Assembly (NCBI GenBank): GCA_024399065.1 | Contig: JAKSIB010000007.1 | Coordinates: 62,001 to 126,000 of the forward strand | Direction: 5' to 3' | Length of the DNA: 64,000 nt | Origin: Fibrobacter sp. | GTDB taxonomy: Bacteria; Fibrobacterota; Fibrobacteria; Fibrobacterales; Fibrobacteraceae | Shown: positions 1 to 64,000 of the stretch, in pieces | How the letters are laid out: every line of letters begins with the position of its first letter | Position numbering within the stretch: the first letter of the stretch is position 1 | The notes under the pieces: model-generated | Told to the model about the DNA's origin: nothing | The model's input: only the letters and a program-made list of their open reading frames with translations | The model's database searches: none | Made by a program: the position numbers and the translations under genes

Positions 1-191
1 AGGGTCTTCACGTGGAGGGTGCCGACGTCGGTCTTGACGACAAGGTGGATAGGCTCGTCCAGGTTATAGCGGCGGGCCTCCTTGCGGGTGGTCTCCAGCC
101 CGGCGAGGCACTCGCGACCGGGTTCGCTGTCCACGAATTCGTAGGACAGGACCATCTTCATCTTCATAGGTTCAATCAGCGCGTTCTTCAT
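1..191 (-). CDS. Hypothetical phage protein, 3' part cut by window edge
   Basis: An open frame starts at an ATG at 191 and runs off the left edge (63 codons seen). A strong ribosome site, GGAGGG, lies 5 nt upstream. Its start overlaps the stop of the small membrane gene 188..349 (TCATGA arrangement), which fits translational coupling. The visible residues are mixed charged and hydrophobic with no recognised motif. It is the last visible member of the leftward late operon, so a lysis or late accessory role is possible but not shown. Confidence 0.6.
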   Translation of the reverse strand, partial: MKNALIEPMKMKMVLSYEFVDSEPGRECLAGLETTRKEARRYNLDEPIHLVVKTDVGTLHVKT

Positions 192-349
192 GAGTCCCTC
201 CGCGTAATGTCCTTTAAGGTCTCGCAAGGATGGACGATTTCCTCCGCATCCTTGTTAATAACATGGAAGAGCCGACAAGAAATCCAGCCCATAACGTAGG
301 CCACAACGCCAAGGATGACCATAAGGATGAGCAAGCCCACGTCAATCAT
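188..349 (-). CDS. Small membrane protein, 53 aa
   Basis: One hydrophobic helix (about residues 4-24, LLILMVILGVVAYVMGW) at the N-terminus is followed by a charged C-terminal tail. The start ATG overlaps the stop of the upstream gene as ATGA, and GGAGG lies just before it. It sits in a run of tiny one-helix proteins after the fibre genes, the place where phages of this kind often keep holin or spanin genes. A holin-like role is an inference from size, topology and position only. Confidence 0.6.
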   Translation of the reverse strand: MIDVGLLILMVILGVVAYVMGWISCRLFHVINKDAEEIVHPCETLKDITRRDS

Positions 350-636
350 TTAGTTCCTCCCACTTGCAACTTGCCGTCAACGAGCAACTTGATTTGCGTT
401 GTAAGTTCAATGAGTGTCTTGTCCACACGTTGAAGGTTTGCACTCAATTCCTTGGTGTTTGCGTCAAGTTTGGAATCGGTGCGGGCTTGCTCAATGGCAA
501 GCTGCTGAATTTGGCGTTCATTGTCCTTTGCTTGGTAGCAACCATAGCCTCCAAGCAAGAGAGCGAGGAGTGCTATGGCAGGGAACAAGCCATATTTCGA
601 AGCGATCTTTGAAAGTGTTTCAAGCATATTGTACAT
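346..636 (-). CDS. One-helix coiled-coil membrane protein, 96 aa
   Basis: A hydrophobic segment at about residues 17-34 (LFPAIALLALLLGGYGCY) is followed by a long hydrophilic helix-prone stretch with heptad-like spacing of L and I. This topology (membrane anchor plus coiled coil) resembles Rz-type i-spanins and small phage-lysis accessory proteins, but no family signature is visible. ATG at 636 is chosen; ATG at 627 (GGA 8 nt upstream) is equally possible, while an upstream TTG at 666 has no ribosome site. The stop overlaps the next start (ATGA). Confidence 0.6.
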   Translation of the reverse strand: MYNMLETLSKIASKYGLFPAIALLALLLGGYGCYQAKDNERQIQQLAIEQARTDSKLDANTKELSANLQRVDKTLIELTTQIKLLVDGKLQVGGTK

Positions 637-721
637 CCGTTTTTGAGTACCGTTGTTTAACACCAAATGAATAAAATTTTAAGCTTGCCGTATCTGGAAG
701 AAAAAAGTTTGTAATTTTGAA

Positions 722-835
722 CTACCTTGCAATCTTTTCTGCAACAAGCAGCACTACCACGGCCACGGAGCCACCTATCATTATGTAAGGCACGAGCTTG
801 TTCAAATCAGTACGCCATTTCCCGAAAGTTGTCAT
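722..835 (-). CDS. Tiny membrane protein, 37 aa
   Basis: ATG at 835, stop TAG at 722-724. The N-terminal 15 residues are charged; residues about 16-33 are hydrophobic (IMIGGSVAVVVLLVAEKI) and the end is basic. The start lies inside the 3' end of the large adhesin gene (29-nt overlap in another frame), typical of a coupled late phage gene. Holin-like or membrane accessory function is plausible from size and location; nothing more can be said. Confidence 0.5.
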   Translation of the reverse strand: MTTFGKWRTDLNKLVPYIMIGGSVAVVVLLVAEKIAR

Positions 836-1970
836 ACTGGGCGATGATGGCTGCAGTGACATGGGACAGCTTGTTCTTGTCGGCGAACGCAACCATAGGG
901 GCTACAAGACCATTCCTATCTACCGAGTTACCATGGCAAGTCACCCAATGCTTCACCCCTACGTACCATACGCTCAGTGTCTCGTTGTTAATTACGACAG
1001 TCTTGCCAGTCAACCGCATAGAAAACTCGGCAGAGTCATTGTATGTCGGGGTCCAGTACCCACAAAGGCCGAGCTTGTTTTCGTCATCATATTTTTCCAC
1101 CAGGAAGACGCCCACAGGTTCGCACCCGTATGATGTAGCCACGAGAAACTCGCCATTCCACTGTACTGGGTTGTCGCGCTGTGAACCTGGTGTGAAGTAG
1201 TCAAAATATGTACCACCAAGGTAGCCTCCCGTGACTGGCACGGCAATGCCTGCGCTTTTGTCTGCCTGGGATGGCGTATACGAACGCCGATGAACCTTCT
1301 TGTCCCAGGCATCGTATACAATACCTTTGCCAAGTTTATCAGTCCTATAGTTATTGTTTGCCAATGCAAACGAGACTGCGCTCCAGTCCTTTGGTGCGAA
1401 AGCCCCTGTGAACTGGTTGACAACCCACACGCTTGATGCACCAATGCAGTTTTTTATCAAGTTGTTGCTGGAGTTGTTTTTGTCAAGGTAGTAGTATGGG
1501 TAATAGTCGAAATATCGGTTTCCACCGGGTACTACGTCCATATAGTCGACATAGCAGCATATACTCTTGTCTTTCTTGTAGAAGAAAGACTCACTTCGCT
1601 TGCTATAGGTATATCCAGGACGACCCCCACCTACATATACGATTTCACCATTGCTCGCTGACATTCCAGTGTTAGGGTCGATGACTCCGTTGCCAACAAC
1701 TTTGTACTTGTGACCTGGGACAAGGTCCGTGTTGTTTCTCACCATATTGGCAAGTTTTGTGTAGGTCGCGTTCCCCTTGTCTACAACCGAAGGACTCTCC
1801 CATTCATCCGAAGATATATTTCCCGAATGCAGTATTTCGGGTTCATAGGTCACAATAGATGGAGTCGTGGACGTGGATTGGACACTCCTCAATGCCCATC
1901 CCGTATCGCTCCACAGGTTTGTACACTGTCTCAGGATACAGCCTCGGTCCCCGTTAGTCTTCCAAATCAT
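807..1970 (-). CDS. Distal tail fibre / receptor-binding protein, 387 aa
   Basis: The protein is rich in Tyr, Asn, Ser and Gly with many short beta-prone stretches and Cys pairs, like phage tip adhesins, but no catalytic motif is recognised. ATG at 1970 starts one base after the stop of the preceding fibre gene, with a GGTGGTG stretch upstream, so the two are probably translated together. It is the last large gene of the fibre cluster and has no fibre-repeat N-terminus, so it may be the receptor-binding tip attached to, or a chaperone for, the 238-aa fibre upstream. No diversity-generating elements are seen near it. Confidence 0.6.
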   Translation of the reverse strand: MIWKTNGDRGCILRQCTNLWSDTGWALRSVQSTSTTPSIVTYEPEILHSGNISSDEWESPSVVDKGNATYTKLANMVRNNTDLVPGHKYKVVGNGVIDPNTGMSASNGEIVYVGGGRPGYTYSKRSESFFYKKDKSICCYVDYMDVVPGGNRYFDYYPYYYLDKNNSSNNLIKNCIGASSVWVVNQFTGAFAPKDWSAVSFALANNNYRTDKLGKGIVYDAWDKKVHRRSYTPSQADKSAGIAVPVTGGYLGGTYFDYFTPGSQRDNPVQWNGEFLVATSYGCEPVGVFLVEKYDDENKLGLCGYWTPTYNDSAEFSMRLTGKTVVINNETLSVWYVGVKHWVTCHGNSVDRNGLVAPMVAFADKNKLSHVTAAIIAQYDNFREMAY

Positions 1971-1971
1971 A

Positions 1972-2688
1972 TTACACCACCACAAAGCCGCAAGGCTTGA
2001 ATTGCCCGTTTTCTTGGTATATGGGTGTATTTCCTGCACCGACGTCGCCTCCACTCCATTCTGACCATCCGTCAGTATCGTGAAGATGACGCACTCTAAT
2101 TACGCTACTTTCATCCTCAAAAGCAATCTGCATACCGTAATTTCGAGTCCACGGGATACTTATGACAAACCCGTCTGTAAACGGAGACTTTGTTTTGTCA
2201 AAATTTGAACTTTTATCTTCGAAACGATATGCAGCAATATAAGCGGGGCCTACACCTCCAGATGTATCGGACGAAACATTTAGATTAAACTGTTCTGCAT
2301 GCTTATCTGTAGTAGCGCCAGTAAAAACAAGCTTATCCTTAATTTGAAGCTTGTTCGAACTTCCTCCAATATCGACATCAGTGCTAGTGAGTTTTCCTTT
2401 GATGTAATTATCAAAGAACTCTTGCAACGTGTAGTACCATCCATTGCTGAAGTCTCCGTTGGCAACGAACATCTGCTCACCATCTTCGGGTTTGGTGCCA
2501 TTTATGAGTCCGCGTGCAAGGTTGAGGAACGCCTCCTTCGTAGTAGCCTTGCCTGTTCCGCCTCTTGCGATTGGCAACGTGCCTGCGTTGATGTCGCTGG
2601 CATCGTGGTTGTGACTCTTTAGAGCAAACGTGTCCTTCAATTTGGCCCACAAGGTCTGCAGGCCATCAAGGTTGAGGTATTTAGCCAT
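1972..2688 (-). CDS. Tail fibre protein, 238 aa
   Basis: The N-terminus (MAKYLNLDGLQTLWAKLKD) closely matches that of the next fibre gene, and residues 24-46 carry a collagen-free fibre motif common in phage tail fibres: SHNHDASDIN followed by a GTLPIARGGTGKAT stretch. The rest looks like a C-terminal carbohydrate-binding beta domain. The shared N-terminus points to a common docking surface on the baseplate with different distal ends. It lies 24 nt downstream of its paralogue. Confidence 0.8.
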   Translation of the reverse strand: MAKYLNLDGLQTLWAKLKDTFALKSHNHDASDINAGTLPIARGGTGKATTKEAFLNLARGLINGTKPEDGEQMFVANGDFSNGWYYTLQEFFDNYIKGKLTSTDVDIGGSSNKLQIKDKLVFTGATTDKHAEQFNLNVSSDTSGGVGPAYIAAYRFEDKSSNFDKTKSPFTDGFVISIPWTRNYGMQIAFEDESSVIRVRHLHDTDGWSEWSGGDVGAGNTPIYQENGQFKPCGFVVV

Positions 2689-2711
2689 CTTGTAAAACCT
2701 CCGCTACGTGG

Positions 2712-4445
2712 TTAGGTCAATGCGCCGATTTCTTCGTCGGTGATCGCAGTCATCTTCGGCTCGTAGGTGTTGCCCGTGAACTCCTCGGTTGCCACCTTCT
2801 TGGAGCCACTATACAGGCATCCGTCAGTACCGACGTAGGCGGTGTCGTGGGAGTAGGTCTGCGGGTTCGCTGCCTGGCTTGTCGCGCCGACCAGGAAAAT
2901 CTTGGAGCTGGTATCGGTAGAGCCTGCGGTGTTCTTGGTGTCGTGGTCGTTGTCCTGCTGGGTGAACGTGAAGGAGGTGCCGTCAAGACGGGTGGCCGTG
3001 AAGGTGGTTCCGTTACGGCTGATGTCCACGATGGGATTGTTGGCCGCACGGTCAGTTCCAAGGAGCTGGTACTGTGTTCCATCGTACATGAGGTACGCGA
3101 TGTCGCCTGCGCCGATTACGCCAGCCGCGATGGCCGCACCCTTGTTGAAGATTGCCTTCGCGCCCTTGGAGTTGATGTTCAGGGTTGCGTTGGCGTCCAC
3201 TGCATTGGTGAACTTGACCGCAACCACACCGCCCTTCACAAGTTCGTAGTTGGTGAGGGAGCCAACCTTTGCAGCCGTGCCGGTTGCGGTGCTGCAGGTT
3301 GCATAGCCCTGGCCGAGTTTCTCGTTCGTGTATGTGGTGTTGGAGTCGGGTGACCACAGGCCAGCGGAGGTTACGCCGACGATATGGCCCTTGGCGTCAC
3401 GTTTCAGTCCGGTCACAACCTGGATGAGGCTTCCGCTGGATGCAGTGGGAAGCTGGGTAGCGGAGCCACCGGACGCGTTGATTGCAGCGCTTGTGTCCTC
3501 GGCGGGGGTGTAATGGTTGCCGACGCTAGTAACCTTGGTGTCGGTGTTGGGGTTGGCGGGGATCTTGCCGGAGGTTACGGACACCCCTACAACGTGGCCC
3601 TTTGCGTCCCTCTTGAGCTGGACACCCTTGACGACGTCGATGGACCATGCAGCGGTCGCTCCAGTGGCACTTGCGGAGAGCTGCGCGTCGGAGTCCTCTG
3701 CCGGGGTGTAGTGGTTGCCTACGGATGTCACCTTGGTATCGGTATCGGTGAACACGGCGTTGGACGGGACGCTCTTGCCGATGGTGAGCCCGCTGTCCTT
3801 GATCTTCTTGCCGGTGGTGCCGTCGAACACAGCGACGCGTGCATCGGTTGCACTTGCAGGGCCGATGACTACGCCGTCGAGGTTGCCCTGGATGAAGTCC
3901 CAGCTTGCGGCGATGGTTGCGTAGTTGTTGGCGGTTGCAGCGGCGGTGTTGTCGGTGTTACAGATGAGCATGTCGCCGATTTCGACGGCCACGCCATCGA
4001 TGAAGCCCTTGGTGGTGACCTTGTATGTCCATCCCTTGCTTGCCGCAGGGGTCAACGAGCCGTAGCCTCCCGTACCCTTGGCTGCGCCAGCGAGGGTGCC
4101 CTTGTAGACCATGGCGTCAGCCTCCGCCATCTTGTCGGAGATGGCCGTGTTGACCCACGCGGTCGTAGCAATCTGCGTGGTGTTCGTGCCAGCGGCGGCT
4201 GTGGGAGCGGTAGGCGTGCCAGTCAAGGCAGGGCTTGCAAGGGGGGCCTTTTGGCCAAGGTGAGTGGTAAGGTTTGTGACCTGGCTCTCGCTGATTGCGA
4301 TGTTGCCATAGGTAACCTTGCCGTCCTGATATCCGGTCACGGTCTTGCTTGCGCTCGGGCTGTTAGCCGTCACTCCGTTGCTGATGAATGTCTTTACTTT
4401 GGACCAGAAGGTCTGCAAGCCGGAAAGGTCTAGGTATTTTGCCAT
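2712..4445 (-). CDS. Long tail fibre protein with internal repeats, 577 aa
   Basis: Starts with the shared module MAKYLDLSGLQTFWSKVKTF, then carries repeated fibre segments: TKVTSVGNHYTPAED occurs twice (around residues 245 and 305) and LKRDAKGHVVGV / LKRDAKGHIVGV occurs twice. Ala, Thr and Gly are abundant. Base composition is distinctly more GC-rich than the baseplate genes at 6-13 kb, which suggests that the fibre genes were acquired separately. Likely a trimeric fibre that binds the host surface. Confidence 0.8.
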   Translation of the reverse strand: MAKYLDLSGLQTFWSKVKTFISNGVTANSPSASKTVTGYQDGKVTYGNIAISESQVTNLTTHLGQKAPLASPALTGTPTAPTAAAGTNTTQIATTAWVNTAISDKMAEADAMVYKGTLAGAAKGTGGYGSLTPAASKGWTYKVTTKGFIDGVAVEIGDMLICNTDNTAAATANNYATIAASWDFIQGNLDGVVIGPASATDARVAVFDGTTGKKIKDSGLTIGKSVPSNAVFTDTDTKVTSVGNHYTPAEDSDAQLSASATGATAAWSIDVVKGVQLKRDAKGHVVGVSVTSGKIPANPNTDTKVTSVGNHYTPAEDTSAAINASGGSATQLPTASSGSLIQVVTGLKRDAKGHIVGVTSAGLWSPDSNTTYTNEKLGQGYATCSTATGTAAKVGSLTNYELVKGGVVAVKFTNAVDANATLNINSKGAKAIFNKGAAIAAGVIGAGDIAYLMYDGTQYQLLGTDRAANNPIVDISRNGTTFTATRLDGTSFTFTQQDNDHDTKNTAGSTDTSSKIFLVGATSQAANPQTYSHDTAYVGTDGCLYSGSKKVATEEFTGNTYEPKMTAITDEEIGALT

Positions 4446-4474
4446 GGTTTGTTTTTCCTTTTGTGTTTAAAATT

Positions 4475-5248
4475 CTACGAGAACAGGGCCTCTATGTCGA
4501 TGTCAGAGATTGGCTGCGGGTGGTTGGCGAGATATGCCATGGAACCCTCGTCGGTTTCGTTCCAGTCGGTCTGCGGAATCAAGTCGATACGGGCGTTGAG
4601 CGCGATGTCCTCCTGGATTCTCGCGTCTGCCTCGGCAGAAATCGCTTCGCTCACTTCCTCGCCTGTAACGAAATCGCCGGTCTTTGCCTCCAGGGCCTCG
4701 ATAGCCTCGCGAAGCTGGTCGTCGTACAGCTCCCTTGCGTCGGACTCCTTCTTGATCTCGGCGTCCACCTCGTCCTTGGTGTATGCGCCCACCTGGGCTG
4801 CGGTCACATTGTGGGGGTTGTCCCGGTCGTTTACGTGGGCGGCGAGTTCTTCGGCAACCTTGGCCACGGACGCGGAGACCTTCTCCACGTCCTGCTTGGT
4901 GGCGTAGTCGCCGAGTTCAAGGTGCAGGAAAAGCTCCCATTCGGAGCCGTTGTAGCGGACAAAGTCCCCGGCGACAACATCAAGCCAGTCGGCGTTCTCG
5001 TTCCGGATTGTTCCTGAATCAAGGCAGGTCCAAATGTCACCTTCCTTCATATCGTCCATCGCATTGATTTCCGCGATGGTTGCGGAGCCCTTGAATACAA
5101 TAGCCGATCCCTTGTCAATCGCGGCTGCGATGACCTCTGCGACGTTCTTTAGCGCCTCGTCGCGCGTGACGGGAGGGTCCACCTTGGCGTTTTCATTGCC
5201 AACGCGGATAAGCCCCTCGGTCAAGAATTCAACTAAAGATTCGGACAT
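4475..5248 (-). CDS. Tail fibre / fibre-linker protein, 257 aa
   Basis: Residues about 135-155 contain NDRDNPHNVTAAQVGAYTK, a motif seen in many phage tail fibre repeats, and the C-terminal half is a charged helical stretch with heptad character (ADARIQEDIALNARIDL). The N-terminal half has a small beta-rich domain (VFKGSATIAEINAM...DIWTCLDSGT) similar to fibre heads that appear in Mu-like and siphophage tails. A role as an elongated connector between baseplate and distal fibre is inferred. It is followed 29 nt downstream by the repeat fibre. Confidence 0.7.
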   Translation of the reverse strand: MSESLVEFLTEGLIRVGNENAKVDPPVTRDEALKNVAEVIAAAIDKGSAIVFKGSATIAEINAMDDMKEGDIWTCLDSGTIRNENADWLDVVAGDFVRYNGSEWELFLHLELGDYATKQDVEKVSASVAKVAEELAAHVNDRDNPHNVTAAQVGAYTKDEVDAEIKKESDARELYDDQLREAIEALEAKTGDFVTGEEVSEAISAEADARIQEDIALNARIDLIPQTDWNETDEGSMAYLANHPQPISDIDIEALFS

Positions 5249-5263
5249 TTATCGCTTTGCTCA

Positions 5264-6172
5264 TTAGGGGTTGAGTTCGGTCCAGCCGCTACCGGTGTAC
5301 ACGTAGAGTTTGAGTACATTGTAGGAGTTATTTGCAAATGCAAAAGAGCCGGTTTGGACGCCGTCTGTCGGAAGCTGGCTTGCGCTGGAGTAAAGGCCGG
5401 TAGACCAGCATCCTCTTACCTCTCCGGCTTCTATGACGTCAAACGAGGCGCCGCCTGCGTGCAGCTGGTCAGTCACTTTAAGGGAGTTCTGAATTTCCAT
5501 TCTACCGGTAACGGCCATATCGTTCTGAACGATGGTCTTGACCTTGGAACGGACCTCTCCGTCCTTGACCACGAATTTTCCGTTAATAACATTAAGAAGG
5601 TCGGACACCTTTACAGAAGCTGCTTCAATCTGTGCCGTCTTCACGTGTCCGGAGCCGATTTCCGTGTTTACGGAAGTTCCGTCGGAATTTTCAAAAGCAA
5701 TACCATTGTCGGAAATTTTAAGACCGTTTCCTTCGGAATCCTTGACTATTACGGACTTGTCTACATTGACGTTTCCCATCACGGACGCGTCGCCTTCAAA
5801 TGTCACTGAATCGGTAAACGAGAACTTGTTTCCTTCGTTGAAACCAAAGGAAATGCCTGCGGAGCCTTCCGGGTCGTAGATACTGAAGGTTCCTTCGCGG
5901 CTATCAATTTCAATGGTATAGCCACCCTTCATCTTGATCTGTCGCAGCAAACCACTAGACATCGCCTGCAGCACAAGTTCCAGGACAGCTCGCAGCACTT
6001 GTCCATCATCATTTTCAGACAGAGCCATTCCAGCCTGTTCAACGATGTTGCAAAGCTCTCTCTGGATGGTATTGAACCAGGCAGCATTCAAACGGGTAGC
6101 TGGCAGGCCCGATTCCGGGACACCATCAGTAAATTCAGAATTAACAGCAGTATCTGTATCAATTTTATGCAT
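5264..6172 (-). CDS. Proximal tail fibre protein, 302 aa
   Basis: The N-terminus (MHKIDTDTAVNSEFTDGVPESGLPAT) matches the start of phage tail fibre proteins that dock on Mu/P2-type baseplates (pattern: IDT, GxPxxGxPAT, then W-N-x-x-Q-x-E). The middle is a run of VKDS / ISDNGIAFEN beta-helix-like repeats, and the C-terminus includes an SGWTEL-type end. Its position right after the gp48-like gene is the expected place of the first fibre gene in Mu-type tails. Confidence 0.8.
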   Translation of the reverse strand: MHKIDTDTAVNSEFTDGVPESGLPATRLNAAWFNTIQRELCNIVEQAGMALSENDDGQVLRAVLELVLQAMSSGLLRQIKMKGGYTIEIDSREGTFSIYDPEGSAGISFGFNEGNKFSFTDSVTFEGDASVMGNVNVDKSVIVKDSEGNGLKISDNGIAFENSDGTSVNTEIGSGHVKTAQIEAASVKVSDLLNVINGKFVVKDGEVRSKVKTIVQNDMAVTGRMEIQNSLKVTDQLHAGGASFDVIEAGEVRGCWSTGLYSSASQLPTDGVQTGSFAFANNSYNVLKLYVYTGSGWTELNP

Positions 6173-6175
6173 AAG

Positions 6176-7057
6176 TTACCCCTTTTCTCCATAGGCATAC
6201 AAACATCTTGTATGAGACGGAATCGATGCATTGATTAACTTTTCAAAAGCAGCCTTTTCCCACCAGCGAAGTGGCTTATTACACTCCGTTTGACAGTTAA
6301 AAAATCCCACATCACTCAACGGGATATTCTGCTTAATCATCCAATAAAAGTTGAGGCGTTCCGGAGTATCTTGAACGCCACCAAAACGTTCTGGATTTTT
6401 CCAATACTCATAGATTTCAACATCCATACCGAATAGCGCAGCGACCGACTTAAAATACGGAATAGTACAGTCACCCTTTTTACAGGCTTTTCTATAAACT
6501 TCAAGTAACCTCTTCTTCGATTGTTCGCTGTCGCTCCCTTCGTATTCAACGCCTTCTTCCGGCAAGCGGTACTCCGATTCAAAAACAGCAACCGAGTCTG
6601 TATGTGTAGGCGAAACATTTTTCCTATAAGCCGCTATCAAGCGATAAAGTTCTACAACTGTCCCCGCAATCCCAAGCATCAGACGACTAAATAAACCATC
6701 CGAACCTTTGTACCAAGAAAAGCCACGTGGCAAAAGTCCCAACAAAGACTGGCAGACATTCTGTTTAAAATCACTTTCCGGATGGTCAGCCACATTATCC
6801 AGAGCCAATCTTTTCGTATCATCCGTCACATCAACTTTTCCAACAAACTCACGATTTGCACCGGAGCCGCCCACATAAAGTTTCAAAATTCCCACTGTTT
6901 TGGGGGCCATCACCTGAATAAAACCATCGTCATAGTCATAGACAACAGCTTCGGAATCACCAAACCACGCTTTAGTACTGCCCGAGAAACCAGCTCCGTA
7001 CACATACACAGAACCGCCCTGCACAACAACTTTACCAGCGTAATTACGAATCAGCAT
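6176..7057 (-). CDS. Baseplate protein, Mu gp48-like (DUF2313/YmfQ), with extra N-terminal beta domain
   Basis: Residues about 95-290 match the YmfQ/DUF2313 family, the baseplate wedge protein that follows gp47 in Mu-type tails: SLLGLLPRGFSWY near the start of the domain, then PEEGVEYEG and a C-terminal part with Cys pairs. Residues 1-80 form an additional beta-rich segment (VVVQGGSVYVYGAGFSGSTKAWFG) resembling an IPT/TIG fold, which family members usually lack. The start overlaps the end of the gp47-like gene by 14 nt. Protein is longer than the usual about 200 aa because of that extension. Confidence 0.75.
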   Translation of the reverse strand: MLIRNYAGKVVVQGGSVYVYGAGFSGSTKAWFGDSEAVVYDYDDGFIQVMAPKTVGILKLYVGGSGANREFVGKVDVTDDTKRLALDNVADHPESDFKQNVCQSLLGLLPRGFSWYKGSDGLFSRLMLGIAGTVVELYRLIAAYRKNVSPTHTDSVAVFESEYRLPEEGVEYEGSDSEQSKKRLLEVYRKACKKGDCTIPYFKSVAALFGMDVEIYEYWKNPERFGGVQDTPERLNFYWMIKQNIPLSDVGFFNCQTECNKPLRWWEKAAFEKLINASIPSHTRCLYAYGEKG

Positions 7058-8192
7058 AAGAACTCCAAGTCACTTCGCCATCTACAACAGGCTGTTCATA
7101 ACCGGACTCTTCAGATTTCGCAAGAGAAAAACCTTGCGTCGAACCGTTAACTTTATACACGGCCACTTCTTCCGCACTGGAGGAAGATTTTAGCTCCGCC
7201 GTCAAGGACGAATTTGTGACAAATTCTCCAGGTTTATAATTTCTTAATGCAATGCGCAAAGAATCCATAACAGATTTCTGCACATCGGAATTATTCGGTC
7301 TGATCTTGATTTCAAAATTCAAACGTTTTTCCGTACAGGAAACGACTCGAACATCGGCGGTAACAGGCCTTCGGACATCAGCGGTAACATAATCACGAAC
7401 ATCATCAACAACAGTTTCGTTGACCGCAATATGGTCATCATCGCCATAATGAGCCAAAACACAAGTTACAGCGCCGACATGAGGGCAGTTCCGCAGAGGA
7501 ATGCAACGGGACACTCCTTCAAATCTTTCTGCCCAGTTCTTGTAATCATTATCAGAACCACCGCACGGCTGGTTTCGCTTGAAATTCAAAAGCCGTTCTC
7601 GATACTGTTCAACAGTTTCGCCCCAATACTCAACATTTCCGTTGACAAGGACTTCAATCCTAACACCACCAACAAACCCTTGATCATCGACAAAAACGGA
7701 TTTTTCAACGCCATCGGGCACAATATCCCTAAAATTCAATTCAGTTCCTGCGGAAAGATTCCCGTTTTCGCCAGGTTCAACGGCAACAACACCAATAGGC
7801 GTTCCGCCTATCCCTCCGGAAAGAACAACATCGGCAACAACTTCAAATTCTTCGCCAGACGGAGTCGAGAAAATAGTTCCTTGCAAAACTCGTGCAGATA
7901 CATTTTCCGATCTAACAATCACGCGGCCGCGAGCGTAACCTTCAGGCTTATTGGGCAAATCAAAATCCGCACCATTACTCTGGAGTGTCTCAACATCACA
8001 ACTTGTCACAAAAGAATTTCGCCACATTTTCTGCAACATAAGCACAACGAGGTATGCCACCGCCGCAAATACACGGGCAATTACCTTCGTTACGCTTTTA
8101 CGAAGAACAGAACTTTCGCCACCAAAAGCAGACGACATCTTATTTTCGGAAATACGAACAAATTCGTTAAGAGTCGGAACGGAAAAAGCCAT
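7044..8192 (-). CDS. Baseplate J-like protein (Mu gp47)
   Basis: A 382-aa member of the baseplate J/gp47 family, which forms the wedge of contractile tails. Visible family traits are the N-terminal TLNEFVRISENKMSSAFGG, the central SGGIGGTPIGVVAVEPGENGN with the typical GxxGNL-type turn, and a C-terminal stretch with PVTADVRV. ATG at 8192 forms a TGATG junction with the stop of the gp46-like gene; a GTG one codon earlier is the alternative. Order gp45-46-47-48 is that of Mu. Confidence 0.9.
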   Translation of the reverse strand: MAFSVPTLNEFVRISENKMSSAFGGESSVLRKSVTKVIARVFAAVAYLVVLMLQKMWRNSFVTSCDVETLQSNGADFDLPNKPEGYARGRVIVRSENVSARVLQGTIFSTPSGEEFEVVADVVLSGGIGGTPIGVVAVEPGENGNLSAGTELNFRDIVPDGVEKSVFVDDQGFVGGVRIEVLVNGNVEYWGETVEQYRERLLNFKRNQPCGGSDNDYKNWAERFEGVSRCIPLRNCPHVGAVTCVLAHYGDDDHIAVNETVVDDVRDYVTADVRRPVTADVRVVSCTEKRLNFEIKIRPNNSDVQKSVMDSLRIALRNYKPGEFVTNSSLTAELKSSSSAEEVAVYKVNGSTQGFSLAKSEESGYEQPVVDGEVTWSSYADS

Positions 8193-8623
8193 CACAAAAC
8201 CTCATTCCACAACATATTGAACCTGTAGTCTTTAACCTCTTCACCCTTAAGCACGGAAACATCTATATCGAGAGATTCGGCATCACAATGAACATCAACA
8301 TTGACATCAGAAGCCACACCGTCATCAATCAGCCACTGTAGCGAATTTTTGACATACTGACGGGCAAGCAAGACCGCATTCGCATCACCACGCTTTTGAA
8401 AAAGAGTATGAACTAGAGAGCCCCATTTATCACCCTCAAAAGTCGGTTCACCCCACCATCCATCATCCTGAAGTTTTCCGGAGAAACCAGAGACTTTGCG
8501 GGCCATGGAACCGATAGACAGAAGCACAGCATTCTTGAGAGACTCACCCATCAGTAAGTCACCATTTTCAAAGCACAGGTCAAAAAAGCCGTCTTTTCTT
8601 CGTTCCAGCAGCAAGTCGCTCAT
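8192..8623 (-). CDS. Baseplate protein, Mu gp46-like
   Basis: 143 aa, matching the phage GP46 family of baseplate wedge proteins: an N-terminal DLCFENGDLL, then GWWGEPTFEGDKWGSLVHTL in the middle (the conserved WW-G-D-x-x-GS-x-L pattern). ATG at 8623 is chosen over a TTG at 8644. No Shine-Dalgarno is visible; instead TATATT lies 7 nt before the ATG (8631-8636), so a leaderless internal promoter is possible in addition to operon readthrough. Confidence 0.8.
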   Translation of the reverse strand: MSDLLLERRKDGFFDLCFENGDLLMGESLKNAVLLSIGSMARKVSGFSGKLQDDGWWGEPTFEGDKWGSLVHTLFQKRGDANAVLLARQYVKNSLQWLIDDGVASDVNVDVHCDAESLDIDVSVLKGEEVKDYRFNMLWNEVL

Positions 8624-8678
8624 AGGAACGAATATAGACAGCAACCATTATGAATTAAATATTTTCGTCACATTAAAA

Positions 8679-9215
8679 TTAAGGACCTTTCGATGGTGAT
8701 GTCGGGCCAACAGCCGACGGATGAACATGAAGCTGAAGATGTACTGCACCAGTATCAACCACAGTTCCTTCGACATCGGCGCAACCTGCAGCAACATCCT
8801 CGCAAGCCAAGACGCCTCCGGTCACATTCAAATTCCCTTCAACACGCACCTTGCCGGAACCGTCTTTCGACCGAAGTAATATAGACCCATCCTTTTTCAA
8901 GATAATTTCCGAACCGAACGGAGAATGCACGGCAACTTCACCTTCTTCAAGGTCAACATTCATTTCGGAATCTTCACCTCGACAAGCAACAACAGCACCG
9001 TTATCTCGAGAACCGCCAACGAACAACGCAATGGCTTTAACATTGCCCTTGGGCTTACTTGTAAAACCATACTGCTGATAAAAGTCAACATCTTCCCTGG
9101 ATTCACCCGCAAGAAGGTCAATGTCAACGGAGGACCCTTTACAGGCACTTATGACAGCACGGGCTATCATAAGCCTAATCCTTGACTTGATTGGATTAAG
9201 AAGTCGATCCATCAT
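8679..9215 (-). CDS. Baseplate spike protein, Mu gp45-like (gpV type)
   Basis: 178 aa. The N-terminal OB-like domain and GFTSKPKGNVKAIALFVGG pattern are those of Mu gp45/P2 gpV membrane-piercing spikes. The C-terminal third is a beta-helical stretch (VRVEGNLNVTGG...EGTVVDTGAVH) ending in LQLHVHPSAVGPTSP; the HxH in this tip is the motif that coordinates iron in solved spike tips of P2 and related phages. The start overlaps the gp44-like stop as ATGA. 55 nt separate it from the gp46-like gene, slightly more than the other junctions. Confidence 0.85.
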   Translation of the reverse strand: MMDRLLNPIKSRIRLMIARAVISACKGSSVDIDLLAGESREDVDFYQQYGFTSKPKGNVKAIALFVGGSRDNGAVVACRGEDSEMNVDLEEGEVAVHSPFGSEIILKKDGSILLRSKDGSGKVRVEGNLNVTGGVLACEDVAAGCADVEGTVVDTGAVHLQLHVHPSAVGPTSPSKGP

Positions 9216-10270
9216 TTCTTGGCCTCATACAATGCAGTCTTTTTACGAATGTCGGCCCACGGGTCTGCTTTTCTCTTGACTTTCTTTTTCGGAGGTTGCG
9301 AGTAATAATCCTTGCGGACTAATTCCAAATCAACTACGGAACCCGACGAATCGTAGGAGAGTTCAACAGAATTCACCAGAAGAGTCTGCACATTCTTTCC
9401 AAAGAAGGCGGGAATCAACACGTCCACAAGAACACCTGGACGCCACAATTTACCATTAGAACGTTTCCACCCAACCATACTGACATTCAGCGTGGTCGAA
9501 CGGGCAGAACGACTAAGCGCCTCAAACGAAGCTTTCTGATTTGCGGAATCAACAGTGCCGTAACTTTCGTCAACCACCACCAGACAACGATTGCGAGTAA
9601 TCTCGCCATCAAAGCCTTCGCCACGTCTCTTTGTTTTAGGGTCGCTTGAACAAAGAACAACATAATCGGAATAACGTTCCGAATTGTCAAATGTCACATT
9701 CGCAGAAACAACATTCACTCCCTGACGAATAAAATCTTCGGCATAGTCAAAATCATCGTTTACAAGTTTGACAATTCCGTCGCCGGCAGAAGTACAAACG
9801 ACACATTTCTGTCTGCACACGTCGGAAATAATATCAGCTCCAGTACATCCAGGATCCGGACAAAACTTGGCGATGGTCCCATCCGTCTTAACGCCATTAG
9901 ACTGAAACAATAGACCAAAGCAATCACACACGGACTTGATGATTTGCTCTGCAGTCTTGTTTTTCCAAGACAGTCCAAATTCCTTCAGAGAACAGTCAAC
10001 AAGGTCACAAGTCTTTTCACGGCCGCTGATAGAAATGTCATGACTTCCAGAAGAAAACGACGATTCCATCTTGTCTACGAAACCTTCAATAAGCAGCTCC
10101 CCGTCAACTTCAATACGGACCTCATCGCCAGGAAACAACACTGGAGAATCAAAGTTATCCGCAACAAACTGACTCAGGTTGAATCCGTTGCACAGCGTCG
10201 AAAGCGACAAGCCGACACTTACGGATTTCCACCCTTGAATAGCCACACCATTTCTGATAATTTTAATCAT
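9212..10270 (-). CDS. Baseplate hub protein, Mu gp44-like (gpD type)
   Basis: 352 aa. Matches the late control/hub family (Mu gp44, P2 gpD): an N-terminal VSVGLSLSTLCNGFNLS followed by LFPGDEVRIEVDGELLIEGFVDK, and a C-terminal region rich in Lys (KKKVKRKADPW). It forms the trimeric hub on which the gp45 spike sits. Overlaps the preceding gp43-like gene by 8 nt and the gp45-like gene by 4 nt. Confidence 0.85.
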   Translation of the reverse strand: MIKIIRNGVAIQGWKSVSVGLSLSTLCNGFNLSQFVADNFDSPVLFPGDEVRIEVDGELLIEGFVDKMESSFSSGSHDISISGREKTCDLVDCSLKEFGLSWKNKTAEQIIKSVCDCFGLLFQSNGVKTDGTIAKFCPDPGCTGADIISDVCRQKCVVCTSAGDGIVKLVNDDFDYAEDFIRQGVNVVSANVTFDNSERYSDYVVLCSSDPKTKRRGEGFDGEITRNRCLVVVDESYGTVDSANQKASFEALSRSARSTTLNVSMVGWKRSNGKLWRPGVLVDVLIPAFFGKNVQTLLVNSVELSYDSSGSVVDLELVRKDYYSQPPKKKVKRKADPWADIRKKTALYEAKK

Positions 10271-11486
10271 TGCAAAGAACCAAACATCCGTCAGAAGGTT
10301 TAATCATTAAAGGGTCGCGATAGCCATTCCGTTCAAAGACTGATTCAACAAGGTCCAGACTCCCATAGACCCCATAAACAATGGACAGAAGATTATTCGT
10401 CTCAGGGATGTCAACATCAACTTCATAAGGAATATTGCTCAATCCATCACGAAGGTACTTGAGAGCCGAAGCTTCAAGTTCCTGGGCAACCACATAAAGT
10501 TCCGGATCATCCGTTTCGGATAGCATCTTTTCAAACGCATCATACACATCATCCTGGACTTGTTCTGCCTCATCAACACTTGAGAATTCGCATTCAACAA
10601 GATTTTCCGCTACAGAAGAAGCTGCCGTCATTCGAACAAGAGAGACCATCGCCATCTTATTCGCAGCGATTTGCGGATGATATCCGTCCACGAACGGAAG
10701 CGAAAAAGACATAAGATCAAGGGCGTTCTTTAGAGATTCTTTTTTATCGGCATCAATGCCGAGAATTTCAGCCGACATCGTCACCAGATTCTGAAAGCGA
10801 GCTACAAAATCACCCGGAGCAAGAATTATAGCCTGGATGTTAGACTTTATACGGCCAACCATACGAACGTATTCAGCAGCTCGCTGAACAACCTTACGGC
10901 AAGAATATGCGGCATCAACCGCCTTATTTGACATTTCGACAGCCTTGTCGAGAATCGACTTTTTCTTTCCAGATGTCTTAAAAGAATCCTGAAATTTCGC
11001 TGCAGAAACTTTGCGAAGTTCCCCGGCCTTTTGTCTTGTCTTTCCGGAAAGACTAACCTCGACATTTCTTATCTCGAAATCATTTTCCGGAACAAATGTG
11101 ACGGATCCAGAAATGTATTCCTGAAGATTGTTGTAAGATAGGTTTACGCCACCTTCGCAACGTGCATTGAACACCCCGAAATACGGATGGACTAATTCGC
11201 CTGGACCAGCTTCATTACAAGCCTTCAGGAAATCATTCTTTTTGCTTTCGGCGTCTTCACCAAGAAAGTATATGTTGAAAGAATACTTGGCGACTCCCTT
11301 ACCGGTATCCTCGTTTACATGATTGTCAGAAAACGGTATGCTGTTGGTCTGGACATTTCGACCACCGCCAGAATAACTGGCCTCTTCAAAGAAAAACGGC
11401 ACCCCCTTGTAGGATGCAGCGACACACTCAACGGTAGAACCGTTTACCTGGATAGATACTTTCTGTAGAGAGTCGATATAAGCCAA
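10263..11486 (-). CDS. DNA circularisation protein N-like (Mu gp43), tail assembly
   Basis: 407 aa. The first 130 residues fit the DNA_circ_N domain: GVPFFFEEASYSGGGRNVQTNSIPF, then NEDTGKG, YSFNIYFLGEDAESKKNDF and GELVHPYFG. The family name comes from an early Mu assignment, but position between tape measure and hub points to a tail or baseplate protein (a hub or tape-measure cap). The C-terminal 270 residues are mostly helical and variable. Confidence 0.85.
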   Translation of the reverse strand: MAYIDSLQKVSIQVNGSTVECVAASYKGVPFFFEEASYSGGGRNVQTNSIPFSDNHVNEDTGKGVAKYSFNIYFLGEDAESKKNDFLKACNEAGPGELVHPYFGVFNARCEGGVNLSYNNLQEYISGSVTFVPENDFEIRNVEVSLSGKTRQKAGELRKVSAAKFQDSFKTSGKKKSILDKAVEMSNKAVDAAYSCRKVVQRAAEYVRMVGRIKSNIQAIILAPGDFVARFQNLVTMSAEILGIDADKKESLKNALDLMSFSLPFVDGYHPQIAANKMAMVSLVRMTAASSVAENLVECEFSSVDEAEQVQDDVYDAFEKMLSETDDPELYVVAQELEASALKYLRDGLSNIPYEVDVDIPETNNLLSIVYGVYGSLDLVESVFERNGYRDPLMIKPSDGCLVLCND

Positions 11487-11545
11487 AACAAGCCGCCATG
11501 TTTAACGATTTCTTCGTCAAACATACGATTTGCCGTGGCAAAATG

Positions 11546-11803
11546 CTAGTAAAACGTCACATTTAAAAATGGAATAATGTCTCGAGCAAACCAATCGCCA
11601 TCCATTGAGGCAGGAAAGCACAAAGACCACTTAAACGACATATAAAAGAAAACAGCCGACGCCATCGCAAAAACAAACAAGAGCACAGTATTTCTTGAAA
11701 AGAAATGCACGATTGATGCAAAAACTGCAGACACAATGCTAACAACCATCGGCAACACCAACGGAAGAATCATCATCAAGGCAATTTCAATCAACGTTTT
11801 CAT
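11546..11803 (-). CDS. Membrane protein inserted in the tail operon, 85 aa
   Basis: Two or three hydrophobic segments: residues 1-35 (IALMMILPLVLPMVVSIVSAV), a TVLLFVFAMASAVFFY stretch around 43-60, then a polar end. ATG at 11803 (MKTLIEIA) is chosen; an upstream TTG would add eleven odd residues. It lies alone between the tape measure and gp43-like genes with gaps of 59 and 48 nt, where Mu has no gene. This looks like an extra gene (moron) in the tail operon; superinfection exclusion is one possibility, unproven. Confidence 0.6.
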   Translation of the reverse strand: MKTLIEIALMMILPLVLPMVVSIVSAVFASIVHFFSRNTVLLFVFAMASAVFFYMSFKWSLCFPASMDGDWFARDIIPFLNVTFY

Positions 11804-11851
11804 ATATACCCTATGACAATATATACAAAAACACAAAAGATTGCAATATTT

Positions 11852-13579
11852 TTAAAAAGAGGGCATGATCATATTTCCATAAAGAACGTCTTTATAACCT
11901 TGACGTCTTACTTCAATTGAATCTTGCGGAAACCCCTTAAACAAAACTTCCATTGTTTGCTTGGTATTATTATTGACCGTTTTAGTGGTGCTAGTTTGAA
12001 ACAAACTTGATTTACCAACACTTTTTTCAGGATTCGCCGCTTCAAACACCATAGAGCCCAAATCATCTTTGCCTATATCCGAAAAATCCGGACCGCCCAA
12101 AAATGCGTCAAAAATCTTATTTCCAACCGTACCTATTCCCTTAATAATGTCTCCGACTAGCCCAAGAGAATCCAGCCATTCATTGGTACATTCAACAACA
12201 ATTTCGAGAGAGTGTATCAAACCATCAAAACTTGTAAAGCTCATTTCAGACCATCTTTCAGATATTTTATCCAACAAAGGTTCAAGAGCTTCGAAGGCAA
12301 ACAAAACCCATCCTAACGGACCAAGAGCGGTTTTAAACGCCATACCAAACATTTTTACAGCAGGAGTCAAAAACTTGAACGATTTTGTAATCTTAGGAAT
12401 AAAAGACAAAACTTTTCCTAAAAAATTCAAAACACGAACGCCAACAGGCTTCAGCTTACCAATCAAACGAAATACAAAATTAACAGCAGAAAAAATCAAC
12501 TTTACCGGCATCCACAAAATTTTGCATATACTCGTAATTATGCCTAACAAAGGCATAACAATTCCGCCAAAAGCAACAGTAATAGTTGGTGCCGCAACTC
12601 CAAATCTATCAATCAGTCCACCAATAAAATCTAAAAATCCACCCAAAAAGTCAATTATTTTAGGCATATTTTTCACAAGTGAATCTACGAATCTAGGCAC
12701 CGACTCCTTAAGCTTATCAAAAGCTTCCAAATACTTTCCACTATTCTTCTGAAATTCTTCAGTCAACGATTCGACCAGTTTAAGAAGCTCAGGAAGAAAT
12801 TTCATCCCGACACTATTAACAAGAAGATCAAACGTAGCTTTCAATCTTGCCAACGATTGGGCATATTTTTTCGCTTGATCAGCTTGCTCTTTATCCATTA
12901 AACCAAATCTTTCACTTTCTTTCATCCATTTTTGAATTGCATCACCACCCTCATTAAGAAGAGCAATCATTTCCACACCAGATTTTCCAAAAATTGATGT
13001 AGCTATTTGAATTTTCTGAGACGATGTATACCCAGCATTCTTAAACTTATCAGCCAAATCAACAATCGCCTTTTGAGGAGACATCAAATCTGCTTTTATT
13101 TTTTTCGCACTAAGTCCAACTTTAGCAAACGCAACAGAACCTGCAACTGCATTTAATTTCATTTTTTTCAAACTATTGCCAACAGAATCCATTGACACAC
13201 CAGCAATTTTAGACGCGTACTCTAGTTGTTGATAAACTTTTACGTCTATTCCAAATAAATCAGAATTTCCTTCAATTTCATTTAGTTTCAAAACAGCCTT
13301 GTTAAGTTTTGCAACTGCAAAGCCTGCGGCACCAAACACAATGCCAATACTCGTACCAAAATTCGTGAACGATTGCAAAGCATTTTTTGAATTTCTACCA
13401 AATTCTCTTACGCCATCTTTCAATGCATTAAAACCACTGACTCGGGCAAGCCTTTTCAGTGAATGTTCAAGTTTATGAACAGGTCTTAAGGCCTGTTCAA
13501 CGCGCTTGTTAAAAAGCACAAAAGGAGCCGCCGTTTTATCGACAACAGAAATAACAGTCTCAAGAACTTTAGTAGCCAT
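11852..13579 (-). CDS. Tail tape measure protein
   Basis: 575 aa. Length, position just after the frameshifted gp41 gene, and sequence are typical: a helical N-terminal part (FVLFNKRVEQALRPVHKLEHSLKRL), a family-typical EGNSDLFGIDVKVYQQLEYASKIAGVS-like region given here only in part (LEYASKIAGVSMDSVG), and hydrophobic segments around residues 330-400 that may enter the host membrane. At 0.15 nm per residue the tail would be near 85 nm. ATG at 13579 overlaps the gp41' stop (TGATG), with AAAGGA upstream. The gene is markedly AT-rich compared with head and fibre genes. Confidence 0.9.
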   Translation of the reverse strand: MATKVLETVISVVDKTAAPFVLFNKRVEQALRPVHKLEHSLKRLARVSGFNALKDGVREFGRNSKNALQSFTNFGTSIGIVFGAAGFAVAKLNKAVLKLNEIEGNSDLFGIDVKVYQQLEYASKIAGVSMDSVGNSLKKMKLNAVAGSVAFAKVGLSAKKIKADLMSPQKAIVDLADKFKNAGYTSSQKIQIATSIFGKSGVEMIALLNEGGDAIQKWMKESERFGLMDKEQADQAKKYAQSLARLKATFDLLVNSVGMKFLPELLKLVESLTEEFQKNSGKYLEAFDKLKESVPRFVDSLVKNMPKIIDFLGGFLDFIGGLIDRFGVAAPTITVAFGGIVMPLLGIITSICKILWMPVKLIFSAVNFVFRLIGKLKPVGVRVLNFLGKVLSFIPKITKSFKFLTPAVKMFGMAFKTALGPLGWVLFAFEALEPLLDKISERWSEMSFTSFDGLIHSLEIVVECTNEWLDSLGLVGDIIKGIGTVGNKIFDAFLGGPDFSDIGKDDLGSMVFEAANPEKSVGKSSLFQTSTTKTVNNNTKQTMEVLFKGFPQDSIEVRRQGYKDVLYGNMIMPSF

Positions 13580-13967
13580 CACTTAATTCCTTTACTTTCA
13601 GCTTTGATATAGGCGTCAGCACACTTCGACCAAAAAGAAAGTTCGGCAGCATTCATCCGATAGATTTCAGATGGTTGCATACCGAACTTGAGAGCAAGAA
13701 CCGCTACATCTCCGGCCCATCCGTTTCGCCAATCCCGAAAAAAGGCGTAATAGCCTCGGCAATGGCAAGAGCATCCGCAATAGGAATGCATGCCACCTTC
13801 GGAAGCGGCCAGCCGGTAGCAGCCACAAGCATGGCTCCGGTACGGTCACCATTACCGTTGGCGTTGGCAATACGGATCAAATCGCCTGCATTGTATTCTT
13901 CCTTGAGTTCCACGGAATCGACATTTTCGTTGCCGTAGCGGAAAGTTTTCTTAAAGTTGTATTTCAT
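13579..13967 (-). CDS. Tail assembly chaperone frameshift product (gp41-gp41')
   Basis: Inferred 129-aa product made by -1 slippage at 13737-13743. It keeps the first part of the gp41-like chaperone and continues in the other frame through RDWRNGWAGDVAVLALKFG...YIKAESKGIK to the stop at 13579. The downstream frame has no credible start of its own in context (its only ATG lies within the upstream gene, without a ribosome site) yet encodes a sensible chaperone C-terminus, and it ends exactly where the tape measure starts. P2 (E/E'), lambda (G/GT) and Mu make their chaperones by frameshifting at this same place. Confidence 0.8.
13704..13967 (-). CDS. Tail assembly chaperone, Mu gp41-like
   Basis: 87 aa. 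Belongs to the phage tail assembly chaperone group (Mu gp41, P2 gpE): N-terminal YNFKKTFRYGNENVDSVELKE, central DLIRIANANGNGD, and a C-terminal IADALAIAEAITPFFG ending soon after. Expected to bind the tape measure protein and help the tube grow around it. The slippery hexa-T run lies 12 codons before its stop, so most ribosomes would make this short form and a minority the long form. Confidence 0.85.
   Translation of the reverse strand: MKYNFKKTFRYGNENVDSVELKEEYNAGDLIRIANANGNGDRTGAMLVAATGWPLPKVACIPIADALAIAEAITPFFGIGETDGPEM
13737..13743 (-). promoter_or_regulatory. -1 ribosomal frameshift slippery site TTTTTTC
   Basis: In the chaperone frame the codons read CCT TTT TTC GGG, giving the heptamer T-TTT-TTC, a canonical X-XXY-YYZ slippery sequence. 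A slip of one base back re-pairs both tRNAs and leads into the open downstream frame. P2 gene E uses a near-identical hexa-T site. No strong downstream hairpin was worked out by eye. Confidence 0.8.
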
Positions 13968-13984
13968 TTTTTCCTCGATTGTGG

Positions 13985-14044
13985 TTGGTTAAAAAAAAAT
14001 GGATGAGGAACGTGCCGCAGCTAGATCAATCCTCAAGACTTCGC
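13985..14044 (-). terminator. Possible weak attenuator between tube and chaperone genes
   Basis: Read on the minus strand, a short GAGGA...TCCTC pairing is followed after ATCCA by nine T residues (plus-strand A run near 13991). The stem is weak, so this may only reduce transcription from the abundant tube gene into the chaperone and tape measure genes. It occupies the only sizeable gap (107 nt) inside the tail operon. Confidence 0.3.
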
Positions 14045-14074
14045 CACGACACGCTACCCCAACCAAGGAGAATT

Positions 14075-14452
14075 CTAGGACTTGATTTCGGTTGCGACGT
14101 CGCCAGAGAATTCAAAGCTGACTTCGCCTTCGGCACCACTCACACTCAGGTCGCCGGTAAACACGCAGTGAGGGAAACTCACCACCTTGCCATTCGGACA
14201 GTTGAGAGTGATTGTAGCATCCTTGGTAGAACGGAGTGCTGCAAGGTCCAGTTCAGAAGTATTGGTAGTAGTTCCAGAAATCTTACTGCCAACAATTTCC
14301 AAAGTGGTACCGTGCATCTTGCCATCCTTGCCGCGGATTACAGTACGCTTTTCGCCTCCGATATCATATTCCGGATCGCCTTTCAGCGGGAATTCAATGC
14401 CATCGACGTACATGGTGTAAAGACCACCGACATCGTCAAACTGTTCAGCCAT
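14075..14452 (-). CDS. Tail tube protein (Mu gp40-like)
   Basis: 125 aa, fitting the Phage_tube_2 family: VGGLYTMYVDGIEFPLKGD near the start, KRTVIRGKDGKMHG, and an EGEVSFEFSGDVATEI end. Such proteins stack as hexamers to form the inner tube of contractile tails. It follows the sheath gene by 11 nt with a clear AAGGAGG ribosome site, consistent with high expression. Typical family length is about 120 aa. Confidence 0.9.
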   Translation of the reverse strand: MAEQFDDVGGLYTMYVDGIEFPLKGDPEYDIGGEKRTVIRGKDGKMHGTTLEIVGSKISGTTTNTSELDLAALRSTKDATITLNCPNGKVVSFPHCVFTGDLSVSGAEGEVSFEFSGDVATEIKS

Positions 14453-14463
14453 CTTTCACCTCC

Positions 14464-15960
14464 TTACTTGAACTGAATCTTGCTCTTGCAAATCAAGAGC
14501 TGATCGATAAGGTCTGCAGGAATGAGGAAGTTCATTGCGGTATCGTCATCAGAATCACGTTCCACGACAACGTTTGCAGCGAACTCTTCGTAGTTCTGGA
14601 CAAGACCCTTGCTCATCCAATACTTGTAACGGGTAAGAATTTCAGCCTTGCCCAAAGAAGGAGTCATCACAACCTGGCCAGGACCATATTCGTTGCCATC
14701 GTCAGCAAGCTTTGCATGGGGGTACTTACCGCCAAGGTAAGCATTCCAATCCCAGCGCAAGAAGCTCAAGGTATGAACCTTTTCGAGCTGCTGATAGCTG
14801 GTATCAGAAACATCTGCAGCATTCCGCTTGTAGGTGGTAACGCAGCGCTTGAGGTACACGGTACCGTCATCGCCTGCAGCAAGAAGAGCCACGCCAGACT
14901 TGAGCAAGGTATTCGCTTCAGCCATAATCAGACGGTCGTCTGCCTTCGGAGCGACAACTCCATAGACAGGCCAGTTGCTGAGCGGTACAGCAGGGTCATT
15001 GAGAGCGCACTGAGCGATGCAGCCAGCAGAAGCAGCCGCAACGACGCAGGGCTGAGACGGAGTCTTCACGAGACCCGGAATGCAAATCAACTGGGAATTG
15101 CGTGCGTTACCTGCAGTGGTATACGCAGAGAGGGTACCTGCCACGGAATAGTAAAGAACGCCATCACGCTGGACGGTAGCACCCCAAAGATCATCCAGGA
15201 GTTCCTTGATATAGGCAACGCCGCCTGTTTCAGTATTGTCACCACAGCCAACTACAACGGCCTTGAACCATTCGCCGGCGATTTTCGCACCAACGGAAGT
15301 TTCGTTGTAAGCAGCGTCCTTTGCGCCTCCGGAAAGTTTTCCGGATTCAGGGAGAGTAACCGTCAAGCCGCCCGGCGTCTTTTCTCCAGCATTGAAGTTC
15401 GCGAGAACACTGATGTCGTTACCTGCGGTACCCTTGTTCTTTGCGGTAATAGTTACAACGCCGTTAGACGCAGAAGCCGTTACAGGGAGATTCTTGACTT
15501 CATTGATTGCTGTTGCGATGTTGGAAGCCACACCAGGAGTCCCATCAGCATCCTTAGCCTCATCACCGGAGACAACAGTCACGGTCACGGCCTGGCCACC
15601 AATCAAAAGGTAAATCGGGGCGGATTCTGTTGCAGTACCGGTTACGGTAATGGAACCAGTTGCAGCGGCACCATCAGACGCATCCTGCAGAGCAAGGCAG
15701 TAAAGTTCCATGTTCTTTGCATTCTTGCGGAACGCACGAGCCATAAGAGCAATCTGGGAACCTTCGCCAAACAGGGAATCGGCTTCGGCATCAGAAAAAA
15801 TCTGGGTCACACCTGTAGGAGCGCCAGCTTTCGTTGCCTGACCAATCAAAAGGTTTTTCCAAGGCATCGGGCCCGCCTTGGCTGCGCGGGAATTGTCAAA
15901 TTCCGTAGCAAAAATCGGCACGAGATTATTTGCCGGAATTTTCTGGAACTGAATAGACAT
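14464..15960 (-). CDS. Contractile tail sheath protein (Mu gpL-like)
   Basis: 498 aa, normal for a Mu-type sheath. N-terminus FQKIPANNLVPIFATEFDNSRA and PMPWKNLLIGQ match the family; the middle domain carries repeated Ig-like insertions (ITVTGTATESAPIYLLIGG...); the C-terminus (PADLIDQLLICKSKIQFK) is the handshake arm. The ATG overlaps the stop of the gp38-like gene. This gene fixes the virion as a myovirus. Confidence 0.9.
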   Translation of the reverse strand: MSIQFQKIPANNLVPIFATEFDNSRAAKAGPMPWKNLLIGQATKAGAPTGVTQIFSDAEADSLFGEGSQIALMARAFRKNAKNMELYCLALQDASDGAAATGSITVTGTATESAPIYLLIGGQAVTVTVVSGDEAKDADGTPGVASNIATAINEVKNLPVTASASNGVVTITAKNKGTAGNDISVLANFNAGEKTPGGLTVTLPESGKLSGGAKDAAYNETSVGAKIAGEWFKAVVVGCGDNTETGGVAYIKELLDDLWGATVQRDGVLYYSVAGTLSAYTTAGNARNSQLICIPGLVKTPSQPCVVAAASAGCIAQCALNDPAVPLSNWPVYGVVAPKADDRLIMAEANTLLKSGVALLAAGDDGTVYLKRCVTTYKRNAADVSDTSYQQLEKVHTLSFLRWDWNAYLGGKYPHAKLADDGNEYGPGQVVMTPSLGKAEILTRYKYWMSKGLVQNYEEFAANVVVERDSDDDTAMNFLIPADLIDQLLICKSKIQFK

Positions 15961-16160
15961 CAGTCACCCTCCGTATTCTTGTTGATTTTAACCTCAGACA
16001 CCTTGGCAGTTTTAACTTCTACCAATTCGCCATCAGCAATTCTGCGAGCCACATAGGCGTCAACAGCAATGTTTTCGCCATCGGGCAGAACATTACGACC
16101 ACGAGCAGGCAGATAAACTGCCAGGCCTACGGCCGGTTTCAAAAAAAGTTTGTTAGCCAT
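15960..16160 (-). CDS. DUF2635 protein (Mu gp38-like)
   Basis: 66 aa. KLFLKPAVGLAVYLPARGRNVLPDGENI is the DUF2635 pattern (K-P-x-x-G-x-x-V-x-x-P-x-G-x-x-LP-x-G). Function unknown in Mu, where the gene also precedes the sheath gene. One base separates it from the gp37-like stop. Confidence 0.85.
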   Translation of the reverse strand: MANKLFLKPAVGLAVYLPARGRNVLPDGENIAVDAYVARRIADGELVEVKTAKVSEVKINKNTEGD

Positions 16161-16715
16161 TCATCGCCTCACTCTCGTAGTAAACTTTTGCTTGTTTCCG
16201 GAACCCTCGCCCATGGAGATTTCGTTATTAGCAGAAATAAATTCATCTGCAGGTCCACCAACAGATATCGTCACATTAAATTCCGTAGAGAACGTAATTC
16301 GCTGACAACCTCTGTTCATTTCGCCAAGAGCGGTCAAGTTGTTTTCAATCCCAGTCAGTACAAACCGCTTAGTAAGCCCTCCGAAAAAGCCTTCCTTAGG
16401 CATTAGCGGTTGGAGTGCAGCGATAACGGAGTGAGTCATGTCATCGAGCATATCATTGACAGAATCACATTCATCCTGGCAAACAACATCAACAACAACG
16501 CTACCAGAGCACTTGTAAGCTTTCGGACTTGTGCGCTGATCATCAAAACTAAAGGAATCTGTATACACAACGGCAAAGGAACCTTCCTCAGGCCAGGCAT
16601 CATCCTTGCGAGCCTCAAACACATTCTCACCAATGCCATCGATATTGGCATTGATAATCGTATCGATTACCGCATGGCGAAGCTGCTTAATTGCTGACAA
16701 AGTTCTTAGAGCCAC
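16161..16715 (-). CDS. Tail terminator-like protein (Mu gp37-like)
   Basis: 184 aa. Position between the head-tail joining protein and gp38/sheath, and the pattern LRTLSAIKQLRHAVIDTI followed by FEARKDDAWPEEGSFAVVYTD fit the Mu gp37 group, thought to cap the tail tube. GTG at 16715 is preferred because AAGGA lies 8 nt upstream; a GTG two codons earlier (16721) is too close to that site. The start overlaps the upstream gene by about 29 nt. This gene marks the joint between the lambda-type head and the Mu-type tail. Confidence 0.65.
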   Translation of the reverse strand: MALRTLSAIKQLRHAVIDTIINANIDGIGENVFEARKDDAWPEEGSFAVVYTDSFSFDDQRTSPKAYKCSGSVVVDVVCQDECDSVNDMLDDMTHSVIAALQPLMPKEGFFGGLTKRFVLTGIENNLTALGEMNRGCQRITFSTEFNVTISVGGPADEFISANNEISMGEGSGNKQKFTTRVRR

Positions 16716-17061
16716 TTGCACGATCCTTCAGGTAGTAAACCACTACACCGTCTTTCGGGAATTCAACATCCTTAGCCACAACGCGTTTTGCTTCGTGGAA
16801 TTCATTTTCACCCAAAACAAAAACATCGCCCTTGCAGGGTTTTCCACCTGGCAAAGAGGACGCAGAAACAAAAAGGCGAGGATTATGGGAAATGGCATCC
16901 ACGCCACCACCCATATTCTCACCTTGCAAAGGAAGTTCATCATACAAGCCGTTCAAGGAATATTCCTTACCGTCTCTCACGAGGGTAACAATCTCCCCGA
17001 ACTCGTCTTCATTAAAAAACGAGCCGGAAAGATCATCGATGAGGTCATCCTTGAAAGACAT
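16687..17061 (-). CDS. Head-tail joining protein, lambda FII-like
   Basis: 124 aa. SFKDDLIDDLSGSFFNEDEFGEIVTL at the start, NPRLFVSASSLPGG in the middle and CKGDVFVLGENEFHEAKRV near the end follow the FII/Phage_attach layout (short helix, then a beta barrel with a GD-x-x-x-x-G-x-x-F turn). Lies 3 nt after the major capsid gene, as FII follows E in lambda. Confidence 0.75.
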   Translation of the reverse strand: MSFKDDLIDDLSGSFFNEDEFGEIVTLVRDGKEYSLNGLYDELPLQGENMGGGVDAISHNPRLFVSASSLPGGKPCKGDVFVLGENEFHEAKRVVAKDVEFPKDGVVVYYLKDRASGSKNFVSN

Positions 17062-17064
17062 TGT

Positions 17065-18102
17065 TTACACAACCTTACGAGAAATGATTGCGGCACCGTT
17101 CATCGGGACAAACAACGGGCTGGATTCTTCTTCAAGAATCTTGGACTTGCCGTTCTTAATCCAGGTGTAAACGTAGGACTGGCAAACATTCAGGGTGCCG
17201 TCGGTACCATCTGCGATAGCGCCGTAATGCATCTTGAAGCCAGCACCATTACCAATCATGATAATGGAATCCTTGGGAATCAAGTTCAGATCCTTCTTCT
17301 GCTTTTCGTCATAGAAGAATTCATCGTAGGTAACGATGTCCATGCCAAGGATGTGAGCGGCACGAGTAATGCCTTCCGGATCGGTGTCCTTCGGGTCAAT
17401 TTCGCCGAACATCATGTGACGCTTGTCCATGTATTCCTTGACTGCATCATTCTGAATGAAAGCGTCGAAAGCGTCGTTACCCATGATGGTCAAACCGACA
17501 TTGCCACCACCATTCTGCGCGACCAGACGTTTCTGGTTCAGAAGATAGAGAATCGGATTGGAACCATTCGCATCAAACTTATCACCAGAAGCTGCGGGAG
17601 AAAGGTTTGCAGAAGGGATGTTCAGGTTGATGGTTCGCATCAGATTGTTATCAACCTTAACATCAACCTTACCAGTAGTGATCGCTTCAACAATCTGCTG
17701 TTCTTCACGACGTTCGATAGACTGACGAAGTTCGAGAGCGTCATTCATCAAGCTCTGGAACTTAATCTTTTCAGAACTTTCCTGGCCACCATAGGTAACA
17801 ATACCGTCTGCCTTAGCAGCAGTTTCGACATCGCGCTTGGAAAGATCGCGCCACGGATGCACGGTAGGAGCAGTCACCACAAGGCGTTCAAAGCCATCAC
17901 GGGCAAGAGCCTTGCCATTTTCGTCATCATCGGCAACATAGGAAGCAATGAGACGGGTCTTCTTATTCTGCTGAAGAATAAGAGTCTTAGTCTTGTGCAG
18001 TTCAACAGCGCACATACGGCGAAGGAACTGAGAAGGCTTAAAGTTTTCGCTGGTAAGCTTAGTCAGCTCGTAGCGAGAATCAATATTGAGTTCACCAGAC
18101 AT
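17065..18102 (-). CDS. Major capsid protein, lambda gpE-like
   Basis: 345 aa, the usual length for the Phage_cap_E family (HK97 fold). Visible traits: SGELNIDSRYELTKL start, TVHPWRDLSKRDVETAAKADG, RREEQQIVEAITTGKV, a VGLTIMGNDAFDAFI core and IIMIGNGAGFKMHYGAI near the end. It follows the decoration protein by 15 nt with a good AAAGGAG ribosome site. Confidence 0.92.
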   Translation of the reverse strand: MSGELNIDSRYELTKLTSENFKPSQFLRRMCAVELHKTKTLILQQNKKTRLIASYVADDDENGKALARDGFERLVVTAPTVHPWRDLSKRDVETAAKADGIVTYGGQESSEKIKFQSLMNDALELRQSIERREEQQIVEAITTGKVDVKVDNNLMRTINLNIPSANLSPAASGDKFDANGSNPILYLLNQKRLVAQNGGGNVGLTIMGNDAFDAFIQNDAVKEYMDKRHMMFGEIDPKDTDPEGITRAAHILGMDIVTYDEFFYDEKQKKDLNLIPKDSIIMIGNGAGFKMHYGAIADGTDGTLNVCQSYVYTWIKNGKSKILEEESSPLFVPMNGAAIISRKVV

Positions 18103-18117
18103 TCTGTTCTCCTTTCA

Positions 18118-18468
18118 TTAGTCCTTTACGCCGTCAACAGCCTTAAAGAAAAGGCAACGTGCGGCAAGTTCATCCTTAACGGTCTGCACATTGGCACCTT
18201 CGCCAATCACAATAGAACCGTCAGCAAAGCAACCTGTGCGGGCAACGAGAGCATAGCCGCCATTAGCACCAGTATTTACATCCGCCATAAGGCGAGCAAC
18301 CGGTTTAGCATCACCGGCAACAAGCACAAGGCCCTTGTCGGCACCAGCGGAATTCACCGCAAGGATTGCTCCGCGCTTAAGGTTCTGATTGGCCCCGATC
18401 TTTACAACTTCGCTGTGAATCGGGAAATCACCTGCGATATCGTTGTCGAAATTGATCTTAGTCGACAT
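18118..18468 (-). CDS. Head decoration protein, lambda gpD-like
   Basis: 116 aa. FPIHSEVVKIGANQNLKRGAILAV followed by LVAGDAKPVARLMADVNTG fits the gpD family, whose trimers stabilise the expanded capsid. Its place between protease and major capsid genes is that of lambda D. Three nt separate it from the protease/scaffold stop. Confidence 0.85.
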   Translation of the reverse strand: MSTKINFDNDIAGDFPIHSEVVKIGANQNLKRGAILAVNSAGADKGLVLVAGDAKPVARLMADVNTGANGGYALVARTGCFADGSIVIGEGANVQTVKDELAARCLFFKAVDGVKD

Positions 18469-18471
18469 TGT

Positions 18472-18930
18472 TTACCCCTTTTTGTAGAATTTGTTTGCAG
18501 CTTCCTTGGCCCAATCGGAATGCTTAGAAGCAGAAGTTTCTTCCTTTTCGCCATCCGGAGTCACGCTGTTTGCGGCAGAGGCACTCTTTTCAAGTGCGGA
18601 AATAGCACGATCCTTTTCAGATGCGGCAGACGGAACTGTTTCAGCCTTAGCCTTGAATTCGTCACGTTCAGCAGAAACCTTCTTCAGTTCTTCTGCCTGG
18701 GCAACGATCTGCTCCTTAGCTTTGGAGAGAGCGAACTCATTCGCGTCAGCGACGGTCTTAGATTCGTCTTCCATAAAGTTTTTCTTGTCTTCTGCAGAGA
18801 TTTCAACACCCGCAAAAGCATCTTCGAAGGAAGCAACACGGGCCTTGTAATCGGCAATAGCCTGAGCCTTGACAGCTTCCAGATCAACTTCAGCAGAACC
18901 TGCTTCAGTCTTCTTAACGGTAGTGGCCAT
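18472..18930 (-). CDS. Scaffold protein from internal start (Nu3-like)
   Basis: An in-frame ATG at 18930 (MATTVKKTEAGSAEVDLEAV) has a perfect ribosome site, GGAGGT, six bases upstream, although it lies in the middle of the protease gene. The 152-aa product is just the scaffold segment: Ala/Glu/Lys-rich, helical, ending in SDWAKEAANKFYKKG. Lambda makes Nu3 from the 3' part of C in the same way. The strength of the site at exactly the domain boundary is the evidence; expression is inferred. Confidence 0.75.
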   Translation of the reverse strand: MATTVKKTEAGSAEVDLEAVKAQAIADYKARVASFEDAFAGVEISAEDKKNFMEDESKTVADANEFALSKAKEQIVAQAEELKKVSAERDEFKAKAETVPSAASEKDRAISALEKSASAANSVTPDGEKEETSASKHSDWAKEAANKFYKKG

Positions 18931-19770
18931 GACGGCACCTCCATTGTAGTTGCTTCCCTTAGTCATATTTTCACACAAGGCGTCAAGGGAAATAACGCCA
19001 TCTGCGAGACCAGCCTTTACAGCATCGGCACCGATAAACACGGCACCCTTACCGTAATTGTTGAGTACATCCTGGTAAGTCGTTCCACGGTTACGTGCAA
19101 CAGTTTCAATGAAAACGCTGGCAAGATCGTTCAGTTCTTTTTTGACAAGAGCCAATCCTTCCGGAGTGTCGGGCGTTGCAGCTTTGTCTGGAGACAGGTC
19201 AGAAACAACTACCTGCGTCTTGACCAAATCCTCGCTCCACTTCGAGAAGCAGCACAGTACACCAATAGAACCAAGAGTGCCGTTATCGGCGCAATAAACT
19301 TTTTCACAACTGGATCCCAACCAATAGGCAGCAGAACACATCATTCCACCGGTGCGAGCAACAATGCCATACGGCTTTTTACCGCGGGCTTCAAAAATCT
19401 TGTTTCCAAGGTCAGCGCATCCGTTCACTTCGCCGCCAGGAGAATTGATGTCGAAGACGATACCTTTGATATCATCATCAGCCATGCACTCTTCAAATGC
19501 GGCACGAATGGAATCGTAAGTATCTTCTTCAAACCATTCTGTCAAAGAATCAGAACGATAGCTCAAAGCACCATCAACATGAATAACAGCAATACCATCT
19601 TCACGAATTGTCACGCAGTTCTTTTGAGAGCTTTCACCATCAGGTTTGCGATTAGTCCATCCGTTTTCTTCGGAATATTTCCAACCATTAGTTTTAGTAG
19701 ATGCCAGGATAGAAGCATCTTCGGAGCGCATAGCCCACTTTGTACCGATAAACTTCGCCAAAAAATTCAT
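18472..19770 (-). CDS. Capsid maturation protease, S49 family (lambda gpC-like)
   Basis: 432 aa. Residues about 55-275 are an S49/ClpP-like protease: GIVFDINSPGGEVNGC, then TGGMMCSAAYWLGSSC with the likely nucleophile Ser in CSAAY, GTLGSIGVLC, and a later K in the NNYGKGAVFIGADAVKAGLADG segment. Residues 280-432 are a charged helical scaffold with coiled-coil character. As in lambda C/Nu3, the scaffold part can be made separately from an internal start at 18930. Cleaves the scaffold and itself during head maturation (family knowledge). Confidence 0.9.
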   Translation of the reverse strand: MNFLAKFIGTKWAMRSEDASILASTKTNGWKYSEENGWTNRKPDGESSQKNCVTIREDGIAVIHVDGALSYRSDSLTEWFEEDTYDSIRAAFEECMADDDIKGIVFDINSPGGEVNGCADLGNKIFEARGKKPYGIVARTGGMMCSAAYWLGSSCEKVYCADNGTLGSIGVLCCFSKWSEDLVKTQVVVSDLSPDKAATPDTPEGLALVKKELNDLASVFIETVARNRGTTYQDVLNNYGKGAVFIGADAVKAGLADGVISLDALCENMTKGSNYNGGAVMATTVKKTEAGSAEVDLEAVKAQAIADYKARVASFEDAFAGVEISAEDKKNFMEDESKTVADANEFALSKAKEQIVAQAEELKKVSAERDEFKAKAETVPSAASEKDRAISALEKSASAANSVTPDGEKEETSASKHSDWAKEAANKFYKKG

Positions 19771-19780
19771 TCCTATTTTC

Positions 19781-21340
19781 CTAGTTCAAAGAACTTTCGT
19801 TCGTATCATCAGTCGATACAGAGAAACTTTCAGTCTTAGTTACGCTACCAGGTTCGCCAAGACCCTTTGCCTTGCGCATATTCAGTTCCTTTGCAAGTTG
19901 GTCTGTAATCACATCGTATTCGCCGCCATTGACCATGGCGCAAGCAGTATCACGGTCCATAAGCTGTTCGTCAATCTGCATCTTGATTGCCTGAGTTTCA
20001 CGAAGCGGGTCAAGCAAGAATGCTGCATCAGAAATCCAACGGCAGCCACACCACAGCGCACGCTTCATCGGATCATCAAAGAAACCTGGAGCTTCAATTT
20101 CACCAACAAGTACAGCCTGGGCCAACCACTTTTCGTATATGGGCTGACAGAAGTCGCTGATAAAATCCTCACGCATACGATTGAATGTCTTACGGCTTTC
20201 AAGAACAGCTGCACGAACAGAGTTATAGTTTGATGTATGGAAATTTTTCAGGATAACTTCATAGCTGGCACCAGTAGCGGCACCTGCTTCGCTGAAAATC
20301 GATTCCACAAACGGCTGATAGTTTACGTTCGGTCGAGCCGGGTTCAGCAAGTCCGCCTTAAACTTGTTCGGCAAAGACCAAATTCCACCAGGCTTCATGG
20401 AAAGTTCAAGTTCGTTCCTTCTTGCAGGAACTTCATTTCCATAGGAATCCACCTGCTGTTCCTCATTGCCACCGCCACCAATACCAGTCATTCCGCTAAG
20501 GTCATCAGCTTCTTCGTCATCATTGCTGGTAACAACGGCTGTTACACAGGCACTGACAACAGCGGCCATGAGTTCTGCATCCTGGTATCGTTCCAGTTGC
20601 TTCAACTGCATAATCAACGGGGCCAACAAAGGCACACCGCGACGCTGATCTGTGCGATCCACAGAAAGAATGTGGATTACATTCGGATTACCTAAAGCGT
20701 CAAATGCAGGAACCCTTACAGTATCCACGTTATCGGTATAACTATCAATACTCCAAGCCGGTCTCGATGTAAAATAATAGGCGGCAGGGGTTCCGTTCTT
20801 GTTTGTTTCAACGCCATGTAAAAGAGCGTCGGAATCCATCACTCCAAACGGATTCTGGCAGCGTTCGCTTTCAAGAATCTTAATGCAAAGGCCAAAAGGA
20901 CTATTCTTGTCGTAGCAAGCCAAACCAAAACTATCACCGCCAATTTTCGCAGACTTGAAAGCAAGATGCTGAAGCTGGGCGAAGGTATTCTTCTTTTCGG
21001 CATCACAATTCTTGGAATTTGCCCAAAGTTCAAAAAGGCTCTGGGTATTTTTTGCCCACTTTTCAGCTTCTTCCTGAGTCATTCCAAGACGGTCCGGCAT
21101 TCTGATATTCGGACGGCACTTGCATCCAGTACCAACAACATTCGTCGTAAAACTTTCAATCATTGCCCGACTGAATGTGTTGTTCTGGAAAAGCTGACGG
21201 CTACGGAGCCTTAAAATATCAAGGTCAAGAGCAAGGTCTCTATCCGCAGAACTCGGAAGCGCAACAAAGTTACGCAAAGCCTCGGTAATAACCGAAGCCG
21301 CTTTCCAGGCAGTACCTCTAGGACCCATCATACGAGACAT
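19781..21340 (-). CDS. Portal protein, lambda gpB-like
   Basis: 519 aa, typical length for the Phage_portal_2 family. RDLALDLDILRLRSRQLFQNN and FTTNVVGTGCKCRPNIR near the N-terminus, HILSVDRTDQRRGVPLLAPL in the middle and FHTSNYNSVRAAVLESRKTFNRMR are characteristic of lambda-type portals. A dodecamer at the head vertex, it takes DNA from the terminase. It lies 10 nt before the protease gene. Confidence 0.92.
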   Translation of the reverse strand: MSRMMGPRGTAWKAASVITEALRNFVALPSSADRDLALDLDILRLRSRQLFQNNTFSRAMIESFTTNVVGTGCKCRPNIRMPDRLGMTQEEAEKWAKNTQSLFELWANSKNCDAEKKNTFAQLQHLAFKSAKIGGDSFGLACYDKNSPFGLCIKILESERCQNPFGVMDSDALLHGVETNKNGTPAAYYFTSRPAWSIDSYTDNVDTVRVPAFDALGNPNVIHILSVDRTDQRRGVPLLAPLIMQLKQLERYQDAELMAAVVSACVTAVVTSNDDEEADDLSGMTGIGGGGNEEQQVDSYGNEVPARRNELELSMKPGGIWSLPNKFKADLLNPARPNVNYQPFVESIFSEAGAATGASYEVILKNFHTSNYNSVRAAVLESRKTFNRMREDFISDFCQPIYEKWLAQAVLVGEIEAPGFFDDPMKRALWCGCRWISDAAFLLDPLRETQAIKMQIDEQLMDRDTACAMVNGGEYDVITDQLAKELNMRKAKGLGEPGSVTKTESFSVSTDDTNESSLN

Positions 21341-21347
21341 TCAAAAC

Positions 21348-21575
21348 CTATACAGGAACGGCAGTAAAAATTTTGGACTTACCCTTCCGAACACCTTTGG
21401 CAGCGGCCAAGCGGCTCATCCACAAGTCATAAGTCTTTTGGCAAGACTCAACGGACGCGCGACTCAGGGAACGGCCGCCAATGGAATAGCTCTGGGCTTC
21501 CATAGCCTTGAGCAACGCCTTTTCAGCGGCGTCAACCATCTTCTGACAAAGTTCGACGGAGTAAATCTTTTCCAC
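21348..21575 (-). CDS. Head-tail connector protein, gpW-like
   Basis: 75 aa. ELCQKMVDAAEKALLKAMEAQSYSIGGRSLSRA is the gpW/phage-adapter pattern (two helices, then a GRS-x-x-R-x hairpin). Lies directly upstream of the portal gene, as W does before B in lambda. A 141-nt gap with a divergent promoter separates it from the plus-strand membrane gene at 21717. Confidence 0.8.
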   Translation of the reverse strand: MEKIYSVELCQKMVDAAEKALLKAMEAQSYSIGGRSLSRASVESCQKTYDLWMSRLAAAKGVRKGKSKIFTAVPV

Positions 21576-21679
21576 GCCAACAAAATAGACGAAGTACGAT
21601 GCGATTCAAATAAAATCGTCACATCATTTTTTGCGGACTAAAGAGAATGGTTAAACTTTTAACCTTGATTAACTTTTAG

Positions 21680-21710
21680 TTTAACCATTTGGTTAAAAAG
21701 AGTGTATATT
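21680..21710 (+). promoter_or_regulatory. Promoter with TTTAACC-N4-GGTTAAA operator
   Basis: A perfect palindrome with TTTAACC (21680-21686) and GGTTAAA (21691-21697) is followed by TATATT at 21705-21710, six bases before the ATG at 21717. The left arm sits where the -35 element would be, so a protein bound here would block or replace -35 contacts. Further TTAAC half-sites lie just upstream (21651-21673). Confidence 0.55.
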
Positions 21711-21716
21711 TAGAGC

Positions 21717-21968
21717 ATGAAAAAGCAGAAAAATAAAATCCTCGACATCGTACTGAAGCAGATCACATTCTTCTGCTTGTACTGGGGATTTTACGCCATC
21801 GGCTGGCACTACTGCACGACAATTAAAATTGGCAGCGTATCAACTCTATTTTACGACGCTTCTTTTTTCGTACCAGTTTTTTCAACTTTATTCTACTTCG
21901 TTTCGGCTATAGCTTTTCAACTGAATATCACTTCGCCGTCTTCACAGCCTTCTGATAAGCAGTCATAA
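21717..21968 (+). CDS. Membrane protein in reverse orientation (moron), 83 aa
   Basis: Two hydrophobic segments, about residues 16-32 (ITFFCLYWGFYAIGWHY) and 45-68 (ASFFVPVFSTLFYFVSAIAF), flanked by a basic N-terminus and a polar tail. It is the only plus-strand gene in the late region, has its own promoter/operator, and its 3' end overlaps the converging gpZ-like gene by 41 nt. The context (independent unit inside head genes) suggests a gene expressed in the lysogen, for instance exclusion of other phages; no family is recognised. Confidence 0.6.
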   Translation: MKKQKNKILDIVLKQITFFCLYWGFYAIGWHYCTTIKIGSVSTLFYDASFFVPVFSTLFYFVSAIAFQLNITSPSSQPSDKQS

Positions 21969-22620
21969 AGTCGCTTTCGATATACTTCTTATAGAAAAAT
22001 TCTACAATTTTCTGCCAGTTCCAACGAGCTGGCACTTCTACTTTCGGGTACATGGCGTACATCCATTCCAACTTCCTGGATCCCGCAATGTGACGGGCGA
22101 TAAATTTCACGCCATCGGCACGCTCCATTTCAAATGGTTTGTACTTTGAAATCTTTCTGGCGGTAGGTCTACTTTCGGAGTATTCGCGTCCCTTACGGAT
22201 TCGCGACTTTTTACCACCATTCTTGGCATCAGCAAGCAAAGCCGATACATAATAACCAGGCTTGATAGCACCCTTCACTGTCATACCTTTGGAGGTAACG
22301 CCTTCGCGAGGAACAGGAACAGACTTCCCGGGCTTTGCTACCTTTTCGCCGCCATATTCCTGACGGACCATGAATAGCTTGTCCAGATAAATCCTTGCTG
22401 CAGGAACATTCTTATCAGCCTTGTCAATGCGAATCAAGTTCGGAAGCCCCTTGTTTCGCATGGTGAACTTTCGCGGATAATCCTTAATGAGCGCTCGGCG
22501 GGAACGGAACGCATTCATGTTCACCGCTTCCTTCATAGCGAACGGCAACTGCTTTTCACGCACATCATCAATTTCCTTTAGGAACTTATTGATGTTGCAA
22601 GACACATGGAAATCCATCAT
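21928..22620 (-). CDS. Probable minor tail protein Z-like / head-tail completion protein
   Basis: 230 aa. The start, KQLPFAMKEAVNMNAFRSRRAL, resembles the start of gpZ-like proteins (AM-x-x-A-x-N-x-x-A), and the protein is strongly basic, also as in gpZ. Here it lies between terminase and gpW, an unusual place for Z. Two adjacent ATGs; the first overlaps the terminase stop. Identification rests on weak similarity and basic character. Confidence 0.5.
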   Translation of the reverse strand: MMDFHVSCNINKFLKEIDDVREKQLPFAMKEAVNMNAFRSRRALIKDYPRKFTMRNKGLPNLIRIDKADKNVPAARIYLDKLFMVRQEYGGEKVAKPGKSVPVPREGVTSKGMTVKGAIKPGYYVSALLADAKNGGKKSRIRKGREYSESRPTARKISKYKPFEMERADGVKFIARHIAGSRKLEWMYAMYPKVEVPARWNWQKIVEFFYKKYIESDFMTAYQKAVKTAK

Positions 22621-24500
22621 AGACTCAACCCCTGATTGATAACTCTGGCAGGCTTCCGCACCATTCTTTGCGCCGGATTCCTGGTAAAAGACATTCCAAG
22701 ACTAGCCAACTTATCTACATCAAGGCCGGTCAAGTTGATTGCCGCACGGGCGTACACACGACAGTCCAGCGGCTCATTTCGTTCGTAAACCTTCTCATAG
22801 GCATAGGTCAAGAAACCGCGGCTCATACGTGACTTTTTCACTTCTGCAGTCAGTTGCCTAAAATGTTCGCCATCGTAATTTTCGCTAATGGGAAAATGGC
22901 AAAATCCTGGACCAGGCTTGTCATAGTTCAACACATTGAAGAACCAATCCTTTACGGTATCGGTTCCGACGGTAATGAGTTTTGCATTTTCGGCGCTTGA
23001 TTTTTTCGTGGATCCCGGACGGCTAATCACCGGACGGTTAGGACCTCGGGCACCTATACTCGCGTAAATTTTTCGCCATTCTCTCTTGGAGCAGTATTTA
23101 TACACGGCAGAAGTTTTATGGCCACCAGAGTCCACAAGCCCTGCAGCAACATAAAGCTGCTGCCCGTCCGCCTTGCTGTATGGCGCATTCAGGATTCCAT
23201 CAAGAGTCTCCCAGACTTCTTCCAAGTCAGGGTCTCCGGGAATCATCCAATAGCCAATACTCCAGCTTTCAAGTCCCTTGCCCCATCCTACAATCTCGCA
23301 TTCAAGACGATCATCCTGAGTGTCGACGCCAGCCGTCAACAGAACAACATCGTCAGGAACCTCACAACCATAATCTTCACATCGAAGTTCAAGGTCCGAA
23401 TAGTCACGCTTCACCTGGTTGTCTTCATCCCACGCTTCACCCGCAACGTTGTTGGTCCACACCTTCATCTTTTGCGGGTCGCCCTTTGCTTCAAGGAACT
23501 CGGAGACAGCTTCTTCCCAGGAATACCACCCCAGCGGACTATAGAACGCACTCAGATGATAACTAGGATACGCCCCGTTTTCGTTTGTCGGGACCCACTG
23601 GCCAAGAGCCATCAGTTCAGTCTTACGCCATTCCTGATACTCACCGCCACAATGAGGGCACTTCATGCGAACTGTCCATGGCAAATGATTACCGTTTTCG
23701 TCACGGTCCCACACCATGTACCCAAACTTCCACACATGAAGTTCACCGCAATGCGGGCAGGGAACATTGTAATAACGCTGGTCGCCAACTTCAAATTTCT
23801 TTGTGATACGGCACTTGCCACGAACCGTAGGGGTACTGTTCCAAAATCTCTTCTTTCTCGGGAAGTTCGTCGTTCGGCGCTTCACCAGGTCGCACGGATC
23901 ACCTTCGCCATTGCAGTCAAGGGGCCATCCTGAAATTTCATCACAAAGAACAACTTGCAACGGCTTTGAACGCAACTGAGAAGCGGATCCACCTGATCCA
24001 AGGAAAAATATACCGCCCGGATATTCCTTGCAGCCAGCAGTATCGTTGGTAAAATACTTATCCATCTTCATGGCCGTAAATGTCGGGGCAAGGCGCTGCC
24101 GCTCAAAATCAGCAGCAGCGTCATCCGTAGTCTGATAAAGTCCAATCGGGCACGGACTTTGAAGCATATAATAAAGTGCCGTATTTATCATGCATTCCGT
24201 ACCGCCAATCTGGGAGCCTTTCATGAAGGCCACATCGGCGCATGGATTCTGCGGGGAAAGCATATCCATGATTTCCACAAGGTAAGGCGTCCTGTCGTTA
24301 GTCCACTTACCCTTGGATGCAGAAGCTTCACCGGCAAGCAGGCGCGTTTCAGCAGCCCACTGGCTAATGGTCAAATCCTTTGGTGGCGTAAGCCCTTGAA
24401 TAATTCCAGCAAGACAAAAAGACACGTTCTCATGCAACACCTGGGAACGTTCCGCCTTTTGTGCCACGGCGCGAGGTTCTGTCAATTCTTCAATCGCCAT
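22617..24500 (-). CDS. Terminase large subunit, GpA family
   Basis: 627 aa, normal for lambda GpA. ATPase traits: KGKWTNDRTPYLVEIMD, DVAFMKGSQIGGTE (Walker A-like) and LQVVLCDEISGWP (Walker B). The CPHCG pair (CPHCGELHVWKFG and CPHCGGEYQEW) is the zinc-like element typical of the family. The C-terminal half carries the nuclease, with LTAGVDTQDDRLECEIVGWG. Cuts concatemers and drives DNA into the head. Overlaps the small subunit stop by one base. Confidence 0.95.
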   Translation of the reverse strand: MAIEELTEPRAVAQKAERSQVLHENVSFCLAGIIQGLTPPKDLTISQWAAETRLLAGEASASKGKWTNDRTPYLVEIMDMLSPQNPCADVAFMKGSQIGGTECMINTALYYMLQSPCPIGLYQTTDDAAADFERQRLAPTFTAMKMDKYFTNDTAGCKEYPGGIFFLGSGGSASQLRSKPLQVVLCDEISGWPLDCNGEGDPCDLVKRRTTNFPRKKRFWNSTPTVRGKCRITKKFEVGDQRYYNVPCPHCGELHVWKFGYMVWDRDENGNHLPWTVRMKCPHCGGEYQEWRKTELMALGQWVPTNENGAYPSYHLSAFYSPLGWYSWEEAVSEFLEAKGDPQKMKVWTNNVAGEAWDEDNQVKRDYSDLELRCEDYGCEVPDDVVLLTAGVDTQDDRLECEIVGWGKGLESWSIGYWMIPGDPDLEEVWETLDGILNAPYSKADGQQLYVAAGLVDSGGHKTSAVYKYCSKREWRKIYASIGARGPNRPVISRPGSTKKSSAENAKLITVGTDTVKDWFFNVLNYDKPGPGFCHFPISENYDGEHFRQLTAEVKKSRMSRGFLTYAYEKVYERNEPLDCRVYARAAINLTGLDVDKLASLGMSFTRNPAQRMVRKPARVINQGLSL

Positions 24501-25213
24501 CAGACAAAGAAATTGTCAACAGTTCTTTCGCTAAGGTCTTTCAGTACGATAATGGATTCCTTGCGGATAATTTCTCCAATCTCATGGTTGGAATCCTTCA
24601 TGGCCAAACGGAGTTTTTCCGGTTCAATACCGGCATTCGCCAGCTGTTCCTGAAGATGGCCACAAATCTTTGGAGCCAGCTGCACATACATGTTCATGAC
24701 CTTTTCCTGGATCATGGCGCCCATCTGGTAACCCTTCAGGAATACGGTCTGCTTATCCACAAGACTACCTTCTTTTTCGTCAGCCTTAAGCTTCGCAAGG
24801 CGCGCCATGTGGTATTCCTTTTCAGCCCTGGAAACTTCCAGTTCCTGGCGTTCCTGCATGACCGCACCAAAATCCATTCCCTGGATAGGAGCCGAAATAG
24901 GTTGAGGGGCCTGCGGATTTTCGCCACCAATCACATGGGCCACGGCCTGGGCATCCATGTTATCGTAACCAGCGGCCATCTGGCCACGAGTTGGAGTAGT
25001 AACCTTGCTGCGATCCTTCTTCAGATAGAACTGCTGCGGACTTACAACCTTGTGGTAACATTTCTCGCCGCGTGAATTCCGGAAAGTATCCATTCGCCCA
25101 GTCGAAGTGGCCTTAGAAACGGCAGCGCCGGAAACACCCAACTGCTGCGCAATTTGACGCCCATTTACAAGATCATCGTCGCTGTAAGAATGTTGGTGAC
25201 GCGCATAGTCCAT
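24500..25213 (-). CDS. Terminase small subunit (Nu1-like DNA-packaging protein)
   Basis: 237 aa. An N-terminal winged-helix-like HTH (VNGRQIAQQLGVSGAAVSKA, residues 16-35) is followed by a Pro-rich linker and a helical part, YHMARLAKLKADEKEGSLV, matching the Nu1-type layout. Position directly before GpA supports it. It is the first gene of the long head-tail operon and starts just downstream of a TTTAAC palindrome. Confidence 0.85.
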   Translation of the reverse strand: MDYARHQHSYSDDDLVNGRQIAQQLGVSGAAVSKATSTGRMDTFRNSRGEKCYHKVVSPQQFYLKKDRSKVTTPTRGQMAAGYDNMDAQAVAHVIGGENPQAPQPISAPIQGMDFGAVMQERQELEVSRAEKEYHMARLAKLKADEKEGSLVDKQTVFLKGYQMGAMIQEKVMNMYVQLAPKICGHLQEQLANAGIEPEKLRLAMKDSNHEIGEIIRKESIIVLKDLSERTVDNFFV

Positions 25214-25225
25214 TTTTTAAACCTC

Positions 25226-25243
25226 GTTTAACCAAAGTTAAAC
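25226..25243. promoter_or_regulatory. Operator palindrome GTTTAAC-N4-GTTAAAC before the late head operon
   Basis: GTTTAAC (25226-25232), CAAA, GTTAAAC (25237-25243), with another GTTAAAA at 25251. It lies 13 nt upstream of the small terminase ATG and downstream of the terminator at 25278, so it is well placed to control the packaging-head-tail operon. It shares its half-site with the palindrome at 21680. Confidence 0.55.
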
Positions 25244-25277
25244 GGAATTAGTTAAAACGAGTTAATAAACGTCACAA

Positions 25278-25301
25278 CAAAAAAGCCAGGCAAACCCGGC
25301 T
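25278..25301 (-). terminator. Rho-independent terminator
   Basis: On the minus strand AGCCGGG pairs with CCTGGCT (seven pairs, one G-T) around a TTTG loop and is followed by six T. It ends the two-gene unit 26013-25308 and insulates it from the head operon, which must therefore have its own promoter. Confidence 0.8.
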
Positions 25302-25307
25302 GTAAAA

Positions 25308-25790
25308 TTATTTCTTTGAACCTTTTATAACGGATATTGCAGGAATAATCAAACCTACAATAGTCGACACCCAGCCATAACTATCTTTTTCTGTAAAAAT
25401 TATGACAAGAGCTCCACAAATAATCAGAGCAAAGCTTATCAAAAAAGAAAAACAAGACGGAAGTATTGATGCAATTCCCCTCAGCCAAACCTCGGTCTTA
25501 GCATTTTTCAAATTCATCTCATGAAGCTCTGCATTTCTTTTGTTGTCTTCATGAATATAATCTAGCTGCTTCGACTGATTTTGAGCAGCAATCTTTGAAT
25601 TTTCACTAGCAACATCACCCCATCTAAGAAAATGAGTTTTGATGTCTTCATCCTTTGAAACGGCTTCAATTATTTCTGGAGTAACAAGGGATTTGTCAGC
25701 ATACAGATTAGCCTGGTTAAACTGTATAGTGGCCTGCATTGTAGCAGGCTGTTCTTGTTCAGATCCATTTAAAGGAATATTATCACCCAT
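25308..25790 (-). CDS. Two-helix membrane protein, 160 aa
   Basis: ATG at 25790 (MGDNIPLNGSEQEQ). Residues 1-100 are soluble and charged, with a long helix (KIAAQNQSKQLDYIHEDNKRN...); residues about 110-153 form two membrane helices (GIASILPSCFSFLISFALII and YGWVSTIVGLIIPAISVI) with a KGSKK tail. The first eight bases overlap the upstream gene. Insulated by a terminator and preceded by its own control region, so probably expressed separately from virion genes; function unknown. Confidence 0.65.
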   Translation of the reverse strand: MGDNIPLNGSEQEQPATMQATIQFNQANLYADKSLVTPEIIEAVSKDEDIKTHFLRWGDVASENSKIAAQNQSKQLDYIHEDNKRNAELHEMNLKNAKTEVWLRGIASILPSCFSFLISFALIICGALVIIFTEKDSYGWVSTIVGLIIPAISVIKGSKK

Positions 25791-26013
25791 GAACAAGTTC
25801 CTTATTGGCATTACAAAGGACCGCGCCAACAGAACCAAAATTCACATCTAGGCTTTCTGAAAAAGTTGGGATTCGAACCAAATCAACATTGCTCTTACCA
25901 ACGTATCTTTTTTTCAAATCAACATGAACTGTTGGATTACCAGAAACAACATTCAAAGATCCAATGGAGAATACGCTTGAAAGAGCAATCTTTGCAAGAT
26001 CTTTCTTATTCAT
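25783..26013 (-). CDS. Hypothetical protein, 76 aa
   Basis: ATG at 26013 with GGAGG seven bases upstream, an ideal ribosome site. Sequence MNKKDLAKIALSSVFSIGS could be a weak N-terminal signal or helix, followed by a beta-prone region (NPTVHVDLKKRYVG). No family recognised. Translation is coupled to the membrane protein that follows (8-nt overlap), so the two probably work together. Confidence 0.6.
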   Translation of the reverse strand: MNKKDLAKIALSSVFSIGSLNVVSGNPTVHVDLKKRYVGKSNVDLVRIPTFSESLDVNFGSVGAVLCNANKELVHG

Positions 26014-26101
26014 AAGACAACCTCCGTTTGAATTCGTTGCCAAATCTACAAAGAAAATACCTAATTGACTTTAGTAAAGCAAATAAAAGTATTCCAAATC
26101 A

Positions 26102-26160
26102 TAGCATTTTTTACCATTTCATTGCAGTTTATATCGTTTTACTGCATTTTATATCATTTT
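26102..26160. repeat. Three 20-bp iterons
   Basis: Three imperfect direct repeats start at 26102, 26122 and 26142, each with the core T-x-GCA-x-TTT-x-TA-x-C-x-TTT. They are exactly 20 bp apart (two helical turns), so bound proteins would line up on one face. A fourth partial copy (TTTTATCGTTTTT) lies near 26174. They are part of a 600-bp region without a convincing gene. Confidence 0.6.
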
Positions 26161-26248
26161 CGTTCAATTAGCGTCATCTACACTCTTTTATCGTTTTTCA
26201 GCTGCGATTTGTCAAACGAACCGCCCATCGTGGTCCACCCAGGAACCC

Positions 26249-26588
26249 GTTAACCCACCCGAAAATCTCAAAAATTTGCGGACGAAGTCGCGCGCGCCAC
26301 CCCATGAGCCGATTCCGGAGAGCAACAAACCTTTTTGACAGGGGGCCTACCCTACCCCTCCACGCCCGTTAACACAGGTTTAACCGATTAACCAACGTTA
26401 ACCAACGAGACCGAACCGGTACCCACAGCCCCCTGCACATCGCCCGTAATCAAGCGGTAAACAACGATTAACTAGCATTAACCTAAAAACATTCAAGTTA
26501 AACGAATTAAGCGATTGTGGAGCGAATGTGAAGCGAATCTAACAGGCGTTAACCCAACACCAGACATACCGCCCCACCATCCAAATTA
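26249..26588. repeat. Cluster of TTAAC(C) half-sites in a non-coding region
   Basis: TTAAC occurs at 26250, 26369, 26380, 26388, 26398, 26468, 26478 and 26549, plus a TTAACC at 26585. Three TTAACC copies at 26380, 26388 and 26398 are in tandem. The same half-site builds the palindromes at 21680 and 25226 and recurs at 29607. The 26014-26611 interval otherwise holds only the iterons and a GC-rich stretch; no gene is seen. Confidence 0.6.
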
Positions 26589-26611
26589 ACCAAAACATTC
26601 AACATTTAGAC

Positions 26612-26645
26612 GCAAAAAGCCAGAGAGAATCACTCCCCTCCGGCT
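26612..26645 (-). terminator. Rho-independent terminator
   Basis: On the minus strand AGCCGGAG pairs with CTCTGGCT (eight pairs, one G-T) and is followed by five T. It closes the three-gene unit 27691-26669. Confidence 0.8.
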
Positions 26646-26668
26646 TGGTGTTGCCTAACCACTAAGGT

Positions 26669-26851
26669 CTAGACAACGGATTTTTTCTGCATGCACTGAA
26701 TCTCGTGCATATCGCGAACACTCTGGAGCAAGTCCTTCATGTCGTCAATCTGCTGAGAACTGGCAAAGCCATTGGCATCGTCAGACTCGTTGCAGATGAC
26801 TTCGAGATGAGTCATGCAGCGTTTTTCCAATTTAGCGAACAGTTCGCCCAT
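26669..26851 (-). CDS. Hypothetical protein, 60 aa
   Basis: Acidic-to-neutral, helix-prone protein (FAKLEKRCMTHLEVICNES, then SSQQIDDMKDLLQSVRDMHEIQ). GGAGG stands seven bases before ATG. Last gene of a short operon ending in a clear terminator; no family recognised. Confidence 0.6.
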   Translation of the reverse strand: MGELFAKLEKRCMTHLEVICNESDDANGFASSQQIDDMKDLLQSVRDMHEIQCMQKKSVV

Positions 26852-26852
26852 A

Positions 26853-27176
26853 TTAGCCTCCCATGCGAGCCATCAGCTTGGCAGCATCATCGGCGGAAAA
26901 GGTGAATCCCATCCAGGAAACCTTAGGCATATTGCTGAAGGCCTCGTTCAAGGCGGCACGAACATTATCCTCATGAACCATGGAGCCGTCTTCAGACAGC
27001 ACCCCAAAAGACTTAAGGACAGATTCGTAAGGCTTAATGAATGATGCAGGATTGTTCCGCATCGCACCAACAGCCATAAGAGCAATGAACTTGCTCATGG
27101 AATTAGGCATAGCGGCAATCACATCCTGAGTGGCGAACATAGTCAATCCGTCAAGTGCCTGCTGTAAAGTGATCAT
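26853..27176 (-). CDS. Hypothetical protein, 107 aa
   Basis: Largely helical, Met- and Ala-rich (TLQQALDGLTMFATQDVI, FIALMAVGAMRNNPASFI) with a C-terminal GFTFSADDAAKLMARMGG. AAGGAG precedes the ATG. Its conserved-looking Ala/Met helices could be an oligomer interface, but no motif allows a function. Second gene of the short unit next to the virion genes. Confidence 0.65.
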   Translation of the reverse strand: MITLQQALDGLTMFATQDVIAAMPNSMSKFIALMAVGAMRNNPASFIKPYESVLKSFGVLSEDGSMVHEDNVRAALNEAFSNMPKVSWMGFTFSADDAAKLMARMGG

Positions 27177-27190
27177 AGCTCAGCTCCTTG

Positions 27191-27691
27191 TTATGCCGCC
27201 GGAGTTTCAGGGGCGATAGCCACAGGGCCCCAACCAGGACAAACGCTGGAATTCGGGACAACAGTCTTTGTAATGCCCGCAAGAGTTGCCTTAAGATTGT
27301 CGATAGCGGCGTTTGCGGCGTTGCAGCAGCAAGTCATCGTATCGGCGACGCGAGCAATCTTCTGATCCACAATCTGTTCCTTCAGAGGAGCAGCAGTTTC
27401 CAGAGCCAGAACACGACCGTCAATGCCAGCAATCTTAGCATTCATTTCCTTGTCGTTGCGGAACAGAGCATTGTAGACTTCCACCAGCTTCTTGTCAGTT
27501 TCCTGACCGGCCTTAAGAAGTGCAATCTCCGAATCCTTCTGGGCGAGAGCCAAGGTAGTCTGTTGATTGCCGCCGCCAAAGAGCGAACCAAGACCACCGT
27601 TCTGCATGAGGGCAAGTGCAGTACCTGCAATGCCAAGACCAAGACCAGCTTTAGCGGTGCTGGAAGAACCTTCGTTAGTGTAAGTAGCCAT
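27191..27691 (-). CDS. Hypothetical phage protein with Gly-rich N-terminus and coiled coil, 166 aa
   Basis: ATG at 27691 (MATYTNEGSSSTAKAG). A Gly/Leu-rich hydrophobic stretch (LGLGIAGTALALMQNGGLGSLFGGGN, residues about 18-43, quoted in part as LGLGIAGTALALM) is followed by a coiled coil (LAQKDSEIALLKAGQETDKK, EMNAKIAGIDGRV) and a Cys cluster TCCCNAANAA. It looks like a structural or ejected protein of unknown role. First gene of the unit that reads away from the TCC array. Confidence 0.65.
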   Translation of the reverse strand: MATYTNEGSSSTAKAGLGLGIAGTALALMQNGGLGSLFGGGNQQTTLALAQKDSEIALLKAGQETDKKLVEVYNALFRNDKEMNAKIAGIDGRVLALETAAPLKEQIVDQKIARVADTMTCCCNAANAAIDNLKATLAGITKTVVPNSSVCPGWGPVAIAPETPAA

Positions 27692-27783
27692 CGGATTACC
27701 CAATTACCCTTTACTGTTCGCCGGGCGGAATTGCCCGACAAGCAAAATCTATGAAGGAAAAACGGCAAATACAATGGCAAGTG

Positions 27784-27864
27784 TCCAACGGCTCCAATCA
27801 GTCCGAACTGTCCACAAAACACGTCCGTGTTTGTCCAAGTTGTCCAGATAAGCCTAATTAGTCC
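27784..27864. repeat. Eight TCC repeats phased at 9-10 bp
   Basis: TCC(A/G) units begin at 27784, 27793, 27802, 27811, 27824, 27834, 27843 and 27862, giving steps of 9, 9, 9, 13, 10, 9 and 19 bp. The array sits between the divergent genes 27691 (minus) and 27930 (plus), where a regulator binding cooperatively along one DNA face would control both. Confidence 0.55.
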
Positions 27865-27929
27865 GTCAAGCAATCTATACAAAATACAAAACAATTATAA
27901 TTTTATTACAAGAATTTAGGAGAAACCGC

Positions 27930-28229
27930 ATGAGGCACCTAACCGTACCCCCGAAGACGGTCGCCTTCTACTGTGAAAGATCCGACAGGACCATTCGAAG
28001 AATGTGCGAGCGTGGAGAACTGGAAGCCGACCTGGTCGGCAACGAATGGATAATCAGCTCTGCCGGAGTCAAGCGACGATTCTGGAAACTCGGAAGAGCT
28101 TTATGGCAGAAGGTTCTGCACGACATCTACTCCGACCCGAAGGATTATGAGGAAGCCTATCAGGAATTCCTAGAAATCGAAGCCGAAGAATCGGCTAAAG
28201 AAAAAGCTCTGAAAAAGAAGCGGAAGTAA
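27930..28229 (+). CDS. Putative HTH DNA-binding protein, 99 aa
   Basis: Residues about 7-45 (PPKTVAFYCERSDRTIRRMCERGELEADLVGNEWIIS, cited in part as CERSDRTIRRMCERGEL) follow the excisionase/MerR-like pattern: HTH followed by a small wing ending in W-I-I-S. The rest is a basic, helical tail (KEKALKKKRK). AGGAG precedes the ATG. As the only plus-strand gene here, next to a phased repeat array, it is a candidate late-gene regulator; the link is inferred. Confidence 0.65.
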   Translation: MRHLTVPPKTVAFYCERSDRTIRRMCERGELEADLVGNEWIISSAGVKRRFWKLGRALWQKVLHDIYSDPKDYEEAYQEFLEIEAEESAKEKALKKKRK

Positions 28230-28283
28230 ACCCACCAAACATCCACCAAACAAAAACGAGCCCGCGAACGCAGGCCCGGTTAT

Positions 28284-29069
28284 CTACTCATCATCCTCAA
28301 TCAGGAACTTTTCATGATATTTCAAGATCCTATAGGCAACGACACGGTCTCCGGCCCTTTCAACCTCGATGTCGACAATGTACCCATAATCAAAGAAGTT
28401 TTCCTTGGAATCAAGAACTTCCTTCTTGAAAGAGTCATCCAGGGAAATAAGCTTTTTAGGACTCTTGGAAACAGAAGTCACAATTCCCCTATCCCCAGGA
28501 TTTCCAGACTTGCCGTCATTACGGACCTGGTTAAGATACAAGATTTCCTTTTCAAGCAAAGCTCTGCCAGGCATCATCATACGCTCGGAAACATTGACAG
28601 CCCTGTTAGAAATTCCGGAGCATTCTGCAGAAGTCTTGTCGACATAAACGCTGATATTATTGTTGTCACCAATGACAGAGAAAGCGACACTGCCATCGGA
28701 ATCCTTTACGCAGGGATTCAGAACACGACCGACATTTCTAAGAGTTTTCGCATCGGCCCCATCAGGGAGATTTTCTACAGAGACAGGCTTGGAAAGAGAC
28801 TCAACGACCGACTTGAAAAACTGGGCAAACTGAATAATTGAACTTGCATTTTCCACGATAGGCATAAGTGCGCCGGCAGTAGAAGCCAGGTCGATGATTA
28901 CGCTACCCTTGCGCACCTCCTTGACATACAACTCTGCTCCATGGCCCGGATCTGTACGTTCACAAAACGAAGAGTACATCTCGGCCAGCGCGTTCATTGA
29001 ATCGGCAAGATCAACAAGCCGGACCATCTTGGAATTTTTCAAATGAACTTCAAAAATATCTTCAGTCAT
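28284..29069 (-). CDS. Hypothetical protein, 261 aa, single-gene unit
   Basis: ATG at 29069 (MTEDIFEVHLKNSKM). An N-terminal alpha/beta part (VRLVDLADSMNALAEMYSSF, LYVKEVRKGSVIIDL) is followed by a helix (IIQFAQFFKSVVESL) and a C-terminal beta-rich domain (FDYGYIVDIEVERAGDRVV). No family recognised. It reads away from the switch region from a good promoter (TTGACC, 17 bp, TATCTT) with only 7 nt between -10 box and ATG, like a lambda cI-type leaderless message, so it may be expressed in the lysogen. Confidence 0.65.
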   Translation of the reverse strand: MTEDIFEVHLKNSKMVRLVDLADSMNALAEMYSSFCERTDPGHGAELYVKEVRKGSVIIDLASTAGALMPIVENASSIIQFAQFFKSVVESLSKPVSVENLPDGADAKTLRNVGRVLNPCVKDSDGSVAFSVIGDNNNISVYVDKTSAECSGISNRAVNVSERMMMPGRALLEKEILYLNQVRNDGKSGNPGDRGIVTSVSKSPKKLISLDDSFKKEVLDSKENFFDYGYIVDIEVERAGDRVVAYRILKYHEKFLIEDDE

Positions 29070-29076
29070 ACCCCCA

Positions 29077-29105
29077 AAGATACACAAAAGTTTGGCCAGG
29101 GTCAA
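29077..29105 (-). promoter_or_regulatory. Promoter TTGACC-17-TATCTT for the 261-aa gene
   Basis: On the minus strand TTGACC (29100-29105) and TATCTT (29077-29082) are 17 bp apart; the T following gives TATCTTTG, the FCB -7 consensus TAnnTTTG. The ATG is at 29069, so the transcript would have almost no leader. Confidence 0.6.
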
Positions 29106-29460
29106 GGCGGGGCCCGCGCGGGTCTTGAAAGGCTCAGAAGGGGCGTGGTGGTGGCGCTTGGGGGCCGGGGAATAAGAGACCATCCTAATTATGCCACAAG
29201 GACTTGGTGTGCGCCTGGAGCCGGTTCAGGGAGCAGGGGGCTGTGTGCGCTTGGACGGGCGGAAGCCCGCGGCGGTGCCTTGCGACGGACTCTCCCGAGT
29301 TAGCAGCACGCTGCACAGGCGTGGCGTTGGCGTTGTTTTGGGGTTGGGGCTAGTATTGGCACCTTTGCCCATAAAAAGGGCCGTGACGGCTGTTTATGGC
29401 GGGGTTTTGGCTATTGACAGGCGGGAATCAAGAATGTGTGTTTGTTCTGAAGGACTGAAA
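29106..29460. other. GC-rich stretch without gene; possible structured RNA
   Basis: This stretch is far richer in G and C than the surrounding phage DNA. It contains a tight hairpin GGGC-GGAA-GCCC (near 29259) and two copies of GTGTGCGC (near 29208 and 29243). Open frames across it are low-complexity and lack ribosome sites. A structured RNA or a remnant of foreign DNA are both possible; the direction of any transcript is unknown. Confidence 0.3.
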
Positions 29461-29466
29461 AAGATT

Positions 29467-29514
29467 TAAGATGTCTTATAAGCGTACTTATAAGAATGAT
29501 TGTAAGACATCTTA
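29467..29514. promoter_or_regulatory. 12-bp inverted repeat with nested CTTATAAG sites
   Basis: TAAGATGTCTTA (29467-29478) and its exact complement TAAGACATCTTA (29503-29514) frame a 24-nt centre that contains two CTTATAAG palindromes. A TATGTATACATA palindrome and two AAGGATGT direct repeats follow before 29575. This is a strong operator candidate in front of the small plus-strand gene 29623. Confidence 0.65.
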
Positions 29515-29622
29515 CCTTAACATATATGTATACATAAAAAGGATGTTTACACGTAAGAAGGATGTATAGTGTAGAACTTTTTCTTTCTTGGTTCTTCTTT
29601 CTTTTTAACCAACGAGGAAAAT

Positions 29623-29751
29623 ATGATTAAATCCGTTATGCAGGCCGTAGGGTACTGCTTTGCCATCATCGAGCACGAACACGACGCAAAAAAGGCCAAG
29701 GACCTTATCTACAGGAGGATCCTTGACCTTAAAAAGGAGCTGGGGTTCTAG
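29623..29751 (+). CDS. Small helical protein, 42 aa
   Basis: ATG at 29623 with GAGG eight bases upstream. Sequence IKSVMQAVGYCFAIIEHEHDAKK then DLIYRRILDLKKELGF: an amphipathic helix pair, basic at the end. A TTAACCAACGAG motif lies in its leader, the same string as in the half-site cluster at 26398. Function unknown; as the first gene beyond the operator array it may be a regulator or antirepressor. Confidence 0.55.
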   Translation: MIKSVMQAVGYCFAIIEHEHDAKKAKDLIYRRILDLKKELGF

Positions 29752-29776
29752 AAAAAAGATGGGGCAATTTTGCCCC
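29752..29776. terminator. Hairpin terminator (GGGGCAA stem)
   Basis: GGGGCAA and TTGCCCC (29761-29776) form a seven-pair stem with a two-base loop. On the minus strand it is followed by six T after three bases; on the plus strand there is no T run. It could stop leftward transcripts from the repressor side and also mark the end of the 42-aa gene. Confidence 0.6.
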
Positions 29777-29807
29777 GTCAGTAAAAACATTGGTTTAAAT
29801 TAAACCC

Positions 29808-30083
29808 ATGAGTCTAAAGAGTGAATTCAGCAAGGCGATTGAAGCGAACTACAAAGGCGAAGCTTCTATCAAGTTTCCATACAGGTTTCTAAAAAGGACC
29901 ATCGGTCAAGAAGGCGTTGACCAGGTAATCAACGCAGCCATTGAATCCGCTGTTAGACGGCTCCGAAGCTTGTCACCACAGTGCCACTACCAGTTTTCGG
30001 CAAGGACTTCAAACCGCAAGCACGCTGATACTCTGCTACTGCTAAGAGAACCTCCTGACGAGTCAGCGGACGGTAAGAAATAA
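29808..30083 (+). CDS. Hypothetical protein, 91 aa
   Basis: Basic protein: SLKSEFSKAIEANYKGEASIKFPYRFL, a helix GVDQVINAAIESAVRRLRSL, then a polar tail. Directly before the ATG lies GGTTTAAATTAAACC, an inverted repeat overlapping the ribosome-binding region, so translation or transcription is probably controlled there. No family recognised. It converges with the repressor gene that ends at 30138. Confidence 0.5.
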   Translation: MSLKSEFSKAIEANYKGEASIKFPYRFLKRTIGQEGVDQVINAAIESAVRRLRSLSPQCHYQFSARTSNRKHADTLLLLREPPDESADGKK

Positions 30084-30137
30084 CGTGAAGAACGAATTTC
30101 CCGGACTTGACTAAAGTTTCAATCTTTTTCATAAGAC

Positions 30138-30479
30138 CTACTTTTGAGGGGGCTTGGGGCCGTCGGACTTGAGCTTCTCCAATGTCTGGCTCATGCTGTC
30201 TATCAGCATTTGGCGGGCTATGTCACGAACATCAGCTGAATTTACCGAATCATTAGAAGATTCATTTTTCCGAAGCGCTTTTGCGGCGACTTCCTCACCA
30301 AAAATTTCTTCCAAGAACATTCCCGCACTCAGGAGTTTACCAATATTCTCACGAGTGACATCGCTTCTACCGGTATTCCAGGCAGCAACAAGTTCCCTTT
30401 TCACCCCTAAAGCATTCGCAAGAGACTGCTGTTTATACCCCTTACGATCCATAAATTCCTGAAGTCTAATTCTATCCAT
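30138..30479 (-). CDS. Phage repressor-like HTH protein, 113 aa
   Basis: ATG at 30479 (MDRIRLQEFMDRKGYKQQSLA). An XRE-type HTH is clear at residues 12-45: YKQQSLANALGVKRELVAAWNTGRSD, quoted here in parts (QQSLANALGVKRELVAAW). The C-terminal 60 residues are polar and lack a LexA/CI-type protease motif, so this is more like a Cro/P22-c2-sized or partner-controlled repressor. It diverges from the early operon across the inverted repeat at 30513, its likely operator. Confidence 0.8.
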   Translation of the reverse strand: MDRIRLQEFMDRKGYKQQSLANALGVKRELVAAWNTGRSDVTRENIGKLLSAGMFLEEIFGEEVAAKALRKNESSNDSVNSADVRDIARQMLIDSMSQTLEKLKSDGPKPPQK

Positions 30480-30512
30480 GGCAAGGAATATAAAAAAGAA
30501 TAAAAAAAAGTG

Positions 30513-30552
30513 AAAAATTTTACCACAACCTATTGACAATGGTAAAATTTTT
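30513..30552. promoter_or_regulatory. Early operator: 13-bp perfect inverted repeat and promoter
   Basis: AAAAATTTTACCA (30513-30525) and TGGTAAAATTTTT (30540-30552) are exact complements separated by 14 bp. Two more TGGTAA half-sites lie at 30562 and 30582. TTGACA at 30533-30538 lies in the centre and can serve as the -35 element of the rightward early promoter, with GTTTAT (30557-30562) as -10; a protein bound to the repeat would cover it. Confidence 0.75.
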
Positions 30553-30568
30553 ATCTGTTTATGGTAAT

Positions 30569-30763
30569 ATGATTAACAATAGTGGTAAAAATATCAACAA
30601 TACGGCTAGTGGTTACAATGTTCGCGTAACCCCTAAAACCAAAGAACTTCTTGATTCCATCCAAAGTCAAATCAGCAACACCACCGGATCAAACAAGCCT
30701 TTAAGCGCTATCGTCGGTGACCTGGTTTATGACAAGGCAGTAGAACTCGGAGTCAATGGTTAA
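30569..30763 (+). CDS. Ribbon-helix-helix-like regulator, 64 aa
   Basis: ATG at 30569 (MINNSGKNINNTASG). YNVRVTPKTKELLDSIQSQI matches the start of RHH (CopG/Arc) proteins: a short strand, then an amphipathic helix; KPLSAIVGDLVYDKAVELG is the second helix pair. The start is only about 7 nt from the -10 element, so a leaderless message is likely. First gene of the early operon; probably autoregulates the switch, as Cro does. Confidence 0.65.
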   Translation: MINNSGKNINNTASGYNVRVTPKTKELLDSIQSQISNTTGSNKPLSAIVGDLVYDKAVELGVNG

Positions 30764-30766
30764 AAA

Positions 30767-31690
30767 ATGGCTCGCCCCAAAAACGACATTCCAAGATTCA
30801 TCTCTTTTGATATGCAAGAAATGGACGCAATTCAATCAACAATGACCAACGAAGAACTCGGTTCTTGGTGGAGAAAAGCCATTAGAGATGTTCGCTCTGG
30901 ATGTCGTTCAAACGATGTTGACGATTTCATTAAAGAACAGTACAAAGTTACTGAATCAAGGATGCAAAAGCGCCAGCAAACCAACCAGGCATATTACAAC
31001 AAGCATAACGACCAAGTGACCGTTCCCAGCGCAAGTGTAAACGCAAACGGATCACAGCAGGAAGCCGCGAACGGCAACACAGCGGACGATTGTAAAGCAC
31101 AACCTTCCTGCACGAATTTTGCAGATGGCGACACCCGCGAGGGCTCGCTGAACATCGCTAACACGGGCAACCGTGCGCATCTGGAATCTGGTACATCTGC
31201 AAAAACCTCTGGCTCCAAAGTGGACGCCCCTACCGGTAACGCTGGGGAGAACAACCACAGCCCGCAAGGGTCGATTCTGGAATCCGCAACGTCCACCGCG
31301 GTAGCCAAGCCCTTGAAAAAGCCCTATGGCGAAAACAAGCACGTGCTCCTCACCGACGAAGAGGGGGCCAAGCTCAGGGAACTGTACGGCCACGATCTCG
31401 CCGTCGCCATCAACATCCTTGACGGCTACATCGAGAACAACGGCAAGGCAGCCAAGCGCTACAAGAGCCACTACATGGTGCTTCGCCGCGGCAACTGGGT
31501 GTGGGACAAGGTCCAGAACATGAAGCTCACCGAGAAACGCCTGGAGAACGCGGGCGGCAAGGCAAAGAACTTCAAGGCGGAGGAGCGCGAGGCCATGGCC
31601 CGATTCATCCGCGGGGAATCGGTCAATCACGATTCCAAGGTCAACGATTCGGAACTTTCAATGGAGGAGCTGAAGCAGCTGTATGGATGA
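30767..31690 (+). CDS. Phage replication initiator, O/DnaD-like, 307 aa
   Basis: N-terminal part (RFISFDMQEMDAIQSTMTNEELGSWW) resembles the start of phage replisome-organiser proteins. A long low-complexity Asn/Ser/Ala/Gly linker covers residues about 85-180. The C-terminal domain, with YGENKHVLLTDEEGAKLRELYG and a YIENNGKAAKRYKSHYMVL stretch, is common at the end of phage and plasmid initiators. As in lambda O, the replication origin may lie inside this gene. The second half is GC-rich compared with the first, hinting at a mosaic origin. Confidence 0.65.
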   Translation: MARPKNDIPRFISFDMQEMDAIQSTMTNEELGSWWRKAIRDVRSGCRSNDVDDFIKEQYKVTESRMQKRQQTNQAYYNKHNDQVTVPSASVNANGSQQEAANGNTADDCKAQPSCTNFADGDTREGSLNIANTGNRAHLESGTSAKTSGSKVDAPTGNAGENNHSPQGSILESATSTAVAKPLKKPYGENKHVLLTDEEGAKLRELYGHDLAVAINILDGYIENNGKAAKRYKSHYMVLRRGNWVWDKVQNMKLTEKRLENAGGKAKNFKAEEREAMARFIRGESVNHDSKVNDSELSMEELKQLYG

Positions 31691-32180
31691 TATGCAGAAA
31701 AAAGTGAACCATCTGTGCCTATTGCTCAGGCTCCAGGTCATCGAGTACCTACTGAAGGTGGACCGCATCGAGTACGGCGCCCCGGCGCTCTCCGACGAGG
31801 AGATGGTGGTGACCAAGGCCATGATAAACGCATTGCCCTGCTGCACCAAGCGCCTGAAGGGCCTGTTCGAGGACGCACACCAGGCTCAGCGCGAAATGGG
31901 AATGTTCCCCCACGCCGTGAATCCGGGCGAACTCAAGTGGTGCCTCAAGAACCGCCACATCGGCTACAACTGCATCCAGCAGGTAAAGCATTCGTGGCTC
32001 CCCTTCAAGGAAGACAAGGACCTGCGTTCGCTCCCCGCCTTCAGGGCCCTCACCGAAGTCTACCGCCCCCTCATCGCATCGGGCAAGGGCATCATCCCGC
32101 CCATCGACGAAGACAAGGTCCAGGAAGAAGCCCTCGCCATCGTCAACCAAGTCACAGAAAAACTCATGGAGGAAAAGTGA
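31683..32180 (+). CDS. Early protein after the initiator, possibly helicase-loader analogue, 165 aa
   Basis: Helical protein: KVNHLCLLLRLQVIEYLLKV, LSDEEMVVTKAMINALPCCTKR, LKWCLKNRHIGYNCIQQVKHSW. No ATPase motif, so it is not a DnaC-type loader by sequence. The start overlaps the initiator stop. Its place directly after the initiator is where lambda has P; that is the only reason to suspect a helicase-recruiting function. High GC, like the end of the initiator gene. Confidence 0.55.
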   Translation: MDDMQKKVNHLCLLLRLQVIEYLLKVDRIEYGAPALSDEEMVVTKAMINALPCCTKRLKGLFEDAHQAQREMGMFPHAVNPGELKWCLKNRHIGYNCIQQVKHSWLPFKEDKDLRSLPAFRALTEVYRPLIASGKGIIPPIDEDKVQEEALAIVNQVTEKLMEEK

Positions 32181-32476
32181 TGTCCTGGCTTATCAGAAAA
32201 GCAAAGAAAAAAGTCCTTGTCGATTTAGGCTCATGGCTCATCGCTCAATTCGTCACAAGAAGCATTCTCATGAGCAGAAACTTGTCGGACCATGGAAGTA
32301 CCTACTGCAAGCTGAAAAACGGTTACAACGTTTTCGCCGTAGTGTCCAAGAAAGACATCACACTTTCCGACTTTTGTGATTGCACAAAATCTTCAGGCAC
32401 GTATCATGATCTCGATCCCGATAAAGCTCAAGCCATTCCTCGCGAGTCACATCGTAAACCTGAACCGCACCAGTGA
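32180..32476 (+). CDS. Small membrane-associated protein, 98 aa
   Basis: ATG at 32180 overlaps the stop of the previous gene (TGATG) and has GGAGGAAAAG before it, so translation is well supported. Residues 10-28 (KKVLVDLGSWLIAQFVTRS) form a basic amphipathic helix. The last 40 residues look unconstrained and lie opposite the minus-strand gene 32358..32567, so either the C-terminus is recent or the reading is not used to its end. Confidence 0.5.
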   Translation: MSWLIRKAKKKVLVDLGSWLIAQFVTRSILMSRNLSDHGSTYCKLKNGYNVFAVVSKKDITLSDFCDCTKSSGTYHDLDPDKAQAIPRESHRKPEPHQ

Positions 32477-32567
32477 ACGCCCCATAAAATTCAAGGTACG
32501 GATCAAACCACTTAGCTTCAAAGTAAACTGGGCTATCAAGATCTGTAATCGTGTCATCAATAATCAT
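32358..32567 (-). CDS. Antisense small acidic protein, 69 aa
   Basis: ATG at 32567 with GAGGT five bases upstream. MIIDDTITDLDSPVYFEAKW and FTGAVQVYDVTREEWLELYRD read like a genuine compact acidic beta/alpha protein. It is the only minus-strand gene within the early operon and overlaps the 3' end of the preceding plus gene by 119 nt. It may be an independently expressed gene, or an antisense control on the operon. Confidence 0.5.
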   Translation of the reverse strand: MIIDDTITDLDSPVYFEAKWFDPYLEFYGAFTGAVQVYDVTREEWLELYRDRDHDTCLKILCNHKSRKV

Positions 32568-32601
32568 AGAAACCTCATGTTTTAAAGGGAACTTAGCAAA
32601 T

Positions 32602-32763
32602 ATGAACTTCAACGAATTCAAGAGCGCAGCCTTCTGGCAGCAGGAACGCAACCGCAAGGAAGCCGAAGAGCGTCGCGACAACTTCGCGGGAGCACTGGTC
32701 GCAACAGCCATGTTCGCCCTGTTCCCGTTCCTCTACTGCATCGCATCTATTCTCGACGGGTAG
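32602..32763 (+). CDS. Small one-helix membrane protein, 53 aa
   Basis: ATG at 32602. Residues 1-28 are polar and charged (NEFKSAAFWQQERNRKEAEE), followed by a hydrophobic helix (ALVATAMFALFPFLYCIASIL). No clear ribosome site. Typical of the tiny membrane proteins of phage early operons; function unknown. Confidence 0.55.
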   Translation: MNFNEFKSAAFWQQERNRKEAEERRDNFAGALVATAMFALFPFLYCIASILDG

Positions 32764-32766
32764 CTT

Positions 32767-33063
32767 ATGAACGTACACGAAGCAGTCAGACGAAACAACT
32801 ACAAGAACGCCCTGCACATGCTCTGCATCAAGATGGGATGGACCAAGGAATACTCCTGGTACATCATGCGCAGGGAACCGGATATGTGCAGGAACGGCGG
32901 TAGAGAAGCCTTCATCAAGAAGGCCACCAGATTGCTTGCGTTCAACTACGATGGCATCCACACCGGGGCCGAGCCGTCACTTTCGCCAAGGCTTTTGCCA
33001 AGCGAACATCCATTGAGTCAACCGATCCGTTTTCCACCTGAATTTGAAGAGAAGTCTAAATGA
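32767..33063 (+). CDS. Hypothetical early protein, 98 aa
   Basis: Basic N-terminal half with aromatic residues (NVHEAVRRNNYKNALHMLC, GWTKEYSWYIMRREPDM) and a Pro-rich tail (SPRLLPSEHPLSQPIRFPPEFEEK). Its stop overlaps the SSB start (ATGA), indicating coupling to SSB, so a role in DNA replication or recombination is plausible. No family recognised. Confidence 0.55.
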   Translation: MNVHEAVRRNNYKNALHMLCIKMGWTKEYSWYIMRREPDMCRNGGREAFIKKATRLLAFNYDGIHTGAEPSLSPRLLPSEHPLSQPIRFPPEFEEKSK

Positions 33064-33467
33064 GTTTGAATCACGCTATTTTTCACGGTCGCCTGGGCAA
33101 CAATCCAGAGATTACCACAATGCCCAACGGCAAGGAACGAGTCCGTTTCAGCATCGCCGTTGACCGCAACTACAAGGACCAGGACGGCAACCGCCCTACC
33201 GACTGGATTTCGGTCGTCATCTGGGGCAGTGCAAATTACGTCCGCAAGGTAAACCTCGCCAAGGGCGACAGCGTTATCGTCAGCGGCCGCATGGAGAACC
33301 ACACCTGGACCGACAACAATGGTGTCCAGCACAACGCCAACTACCTGAACTGCAGCGAGATTCACTTGACAGCAAAGAAGGGTGACCGCAAGAGCGACAA
33401 GGACCAGGCTGCCGAAGCTGCGTTCCAGAACACTACACCGCAAGACGATGACGACTTGCCGTTCTAG
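33060..33467 (+). CDS. ssb: Single-stranded DNA-binding protein
   Basis: 135 aa. The OB fold is clear in residues 1-108: NHAIFHGRLGNNPEITTMPNG, RVRFSIAVDR, DWISVVIWG and GDSVIVSGRMENHTW. The acidic C-terminal tip DDDDLPF is the signature that recruits replication and repair proteins. Protects single strands during phage replication. Confidence 0.95.
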   Translation: MSLNHAIFHGRLGNNPEITTMPNGKERVRFSIAVDRNYKDQDGNRPTDWISVVIWGSANYVRKVNLAKGDSVIVSGRMENHTWTDNNGVQHNANYLNCSEIHLTAKKGDRKSDKDQAAEAAFQNTTPQDDDDLPF

Positions 33468-33476
33468 GGGGATGAT

Positions 33477-33713
33477 ATGACCAACGCAGTAATCAGGCTC
33501 CAGGGAAAGACCCACAACGAAACGAATTATGTGGTATCCATATTCATCGATGGCGAAGGCAAAATCAGCCATACCGAAGTATGCGGAAAACCTTGCCGCG
33601 CCGTAAAAGAAACCATCGACAACCTCGGCGCAATCAAGTCCAGCAATGTCAACGGAATTTGCGACGCAATCCGACTCAAAATGGCAACGCACAACGAATA
33701 TGTCAAAGGATAA
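33477..33713 (+). CDS. Hypothetical early protein, 78 aa
   Basis: Compact alpha/beta sequence: VIRLQGKTHNETNYVVSIFI, GKISHTEVCGKPCRAVKE, NVNGICDAIRLKMATH. GGGGG precedes the ATG. Its 3' end overlaps the next start by 14 nt. Lies between SSB and an exonuclease, so a nucleic-acid role is possible; no motif allows an assignment. Confidence 0.55.
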   Translation: MTNAVIRLQGKTHNETNYVVSIFIDGEGKISHTEVCGKPCRAVKETIDNLGAIKSSNVNGICDAIRLKMATHNEYVKG

Positions 33714-33906
33714 GAATCATACACCGTGGACCACTTCTGAAGTCGCCATTCTAAAGGCTGGCGTGATTCCGGAAGGGCGTACAATGCGAGCCTGCAGGAC
33801 CTTCTGCTGGAGGCACGGAATCTTTTGGGCCGGCAAGAAAACTTACGACAACAACATGAACCTCTTACAAAGGATAAAGAAAAATGCGAAACATCCTCAT
33901 GATTGA
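33700..33906 (+). CDS. Small putative DNA-binding protein, 68 aa
   Basis: ATG at 33700 (MSKDKNHTPWTTSEVAI). The pattern PWTTSEVAILKAGVIPEGRT then ACRTFCWRHGI resembles a SANT/Myb-like or GcrA-like HTH: W-T-x-x-E followed by a second helix. Overlaps the exonuclease start by 23 nt. Confidence 0.5.
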   Translation: MSKDKNHTPWTTSEVAILKAGVIPEGRTMRACRTFCWRHGIFWAGKKTYDNNMNLLQRIKKNAKHPHD

Positions 33907-34444
33907 TATCGAGACCACCGGCACCAAGCCTGGCTGCAAGGTGCTTTCCATCGGAGCCTTCGGCTTCAACGAAGACGGCCAGCAGGTAAGTTTCTATGAA
34001 CGAATCAATCCGGAACAGCTTGCCAAGGAAATGTTCTTTGACGAACCCTCCACCATGGAATGGTGGCGCAAGCAGGACGAATCCGTAATGCTGGAAGCCT
34101 TCGGCGGCGAGAAGGGCCCTGCAGAAGTCCTGAGCGAATTCAAGCAGTTTTTCTACAAGAACTTCAACCCCGGCCGCGGCAGCTGCAAGTTCACTGTGTG
34201 GAGCTGCGGCATTGATTTCGACTTCCCGATCCTTGGCGAACTTTTCGCAAGAACCGGCGTCTCTCCCCTGTGGAAGCTCTGGCAGCAGCGCGACTACCGC
34301 ACCATCAAGGAACTGTTCCCCGAAGTAAAGGCCAACGAAGGCAACGTCGAGAAGCACAATGCCCTGGAAGACGCCAAGGCACAGATGCGCGGACTCCGTC
34401 ATTTCTTTGGTCTGCAGCTCGCTCCCGCAAAGAGCATCCAGTAG
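33884..34444 (+). CDS. DEDDh 3'-5' exonuclease (RNase T/ExoX-like)
   Basis: 186 aa. Exo I motif ILMIDIETTGTKPG (D and E of DEDD), Exo II in the WSCGIDFDFPILGEL segment, and Exo III NALEDAKAQ preceded by KH, giving the H and D of the DEDDh type. Exonucleases of this phage group act in proofreading or recombination. The family is the DUF5051-like phage exonucleases. Ends 7 nt before the structured RNA candidate. Confidence 0.85.
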   Translation: MRNILMIDIETTGTKPGCKVLSIGAFGFNEDGQQVSFYERINPEQLAKEMFFDEPSTMEWWRKQDESVMLEAFGGEKGPAEVLSEFKQFFYKNFNPGRGSCKFTVWSCGIDFDFPILGELFARTGVSPLWKLWQQRDYRTIKELFPEVKANEGNVEKHNALEDAKAQMRGLRHFFGLQLAPAKSIQ

Positions 34445-34451
34445 AATATAG

Positions 34452-34620
34452 CCCTGGCGGGCACAACACAACAACAAAACAAAAACACACTAGATGTCGG
34501 CGCCCTGCAACTCAGGCCCCAGCATTGAATTACACACCCCGCCAGGGTTTCAATTTAGCCCGATGGACGCATCTGATCTAAGTCATTGAGTCCTCCTATT
34601 GGTTGTGTTGTACCGCGTCC
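34452..34620 (+). ncRNA. Candidate structured RNA with pseudoknot topology
   Basis: CCCTGGCGGG (34452-34461) pairs perfectly with CCCGCCAGGG (34538-34547). ACAACACAAC (34463-34472), one base further on, pairs perfectly with GTTGTGTTGT (34602-34611) outside the first helix. The order a-b-a'-b' is that of a pseudoknot. GGACGC (34565-34570) can also pair with GCGTCC (34615-34620), and ATTGAA/TTCAAT (34524, 34549) offers an alternative to the first helix. No gene fits into the 210-nt gap. It could be a leader that controls the next gene or a stand-alone RNA. Confidence 0.45.
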
Positions 34621-34654
34621 GGAGGGCAATTTTTTCAACAAAAGGAACCCAATC

Positions 34655-35329
34655 ATGAACAGTGCAAAAGAAAAGCACATGAACGAAATCATTCACGAGA
34701 CCGCCAGCAAGTTCGCTGCAATGAGCAAGGTCATGAGCAACGATATCAAGAGCGGATACGCAAAACTTTGCTGCATCTGGATTGAAAACGGTAGCAAGAC
34801 CGCCACTGCATTTTCCCACCACATCGGATGTGCAACCAAAATCGAGCGTTTCTGCCAGGAAGCCGAAAACGATTACAACGAATGCATTGAGCTTACCGCG
34901 AACCACGCAGGCCTTATGCACATCCAGTATGCCAACGGCTACGCTCTGGTAACCAGCAAGAACTACGACGAATTCCTCAGCAAGAATGGACGCCCTATTT
35001 CCGAAGATGGCGAATGGAAAAACTTCGAGTACATCAACTGGAAAAATGTACTCCCGGAAATGGCGGTTTGCAGCAAGGCCATTGATCACGGAAAGATGTT
35101 CGACCCGAAGCTCCTCGTAATCCTTGACAACGTCAAGAAAACCTGCCCGTACAACGATTTCTATGCAAGCGTCCAGGAACGCATGGTCTGCAGCGAAAAC
35201 ATGGAAACCTGCGTTGCAGCATACCCTGACATGATCCTTGTCGCATACCCCATCAAGCACGGCTCGGACGAAACGAGTTCTGATCCCTCCATCGACATGA
35301 AAGAAGAATACCGCTTCTTCAAGGACTAG
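34655..35329 (+). CDS. Possible divergent sliding-clamp-like protein, 224 aa
   Basis: ATG at 34655 with AAGGA upstream. The C-terminal half reads like the last domain of beta-clamp-like phage proteins: INWKNVLPE (compare FPNWRxVIP), MFDPKLLVILDNVKK, and DMILVAYPIKHG, where clamps have IVMPMRL. The N-terminal half (ANGYALVTSKNYDEFL) would match the preceding domain (compare a DGxRLA region). The protein is shorter than a bacterial clamp (about 370 aa). A clamp role is an inference from this pattern only. Confidence 0.4.
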   Translation: MNSAKEKHMNEIIHETASKFAAMSKVMSNDIKSGYAKLCCIWIENGSKTATAFSHHIGCATKIERFCQEAENDYNECIELTANHAGLMHIQYANGYALVTSKNYDEFLSKNGRPISEDGEWKNFEYINWKNVLPEMAVCSKAIDHGKMFDPKLLVILDNVKKTCPYNDFYASVQERMVCSENMETCVAAYPDMILVAYPIKHGSDETSSDPSIDMKEEYRFFKD

Positions 35330-35330
35330 G

Positions 35331-35867
35331 ATGCGAAAGGAACGCACGAAGTACGGCTGCAAGACTTTCACGGTCAAGGAACTGCAGGATTTGCTTCCAA
35401 GGCTCGACTGCGACCGTGAAGAAGCCTTGAAAATCGGCGAAAGCATCGGAATGACAAAGCATGCAGTCGATACGCTCAGGAGCCTGCTCGGTTTCACAAA
35501 GAAGACTCCAGACATCATTCCGGAATCCACCCTGGACAGAGTAGTCGAAATATTCCTGGACAATCCAGACAAGAGCGCCTACGAACTGTTCAGGGAGTAC
35601 AACGGCGAACTGAAACTTGCCTGCTACCAAAAGTTCTACGAAATCCTAAGGCGTCGTGGAATCGAGAGCAACCGTAAACGAGACTACTGGTCCGTTTTCA
35701 AGGACAAGAAACTCCTGGACCTTAGGGACAACAAGAAAATGACATATCCGCAGATCCACGAGATCATGCCAGAAAGAACCATAAGCGCCCTTCAACTCCG
35801 ATACGCAAAACTAAAAGGTTATATCGCACCAAGCAAAAGGAACAAAATCAATGAAAACGCAGCTTGA
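35331..35867 (+). CDS. Putative HTH/SANT-type DNA-binding protein, 178 aa
   Basis: Charged protein with helices; residues 1-60 carry TVKELQDLLPRLDCDREEALK and MTKHAVDTLRSLLGF, and residues 115-165 carry a SANT/Myb-like pattern YWSVFKDKKLLDLRDNK, MTYPQIHEIMPERTISALQLRY, ending in a basic tail. GGAT stands just before the ATG. Overlaps the ParB-like gene by 17 nt, so the two are probably translated together and might act as partners. Confidence 0.55.
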   Translation: MRKERTKYGCKTFTVKELQDLLPRLDCDREEALKIGESIGMTKHAVDTLRSLLGFTKKTPDIIPESTLDRVVEIFLDNPDKSAYELFREYNGELKLACYQKFYEILRRRGIESNRKRDYWSVFKDKKLLDLRDNKKMTYPQIHEIMPERTISALQLRYAKLKGYIAPSKRNKINENAA

Positions 35868-37272
35868 CATGAGAACTATCGCAGTCGCGAAAATCATCCC
35901 CAACCAGAACAACCCCAGATCCGAAATCGGTGACGTTTCCGATCTTGAAGCAAGCATCAAGGCCCACGGCCTTATCTCCCCGCTGACCGTCCGCTGGAAC
36001 GGTACCCGTTTCGAAGTGGTAGCCGGTTCCCGCCGCCTCAAGGCTCTGCAGAATCTCGGCATCGAAAATGTAGCCTGTAACGTGATTGACGGTCCCGAAG
36101 ACAAGCTCTTCGAAATCGCCACCGCCGAGAACGTGAGCCGTAAGAACATGAGTGCAGGTGACGAATGCCGCGCGGTCCTGCAGATGGTCAAGAACGGCAC
36201 CGACATCCGTTCCATCGCAACCAACTTCGGCCACAGCGTGCGCTGGGCCCTTGGTCGCCAGAAAATGGCGGAGCTGGGCGACGATATCATGAAAATGGTA
36301 GACGAAGGCGAAATCACCCTAGCCCACGCAGAAGTGCTGACCATGTGCAACAACGATGATGAAGTCAAGAAGTTCGCTGATCAGTGCCGCTACACACATC
36401 CGGAAGACCTGAAAACTCGTATCATGAACGAGAAGAAGAACCTCTCCAAGACTCCCTTCAACACAAAGAAAATCTGCAAGGGATGCGACAAGCAGACCAT
36501 CACCCAGCAGGACATTTTCGGCGACGTTACCGACAGCTACTGCCAGGACGGAGAATGCTATCAGAATAATCTGGACAAGTTCATTGAAGGCAAGGTTGCT
36601 GAACTGAAGAAAAACGGCTACATCCAATGGGAAGGCAATTACGATTGGAATTTCATCCATTCCTACAGTTTCATTGATCCGGACAAAATGAGCGAAAGCG
36701 ACGTTGAAGTCGTTGAACGCATCAAGGAAAACGGTGGACATCTCTGGTTCTACGTCAAGAAGGACGGAGAGGTGGTTTTCCGCTGGAAGCGCTCCGAAGC
36801 ACCCAAAGACCCTGAAGAAGAGGAAGCCCAGGAACAGGAACGCGCAGAACGCGAACTGAACAGCAAGGTACATCAGCGCAAAAATGAACTGGAAAAGGCT
36901 GACTTTAAGGAACGCGTCCAGAACATCGTAGACAGCATTAATTCGAACGCCGTAGCCCTTATCTTCGACACACTGAATACCGAGTGCTACGACAACGAAA
37001 CCTTCGGCGAAAGCAGTACGGCAGACGCCGATGAAGAATACGACGAAGGAGCCGTAGCCAACATCGATGAACCTACCGCCAATGGCGATTCCCAGCGCGA
37101 CTACATCGTTGCAAAGATCGTAGACATTCTCACCGATTACGACGGCGTCATCTACAAGTCTGAAGTCGAACGCGCTTTCTTTGACCTTAAGGAACATTCC
37201 TGGTATGAAGCCGAAGCCCGCCGGCAGATTGAAGAAGAACCCGAAACTGAAATCGAAGAAGAGCAGGAGTAG
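35851..37272 (+). CDS. ParB-domain protein with zinc-ribbon-like insert, 473 aa
   Basis: The N-terminal 180 residues are a ParB/Spo0J-like domain: IIPNQNNPRSEIGDVSDLEASIKAHGLISPLTV in parts, the GSRRLKALQNLG box, ENVSRKNMSAGDE and the HTH LAHAEVLTMCNNDDEV. A CxxC pair follows (ICKGCDKQTI, SYCQDGECYQN), forming a possible zinc site. The rest is acidic and helical and ends in EEEQE. No ParA partner is seen nearby; phage proteins of this type can act in transcription control, nuclease activity or partition. Confidence 0.8.
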   Translation: MKTQLDMRTIAVAKIIPNQNNPRSEIGDVSDLEASIKAHGLISPLTVRWNGTRFEVVAGSRRLKALQNLGIENVACNVIDGPEDKLFEIATAENVSRKNMSAGDECRAVLQMVKNGTDIRSIATNFGHSVRWALGRQKMAELGDDIMKMVDEGEITLAHAEVLTMCNNDDEVKKFADQCRYTHPEDLKTRIMNEKKNLSKTPFNTKKICKGCDKQTITQQDIFGDVTDSYCQDGECYQNNLDKFIEGKVAELKKNGYIQWEGNYDWNFIHSYSFIDPDKMSESDVEVVERIKENGGHLWFYVKKDGEVVFRWKRSEAPKDPEEEEAQEQERAERELNSKVHQRKNELEKADFKERVQNIVDSINSNAVALIFDTLNTECYDNETFGESSTADADEEYDEGAVANIDEPTANGDSQRDYIVAKIVDILTDYDGVIYKSEVERAFFDLKEHSWYEAEARRQIEEEPETEIEEEQE

Positions 37273-37275
37273 AAA

Positions 37276-37440
37276 ATGAATTACTTCAAGCTCGCCAGGG
37301 AATGTGAAGCAAAGGTATTCCTTGGCGACAGCCCCAACCTTTTGGCAACCTGCTACCGTTGTGGCCACAAGTTCAAAATCAAAGACATGTTCGAAGTAGG
37401 CCTGAACGTGTTCAAATGCGCCCAGTGTGTCAAAAAGTAA
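37276..37440 (+). CDS. Small zinc-ribbon protein, 54 aa
   Basis: ATG at 37276, TAA at 37438. Two CxxC knuckles, CYRCGHKFK and CAQCVKK, define a zinc ribbon. The N-terminal 25 residues are helical. Follows the ParB-domain gene by 3 nt. Small zinc-ribbon proteins in phage early operons often modify host transcription or assist replication; here the role is unknown. Confidence 0.65.
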   Translation: MNYFKLARECEAKVFLGDSPNLLATCYRCGHKFKIKDMFEVGLNVFKCAQCVKK

Positions 37441-37460
37441 ATCATAAAGCAAGGACTGAT

Positions 37461-37763
37461 ATGCCTGTTGAAATTGTCACCAAAGAAGATCTTGACCAGT
37501 TGCAAAGCAAGCTCATTGCTGCTCTTGAAGAAATCAAGAGCGTTCCCGGTCGTCGCAAGTGGATGAACATCCTGCAGGCCACTGATTACATCGGGCGTAA
37601 GCACACCCGCTACCTTGCAGAAAAGGCCCGTAATCACGAAATCACGGTTCATCGCGACGGCAAGGAAGTGTTTTTCCTTGTCGATGACCTGGACCGCTTA
37701 ATGATGCAGTTCCGCATCCCCAGCAACGACGAAATTAAAAGCAACGCATTTGTGAGGAAATAA
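37461..37763 (+). CDS. Excisionase-like HTH protein, 100 aa
   Basis: ATG at 37461 with AAGGA eight bases upstream. The N-terminal part is a coiled coil (LDQLQSKLIAALEEIKSV); the C-terminal part is a winged HTH: MNILQATDYIGRKHTRYLAEKA, then ITVHRDGKEVFFLVDDLDRLM. This is the helix-turn-helix plus wing layout of excisionase/MerR-type proteins. Could be an Xis or a regulator. Confidence 0.65.
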   Translation: MPVEIVTKEDLDQLQSKLIAALEEIKSVPGRRKWMNILQATDYIGRKHTRYLAEKARNHEITVHRDGKEVFFLVDDLDRLMMQFRIPSNDEIKSNAFVRK

Positions 37764-37764
37764 T

Positions 37765-38301
37765 ATGCGAAAGAAAAAAATCGAAAATCCGCTAAAAAAC
37801 AAAATTGCCAAGCGCGGCATGGAAGCTCTCGAAAAACAGTGGGAAGATTTCAAGCCCACCGACAAGCCCGTCTCCAAGCGCGGCCGTAAGAAGAAGACTG
37901 CAACCACCGAGGAATCCTCGGCAGTTGTTTCCGAAATGGAAAAGACTCAGACCGAGTTCATTCCCAACTTTTGGACACACCCCGACAAGGAACCGTTCAA
38001 CATTCCGAATCAGTCCGCAAAAGCCGACTGCGGCAAGCCCCAGCTTTCCCTTGTCCCGACGAAAATCCTTGAAGCAATCGCCCGCGTCCGTGAATACGGC
38101 AATCGCAAATACAAGTCCAAGGACAACTGGAAGACCGTAGAAATCGAACGCTACCGCGATGCAGCCTTCCGCCATTGGGCACAGTACATTGACGATCCCC
38201 AAAGCCGTGACGAAGAATCCGGCCTCCCCCACCTCTGGCACGTCGCCTGCAACATCTCATTCCTGGTAAGCCTGGAGGATTATGATGTCTTACAACATTA
38301 A
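37765..38301 (+). CDS. dATP/dGTP diphosphohydrolase-like protein (DUF5664-type), 178 aa
   Basis: Residues about 85-175 contain KADCGKPQLSLVPTKILEA, ARVREYGNRKYKSKDNWK, YRDAAFRHWAQYI and GLPHLWHVACNISFLVSLE, in line with the dATP/dGTP diphosphohydrolase N-terminal-like family found in phages (MazG-like, E/H-rich metal site). Residues 1-80 are a basic, variable region (PVSKRGRKKKTATTEESSA). It would adjust nucleotide pools for phage DNA. No adenylosuccinate synthase homologue (PurZ) is present, so 2-aminoadenine DNA is not indicated. Confidence 0.7.
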   Translation: MRKKKIENPLKNKIAKRGMEALEKQWEDFKPTDKPVSKRGRKKKTATTEESSAVVSEMEKTQTEFIPNFWTHPDKEPFNIPNQSAKADCGKPQLSLVPTKILEAIARVREYGNRKYKSKDNWKTVEIERYRDAAFRHWAQYIDDPQSRDEESGLPHLWHVACNISFLVSLEDYDVLQH

Positions 38302-38581
38302 AACAACTCATCATGAATTAATCAATAATGTCTTAACCGAAATCAAGACCGACGCTACCGTTTATGAAATGAACGAAGTCAAGGATTACATCCAGGAATT
38401 CATCGAACAGTTCACGGACTACTCCGACGAAGGCCTGATCAAGGTCGCCGTTTTCCACACCGACGATTACGGCAAGATGGACCTGAGAACGTTCTACACC
38501 TACAAGGAAAAGGACATGATCAGCTTCAACAAGGACCACGGCCGTCCAAAAATTTTGGAAACCTCAGAGGTGCAGGAATGA
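38285..38581 (+). CDS. Hypothetical early protein, 98 aa
   Basis: Acidic protein with helical N-terminus (NEVKDYIQEFIEQFTDYSDE) and a strand-rich part (LIKVAVFHTDDYGKMDLRTFYT). GGAGG precedes two adjacent ATGs; the second (38285) has the better spacing. Overlaps the preceding gene by 17 nt. No family recognised. Confidence 0.55.
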   Translation: MSYNIKTTHHELINNVLTEIKTDATVYEMNEVKDYIQEFIEQFTDYSDEGLIKVAVFHTDDYGKMDLRTFYTYKEKDMISFNKDHGRPKILETSEVQE

Positions 38582-38751
38582 CGTTAGAAGAATTCGCCAA
38601 CACAGAACTGGGAAAAAAATTCCTGCAAAACAAACCCGCTGCAACAGTCAAGGATATCGCCGACAAGTATCCTGACCCACCCAAAGAAAAGATCGTTGAA
38701 ACAACATGTCCTTGCTGCCAAAAACGGCTAAGGCTCAAAATAAAGGTGTAG
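38578..38751 (+). CDS. Small CxxC protein, 57 aa
   Basis: ATG at 38578 overlaps the previous stop (ATGA). Sequence has a helical start (LEEFANTELGKKFLQ) and a C-terminal CPCC motif (TTCPCCQKRLRLKIKV). The clustered cysteines could bind a metal, perhaps as a dimer. Function unknown. Confidence 0.55.
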   Translation: MTLEEFANTELGKKFLQNKPAATVKDIADKYPDPPKEKIVETTCPCCQKRLRLKIKV

Positions 38752-38755
38752 AATA

Positions 38756-39100
38756 ATGAAAACTTTGACGCTACCCTTGAAGCGCAAGTGGTTCGAGACG
38801 ATTCGCGACGGCGTGAAGCTGGAGGAATATCGAGAAATGTCGGACTACTGGAAAAAGAGGCTTTTTTCGAATAAAGTTTTTTGCAAAGGCGTTTGTAAAA
38901 TATGCAATGTAAAAAACTGCCCAAAAGAAATTTTTAGTTCCTACGAACGCCTAATATTCACTTTAGGCTATCCGAAGGCCGACGACACCAGCCGACGCAT
39001 GGAATTGAAGAACCCCAAAATCCGCATTGGCGAAGGTCGCCCTGAATGGGGTGCGGAACCAGGAAAGAAATACTTCATTATCACTTGGGATAAAGAATGA
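38756..39100 (+). CDS. ASCH-domain protein, 114 aa
   Basis: LTLPLKRKWFETIRDGVKLEEYRE is the ASCH/EVE-like start (LKR-K-W-F-x-x-I-x-x-G-x-K-x-x-E-x-R), and the end GKKYFIITWDKE is the last strand. A Cys group (CKGVCKICNVKNC) lies in the insert. ASCH domains bind RNA or act on modified nucleosides; in phages a role in transcript or nucleoside processing is likely but unproven. Confidence 0.7.
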   Translation: MKTLTLPLKRKWFETIRDGVKLEEYREMSDYWKKRLFSNKVFCKGVCKICNVKNCPKEIFSSYERLIFTLGYPKADDTSRRMELKNPKIRIGEGRPEWGAEPGKKYFIITWDKE

Positions 39101-39282
39101 CCAAAAGACAGTATGAAATTTTAGCAAAAATGCTAAGCAAAGAAGAAGCTGCTATTAGTTTGGCCGTTTATGAATCGGAAGGTGAATGGGACGAAGAACT
39201 TTTAAAAGAAGACCTGAACGACATAATTCAAATTAAAAAAGAAATTCGCCAAACAATAACAATCCAAGAATCAATGTTTTAA
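39097..39282 (+). CDS. Small acidic helical protein, 61 aa
   Basis: MTKRQYEILAKMLSKEEAAI followed by a charged helix, NDIIQIKKEIRQTITIQESM. Start overlaps the previous stop. It resembles the next ORF (39286) in its opening MT-x-RQ-x-x-x-L and in layout, so the two may be diverged tandem copies. Confidence 0.5.
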   Translation: MTKRQYEILAKMLSKEEAAISLAVYESEGEWDEELLKEDLNDIIQIKKEIRQTITIQESMF

Positions 39283-39285
39283 AAA

Positions 39286-39462
39286 ATGACGACCAGGCAA
39301 TTTAATCATTTAACGCATTTGATCGATGACGAAATTGATAAATGCGAAACCAAATTGATGAACAAACACTGCATGAATATCGAAAAAATTAACAAAATAA
39401 AAGCACTTCAAAAAGATTTGCTGGCAATCAAAAAAGAATTGACAGAAACGTTTTCTGCATAA
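39286..39462 (+). CDS. Small helical protein, 58 aa
   Basis: MTTRQFNHLTHLIDDEIDKC, then a Lys-rich helix NKIKALQKDLLAIKKELTET. AT-rich gene with a run of A before the start and no strong ribosome site. Possible paralogue of the gene directly before it. Function unknown. Confidence 0.45.
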   Translation: MTTRQFNHLTHLIDDEIDKCETKLMNKHCMNIEKINKIKALQKDLLAIKKELTETFSA

Positions 39463-39480
39463 TAATTTAGGATAAACGAA

Positions 39481-39738
39481 ATGAGAGGTTTTACTTACAC
39501 TTACTATGGATTACTATTCCCTAACGGAATACTCAAATTCAAAACCAAAACAAGCAAAGACGCTTTTGCCAGAGCATCTGCAAAAACAAGCATTTACTTG
39601 TTCAGGATTGGAGACTGCATAAAACAAGTCGAATCCTACAGCATTACATACAAGGAATGGCTCCGCGAATTGAACGGACTCCCGCAAGAACTTCACGAAG
39701 CCGCACAAAATATCATTGACAAAGAAACTCAAAAATAA
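39481..39738 (+). CDS. Hypothetical early protein, 85 aa
   Basis: Compact beta/alpha protein: FTYTYYGLLFPNGILKFKTK, TSIYLFRIGDCIKQVESY and a helix LPQELHEAAQNIID. Rich in Tyr and Phe. Leader lacks a clear Shine-Dalgarno sequence. No family recognised. Confidence 0.5.
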   Translation: MRGFTYTYYGLLFPNGILKFKTKTSKDAFARASAKTSIYLFRIGDCIKQVESYSITYKEWLRELNGLPQELHEAAQNIIDKETQK

Positions 39739-39753
39739 CATAGGAGACATAAA

Positions 39754-39849
39754 ATGAAAAAGACAATCATCGCAATCATCATCGCACTCGCATTCGTTGG
39801 ATGCGCTCAGATCGACCAGACCGAACGCGGAATCGGTATTTTATCATGA
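39754..39849 (+). CDS. Tiny predicted lipoprotein, 31 aa
   Basis: ATG at 39754 with GGAGA seven bases upstream. A basic start (KK), a hydrophobic core (IIAIIIALAFVG) and a lipobox FVGC at the Cys form a clear lipoprotein signal; only 14 residues would remain after cleavage. Its stop overlaps the next ATG. Phages use such small surface lipoproteins in superinfection exclusion (Cor, Llp type) and lysis; one or other is possible here. Confidence 0.55.
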   Translation: MKKTIIAIIIALAFVGCAQIDQTERGIGILS

Positions 39850-40175
39850 CCATCAACCACGATCACCTGCACGGCACAACCGACAAGGCCGTGAGCCTTG
39901 AAGAAGACTATCGCAAGATCAGCGCGATGTACATCGACGCCATAAACAAAAGCGACAAGCTCGACATGAAGAACGCCGAACTCAAGTGGGACATTATTTC
40001 CTATCGTTTTGAAAACAAGGCCCTCCGTATTGAACTTTTGAAATGGAAGTTGTCATCCATCAGAAAAACAAGATTTTTCAGCATGGACCACAATTACAAC
40101 AGACGCAAGGCATCCCAGAAGTACAGGATCATGCTTAAGCTTGAAGAACGTATCCAGAAGCTGGAGAAGATATAA
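39846..40175 (+). CDS. Hypothetical early coiled-coil protein, 109 aa
   Basis: His-rich start (TINHDHLHGTTD), then a helical and heptad-like stretch (LEEDYRKISAMYIDAINKS, LRIELLKWKLSSIR) and a basic end (YRIMLKLEERIQKLEKI). Probably a dimeric coiled coil. The stop TAA shares its last A with the next ATG. Confidence 0.5.
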   Translation: MTINHDHLHGTTDKAVSLEEDYRKISAMYIDAINKSDKLDMKNAELKWDIISYRFENKALRIELLKWKLSSIRKTRFFSMDHNYNRRKASQKYRIMLKLEERIQKLEKI

Positions 40176-40348
40176 TGGAAATAATCAGTTGCATAATCGC
40201 ATACACAATCGGTTTGATTGGTGGCTACCTTGCTGCAGCCGGAACCGACAACATCCCGACCATAAAACAAGTGGGATTCCTTGCAATAGCCTTGGCTTTG
40301 GTAATGACCCCCGTCATCATTTTCATCATCATTTCAGGAACAAAATGA
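40175..40348 (+). CDS. Two-helix membrane protein, 57 aa
   Basis: ATG at 40175. Helix 1 at about residues 3-21 (IISCIIAYTIGLIGGYLAA) and helix 2 at about 34-55 (GFLAIALALVMTPVIIFIII) with a short loop. Translation is coupled on both sides (TAATG, ATGA). Small membrane protein of the early operon; function unknown. Confidence 0.55.
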   Translation: MEIISCIIAYTIGLIGGYLAAAGTDNIPTIKQVGFLAIALALVMTPVIIFIIISGTK

Positions 40349-40521
40349 AACGTATCGATCGAATGAAAAACATGATCATGCAAATCGACAACATCCTCAC
40401 CGGCCTGGGACCATCACAAGCCAATGAGCGAGATATTGCTGCAATACTATCAAATCTCGCTTTGAGCTATGACGTACCCGCCCACATCTACAACGAAAAA
40501 GGTCGAAGGAAAATGGTATGA
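40345..40521 (+). CDS. Hypothetical early protein, 58 aa
   Basis: ATG at 40345. Met-rich helical N-terminus (RIDRMKNMIMQIDNILTGL) followed by EDIAAI-like helix (NERDIAAILSNLALSYDV) and a basic end. Overlaps its neighbours at both ends by 4 nt, so it is read as part of a tight translational unit. Confidence 0.5.
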   Translation: MKRIDRMKNMIMQIDNILTGLGPSQANERDIAAILSNLALSYDVPAHIYNEKGRRKMV

Positions 40522-40736
40522 AGAACAAAAGGCTTTTTGAAATCGAACAAGATATCCGCCAATTTGGAGGCATAACAGTTTCTTTTTGTATCGAAGCTTC
40601 CGACCTGAACGAACTCTATTTCCTTCTCTATCAAAAAGGATATAAAAAAGGAACATACACCGTAAAAGAATTTCTCCCTGAAAGCACAATGCCCACAGAA
40701 GTCACCCCAGAGCCCCAAATGTCATTATTTGGATAA
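40518..40736 (+). CDS. Small protein with C-terminal clamp-binding motif, 72 aa
   Basis: Ends in PEPQMSLFG. QMSLF fits the bacterial sliding-clamp binding consensus QL(S/D)LF at the very C-terminus, where it is exposed. The body is a small alpha/beta domain (GGITVSFCIEASDLNELYF, YKKGTYTVKEF). A small protein that docks on DnaN, or on the possible phage clamp at 34655, could recruit or block polymerase access. The motif is visible; the role is inferred. Confidence 0.6.
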   Translation: MKNKRLFEIEQDIRQFGGITVSFCIEASDLNELYFLLYQKGYKKGTYTVKEFLPESTMPTEVTPEPQMSLFG

Positions 40737-40743
40737 AAGCCCC

Positions 40744-40803
40744 ATGAAAGAATGCCAGGAACTACTTCGCCAATACGGCCTAAACTTCAAGGAGGAAGCG
40801 TAA
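40744..40803 (+). CDS. Possible 19-aa leader peptide
   Basis: ATG at 40744 to TAA at 40801 (KECQELLRQYGLNFKEEA). It lies between two genes and its last codons contain the GGAGG site of the next gene, whose ATG overlaps the stop. Translation would thus feed ribosomes into the next gene. May be only a coupling ORF. Confidence 0.4.
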   Translation: MKECQELLRQYGLNFKEEA

Positions 40804-41027
40804 TGACCGCAGAAGAATTCGACGCATTAAGCTTTCACAAAGGAATGGTCGTTCATTTCCTGGAACCAAAGACGGTGACCCGCCCTAATCCAACAAGAAT
40901 TATGGGAGCCTTAATCAGACATGTGATTTTCAATGACGATACCGACGGTGGTGGTGGTGTCCAATACCATGACGAAAAAGGACGCCAAACCTTTGTACAC
41001 TACTCTCGAATCGTAAGCATCAAGTAA
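40803..41027 (+). CDS. Hypothetical early protein, 74 aa
   Basis: MTAEEFDALSFHKGMVVHFL followed by a strand-rich part (PTRIMGALIRHVIFND, GGVQYHDEKGRQTFVHYSRI). GGAGG lies directly before the start, which overlaps the preceding stop. Last gene of the early operon, followed by a clear terminator. No family recognised. Confidence 0.55.
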   Translation: MTAEEFDALSFHKGMVVHFLEPKTVTRPNPTRIMGALIRHVIFNDDTDGGGGVQYHDEKGRQTFVHYSRIVSIK

Positions 41028-41049
41028 TTGACAATGCAGGACAAAGAGA

Positions 41050-41080
41050 CTCAGGAAAAATCCTGAGCCTTTTCTTTTTT
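41050..41080 (+). terminator. Rho-independent terminator of the early operon
   Basis: CTCAGGA (41050-41056), AAAA loop, TCCTGAG (41061-41067), then a T-rich run (CCTTTTCTTTTTT). A perfect seven-pair stem ending the rightward operon at 41027. Confidence 0.9.
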
Positions 41081-41087
41081 ATCTAGA

Positions 41088-41396
41088 TCAAGAGAACGCG
41101 GCTTGCAACACTTTTCTGGCGACAGCCTGATATGGCATTCCAAGCTCCGCAGCCTTCTTCTTCATGTTTTCCACCGTCTGTGGATCCAGGCGAAGAGAAA
41201 CCATCTTAAGGCTCGACTTTTCCCCAGAAAGAGCTGTCTTGGCCTTTTCAACAAGGACCTTCAGCCTAGCATCGTCAATTCCAACCGATTCGTCAAGCTC
41301 TCGCTCCACATCTTCAAGTTCTTCAGCGGAAAGCGTATTTTCCACAATCTTGTGGCCGGAGGCAATGAGCGCGGCCTTCAATTCTTCCTTATCCAT
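41088..41396 (-). CDS. Antitoxin, CopG/BrnA-like RHH protein, 102 aa
   Basis: ATG at 41396 (MDKEELKAALIASG) has a perfect GGAGGTG six bases upstream; an in-frame ATG four codons earlier overlaps that site. The C-terminal part, KMVSLRLDPQTVENMKKKAAELGM then YQAVARKVLQAAF, is the RHH-type DNA-binding end seen in antitoxins. Start overlaps the toxin stop by 8 nt; toxin first and antitoxin second is the order of BrnT/BrnA-type modules. Confidence 0.75.
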   Translation of the reverse strand: MDKEELKAALIASGHKIVENTLSAEELEDVERELDESVGIDDARLKVLVEKAKTALSGEKSSLKMVSLRLDPQTVENMKKKAAELGMPYQAVARKVLQAAFS

Positions 41397-41610
41397 TTTC
41401 ACCTCCATGTGACCTTCTGACCGTTACTATGGTGTACATGTCTGCTTCTACGATAATCGTCCACGACACGCCGTCAACAGTTCCAATCATCTTATATCTT
41501 CCGGAATTCGCAGCTTCAACTTTATAACCGGAAGAAAGAAACTTTCCCAACATATCGGGAGTAAATCCTCTTTCTGCCATTCTTTCGATTGCGTGTTCCG
41601 TGATATTCAT
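41389..41610 (-). CDS. DUF4258-type toxin, 73 aa
   Basis: ITEHAIERMAERGFTPDMLGKFL then a strand series with RYKMIGTVDGVSWTIIVEA and IVTVRRSH matches DUF4258, a family related to BrnT/RelE-type RNases. The likely active-site residues are the His, Arg and Glu of HAIERMAERG. It has its own promoter with TATATT six bases before ATG, hence a leaderless message. Probably a stabilising module of the prophage; it could also be host-owned. Confidence 0.75.
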   Translation of the reverse strand: MNITEHAIERMAERGFTPDMLGKFLSSGYKVEAANSGRYKMIGTVDGVSWTIIVEADMYTIVTVRRSHGGENG

Positions 41611-41616
41611 GTTCTA

Positions 41617-41645
41617 AATATAAATTTGTATTGCTATTTTGTCAA
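41617..41645 (-). promoter_or_regulatory. Consensus promoter of the toxin-antitoxin pair
   Basis: TTGACA (41640-41645) and TATATT (41617-41622), 17 bp apart on the minus strand. The ATG at 41610 follows six bases after the -10 box, so transcription should start at or next to the start codon. From 41646 to 41784 no gene is seen. Confidence 0.75.
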
Positions 41646-41784
41646 TACTAAAAGTGAAAACAAACTCGAAATCAATTCCGTCACAAACCAAAGGACACTA
41701 AACACAATTCTCAGCACGGCAAAACCGTCTAATTTTCGATTTCAGTCACAATTTAGTCACACAAACAATTTTCAAACGATAAAG

Positions 41785-41818
41785 AAAAAGCCCCAAGCCC
41801 TTTATTTATAAGGCTTGG
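41785..41818 (-). terminator. Rho-independent terminator downstream of tRNA-Glu
   Basis: On the minus strand CCAAGCC and GGCTTGG (41812-41818 and 41793-41799 on the plus strand) form a seven-pair stem with a 12-base loop, followed by GGGC and a five-T run. It fits as terminator of the tRNA transcript, 20 nt from its 3' end. Confidence 0.8.
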
Positions 41819-41838
41819 AGCGTCATTGGTTAGTTTAA

Positions 41839-41911
41839 TAGTGCCAGAGGGACTCGAACCCTCGTTGCCGGCGTGAGAGGCCAGTGTCCTAGACCACTAG
41901 ACGATGGCACC
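41839..41911 (-). tRNA. tRNA-Glu (CUC)
   Basis: A cloverleaf folds on the minus strand from 41911 to 41839: acceptor GGTGCCA with TGGCACT, D-arm with the GTCTAG start typical of tRNA-Glu, anticodon stem CTGGC/GCCGG with loop CTCTCAC (anticodon CTC), and T-arm GAGGG-TTCGAGT-CCCTC. CCA is not encoded. TATATT lies about 25 nt upstream (41941). The 3' end faces the prophage, so it is a good candidate for the attachment site, and the first/last acceptor pair (G-U) may come from the phage copy. Confidence 0.9.
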
Positions 41912-41966
41912 GAATTGTTTGCTATTTCAGGAGCGGGCCTAATATAGCAAACTGAGTCAAATTTGA

Positions 41967-43892
41967 CTAGTCTCTGTAGAAGAGATCCAGGTTGTTGACA
42001 ACCGGGGTGCCAGCTTCGAGGTTTGCAATGTAGTCGTTGAAGAGAGTTGCGCCAACATAGCTGCCAGCATTTGCAACTTCGTTCTTGACTGCAGCCTTGA
42101 GGGCTTCTTCTTCCGGAGCCTTCTTGCTTTCAACCTTCAGCATCACAGCACCGTTTTCGGTAGCGATGGCAGAAGTCCATTCACCAACCTTAGCGTTCTT
42201 CACAGCCTTTGCGAAGTTAGCGTTGCTGTAGCCAAAGCCCGGAACGTAACCGTCAACAGAAGTGGTCTTGGATTCCACAGAAACCTTTTCAACAGCGGTG
42301 GTAGAATCTTCCGGATTGACAGCCTTCACCTTTTCAGCAACAGAGTTCAGGTATGCTTCTGCAGCAGCTGCAGCCTTTGCGCGGAGGAGGTTTGCCTTGA
42401 TGCTGTTGAAGAAGAGATCCAAGCTACGGTCACCAGCCTTGAGGTCACCGACCTTTTCAGCAATGGCAACCCACTTGTTGCTCTTCATGACCGGGGAAAC
42501 CTTGCTTGCTTCCGGCGGGAGATTTTCGTTGGGCCAAGCGTAAGCGGAAAGACCCTTGAGGTAACCCATACCTTCGATGTCTTCGCCACGAGAGAGCCAG
42601 TTGGAAGTCTTGGCTTCGAGGCCCTGTTCCTTGGCAGCGTCAGCAAAGGACTTGCCTGCATCGACTGCAGTCTTGATGGTGTTCAGGACAGCTTCGAGGC
42701 TATCGATGGTTTCAGAGGAAGCATTGACAACGAGGAGGATGTGACCGACCTTAGCCAGTTCAGCACCGGTGGAATCCTTGGACTTGCCGTAGGACTTGAT
42801 GAGGTGGTAGCCGTACTGAGAGCGAACCGGTTCAGAGATTGCACCGGAATCGAGAGCGAGGGCTGCCTTTTCAAATTCAGGAACATAGAGACCACGGCCA
42901 GCTTCACGATCGAGAGTACCGCCATTTTCTGCAGAACCCGGGTCTTCGGAAGAAATGCGAGCCATGTCTTCAAAGGAGGTAGTTGCAGAAGAATCAGTCA
43001 ACTGGTAGTAGAGGGTCATTGCGTATTCGCGGATGCGAGCGTCATCACCAGTGGTAGCTTCAACCGGGAGGTAAGCATAAACGAACTTAGCCATATCCTT
43101 GGTAACGAAGAAGCTGTCACGATGAGCGTTGTAGTAGCCAGCCACCATGACACTGTCAACAGTCTTGTCTTCGACAGCGAAATCTGCACCGTTAGCAACA
43201 GCAACCTTAACATCGTAATCGGTCATACGACGATCCACAGACCAGTTTGCTTCGAGAGAAGTGGTGTGGACAGAAGCGCCGACCAGAGCCTGCAGTTGGC
43301 GGACCGGAATGGTGGTGTTCTTGAGGTCTTCTTCAAACTGAAGCATCACGCCCCACTTGAAAGCTTCGGGAGTCTTGAGCCAAGCTTCGTAGTCTTCCTT
43401 GTTAAAGGTAGAGTCAGTGAGGAACTTCGGCAGACTGGCAATGTAGGCCTGAGAGCGCTGCATCAAGTCTTCCTGGGAGGTAGCCTGCTGCTGGATGGCA
43501 TAGAGGCGACCCTGAGCTTCCTGGACCAGACGGCCACGAACGGCGTCCGGATTGCGGGAGAATTCAGATTCAAGTTCTGCGACTGAGGCCTGAAGTTCGG
43601 CCTTTTCGAACTGTTCGCCAAGGAGGATCTGGCGGACAAAGGAACGGAACACGTCGGAACGAAGCTGGGTGTACTGTTCATCTTCGAGGTGCTGACCCTG
43701 GTACTGGTTCTGGACGATATTCTTGATGCGGGAGTCGAATTCAGCATAAGAAATCTTCTTGTCGTTCACAACTCCAACCGGATAGCTGTGTCCCTGGTTC
43801 GGAACACGGTCCATGGCCAGAAGGCCCACTGCGATACCTGCAGCAAAGATTACAATAATCCACTTGGCTTTTTCATTAATCCACGTTAACAT
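41967..43892 (-). CDS. ppiD: Periplasmic folding factor, PpiD-like (SurA_N, parvulin)
   Basis: 641 aa. N-terminal membrane anchor at about residues 10-28 (AKWIIVIFAAGIAVGLLAM), then a SurA_N-type chaperone region (VVNDKKISYAEFDSRIKNIV), and a parvulin PPIase domain: ARISSEDPGSAENGGTLD, then GYHLIKSY around residues 310-360. The C-terminus is helical and divergent. It assists folding of outer-membrane proteins at the inner membrane. Single gene with its own GGAG site; lies next to the tRNA used by the prophage. Confidence 0.85.
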   Translation of the reverse strand: MLTWINEKAKWIIVIFAAGIAVGLLAMDRVPNQGHSYPVGVVNDKKISYAEFDSRIKNIVQNQYQGQHLEDEQYTQLRSDVFRSFVRQILLGEQFEKAELQASVAELESEFSRNPDAVRGRLVQEAQGRLYAIQQQATSQEDLMQRSQAYIASLPKFLTDSTFNKEDYEAWLKTPEAFKWGVMLQFEEDLKNTTIPVRQLQALVGASVHTTSLEANWSVDRRMTDYDVKVAVANGADFAVEDKTVDSVMVAGYYNAHRDSFFVTKDMAKFVYAYLPVEATTGDDARIREYAMTLYYQLTDSSATTSFEDMARISSEDPGSAENGGTLDREAGRGLYVPEFEKAALALDSGAISEPVRSQYGYHLIKSYGKSKDSTGAELAKVGHILLVVNASSETIDSLEAVLNTIKTAVDAGKSFADAAKEQGLEAKTSNWLSRGEDIEGMGYLKGLSAYAWPNENLPPEASKVSPVMKSNKWVAIAEKVGDLKAGDRSLDLFFNSIKANLLRAKAAAAAEAYLNSVAEKVKAVNPEDSTTAVEKVSVESKTTSVDGYVPGFGYSNANFAKAVKNAKVGEWTSAIATENGAVMLKVESKKAPEEEALKAAVKNEVANAGSYVGATLFNDYIANLEAGTPVVNNLDLFYRD

Positions 43893-44037
43893 GAGTAGAC
43901 TCCATTAGAATTTTATGGCTGCAAATTTAGTCAAAAAATTCCAATTTGTTTTATTTTTCCTTTATTTAATGCCGAAATACTCCTTTTTTTCTATTTATTG
44001 GGTATCCAAAATCGAAGATTTAAAACGGAGTTTAATC

Positions 44038-45621
44038 ATGTACGATATTTTGGTCCTTGGCGCCGGCATTTCCGGTTTGAGTGCAGCACTCCATGCCGCA
44101 GAAAAAGGTCTCTCTGTTGTCATCCTCACGAAGGGTGCAAAGCCGGACGGATCATCAAACTACGCCCAGGGCGGTATCGCTACAGTCACCGAAAAGACAG
44201 ACAAGTTTAAATTCCACATTGATGATACCTTGGAAGCTGGCGCAGGCCTTTGCAAGAAGGAACCGGTGAACATTCTCACCAAGAGCGGTCCTGCCACCAT
44301 CAAGCAGTTGGTCAAGTGGGGCGTCCAGTTTACACCTTCTCCCGTGAACCGTGAAGAATTCGACCTTCACCTGGAAGGCGGCCACAGCCATCACCGTATC
44401 CTTCACGCCGCAGACCTTACCGGCAAGGAAATCATGCGCGCCCTCCTCTGCGAACTCCACAAGCAGAAGAACATCGACTATCTGGAAAACTGCTACATCA
44501 AGGATTTGATCTGCAACGGTGAAGGCAAGGACAAGCGTTGCGTCGGCGCAAAGATTATTCATCAGAAGTCTGGCGAAGTTGAAAACATTTACGCAAAGGC
44601 CACCATCCTTTCTACTGGCGGTGCCGGACGCATTTGGCAGTACACCGTTTGCCCGCCGGACAGCTGCGGCGACGGCATGGCTATTGCAGCCCGCGCAGGT
44701 GCAGCTCTGCAGGATATCGAATTCATGCAGTTCCACCCCACCAGCTTGTACGCCCCCAGCCTCAAGAAGCCGTTCCTGATTTCCGAAGCCGTACGTGGTT
44801 TCGGAGGCATCCTCAAGAACGACAAGGGCGAAGAATTCATGAACCAGGTTCATCCTCTTCATTCTCTCGCTCCCCGCGACATCGTGGCTCGTGCCATCCA
44901 TCGTGAAATGCAGCGTCTGGGCAAGCCACACATGTACATCGACTTAACTGGCCACACCCCGAAGGATATCCGCAGCCACTTCCCCAACATCTATGCAAAG
45001 TGCATGGAAGTTGGCGTGGACATGACCAAGGAATGGATTCCTGTTGTTCCGGCAGCGCACTACATGTGCGGCGGCGTACTGGTTGACACCTGGTCCCGTA
45101 CCGAAATCAAGGGCCTTTACGCCTGTGGCGAAGTTGCTGCAACCGGCGTTCATGGTGCAAACCGTTTGGCATCCAACTCCTTGTTGGAAAGCGTCGTCTA
45201 CGCAATCCGCGCTATCGACAACATCGAAACCAGCGGCCTCCTGAAGGAAAAGATTTCTACCTCCCGCTCCTCCAAGAAGGAAAAGGTCTCCTACACCAAG
45301 GCAGCCTACTGGCGCAAGCGCCGCAAGATGTTGCAGGACATGATGTGGACCCACTGCGGCATCGTCCGTACCGTGGCAGGCCTCAACCAGGGCCTCAAGG
45401 TTATCGAATCCTTGGAAGCAGACATCGCAACAGCCATCAAGAACAAGGAAACCGAGAATTTCTACTTCATCGAATTCCAGAACGCACTTCAGGTGTCCAA
45501 GATGATTCTTATTGCAGCACTCCGTCGCAAGGAATCCCGCGGCCTCCACTACATTCTGGATTACCCCAATCCCGACCCCAAGAGCAAACACCAGAGCATT
45601 TACCTGGGCGACAAGAAGTAA
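44038..45621 (+). CDS. nadB: L-aspartate oxidase
   Basis: 527 aa, normal for NadB. FAD-binding GAGISGLSAALHAAEKGL, the conserved NYAQGGIATV, the GGHSHHRILHAAD active-site region, then MQFHPTSLYAP, SEAVRGFGG and AAHYMCGGV, HGANRLASNSLLE are all in place. Oxidises L-aspartate to iminoaspartate, the first step of NAD synthesis from aspartate. ATG at 44038 has CGGAG upstream; open frame before it is not conserved. Followed by a kinase gene at 25 nt. Confidence 0.95.
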   Translation: MYDILVLGAGISGLSAALHAAEKGLSVVILTKGAKPDGSSNYAQGGIATVTEKTDKFKFHIDDTLEAGAGLCKKEPVNILTKSGPATIKQLVKWGVQFTPSPVNREEFDLHLEGGHSHHRILHAADLTGKEIMRALLCELHKQKNIDYLENCYIKDLICNGEGKDKRCVGAKIIHQKSGEVENIYAKATILSTGGAGRIWQYTVCPPDSCGDGMAIAARAGAALQDIEFMQFHPTSLYAPSLKKPFLISEAVRGFGGILKNDKGEEFMNQVHPLHSLAPRDIVARAIHREMQRLGKPHMYIDLTGHTPKDIRSHFPNIYAKCMEVGVDMTKEWIPVVPAAHYMCGGVLVDTWSRTEIKGLYACGEVAATGVHGANRLASNSLLESVVYAIRAIDNIETSGLLKEKISTSRSSKKEKVSYTKAAYWRKRRKMLQDMMWTHCGIVRTVAGLNQGLKVIESLEADIATAIKNKETENFYFIEFQNALQVSKMILIAALRRKESRGLHYILDYPNPDPKSKHQSIYLGDKK

Positions 45622-45646
45622 TCATACTTAGGGACTAGGGATAAGC

Positions 45647-46684
45647 GTGGTAGCAAAAAGCGACAAGCCGACAAAGATTGGCGGATATAAACCGACCCAG
45701 GAACTGAGTTCCGGAGCCATGGGAAATCTGTGGCTCTGTCACGATCCTTCTTTGGACCGTATGGTGGTCGTCAAGCAGATGCGCGAAAATTTGGAAGAAA
45801 ACAGCGATGCCGTCAAGCGTTTCATGCGTGAAGGCAACATCCTCGCCCACCTGAACCATCCGGCAATCATTCAGCCCCACGCCCTCTGGAAGGAACGCGA
45901 CGGAAAGCTTTCGCTTTCCATGGAATTCGTCAACGGCATCACGCTGCGCCAGCTTCTTGACAAATGCAAGCAGCCGCCCCTGTGGGTTGTCATGGCAATT
46001 CTTTACGACGTACTTGGTGCATTGGGTCACGCCCACCGCGCAGGCGTTGTACACCGCGACTTGAAACCAGCCAACATCATGATTGACGTGGATGGCCGCG
46101 TACGCCTCCTGGACTTCGGCATTGCCCACACGGACAACCCGCTGAACGATTCCGAGGACAGCCTCACCATCACTGGTGCAATCCTCGGTACCGTCACCTA
46201 CATGAGTCCGGAACAGACCCTTGGTGAAGACGCCTCCCCCGCCTCCGACCTTTTTGCGGTGGGCGTGATTGCAAGCGAAATGCTTATGGGCGAAAACGTT
46301 TTCCGCGGCGAGAACTTTGCAGATACAGTCAAGCGCGTCCAGAAACTCCGCATTACCGACAAGGCTTTCGACAAACACGTACCGAAGCCTCTCCGCAAGT
46401 TTGTCATGAAGCTTCTGGCAAAGAAGCCGAAGAACCGTCCGCTGACCGCATTCGACGCAGCCAACGAACTTTCTGAGCAGATGAAGAACCTTCCCCGCGA
46501 CCTCAGCCCATATATGGGCATGTGGACTGCAGCACTTAAGAGCAGCGACGAAAACGCAGGCGAAGATCTTTTCACAGAACCTCCCGTTTACAAGACATCA
46601 AAGAAGGTCCCGTTTGTTCTCGGGCTTTTGTCCGGTGCAGCTATTTCAGCAGCGGTTGCAAGTCTCATTCTTTTTGTTCTATAG
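45647..46684 (+). CDS. Serine/threonine protein kinase, PknB-type
   Basis: 345 aa. Gly-rich loop SSGAMG (21-26), Lys43 in VVVKQM, HRDLKPAN (136-143, catalytic Asp138), DFG (156-158) and SPEQTLGED make a complete active kinase. The C-terminus has one membrane helix (VLGLLSGAAISAAVASLILFV) and no PASTA repeats, so the kinase sits on the inner membrane facing the cytoplasm. Start GTG at 45647. In an operon with nadB and a CvpA-like protein; substrates unknown. Confidence 0.92.
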   Translation: MVAKSDKPTKIGGYKPTQELSSGAMGNLWLCHDPSLDRMVVVKQMRENLEENSDAVKRFMREGNILAHLNHPAIIQPHALWKERDGKLSLSMEFVNGITLRQLLDKCKQPPLWVVMAILYDVLGALGHAHRAGVVHRDLKPANIMIDVDGRVRLLDFGIAHTDNPLNDSEDSLTITGAILGTVTYMSPEQTLGEDASPASDLFAVGVIASEMLMGENVFRGENFADTVKRVQKLRITDKAFDKHVPKPLRKFVMKLLAKKPKNRPLTAFDAANELSEQMKNLPRDLSPYMGMWTAALKSSDENAGEDLFTEPPVYKTSKKVPFVLGLLSGAAISAAVASLILFVL

Positions 46685-46690
46685 TTGTCT

Positions 46691-47431
46691 ATGAATACCA
46701 TTGATATTGTCAGCCTCGCTCTTATGACCCTTCTCGCCTTGATTGGCGTTTGGCATGGCCTGCTTCGAGGCATTTTCCGTTTGATTGCCTGGGCATCCGC
46801 AGTCATAGGGGCATACCTTACCAACGCACACTTTGCGAATACGGTCGTGGAGAATCTTGGTTGCAGCAATTTCTCGGCTACCATCGTTTGCCTCTGCATC
46901 GGTTTTCTCGTACCGTTCCTCCTGTTCCTTTTCATTGGCCACGTCATCAACAGGGCTGTCAGCGATACCGTCGTCAACAAGTTCGACAGAATTCTCGGAG
47001 CTTTGTTTGGCGTAGTCAAGGCTGTGCTGATCCTCTTTGCTCTGCTGACCATTATGCACGTTCTGCCTTTTGGCGGGGTCATCAAGGAAACCCGCGACAC
47101 AGCCGTTGCATACAAACTTTATCAGAGCACTTTGGAATCCTTAGGTTATTCCTCCGACCCCATCGACTTGGTGGACGTTGCAGAAAAGAAAGCCACCGAA
47201 TTCACCAAGAATATCACCGACAAGGCTGCAGAAAAAGCATCTGAAGTCGCAAGCGAAGCTGCAAGCAGGGCAGCCACCGCAGCCAAGGATGCCGCAGACA
47301 AAGCCCTGGAAGAAGCTAAAGACGCAGCAAAGGCCGCCGTCGACCAAACACAAAAAAAGGCAGCTGACGCCGCCCTTAATAAGAAAGATTCTGCAGAGTC
47401 CGCAAAAGCAGACACTACTCGCAAAAACTAG
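46691..47431 (+). CDS. CvpA-family membrane protein with Ala/Lys-rich helical tail
   Basis: 246 aa. Residues 1-130 are a CvpA domain with four membrane helices: IVSLALMTLLALIGVWHGLLRG, in parts, WASAVIGAYLT, CLCIGFLVPFLLFLFIGHVI and ILFALLTIMHVL. From residue about 160 an unusual Ala/Lys/Glu repeat tail begins (KKATEFTKNITDKAAEKASE, AAKDAADKALEEAKDAAKAA) resembling LEA-type or apolipoprotein helices. The last four bases overlap the converging mtaD-like gene. CvpA proteins serve colicin V-type export and envelope integrity. Confidence 0.85.
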   Translation: MNTIDIVSLALMTLLALIGVWHGLLRGIFRLIAWASAVIGAYLTNAHFANTVVENLGCSNFSATIVCLCIGFLVPFLLFLFIGHVINRAVSDTVVNKFDRILGALFGVVKAVLILFALLTIMHVLPFGGVIKETRDTAVAYKLYQSTLESLGYSSDPIDLVDVAEKKATEFTKNITDKAAEKASEVASEAASRAATAAKDAADKALEEAKDAAKAAVDQTQKKAADAALNKKDSAESAKADTTRKN

Positions 47432-48684
47432 CAACGAGACGCAATAGACTTGGCGCAGGCTTCCGCCTCGCGAACAATGTCTTCTTCACCGTCGATATGG
47501 CGGTTCTTCATCACAAACTTGCCATCGCAAATGACCGAGTGAATGGCGCGGGAATCTGCAGCGTACACCCAGTTGCTCACAAGGTTGTGGCAGGGGTTCA
47601 AGCGTTCGTTCCTTAAATCCACCAACAAGGCATCGGCAAGGAAACCTTCGGCAATAACGCCGGCTTCTACACCATAAGCGGTAGCGCCGCTTGCTGTAGC
47701 CATCTTGAGGACATCATCAGCGTTCAAGGTATCGGCCTTTCCCAAAGCCTTCGCCAACAAGGAAGCCACCTTCATTTCCTCATGCATATCCAAATTATTG
47801 TTGGAGGACGCGCCGTCAGTTCCAAGAGCCACCAGCATGCCACTATCCAGCATCTTCGGGATCTTGGGAATGCCACTATTAAGCTTGAGATTGGAGCAGG
47901 GATTCAAAACTGCAGCAGAACCGGATTCAGCCATCAAGGCCATATCCTGTTCAGACAAATGCACGCAATGGGCGGCGACAAAGTTATCGCCCAGCACGCC
48001 GTAACGGGCCATCAGTTCCACAGGAGAACAGCCGTCTTTCTTTTTACAATCCTTCACTTCCTTTGCTGTTTCAGACAAATGAGTATGAAGAATCATTTCT
48101 TCTTCGCGGGCAATCTTTGCGCAACGCTTGAAAAGATCCTCCCCAACCATGTAGATGGAATGAGGCATCACCGCAAGCTTTACACGATCAGATTCAAACT
48201 TATGGTCCTTAATGAACTTGAAGTTGTTCTCAATGGCTTCGTCAGTCATAAGGCCTTGTGCAAAGGTGACACCAATGGAGGCGCGAATTCCCATTTCCTT
48301 TACAACCTTCATGGTCTGTTCACGATGCCAGTACATATCAGCAAAGAAAACCGTACCAGACTTTATCATTTCAAGAACCGCAAGGCGTGAGCCAATTTCA
48401 ATATCCTTAGGAGTCATCTTGCCTTCAAAGGGCCAGATATGGTTCTGCAACCATTCCTGCAGAGGCATGTCGTCGGCGTAGCCGCGCAAGAGGGTCATGG
48501 CGGCGTGGCAATGTCCATTATAGAATGGAGGCAAGATAGCCAAGCCAGAACAGTCCACAATTTCGGCCTTATCGTAATCCTTGGAAGTCAGGGGACGAAC
48601 CACCTTGGAAAAACGTTTTCCGGAAATGAGGATATCTCTCACCTGACCTTGGAACATTACGGACTTTAAAACAATTTTGGACAT
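47428..48684 (-). CDS. mtaD: Amidohydrolase, MTA/SAH deaminase-like
   Basis: 418 aa. Metal-binding GHCHAAMTLLRG, HTHLSET, AHCVHLS and LGTDGASSNN of the TRZ/ATZ-MtaD subgroup. Family members deaminate 5'-methylthioadenosine, S-adenosylhomocysteine or guanine derivatives; MTA/SAH deaminase is the best guess. Single gene; TATATT-type sequence lies near the divergent cyclase gene. Substrate not provable from sequence. Confidence 0.85.
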   Translation of the reverse strand: MSKIVLKSVMFQGQVRDILISGKRFSKVVRPLTSKDYDKAEIVDCSGLAILPPFYNGHCHAAMTLLRGYADDMPLQEWLQNHIWPFEGKMTPKDIEIGSRLAVLEMIKSGTVFFADMYWHREQTMKVVKEMGIRASIGVTFAQGLMTDEAIENNFKFIKDHKFESDRVKLAVMPHSIYMVGEDLFKRCAKIAREEEMILHTHLSETAKEVKDCKKKDGCSPVELMARYGVLGDNFVAAHCVHLSEQDMALMAESGSAAVLNPCSNLKLNSGIPKIPKMLDSGMLVALGTDGASSNNNLDMHEEMKVASLLAKALGKADTLNADDVLKMATASGATAYGVEAGVIAEGFLADALLVDLRNERLNPCHNLVSNWVYAADSRAIHSVICDGKFVMKNRHIDGEEDIVREAEACAKSIASRC

Positions 48685-48755
48685 TTTAGCCTCTTGAATT
48701 CGTTGTTTTGAATATAGAAAACACTTTTTGTAAGGAAATTATATATTATTGGAAT

Positions 48756-49751
48756 ATGACAAACGAACAACCAGAAACACTACCAATTACACGAACTGAA
48801 TTTTCCAAGTTGGAAATTTTCAAGAACGTTTCTTTTGAAAGCTTGGCAGGATACCTTCTCGGCTGTAAAAAAATTTTGGCCCAGCCCGGAGAGCTTTTGA
48901 TTGATCCCGAGCACCCCATCCGTCGCCTTATTGTTGTTCTTGACGGTCTGTTGGAAGTTAAGCTCACGTCTCAGGGTGGCAATTTTTCTGACACTATTGA
49001 GCCGGGTCACAGCGCAGGTGAAATGTCCATCTTCGACAACATCAAGCCCAGTGCCAGCGTTTATGCCAAGGAACCTAGTCACCTGTTGATTGTAGATGCA
49101 ACTACAGCGCTGGCTATGATCCACGCCTCCCACGATCTTTGTTTGAACTTTTTGCATATTCTATGCCAGCGAATCCGCAACAACAACCGTGTGGTTTGCC
49201 AGGAAGAATACCACATCCGTTGCATCGAAGAGAACGCACGAGTAGACTCCCTCACTGGTCTTCATAACCGTCGCTGGTTGGAAGAAATGTACGCCCGCGA
49301 AATGACTCGTAGTAACGCAGGCAATTTCAAACTCTGCGCCTTCATGCTGGACATCGACCACTTCAAGCACGTAAACGACACCTACGGTCACTTGGCTGGC
49401 GACCAGGTTCTCATGTCTGTGGCTCAGTCCATTACCAAGAGTCTGCGTCCCTCCGACATGCCAGTCCGTTACGGCGGCGAAGAATTCACCGTGTTCCTTC
49501 CGGGAACCTCCCTGGACAATGCGAAGGTCATTGCCGAACGCATGCGCAAGAACATTGAAAAGATGGAGATTACGCTTCCGTCTGGAGAACTTCTCAAGGT
49601 CACAGTCAGCATCGGTTTCACCGAACGCATCGAGAATGATTCCGTACCCTCCATTATCGAGCGTGCAGACCAGGCTCTGTACAACGCCAAGGAAAACGGA
49701 CGCAACCGCGTTTGTATGAACCTGGGGCAAGACGAAATGTTCCTGTTCTAG
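48756..49751 (+). CDS. Cyclic-nucleotide-binding/GGDEF protein (diguanylate cyclase)
   Basis: 331 aa. Residues about 15-140 form a cNMP-binding beta barrel (LIDPEHPIRRLIVVLDGLLEVK, then PGHSAGEMSIFD, KPSASVYA). A helical linker (RCIEENARVDSLTGLHNRR) leads to a GGDEF domain with LDIDHFKHVNDTYGHLAGD and an intact active site RYGGEEF. It should make cyclic di-GMP under control of a bound nucleotide. ATG at 48756 is preceded by TATATT at 8 nt. Followed by a terminator. Confidence 0.9.
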   Translation: MTNEQPETLPITRTEFSKLEIFKNVSFESLAGYLLGCKKILAQPGELLIDPEHPIRRLIVVLDGLLEVKLTSQGGNFSDTIEPGHSAGEMSIFDNIKPSASVYAKEPSHLLIVDATTALAMIHASHDLCLNFLHILCQRIRNNNRVVCQEEYHIRCIEENARVDSLTGLHNRRWLEEMYAREMTRSNAGNFKLCAFMLDIDHFKHVNDTYGHLAGDQVLMSVAQSITKSLRPSDMPVRYGGEEFTVFLPGTSLDNAKVIAERMRKNIEKMEITLPSGELLKVTVSIGFTERIENDSVPSIIERADQALYNAKENGRNRVCMNLGQDEMFLF

Positions 49752-49779
49752 CAACTATTAGCAATAATCATCAAGACTC

Positions 49780-49813
49780 AAAACCACCAGCATAGCTGAT
49801 GGTTTTGTTTTTT
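49780..49813 (+). terminator. Rho-independent terminator
   Basis: AAAACCACCAGC and GCTGATGGTTTT form a twelve-base stem with one mismatch around an ATA loop, followed by GTTTTTT. It ends the cyclase gene and lies just after the converging FISUMP gene. Confidence 0.85.
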
Positions 49814-49816
49814 ACG

Positions 49817-52435
49817 CTACATTTCCTTGACGCAGCGTACAGAGATATATACGTCAGCTTTTTGGTCGTAGAAGTCTTCAAATTCGAATTCATTCTCGCG
49901 GACCCGTAAAAAGCCGTAATCCCCAATCCAGAAAAAGCTCATGGCATCCTTGAAGTAGTAAACGCCGTCGTAATCCACATAGGCACCGGCAGGCTTGTCG
50001 AACAAATTAAGGATATCCAAGCTGTTCAACCGGTTTTTCATCTCCCTGAACTCGGCAAAGTATGGCAAGCGCCAGCCTATGGGACAAATGGATCGACCAT
50101 CGTACTCCTGATACAGGGCACCATAAATTTCACAGTTTTCAGGTTTTCCATCGACACACTTGCTGCGTGACGTTTTGATTCTCAGATTTTCAGTCATCCA
50201 TACAAGGTTGCTGTCCACCACAGTCTTGTAAGTGTTTCCATCTCGAGAATCTGTAAATGTACCTAAGGTTCCGTTTTCCGGATAGACAGGATTTCCGCTC
50301 TGCTTGTAGCCCGGGGCATTCTTCACGCAACGAACAGAATAGGCAGTGGTATCTATGTTCTTATGAATGTTGGCTTGGCTATTGGCACCAGACATACCCA
50401 TAATGTAGCCGCCGTCAACGTAACGTAGCCTATTGGATGTCCAGAACCCAGCCACTGACGACAGACCGCCAAACTTGCCGCCCATGTCGTAGTAACCCGC
50501 GGGTTTTGCATTGAAGCCCAAGACATTACTGCCGTTCCACCATTTCCATTCTTCACTAGTCTTTAAAACCCTAGCTGTACCATCCTTGTAGCCAACGAAA
50601 GCACTAGCGATGTGTACAAGGGAATCCATTTCCTCAAGACTTGGCAGGTGCCAACCCGCAGGGCAAGCGTTCAACGCATCTTTCTGGAAATAGAGGCGAC
50701 CCAGGGATTCGCAGTTTTCCTGCTTTCCATCGGGGCAAACACTTTCTGACGTTTTGTAATTCAAGTTCTCCGCCATCCAAGTCTGGCTTCCGATTTTTAC
50801 GATCTTGTAGGTCTTGCCATCACGTTCATCCTTGAATTTTTCAGAATCGTCATCATCCACATAATCCATGGAATCCTGAACACAGCGAACAGAAAGCCCA
50901 TAACTTCTATGAAGAGGAAGGCATTCCGACTGGTCTTTGGAATTACTCAGGCCTAAGCAGAAAGTCCTTGCCCAGTGGCTAGATTGTAGTGTAGAAGTCC
51001 AGAAGGAAGCAATCTTCGATTCTGAATAGTACACAGTATCCGAAGCCATGACGCCTGCAGGCAAGGCGTTGAATCCAAAGTAGTCATCCCCATTGTCATT
51101 GTCAGACCAACCCTGGTTCGATTTCAAGCTGAGGGTTACACCTTCAAAGTAATGTTGAGAAACTGATTTGGTTAAAAGTTTATACTCATCGTAGCTAGGC
51201 AAATGCCAACCTGCCGGGCATGCGTTCCAAGCGCTGGACCAGGCATACAGTCGGCCATACTTGTCGCAGTTTTCCTCTTTTCTTGCATAGCAGTTGCTGC
51301 TATCCATGGCAAAGTTCAAGTTCTCTGCCATCCAGAACTGCGTACCAATTTTAACGGCCTTATAAGTCTTGCCGTCACGATCGTCCTTAAAGGTCTTTTC
51401 AACTTTCTTGGCCTTCGGGCGGAAGAATTTTACCGTAACATCGTTAATGCGATGAGTACCGGATACGGACTCGTTTTTTCGCTGGAGGCAACGAACAGCG
51501 GCGTACCCGGATTTCCAATGAGGAACAATTGTAGCAGAATCAGACTTGGAATCAATTTCCAGGACATAAGCATCGGAACCAAATAGATTATCTACAGAGG
51601 ATTCTGTAGCGACCCAAAATCTGGAGCCCAAGAAACTGCCCATTTCATCGTCATAATCATTGTTAATGGATGGAATAGCGGAGAATCCCACATCATCTGT
51701 ACCGCGGCCACCAAGTTCCAAGAGCCTTTCCTTTCTGCGTTTTGCCGTAGCAATGGAATCGTTCCTGTAATATATTTCCCAAGCCCTAGCTCGATCTACG
51801 GAATGAATAGAGTCTCGATAGTCATTTATTTTGTTAATGTTATACCAGAGTGTCACTGGTTCCGCCGGACGATTCCACACATCGTCCTCTTCCTGTGGGA
51901 TATAGGATTCTTCGTACTCATCAAAGCATTCGCAATCCTCCCCTTCTTCATAATCTTCGTACTTGATTACGGAACCGCAGTCTTCATCGGCAAGGCACAG
52001 CAAGTAATCCGGATAGTTATTTGCCCTAAGTACTGTGGCAGAGTTATCCTTAGCCTTGTTCTTTTTGTTTTTTACGCTCCTAACATATTTCAGCAGTTCT
52101 TCAACGTCCTTCTTTCTAGGAAGCCTATAGCCGTTAGGGCAATTACCATCAAAGGAACGAAACGTGTAAAAGCAAAATTTGTCATTGGAGCATACGTTAG
52201 TAGCTTCATTCCATTTATACAAACGGCCGAAAGTACGACATTCGCCCATGGGACAGAAACTACTATCCGTAGCGAAGTTCAGGTTTTGGGACATCCATCG
52301 CTGATTGCCAATATCAACGGTAGAATATTCCATGCTATCGCGGCCATCTGTGACGGAGCCCACATAAACATAGCCGTAAGATACCGAGCATGCAAAACCT
52401 ACAGCTATCATGATCCATTTCAAGAAAACGTTCAT
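49817..52435 (-). CDS. Secreted four-repeat FISUMP protein
   Basis: 872 aa. Signal peptide MNVFLKWIMIAVGFACSVSYG. Four Fibrobacter succinogenes major paralogous domains begin near residues 28, 362, 545 and 735, each with a DGxxY-x-x-V-x-IG-x-Q-x-WM-x-ENLN start (repeat 2: KDDRDGKTYKAVKIG; repeat 3: WMAENLNYKTSESVCPDGK) and CPAGWHLP or a variant (repeat 1 CPNGYRLP, repeat 4 CPIGWRLP). Repeat 1 carries a long acidic insert (KYEDYEEGEDCECFDEYEE). The domain is nearly restricted to Fibrobacteres; members are secreted or surface proteins of unknown binding role. Confidence 0.92.
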   Translation of the reverse strand: MNVFLKWIMIAVGFACSVSYGYVYVGSVTDGRDSMEYSTVDIGNQRWMSQNLNFATDSSFCPMGECRTFGRLYKWNEATNVCSNDKFCFYTFRSFDGNCPNGYRLPRKKDVEELLKYVRSVKNKKNKAKDNSATVLRANNYPDYLLCLADEDCGSVIKYEDYEEGEDCECFDEYEESYIPQEEDDVWNRPAEPVTLWYNINKINDYRDSIHSVDRARAWEIYYRNDSIATAKRRKERLLELGGRGTDDVGFSAIPSINNDYDDEMGSFLGSRFWVATESSVDNLFGSDAYVLEIDSKSDSATIVPHWKSGYAAVRCLQRKNESVSGTHRINDVTVKFFRPKAKKVEKTFKDDRDGKTYKAVKIGTQFWMAENLNFAMDSSNCYARKEENCDKYGRLYAWSSAWNACPAGWHLPSYDEYKLLTKSVSQHYFEGVTLSLKSNQGWSDNDNGDDYFGFNALPAGVMASDTVYYSESKIASFWTSTLQSSHWARTFCLGLSNSKDQSECLPLHRSYGLSVRCVQDSMDYVDDDDSEKFKDERDGKTYKIVKIGSQTWMAENLNYKTSESVCPDGKQENCESLGRLYFQKDALNACPAGWHLPSLEEMDSLVHIASAFVGYKDGTARVLKTSEEWKWWNGSNVLGFNAKPAGYYDMGGKFGGLSSVAGFWTSNRLRYVDGGYIMGMSGANSQANIHKNIDTTAYSVRCVKNAPGYKQSGNPVYPENGTLGTFTDSRDGNTYKTVVDSNLVWMTENLRIKTSRSKCVDGKPENCEIYGALYQEYDGRSICPIGWRLPYFAEFREMKNRLNSLDILNLFDKPAGAYVDYDGVYYFKDAMSFFWIGDYGFLRVRENEFEFEDFYDQKADVYISVRCVKEM

Positions 52436-52476
52436 CTCGTCCTAATCCTACAAACAAATTCTTATAATTCAAATTT

Positions 52477-52509
52477 AAAAAAAGAACCCCCGGAACAATC
52501 CGAGGATTC
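52477..52509 (-). terminator. Rho-independent terminator of cimA-hisD
   Basis: On the minus strand GAATCCTCGGA pairs over eleven positions (two G-T) with TCCGGGGGTTC around a TTGT loop, followed by seven T. It lies 30 nt after the hisD stop. Confidence 0.9.
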
Positions 52510-52539
52510 TTGTAATAATGAATGTAAGGTTTCAAAAAC

Positions 52540-53829
52540 TTAAAGTCTCTTGAGGACAGCCTGTGCGTGGTGGTAGAAGCCTTCTTCCATTGCAACAGCG
52601 GCGATTGCCTTGCCGTTCTTCTTGATGGCCTTTTCGCTGTAGCGGATGATGGACATACGCTTCAGGAAGTCGTACACGCCGAGAGGGCTGAAGAAGCGGC
52701 CTGTGCCGTTGGTGGGCAGCACATGGTTGGGGCCGGCAAAGTAGTCGCCCACCGGTTCAGAAGACCAGTGACCGATAAACACGGCGCCAGCGTTTTCAAT
52801 CTGGGCGGCCATGGATTCAGCTTCGTCTGTCATGACTTCAAGATGTTCCGGAGCAATCTTGTTTGCAATGGCAACACCGTCGAACCAGTCCTTCACAACG
52901 AGAATGCGACCGAAGTTGTCCAGCACCTTCTGGAGCAATTCCTTCTTGGGGCTGTTTTCCACCTGGACGTCTACGCAAGCAGAAATCATCTGGGCAGTTT
53001 CCATATCATCGGTAATGCAGATGGCGGCTTCGAAACCGGAACCGTGTTCCGCCTGGGAAAGCAGGTCTGCTGCAACGAAATCCGGATCGGCAGTCTTGTC
53101 GGCCATGACGAGAACTTCGGAGGGACCAGCCACCATGTCGATGTCTACGACTCCGAAGACTTCCTTCTTGGCGACAGCAGCGAAAACGTTACCCGGGCCA
53201 ACAATCTTGTCGACACGTTCAACGATGGTCTTGCCCTTGGCGTCCTTGGCACCGTAAGCCAACAGGCCGATAGCCTGAGCGCCACCAATGTGATAGACTT
53301 CGGTAATACCCAACTGCTGCAGCACGAATGCCACGGCGCGGTTGATTTCGCCCTTGATGGGGGTAACAACCACAATGTCCTGAACACCTGCAACGAGAGC
53401 GGGCACTGCGTTCATGATGACGGTGCTGGGGTAAATGCCTGCACCACCCGGAACGTAGAGGCCCACGCGCTTCATGGGGCGGATGCGCTGACCAAGAACC
53501 ACGCCGTCCTTACCTTCCATGAGCCAGGATTCTTCCATCTGGTTCTGGTGGAAATCGCGGACGTTCTTGATGGCCTGCTTCAGAGCCTTCTGCAAATCAG
53601 CAGGGCACTTGGCGGCGGACTTTTCGATTTCCTTTTCGGAAACGCGGATGTTCTTGCCCTTCAGGCCATCAAACTTCTGAGCGTATTCTACAGCCTTTGC
53701 GTAGCCGCCCTTCTTGATGTCGGCAAGGATATCTACAACCTTGTTATAAATTTCGCGGCTGGGAGCAACTTCGCGACCGCAAATGCGTTCAATTTCCTTA
53801 GAATTAGGAGTAGCCTTAACTATTTGCAT
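52540..53829 (-). CDS. hisD: Histidinol dehydrogenase
   Basis: 429 aa, standard length. GLYVPGGAGIYPSTVIMNAVPA, TPIKGEINRAVAF, GAQAIGLLAYG, VGPGNVFAAVAKKEVFG and GPSEVLVMAD are conserved; the zinc and catalytic residues lie in SQAEHGSGFEA and in EHLEVMTDEAE. Catalyses the last two oxidations to L-histidine. Overlaps the cimA stop by 10 nt, so two different amino-acid pathways share a transcript here. Confidence 0.96.
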   Translation of the reverse strand: MQIVKATPNSKEIERICGREVAPSREIYNKVVDILADIKKGGYAKAVEYAQKFDGLKGKNIRVSEKEIEKSAAKCPADLQKALKQAIKNVRDFHQNQMEESWLMEGKDGVVLGQRIRPMKRVGLYVPGGAGIYPSTVIMNAVPALVAGVQDIVVVTPIKGEINRAVAFVLQQLGITEVYHIGGAQAIGLLAYGAKDAKGKTIVERVDKIVGPGNVFAAVAKKEVFGVVDIDMVAGPSEVLVMADKTADPDFVAADLLSQAEHGSGFEAAICITDDMETAQMISACVDVQVENSPKKELLQKVLDNFGRILVVKDWFDGVAIANKIAPEHLEVMTDEAESMAAQIENAGAVFIGHWSSEPVGDYFAGPNHVLPTNGTGRFFSPLGVYDFLKRMSIIRYSEKAIKKNGKAIAAVAMEEGFYHHAQAVLKRL

Positions 53830-55394
53830 TTCTTAGTTTCCTTCAAAATCTTGTAGCACAGACCGTCCATCAAGGCAAGCCAGCTGGCTTCGATGATGTT
53901 GGTGCTGACACCTGCCACATTCCAATGTTCCTTGTCGTCGCCGAAGGTAGTCCACACGCGAACCAGAGCGTCGGAGCCTACGGAAGAACCGAGAACGCGG
54001 ACCTTAAAGTCGTCCAGACGGACCTTGGCCATATACGGGAAGAACGGGAGCAGAGCCTTACGGAGAGCCGCATCCAGAGCGTTCACCGGACCGTCACCTT
54101 CGCTCACCTGATGGCTGATCTTGTCGCCAATCTTCAGCTTGACGCTGGCCTGGGAAACAGACACGCCCTGAGGGGTCTTGTCTTCGGTGACGCGGTAGTT
54201 CATGAATTCGAAGGGTTCAGTGAACATGCCCAGCTGGCGGTAAACCAGCATCTTGAAGCTTGCTTCGGCAGAGTCGAAGTGCCAGCCAGCGTTTTCCTTT
54301 TCCTTGATGGCAAGGAGGAGCTTTGCCACCATGGGATCCTTCTTATCGATACCCGGCTTGATGGCCTTAAGCTTTTCGACCACGAGAGAACCACCGGCCT
54401 GATCGCTGGTGACAAATACGCGGTCGTTACCCACAGAGTGCGGGTCCACATGTTCAAAGCTGCGGGAAACCTTCATGACGCCATCAATATGGGCACCGCC
54501 CTTATGGGCAAAGGCAGCCTCGCCCACATAGGGAGCGCGAACGTCGCTAGGAATGTTCACGATCTGATCAATGCTCAAGAACAGCTTGCGGAGTCCAGCC
54601 ATCTTCTTGGCGGCAAAGAACTTTACGCCCATCTTGAAGACCAAGTCAGCCATGATGGTAGTGAGGTTTGCATTACCGCAACGTTCACCGTAGCCGTTCA
54701 CAACACCCTGGACCATGGTTGCTCCAGAGTTCACGGCATAGATGCTATTGGCCACGGCAAGGCCAGAATCGTTATGAACATGGATTCCCAGAGGTACGTC
54801 CACACGTTCCTTTACGGCTTCAAAAATTTCTTCCAATTCCCAAGGCATGGTACCGCCATTGGTATCGCAAAGCACGATGAAGTCTGCACCACCGAGGGCG
54901 GCTGCCTTCAGGGTTTCAAGAGCGTATTCCGGATTGGCCTTATAGCCATCGAAGAAATGCTCGGCATCGTAAATGACTTCCTTGGAATGTTCCTTAAGGA
55001 ATTCGATGGAAGACTGGATCATGTCCAGGTTTTCTTCCAAAGTGGTATGAATGACTTCAGTAACGTGCAAGTCCCAGCTCTTACCGAAGATGGTCTTTAC
55101 AGGAGCTTCGGACTTCACCAATGCCTGGAGCAACGGATCCTTCTCGGGAAGAATCTTCGGACGACGAGTGCTACCGAAGGCAGCAATCTTTGCATGCTTC
55201 AGCTTGAGTTTCTTTACTTCGCGGAAGTATTCTTCGTCGGTAGGGTTGCTCGGGTTAGGCCAGCCGCCTTCAATGTAATCAATACCGAAAGAGTCAAGAA
55301 TTCGAGTAATCTGGAGTTTATCGGCCAGAGAGAGACTAATCTTGCGATCTTGATTGCCGTCGCGCAGCGTGGTGTCATAGATAAAACATTTCAT
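53820..55394 (-). CDS. cimA: (R)-citramalate synthase
   Basis: 524 aa. TIM-barrel of the DRE-TIM family: YDTTLRDGNQDRKISLSLADK, GWPNPSNPTDEEYF, FFDGYKANPEYALE, LCDTNGGTMP, GIHVHNDSGLAVANS, and GYGERCGNANL. The C-terminal LeuA-type allosteric domain follows (FEFMNYRVTEDKTPQGVS). The WPNP signature and length favour citramalate synthase over isopropylmalate synthase. Makes citramalate for threonine-independent isoleucine synthesis. Promoter TATCTTTG with 7 nt to ATG. Confidence 0.9.
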   Translation of the reverse strand: MKCFIYDTTLRDGNQDRKISLSLADKLQITRILDSFGIDYIEGGWPNPSNPTDEEYFREVKKLKLKHAKIAAFGSTRRPKILPEKDPLLQALVKSEAPVKTIFGKSWDLHVTEVIHTTLEENLDMIQSSIEFLKEHSKEVIYDAEHFFDGYKANPEYALETLKAAALGGADFIVLCDTNGGTMPWELEEIFEAVKERVDVPLGIHVHNDSGLAVANSIYAVNSGATMVQGVVNGYGERCGNANLTTIMADLVFKMGVKFFAAKKMAGLRKLFLSIDQIVNIPSDVRAPYVGEAAFAHKGGAHIDGVMKVSRSFEHVDPHSVGNDRVFVTSDQAGGSLVVEKLKAIKPGIDKKDPMVAKLLLAIKEKENAGWHFDSAEASFKMLVYRQLGMFTEPFEFMNYRVTEDKTPQGVSVSQASVKLKIGDKISHQVSEGDGPVNALDAALRKALLPFFPYMAKVRLDDFKVRVLGSSVGSDALVRVWTTFGDDKEHWNVAGVSTNIIEASWLALMDGLCYKILKETKKCK

Positions 55395-55401
55395 GGGTGC
55401 A

Positions 55402-55440
55402 AAGATAGAAAAGTGATTAGTGATTAGTGGTTAGTGATTA
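55402..55440 (-). repeat. Heptamer repeat and promoter box before cimA
   Basis: Four copies of GTGATTA (third GTGGTTA) fill 55413-55440 on the plus strand (TAATCAC on the coding strand). Directly downstream, TATCTT at 55402-55407 with following TG gives the FCB -7 box TATCTTTG, seven bases before the cimA ATG. The repeat covers the -15 to -45 region of this promoter. Confidence 0.65.
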
Positions 55441-55464
55441 GAATTGTAGATAGAGATTTGCAAA

Positions 55465-55491
55465 TGAAAAGCGGCCTTTTTTAGGGGCCGC
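55465..55491 (-). terminator. Rho-independent terminator after the epimerase gene
   Basis: On the minus strand GCGGCC and GGCCGC (55486-55491 and 55471-55476 on the plus strand) pair around CCTAAAAAA, followed by TTTTCATTT. It closes the autokinase-epimerase operon. Confidence 0.85.
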
Positions 55492-55524
55492 ATAAAATCA
55501 AGATCAATTTTTATGGAAATGGAT

Positions 55525-56562
55525 TTAACGAAGAGGGTTGGCGTCGCTCTTGTACCATTCCATGAACTTGGCGATACCGTCGTGCAAGCTCCAGTGGGGC
55601 TTGTAATCGCACTCGGTTTCAAGCTTGGTGGTGTCGGCGTTGGTCTGGTAAACGTCCCCCGGCTGCATGGGCAAGAATTCCTTCTTGGCAGGCTCGCCGT
55701 AGGCATTCTCGATTTCGCTGATGAAGTCCATCAGCTTCACCGGATTGCTGCAACCGATGTTGTAGATCCGGTAAGGCACGCGGTTTTCGCACTTGGCTGC
55801 GTCCGGCTCGCGGTCCAGCACATGGATAGTACCTTCGGCGATGTCGTCGATGTAGGTGAAGTCGCGGATCATGTCGCCGTTATTGAAGACCTTGATGGCC
55901 TCGCCCTTGGAGATAGCCTTTGCAAAAAGCATGGGAGACATGTCGGGGCGGCCCCAGGGACCATAAACCGTAAAGTAGCGAAGCCCCGTCACCTTGATTC
56001 CATACAACTTAGCGTAAGCATGGGCCATCAGTTCGTTGCTCTTCTTGCTGGCTGCGTACAAGCTAACGGGAGAATCAACCTTGTCGTCTTCGCTGTAGGG
56101 CACCTTGCTGTTGAGACCATACACGGAGCTGCTGGAGGCAAACACAAGGTAAGGAACCTTGTTGTTACGGCAGGCTTCAAGAATGTTCAGGAAGCCCACC
56201 ATGTTGCTCTGCATGTAGGCGTAAGGATTGGTGATGGAATAGCGGACGCCAGCCTGGGCTGCGAGATTCAGGACCTTGTCAAATTTTTCAGCGGCGAACA
56301 AGGCGTCCAGGGATTCCTTGTCGGCAATGTCCATACGGACAAAGCGGCAGTTGGACCACTTGGAGCTAGCAAGCATTTCGCCAAATTCAAAGTTGTCGCC
56401 CGGCTGTTCAAAACCGTTTTCGCGCAAGCGGCCGTACTTCAAACGCTGATCGTAGTAGTCATTGATGTTATCCAAGCCCACGACATCATCGCCGCGTGCG
56501 GAAAGCATCTGCACGATCTTGGACCCGATAAATCCAGCAGCACCAGTAACAAGAATTTTCAT
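55525..56562 (-). CDS. NAD-dependent UDP-glucuronate 4-epimerase-like protein
   Basis: 345 aa. Rossmann start MKILVTGAAGFIGSKIVQML, LAAQAGVRYSITNPYAYM, SSSSVYG and the catalytic YAASKKSNE (Y-x-x-x-K) of the extended SDR group; RYFTVYGPWGRPDM is the signature of UDP-glucuronate epimerases (CapI). Makes UDP-galacturonate from UDP-glucuronate for capsule or LPS. Ends the operon with the tyrosine autokinase (3 nt apart), linking it to export of the same polymer. Confidence 0.92.
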   Translation of the reverse strand: MKILVTGAAGFIGSKIVQMLSARGDDVVGLDNINDYYDQRLKYGRLRENGFEQPGDNFEFGEMLASSKWSNCRFVRMDIADKESLDALFAAEKFDKVLNLAAQAGVRYSITNPYAYMQSNMVGFLNILEACRNNKVPYLVFASSSSVYGLNSKVPYSEDDKVDSPVSLYAASKKSNELMAHAYAKLYGIKVTGLRYFTVYGPWGRPDMSPMLFAKAISKGEAIKVFNNGDMIRDFTYIDDIAEGTIHVLDREPDAAKCENRVPYRIYNIGCSNPVKLMDFISEIENAYGEPAKKEFLPMQPGDVYQTNADTTKLETECDYKPHWSLHDGIAKFMEWYKSDANPLR

Positions 56563-56565
56563 TGC

Positions 56566-58737
56566 CTAAGACTTCTTCTTGCTGTAATAGCCTTTGCCGT
56601 AGTAACCCTTACCATAGTAGCCATAACCACCATAGTAGCCGCGGCTGTCATGTTCACAGTGGTTCATCACGAAAGCCTTGGGCTTGCCGCAGCAGCGATC
56701 CACCTTGATCATGGCTTCCTTGATCTGATCCATGGAATGGCGGCCGTAGTGCAGCACGAACAAGGCAAAGTCAACCACAGGGAAAATCAATTCGGAGTCG
56801 GTGACCAAGTTCAGCGGCGGGGTGTCCACCACGATCATGTCGAACTTGGAACGGGCTTCGTCCAAGAGCTTCTTGAAGTTATCACCACGGAGCAATTCAC
56901 TAGGTGTTACACCAGAGTTGCCTGCGCCGAGAACGTACATATTTTCAGTCAAGGATTCGGCAATGGCGGAATCCAGCGCGCACTTGCCAGAAAGAACATC
57001 ACCAAGTCCCATCTTGTGCTTACTATACACAACGCCACGACGCATGTCGGCATCGATAAGCAGCACCCTCTTAAGATTATTGGCATAAAGGGCCGCGAGG
57101 TTCTTTGCAACAAAGGACTTACCTACACCAGGCACCATACCGGTAACCATGATAACCTTTTCCTGGGCCACGGAGAAATCAATGGCCGTATACAAGGAAC
57201 GGAACGCTTCGCTGGCAGGATCTTCTGGCGACTCCTCCACCAAAGGCTTGACGTTCTTGCCCGTCTTGCGGTGGTGCAGAATGCTGTTGTCGGATTCCGG
57301 AATCTTTGCGTAAACGCTGATGCCAGTTTCACGTTCAATTTCAAGAGAGCCTCGAACACCGCGACGAGTCATCTGCATCAGGTAAATCAATAGCGCGCCG
57401 AGAAGGAAAGCACCGGCAACACAGCCACCGAAGATCATCTTCTTGTTGGGCTTGCTGGGGCGACGTTCAATCTGGGCGTAGTCAACGATTCGGACGTTAC
57501 CCACTTCGCCGGCACGAACCACGCGAAGCTGCTGGATGTTGTTCAGCATGGAAGTGTACTGGGCGTTGTTCACAGCAACTTCTTCCTGCAAGCGCAACAC
57601 TTCCTGCTGGGTCAGAGGCATCTTTTCTGCAGAAGCCTTCAACTTGGAAAGTTCTGCACGAAGACGGTTCTGCTGCTTGATAATAGTCTGTACGGAAGGA
57701 TGTTCTTCCTTGAACAGGCGGGTTGCCTCCTGGCGACGCTTTTCCAATTCCAGGATTTCGCGTTCCAGGGAAGAAGACTTTTCCAAGTGGGCACGGGTTT
57801 CACCGCCCATATCCACGGAACCGATGCTGTGGCGATAGTCTGCCAAGTTCTTTTCGGAAGAGTCCAGCTTCGCCTTGATGCCCGGCAACTGCTTTTCCAA
57901 AAATTCCAAAGTCTTTTCAGCTTCTGCGCTACGCATTTCCACGTTCTGGCGCAAGTAGATGTTAGCCACAGAGTTCAAAATAGATGCGGCGCGGTCCGGA
58001 TACTGATGAGTGAAAGACACACCGATGATACCGGTCTGCTTACCCTTTTCAGCAACATTCATGCGGCCAAGAAGTCCACGATAGGCATCCAAGGGATCAA
58101 TCTGTCCAAGGATAAACATCTGGCCAGGTTCAGCGCGCATTTTCTGCACACGGATTTCGAGAGTGTCGCCGTAGTATTCAGCGGTGAGATTCTCCCCTAC
58201 AGGGCCACTGAGAATTTCCTTTTCCTCCGGAGAGATAACAGCAAAGTGATCTTCATCGATAACCTTGGCCATCCACTTTTCACGGATCGCAATCTTCGGG
58301 ATCTGGAGATTTTCCAGGTCCATGCGACCTTCCTTATGGGTCAGGCGGTTCAAAGCACCAATTGGCTTTGCAATAAAGCACAAATGTTCCTTTTCAACCA
58401 CATAGCTAAGGACCATTCGGCTCTTCAGCAATTCAATTTCAGCTTCGGCAGGGCTGGCCACGTCGAGAAGGGCACCCATTTCGCCCATGGCTCGGCTTGC
58501 CTTGTTACCCTTGACGTTCACCTGCAGAAGGGCGTTACTGGTAAACTGGGGACGAGCCCAGTTAGAAGCAAGAAAACCAGCCACGCAGCCAAGAACGATG
58601 CAGACGCCAAGGAAAACCTTGTGCTTGAGCAAAATGCCCAAAACTTCAAGAAGATCGATTTCGTCGTCTGCAGGATTCTGAACAGACGGCTGCAACATCG
58701 TGTTAGTTTGGGGCATATTTTGATTATTCTGGTCCAT
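56566..58737 (-). CDS. Polysaccharide co-polymerase with tyrosine autokinase (Wzc-like)
   Basis: 723 aa. ATG at 58737 (MDQNNQNMPQTN). Wzz-type domain with two membrane helices: first FLGVCIVLGCVAGFLASNWA (about residue 45), second MIFGGCVAGAFLLGALLIYL (about 445). Kinase: Walker A MVPGVGKSF, A' LLIDADMRR, B MIVVDTPPLN. The C-terminus is a Tyr/Gly cluster, RGYYGGYGYYGKGYYGKGYY, the autophosphorylation site. Controls chain length and export of capsular polysaccharide. Linked to a UDP-glucuronate epimerase. Confidence 0.93.
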   Translation of the reverse strand: MDQNNQNMPQTNTMLQPSVQNPADDEIDLLEVLGILLKHKVFLGVCIVLGCVAGFLASNWARPQFTSNALLQVNVKGNKASRAMGEMGALLDVASPAEAEIELLKSRMVLSYVVEKEHLCFIAKPIGALNRLTHKEGRMDLENLQIPKIAIREKWMAKVIDEDHFAVISPEEKEILSGPVGENLTAEYYGDTLEIRVQKMRAEPGQMFILGQIDPLDAYRGLLGRMNVAEKGKQTGIIGVSFTHQYPDRAASILNSVANIYLRQNVEMRSAEAEKTLEFLEKQLPGIKAKLDSSEKNLADYRHSIGSVDMGGETRAHLEKSSSLEREILELEKRRQEATRLFKEEHPSVQTIIKQQNRLRAELSKLKASAEKMPLTQQEVLRLQEEVAVNNAQYTSMLNNIQQLRVVRAGEVGNVRIVDYAQIERRPSKPNKKMIFGGCVAGAFLLGALLIYLMQMTRRGVRGSLEIERETGISVYAKIPESDNSILHHRKTGKNVKPLVEESPEDPASEAFRSLYTAIDFSVAQEKVIMVTGMVPGVGKSFVAKNLAALYANNLKRVLLIDADMRRGVVYSKHKMGLGDVLSGKCALDSAIAESLTENMYVLGAGNSGVTPSELLRGDNFKKLLDEARSKFDMIVVDTPPLNLVTDSELIFPVVDFALFVLHYGRHSMDQIKEAMIKVDRCCGKPKAFVMNHCEHDSRGYYGGYGYYGKGYYGKGYYSKKKS

Positions 58738-58814
58738 AAACTCTCTAAGTGAAAAAATCACAAAAAATTATAGCAATTTTGTAACAAAGTACGAAAGATG
58801 TAAAACTGAATAAA

Positions 58815-58843
58815 CAAAAAAACGCCCCATTTTTCACGGAGCG
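58815..58843 (-). terminator. Rho-independent terminator of the clpC-adk cluster
   Basis: On the minus strand CGCTCC and GGGGCG pair (one G-T) around GTGAAAAAT, followed by seven T (plus strand A run at 58816-58822). Lies 36 nt after the adk stop and upstream of the wzc-like promoter region. Confidence 0.85.
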
Positions 58844-58878
58844 CTTTTTCTACCCAGAATGGTAAATACTATTTACGA

Positions 58879-59541
58879 TTACTTGGACGTCTTAGCAGCT
58901 TTCTTAGCAGGCTTCGTAGCTTTCTTGGCGGGCTTAGCAGCCTTAGCGGAAGCCTTGCAGAAGTCAACGTATGCCTTCAGCACGTCGGAGAAGACTTCGT
59001 CCGGAGTGTTGTCGCCAACGATGTGGGAGATGATCTTCTTGTTGTACTTGCTGAGAACCTTAGCGGTAGATTCCTTGTAAACCTTGAGACGGTTCTTGAT
59101 GACGTTTTCATCAGCGTCGTCCTTACGGCCTTCGATCTTAGCGCGGTTCAGGAGGCGAGCAACGATGGTTGCTTCGTCCTTGATGTCCAGCACGAAGATG
59201 TGCTTAACGTCAACGATGGATTCGATGAGCTTGACCTGTTCAACGGTACGAGGAATACCGTCGAGGAGGAGAACGTCCTTTTCCGGGTTGAGCTTGTTGG
59301 TGTTGACGAGGCCTTCGACATAGCGGCCGAAGATTTCAACGGTAGCTTCGTTCGGAACAAGGAGACCCTTGCTGGAGTAGGAAGCCAGCAACTTGCCGCT
59401 TTCGCTGGACGGAGCGATGCCGCGGAAGATGTCACCAGTAGAAAGGTGCTTGAGAGAAGTGGTAGCAGCGAGCTTTGCGCCAACGGTACCCTTGCCGGAA
59501 CCCGGTGCGCCAAAGATAAGAACTGCAGAAATCTTAGCCAT
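58879..59541 (-). CDS. adk: Adenylate kinase with histone H1-like basic tail
   Basis: 220 aa. P-loop FGAPGSGKGT (10-19), AMP site STGDIFRG, LLLDGIPRTVEQ and the short LID with RIRRA-like NRAKIEGRKDDADENVIKNR in parts. Lacks the Zn LID insert. Residues about 191-220 add an unusual tail, KAAKPAKKATKPAKKAAKTS, a PAKKA repeat like histone H1-type proteins, which adenylate kinases normally lack. Makes ADP from AMP and ATP. Follows clpC by 47 nt. Confidence 0.93.
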   Translation of the reverse strand: MAKISAVLIFGAPGSGKGTVGAKLAATTSLKHLSTGDIFRGIAPSSESGKLLASYSSKGLLVPNEATVEIFGRYVEGLVNTNKLNPEKDVLLLDGIPRTVEQVKLIESIVDVKHIFVLDIKDEATIVARLLNRAKIEGRKDDADENVIKNRLKVYKESTAKVLSKYNKKIISHIVGDNTPDEVFSDVLKAYVDFCKASAKAAKPAKKATKPAKKAAKTSK

Positions 59542-59588
59542 TGTAGACCTCTTATGTTAGTTGTTTGTTTTTACAGTTTAAAAGATAG

Positions 59589-62150
59589 TTAATCTTGATG
59601 GTTTTCACCATCTCCTTCAGAAAGTTTTTCGCACTTGAACTTCAACTTTCCATCAACCAAGTCGATGGAGATCGTAGAAAAGTCCGAATAAATTCCCAAA
59701 AGCAAGCCTTCAGCAATCTCATCTTCGATCAATTGCTGGATAGAACGGCGGATGGGGCGGGCACCCAGGGCGGAGTCATAGTTGTGGCTCACCACGAATT
59801 CCTTGGCTTCCTTGGAAATTTCCAGGAGGATGCCGCGTTCAGACAAATTCTTCTGCAGGAACATGAGCTGGATATCCACCACAGAGGTAAGGTCGCTCTT
59901 GGTCAGCGGACGGAACACGATCTGTTCATCGATACGGTTCAAGAATTCCGGAGAGAACACGCGCTTGGTCTCTTCGCGGATGGCGGTTTCCATACGTTCG
60001 TAGTCGTCGGTCTCCCCCATCTTGGTGAAGCCCATGCCAGAGCTGTGGCGGACTTCACGGGCGCCGGCGTTACTGGTCATGATGATGATGGTGTTCTTGA
60101 AATTGATCTTACGGCCATAGCTATCGGTAAGAATACCGTCGTCCAGAATCTGGAGCAGCAAGTTGTACACGTCCGGATGAGCCTTTTCGATTTCATCCAA
60201 GAGAACAACGCAGTACGGGCGCTTGCGAACTTTTTCAGAAAGCTGGCCACCATTGTCTTCGAAGCCCACATATCCCGGAGGCGCACCGATCAAGCGGCTG
60301 ATGCTGTGCTTTTCCATGTATTCGCTCATGTCGATACGGATCATGGAATCTTCGCTACCGAACAAGCTAAGGCTCAAGACCTTTGCAAGTTCAGTCTTAC
60401 CCACACCGGTGGGGCCAAGGAACATAAAGCTGCCCATGGGGCGCTTTGTATCGCGGATGCCGGCACGGGTGCGGCGGATTGCCTTCACCACGGCGTCCAC
60501 AGCCTGGTCCTGGCCAATGACGCGTTCCTTGATTTCGTCACCCAGCTTCAAAAGCTTCTGGGCCTCTTCGCCAGCAAGGCGGCTTACAGGAATACCGGTC
60601 ATCTTACTGATGCAATCGCGGATTTCATTTTCGTCCACGACCGGAGTTTCCTTGGAATCTTCCTTGTTCAAGGCGTCGCGACGTTCTGCAATGCGATTGG
60701 TCAGTTCTTCAATCTTGTCACGGAGGGAAGCTGCTGTTTCATACTGCTGTTCTGCGATGGCGTCTTCCTTCTTCTGGACGGCTTCAGCCAATTCGTCTTC
60801 CATTTCCTTCAGGTCCTGAGGCGTACGGATGGAATTCAAACGGACGCGGGCGCCTGCTTCATCAAGGACGTCGATGGCCTTGTCCGGAAGGAAGCGATCG
60901 CTGATATAGCGTTCGGCCAACGTGACGGAAGCGCGGATAGCTTCCGGAGTGTAATGAACCTTATGGTGCTGTTCATACTTTGCACGAAGGCCTTCAAGAA
61001 TCTGGATGGAATCTTCGGAGGAAGGCGGGTTCACCACGATGGTCTGGAATCGACGTTCCAGGGCGGCATCCTTTTCAATATACTTGCGGTATTCATCAAT
61101 AGTGGTTGCACCAATGCACTGGAGTTCACCACGGGCAAGTGCGGGCTTGAAAATGTTGGAAGCGTCCAAGCTACCTTCAGAACCGCCAGCACCCACGATG
61201 GTATGCAATTCATCGATAAACAAGATAACGGAATTGTCCACGCGCTGAAGTTCCATGATAAGGCCCTTCACACGTTCTTCAAACTGGCCTCGGTACTTTG
61301 TACCGGCCACCATGGCAGCCACATCCAAGCTTACCACGCGCTTGTTTGCAAGAAGTTCCGGAATCTTCTTCTGGGCAATCTTCAGGGCAAGACCTTCAAT
61401 GATGGCGGTCTTACCAACGCCCGGTTCACCGATCAATGCCGGATTGTTCTTCTTGCGACGGCAAAGAATTTGGATCAAGCGTTCAATTTCGGCTTCGCGG
61501 CCGATAATAGGGTCCAACTTGCCCTGGCGAGCCATGGCCGTAAGGTCACGGCCAAAGTGTTCAAGAATGGGAGTCTTGGAGCGGGATTCACGACGAACCT
61601 GCTGGCGGGTTTCACCGCCACGGGAAGGTTCTCCACCCATAGATTCCGGAGCATTTCCGCCATCTTCACCAGGAAGCTGACCGTCGATGGATTCGCGCTT
61701 CAGCTGTTGGAGAACATTCTGGAAATTTTCAAAAGTAACGCCAAATGTGGAAAGTGTACCTGCAGCAGGAGTTTCGCTTTGCTGCAAAATGGCAAGCATC
61801 AAATGTTCAGGACCGATATACTGGTCGCCTTCTTCCTTTGCAATTTTTGCAGCATTGAAAAGAGCAGCCTTGCAGCGGATGGTAAAGGAAAGCAATGCAC
61901 CGTGAGCGTCACCCACAGTCATGATGCCACCGTTGGAAGTCAATGCACGCTGAACGTTTTCACCAAGTTCATTCAGGTTCACATTGAGAGCCTTCAAAGT
62001 TTCGGCAGCCAAGCCGGAGTCTTCACGAACCAGGCCCAACAACAAATGTTCGGTACTGATACTGTCGCTACCAAGATTACGGGCAGCCATACGGGCAGCC
62101 TGCAAAACGGCCTTGGCTTTCTTCGAAAAAATACCATTGATATCAGACAT
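59589..62150 (-). CDS. clpC: ATP-dependent Clp protease ATP-binding subunit ClpC
   Basis: 853 aa. Two Clp-N repeats ([37 protein letters not shown]), D1 Walker A GEPGVGKT (241-248), a UVR-type middle ([20 protein letters not shown]), D2 Walker A GPTGVGKT (579-586), [12 protein letters not shown] and the C-terminal D2-small domain. UvrB-like middle segment and length define ClpC rather than ClpA or ClpB. Unfolds proteins for ClpP. Third gene of the lol cluster, with adk after it. Confidence 0.95.
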
Positions 62151-62165
62151 TATTCAACCTAATTC

Positions 62166-62882
62166 CTATTCAAAACTTTGAATCACACCACCATGCATCA
62201 CCACGCGGCGCTTAGCAAAGGAAGCCAACTTTTCATCGTGGGTCACAATGAGGAAAGCCTGGTTAAACTTCTGGTTCAGTTCGCCAATCAGTTCATTCAG
62301 TTTGGCGGAATTTGCTTCATCCAGGTTACCGCTAGGTTCATCAGCAAGAACCAAGTCCGGATTGTTCATCAAGGCGCGTGCAATAGCAATACGCTGGCGT
62401 TCACCACCGGAAAGTTCCCTAGGCAAATGCTTCAGACGGTCCTTCAAACCAACCGTTTCCAAAAGCATTTCTGCACGTTCGCGGCATTCGGCTTCGCTCT
62501 TGCCCATGATGCGGCCAGGAACACTGACGTTTTCCAGTGCAGTGAATTCGCTCAACAAGTGATGGAACTGGAATACAAAACCCACCTGTGCTCTGTGGTA
62601 CATGTCCCGTTCGTCGCTATTGAACTTGGACAGAGCCTTGCCCTTAAAAAGGATTTCGCCAGAAGTAGGAGTATCCAGCATACCCACCAAGTTCAAGAAG
62701 GTGGATTTACCGGAGCCCGAAGAACCAGTGAGCGCCACAAGTTCGCCTGCATTCATGGAGAAGTTTACGCCCTTCAGGATTTCAAGCTTCTCGCCAGTTT
62801 CACTGAAGACTCTGCGCAGATCGCGGGTTTCCAATAAGGTACCAGGTTCCAGGCCTGAGGTGCGAGGATCCAAATTATTCAT
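62166..62882 (-). CDS. lolD: Lipoprotein-releasing ABC transporter ATPase LolD
   Basis: 238 aa. ATG at 62882 (MNNLDPRTSGLEPG). Walker A GSSGSGKST, Q-loop VFQFHHLL, signature LSGGERQR and Walker B DLVLADEPSGNLD. The short length and GELVALTGSSGSGKSTFLN, quoted in part, are typical of the LolD/MacB subclass. Works with the LolE-type permease whose gene overlaps it by 8 nt to release lipoproteins from the inner membrane. Confidence 0.9.
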   Translation of the reverse strand: MNNLDPRTSGLEPGTLLETRDLRRVFSETGEKLEILKGVNFSMNAGELVALTGSSGSGKSTFLNLVGMLDTPTSGEILFKGKALSKFNSDERDMYHRAQVGFVFQFHHLLSEFTALENVSVPGRIMGKSEAECRERAEMLLETVGLKDRLKHLPRELSGGERQRIAIARALMNNPDLVLADEPSGNLDEANSAKLNELIGELNQKFNQAFLIVTHDEKLASFAKRRVVMHGGVIQSFE

Positions 62883-64000
62883 GTCTAATAGCCCCCACAG
62901 GATCAAGTCGGCTAGCCTTCCAAGCCGGAAGCAAGGTGGCCAATACGCACAAGGAAATGCCAATCACAAAGATCAAGACCACATCAAGCATGTGTACGGA
63001 AATGGGGAAATAAGGAATCACATACACATCACCCGGAAGAGTGATGAAATGGTAGGTTTCCTGCAACTTGCAGAGGACCAAGCCGATGGTTCCACCAACC
63101 AAAGTTCCGCCAACACCGATGAAACTTCCCATGAGCATGAACACGCGCATGATTCCAGCCTTGCTAAAGCCCATGCTACGGAGGATACCGATTTCCTTGG
63201 TCTTGTCGATAACCACCATGATCAGGGAACTGATAATGTTAAATGCAGCCACAAGGATAATCAGGCAGATCACGGCAGCCACAATGAACTTTTCGTAATT
63301 CATCCATTTGAGCAAAGTAATGTTCTTGGTCTTCCAATCCATGGCATAGTACGGATAAGTCAGCCAGCCAGCCATTTTGTCCACGGCTTCGCCAGCAGCC
63401 CAATGATCGTTCATTCTAAACTGAATGCCGGTCACTGCATCGTTCATGCCAAGCAACTTCTGAAGTTCAGAAATACCAATGTATGCCAACTGGCCATCGT
63501 ATTCGTAGGTGCCCGTTTCAAAAATACCGGCCACCACGCACATCATCATCTTGGGGCCACCGCCAGCAACGGCGGCATCCGGAGTTTGGAAAGTCTGAAG
63601 CACCAGCTTGTCGCCAACGACCACACGAAGTCGGTTGGCAAGGCCAGAGCCAAGCATAATGCCCGGGCGCAGTTTTCCGCTCAAGTCCTCGAGACTGTCC
63701 ACAGAATAACTACCCCACTTGATGTACTTGTGAATGTCGGTAACACCCTTGGAAGATTCACCATCGATACCGTAGACCACGATACCGTCGTTCACCTTCT
63801 TACTGCTGATACCCACCTTGTATATGATAAACGGAGAGGCATTCGTGACGCGAGGTTCACGGGCGCGAACTTCCTTGATAAGGCTGTCGTAGGGAGCAAT
63901 GGGATCACCATTGTAAGCCATGATTTCAAAGTGAGCGTCCTTGCCAATCATCTGGGCGGTCACTTCTTCTTCGAAGCCGTTCACCGCAGCCAAGGCAACC
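62875..64000 (-). CDS. lolE: LolC/LolE-type permease, 5' end beyond window
   Basis: The open frame enters from the right edge (no start in the window) with AAVNGFEEEVTAQMIGKDAHFEIM, the N-terminal periplasmic pattern of LolC/E. Three membrane segments follow late: about YEKFIVAAVICLIILVAAFN, SMGFSKAGIMRVFMLMGSFIGVG and LDVVLIFVIGISLCVLATLLPAWKASRLDP in parts, with PVGAIRHE at the end, the MacB/FtsX-type signature. Paired with the LolD ATPase directly after it; LolC versus LolE cannot be decided. Confidence 0.9.
   Translation of the reverse strand, partial: VALAAVNGFEEEVTAQMIGKDAHFEIMAYNGDPIAPYDSLIKEVRAREPRVTNASPFIIYKVGISSKKVNDGIVVYGIDGESSKGVTDIHKYIKWGSYSVDSLEDLSGKLRPGIMLGSGLANRLRVVVGDKLVLQTFQTPDAAVAGGGPKMMMCVVAGIFETGTYEYDGQLAYIGISELQKLLGMNDAVTGIQFRMNDHWAAGEAVDKMAGWLTYPYYAMDWKTKNITLLKWMNYEKFIVAAVICLIILVAAFNIISSLIMVVIDKTKEIGILRSMGFSKAGIMRVFMLMGSFIGVGGTLVGGTIGLVLCKLQETYHFITLPGDVYVIPYFPISVHMLDVVLIFVIGISLCVLATLLPAWKASRLDPVGAIRHE

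Follow-up and report, generated by a model that had tools for sequence, protein, structure and literature searches.

What is formed by two long pairings that interlock in an intergenic gap of a Fibrobacter prophage early operon, a pseudoknot switch or something else? The gap, in the 64-kb stretch of DNA analyzed here (the window), spans 210 nt from the stop of an exonuclease gene (34444) to an ATG at 34655. Pairing a joins CCCTGGCGGG (34452-34461) with CCCGCCAGGG (34538-34547), and pairing b joins ACAACACAAC (34463-34472) with GTTGTGTTGT (34602-34611). Both are exact, and one base (34462) separates their first halves, just as an initial annotation had described. The third pairing (GGACGC 34565-34570 with GCGTCC 34615-34620) and the alternative hairpin (GTCCTCC 34590-34596 with GGAGGGC 34621-34627) that it claimed were also found in the sequence. 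When the region was shuffled 20,000 times with its dinucleotide composition kept, two interlocked perfect 10-bp stems never arose, and even one such stem arose in only 1.3% of the shuffles; given the compositions of the loops, the 10-bp loop-loop match of b with b' alone has a P of about 0.01. Yet 4 of 60 shuffles of the whole window also contained an interlock somewhere, and homologues were therefore needed as the arbiter. As set out below, the two pairings are best read as two tandem hairpins, and the flagged sequence is part of a previously uncatalogued structured RNA element found in unrelated Fibrobacter phages. The parts at the locus are as follows.

33884..34444, plus strand: upstream gene, DnaQ/RNase T-like 3'-5' exonuclease, Rv2179c-like (PF16473, E=1e-36; phrog_255 exonuclease)
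34450..34549, plus strand: unit 1, the 5' hairpin (12 of 12 pairs formed in the stem)
34450-34461/34538-34549, plus strand: unit 1 stem, pairing a:a' plus two pairs
34463..34472, plus strand: arm b, ACAACACAAC, an A/C-rich single-stranded loop motif of the family (ACACAA is enriched in family loops), within the 76-nt loop of unit 1
34493..34526, plus strand: inner hairpin of unit 1, predicted from the minimum-free-energy (MFE) fold, window clade only (in L049 a U-G pair becomes U-A, consistent with pairing)
34558..34627, plus strand: unit 2, the family's conserved element (supported by covariation and by the covariance models R1 and R2)
34558-34561/34624-34627, plus strand: P1 of unit 2
34562-34564/34621-34623, plus strand: tandem G.A/A.G plus U.G of unit 2
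34565-34570/34615-34620, plus strand: P2 of unit 2
34602..34611, plus strand: arm b', GTTGTGTTGT, inside the loop of unit 2, window clade only (missing from all other members tested)
34628..34635, plus strand: short U-run, AATTTTTT, 3' of the element
34655..35329, plus strand: downstream gene, 224 aa, not part of the element (the "clamp" gene of the initial annotation)

The host prophage encodes contractile-tail genes (sheath, baseplate). A long inverted repeat at 30505-30560, at the start of the early operon and beside a repressor-like gene, probably represents operators with divergent promoters, and a tRNA-Glu gene near the right end of the prophage (41839-41911) is a possible attachment site.

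Small indels aside, three more distinct copies are at least 95% identical: G054 (the same sequence as the IMG/VR contig L048), L047 and L049. All comparisons between distinct copies gave 0-4 changes per 175-183 nt of the noncoding segment and 5-9 changes per about 72 four-fold sites of the adjacent exonuclease gene, the element being the slower of the two (Fisher P 0.002-0.03); G054 and L047, for example, differ at 0 of 175 positions in the element region and at 5 of 72 four-fold sites. The few changes among these close copies fall outside helices or preserve pairs, and L049 has a G-C to G-U change in the unit 1 stem. In L047 and L049 the downstream gene of the window is missing and another gene (at window 35331) comes directly after the RNA, so the presence of the RNA does not depend on the supposed clamp gene; elsewhere the RNA is followed by different genes again. 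The proposal that it controls a clamp gene thus finds no support, nor does the identity of that gene, which has no Pfam or PHROG match, is not recognizably a clamp and, used as a query, retrieved no relatives from viral and genome contigs. In L052, which lacks the RNA at this place, no more than about 27 nt separate the exonuclease gene from the gene at window 35331. Just past the exonuclease stop, the divergent relatives L041 and L036 carry in place of the element a single 11-bp hairpin (GCCCGGCGGGG..CCCTGCCGGGC and GCCCGCTCGTG..CACGAGCGGGC); these were rejected as copies of the element, as each occurs only once in the genomes of the family and lacks the core.

The decisive comparison came from divergent members. 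A covariance model built from the window clade alone, without an imposed sequence pattern (R1), found full-length homologues in G034 (E=1.4e-5) and L051 (E=2e-7), and weaker matches in G084 and G038. The unit 1 stem of L076, L051 and L083 is a different 12-bp helix, fully paired, with seven positions changed on both sides, and the third pairing becomes GGCG(A)GC:GCCGCC or GGGCG:CGCCC in divergent relatives. The compensatory changes that the initial annotation had proposed to look for in homologous prophages are therefore present in a:a' and in the third pairing. The interlocking pair fared differently. Arm b is conserved in L012/L076, L051 and L083, but its partner is gone there, and b' is absent from every member tested outside the window clade. 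Thus, of the four arms, a and a' are replaced by another paired stem, while b is kept as an unpaired loop motif without its partner, an outcome named beforehand as the one that would speak against the pairing. In L076, L051 and L083 the loops are no more complementary to each other than expected by chance (P 0.45-0.67), and the MFE structures of the relatives are simply two hairpins, leaving no sign of the suggested switch. An H-type pseudoknot or switch calls for compensation in both helices; a:a' is compensated and b:b' is not kept, and with these observations we reject the pseudoknot as a conserved feature. It is very improbable that a:a', b:b' and an alternative rod control translation of the next gene, even though b:b' is perfect in four distinct sequences of the window clade, an 8-nt deletion beside b leaves it intact, and the nested rod and the two-hairpin fold of the window differ little in energy (-56.3 against -55.2 kcal/mol): the missing b', the two-hairpin folding of the relatives and the differing downstream genes all weigh against it. 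A loop-loop contact specific to the window clade is possible.

What is conserved is unit 2, which belongs to an RNA family found in Fibrobacter phages (covariance-model match of 72.1 bits, E=2e-18); in the window it is preceded by unit 1, an all-Watson-Crick/wobble hairpin of similar plan. The family core reads GCC-GAU-GGNNGCA ... ACC-GCNNCC-GGA-GGC. Its 5' half consists of P1 (GCC/GGC, 2-8 bp), the tandem G.A, A.G and U.G, P2 (GGNNGC/GCNNCC) and an A; P2 is a covarying 6-bp upper helix above the closing helix with its tandem G.A/U.G. There follow a small hairpin in many members and an A/C-rich, G-poor loop (11% G) that carries the motif ACACAA/CAACAC; the 3' half has often ACC, then P2', GGA, P1' and a short U-run. 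Among the distinct members, at least 29 in number, ACACAA occurs in 17 of 29 loops (4.0 expected from shuffles) and GUAAAC in 8 of 29 (0.6 expected), and a run of at least three U begins about 3-8 nt past GGAGG in 25 of 29. A unit measures about 70-110 nt. The window, L076, L051 and L083 have two hairpins, and most other members show one unit.

Many further matches were retrieved with a pattern derived from the core of the divergent members. As a guard against circularity, every pattern match with GCA after the variable dinucleotide was taken as a subset: the NN positions are complementary in 18 of these 19 matches, in seven combinations, and in 23 of the 143 remaining ones. Two-sided changes numbered 35 cells in 24 aligned members, where shuffles gave 13.3 and none of 500 reached 35, and 85 on 54 distinct rows, where shuffles gave 31; all slid-structure controls failed the same test. 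The invariance of the CCGATGG and CCGGAGG boxes is partly imposed, since the search pattern fixed both, and model matches obtained without the forced pattern include CCAATGG and a lost ACC. Pattern matches in other phyla are mostly chance, with complementarity at background level, and were not accepted as members. The structured RNA that the initial annotation had placed in this early operon is accordingly borne out by covariation and, as described below, by context.

With covariance models the element was found in 21 of 111 Fibrobacteraceae genomes and in many IMG/VR contigs, and a phylum-wide scan added only two marginal matches; one of the members comes from Fibrobacter sp. UBA1765. The element belongs to no Rfam 15 family. 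At the gathering threshold, the window and eight loci gave only tRNAs; at E<=10 the window element gave one unrelated 16-bit chance match; and at E<=0.1 six loci gave tRNAs and one sub-threshold match overlapping a tRNA. BLAST of the element against phage records found no match, and a text search of open-licence papers gave nothing specific on a noncoding RNA of Fibrobacter prophages. Mimicry of a CRISPR repeat was rejected, as no repeated match to the element occurs in the genome that carries it, and so was an origin from tRNA, as ARAGORN and Rfam call none within it.

Orientation was read from the strand of the neighboring genes by codon scoring, because orientation from the longest ORFs is misled by long antisense ORFs. 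The window itself has two on the minus strand over real genes (33527-34477 and 34583-35572; 316 and 329 aa), likely artefacts of composition that can mislead strand calls. On the best-scoring coding strand, members are sense to 25 of 25 upstream and 24 of 26 downstream neighbors. They sit mid-operon, separating cistrons of early operons for replication, recombination or transposition, or directly after tRNAs. At ten loci (L104, L050, L096, L279, L283, L284, L281, L091, L355 and L443) no more than a few nucleotides separate the tRNA 3' end from the element. Their neighbors differ: the element stands behind the exonuclease in the window, behind ParB in L129, behind SSB-tRNA in L284, before an N6 methylase in L270, and, in Mu-like Fibrobacter prophages, exactly between the genes of a MuA-like transposase and a MuB-like AAA ATPase (L264, 113-2509). 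Many phages carry the element twice, in some cases as a tandem pair (G038, G055 and G039), and several copies per phage occur, for example in L087, L105, L443 and L397. In L050 a tRNA-Ser(UGA) (3622-3713) lies between the exonuclease gene and the element, which marks this gap as a recurrent site for RNA genes. Another conserved intergenic RNA, apparently structured, follows the element in tRNA-bearing phages (GGCGAGGCGGCTTGTAGGAACTCCATTTTAC..ACCGCC..GGCGGCATA..; L281 1762-1900, L105 333-475, L093 4538-4690, L283 1730-1860), for which L281, L105 and L283 gave no Rfam match.

Proximity to SSB, exonuclease, ParB and transposase genes, together with the inverted repeats, could suggest a site acting as DNA (origin, recombination or partition) or a mobile palindromic repeat. 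This is the most improbable reading of all: the U.G and tandem G.A are invariant within a covarying helix, the element is always sense to transcription, and the host genome has no second copy.

Downstream-gene independence, the multiple copies per operon and the tight abutment on tRNA 3' ends favor a role in cis in transcript processing. Judging from sequence, and with rather less than even confidence, we infer as our best guess a cis-acting intercistronic RNA that would serve processing and end protection of the polycistronic early transcript. The transcript would be cut near the element, by tRNA-processing enzymes at tRNA 3' ends and by a double-strand-specific or other host ribonuclease away from them; the helix would then shield the new end of the neighboring messenger, and the single-stranded ACAACAC loop might be a docking site for a host factor, a bound factor being favored by conservation of the unpaired motif. 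Intercistronic RNase III sites in T7-type early mRNAs are long irregular duplexes cleaved in an internal loop. They resemble the element in being on the sense strand, between early cistrons and several per operon, but the element combines a short helix with a large, A/C-rich loop in which motifs are conserved. Against intercistronic punctuation, conservation of the loop motif exceeds what purely mechanical end protection would require, and some members precede another structured RNA rather than a gene, which also fits a free RNA.

Such a free RNA would be a phage small RNA that acts in trans after its release from the operon or tRNA transcript, with the ACAACAC loop binding a protein or a target RNA. 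This reading is rather unlikely, but would agree with the position behind tRNAs, the conserved unpaired ACACAA and GUAAAC, the U-run on the 3' side and persistence while flanking genes change. It accords less well with several differing copies in one operon and with the lack of any promoter-like site just upstream of 34450. The U-run, moreover, is usually offset several nucleotides from the stem and is thus a poor terminator; an intrinsic terminator was likewise rejected on this offset and on a loop of tens of nucleotides. The free RNA might be in miniature what GOLLD and ROOL may be, structured phage or prophage RNAs of unknown function that are often near tRNAs (PMC12286853). The element shares with them phage encoding and nearness to tRNAs, but they have about 600-800 nt and elaborate folds, whereas the element is far shorter, is multicopy, also lies between protein genes and has no Rfam match.

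Two tandem hairpins in early operons, in sense orientation and spread over unrelated phages of one host group, also recall the putRNA of HK022, a short RNA of two stem-loops (~70 nt) in an early phage operon that works without phage proteins (PMC9378689). By analogy, and from a comparison of descriptions, the element could, as part of the nascent RNA, act in cis on RNA polymerase to counter termination or pausing. We consider this quite unlikely: putRNA lies behind early promoters and has RNA polymerase as its target, whereas the element is mid-operon, not just after an early promoter, and is a single unit in many members. We infer that intercistronic punctuation ranks ahead of both the free small RNA and the put-like antiterminator.

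Beyond its role in any one operon, we tentatively suggest that the element is a host-adapted RNA module that passes from one Fibrobacter phage to another, unrelated one, be it temperate with a contractile tail or Mu-like, and comes to lie within early operons and after tRNA genes. It would recruit one host factor through its helix with tandem G.A pairs and its conserved ACAACAC loop; if true, the element would represent a new class of RNA, and its role at the level of the operon would be new as well. For RNA biologists the element offers a new family backed by covariation, in which the mutants worth making are evident, and it bears on whether dedicated RNA structure punctuates phage tRNAs and early genes. 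Since one RNA element occurs in early operons across replication strategies within phages of one bacterial family, it points to host machinery common to them, which these phages would exploit.
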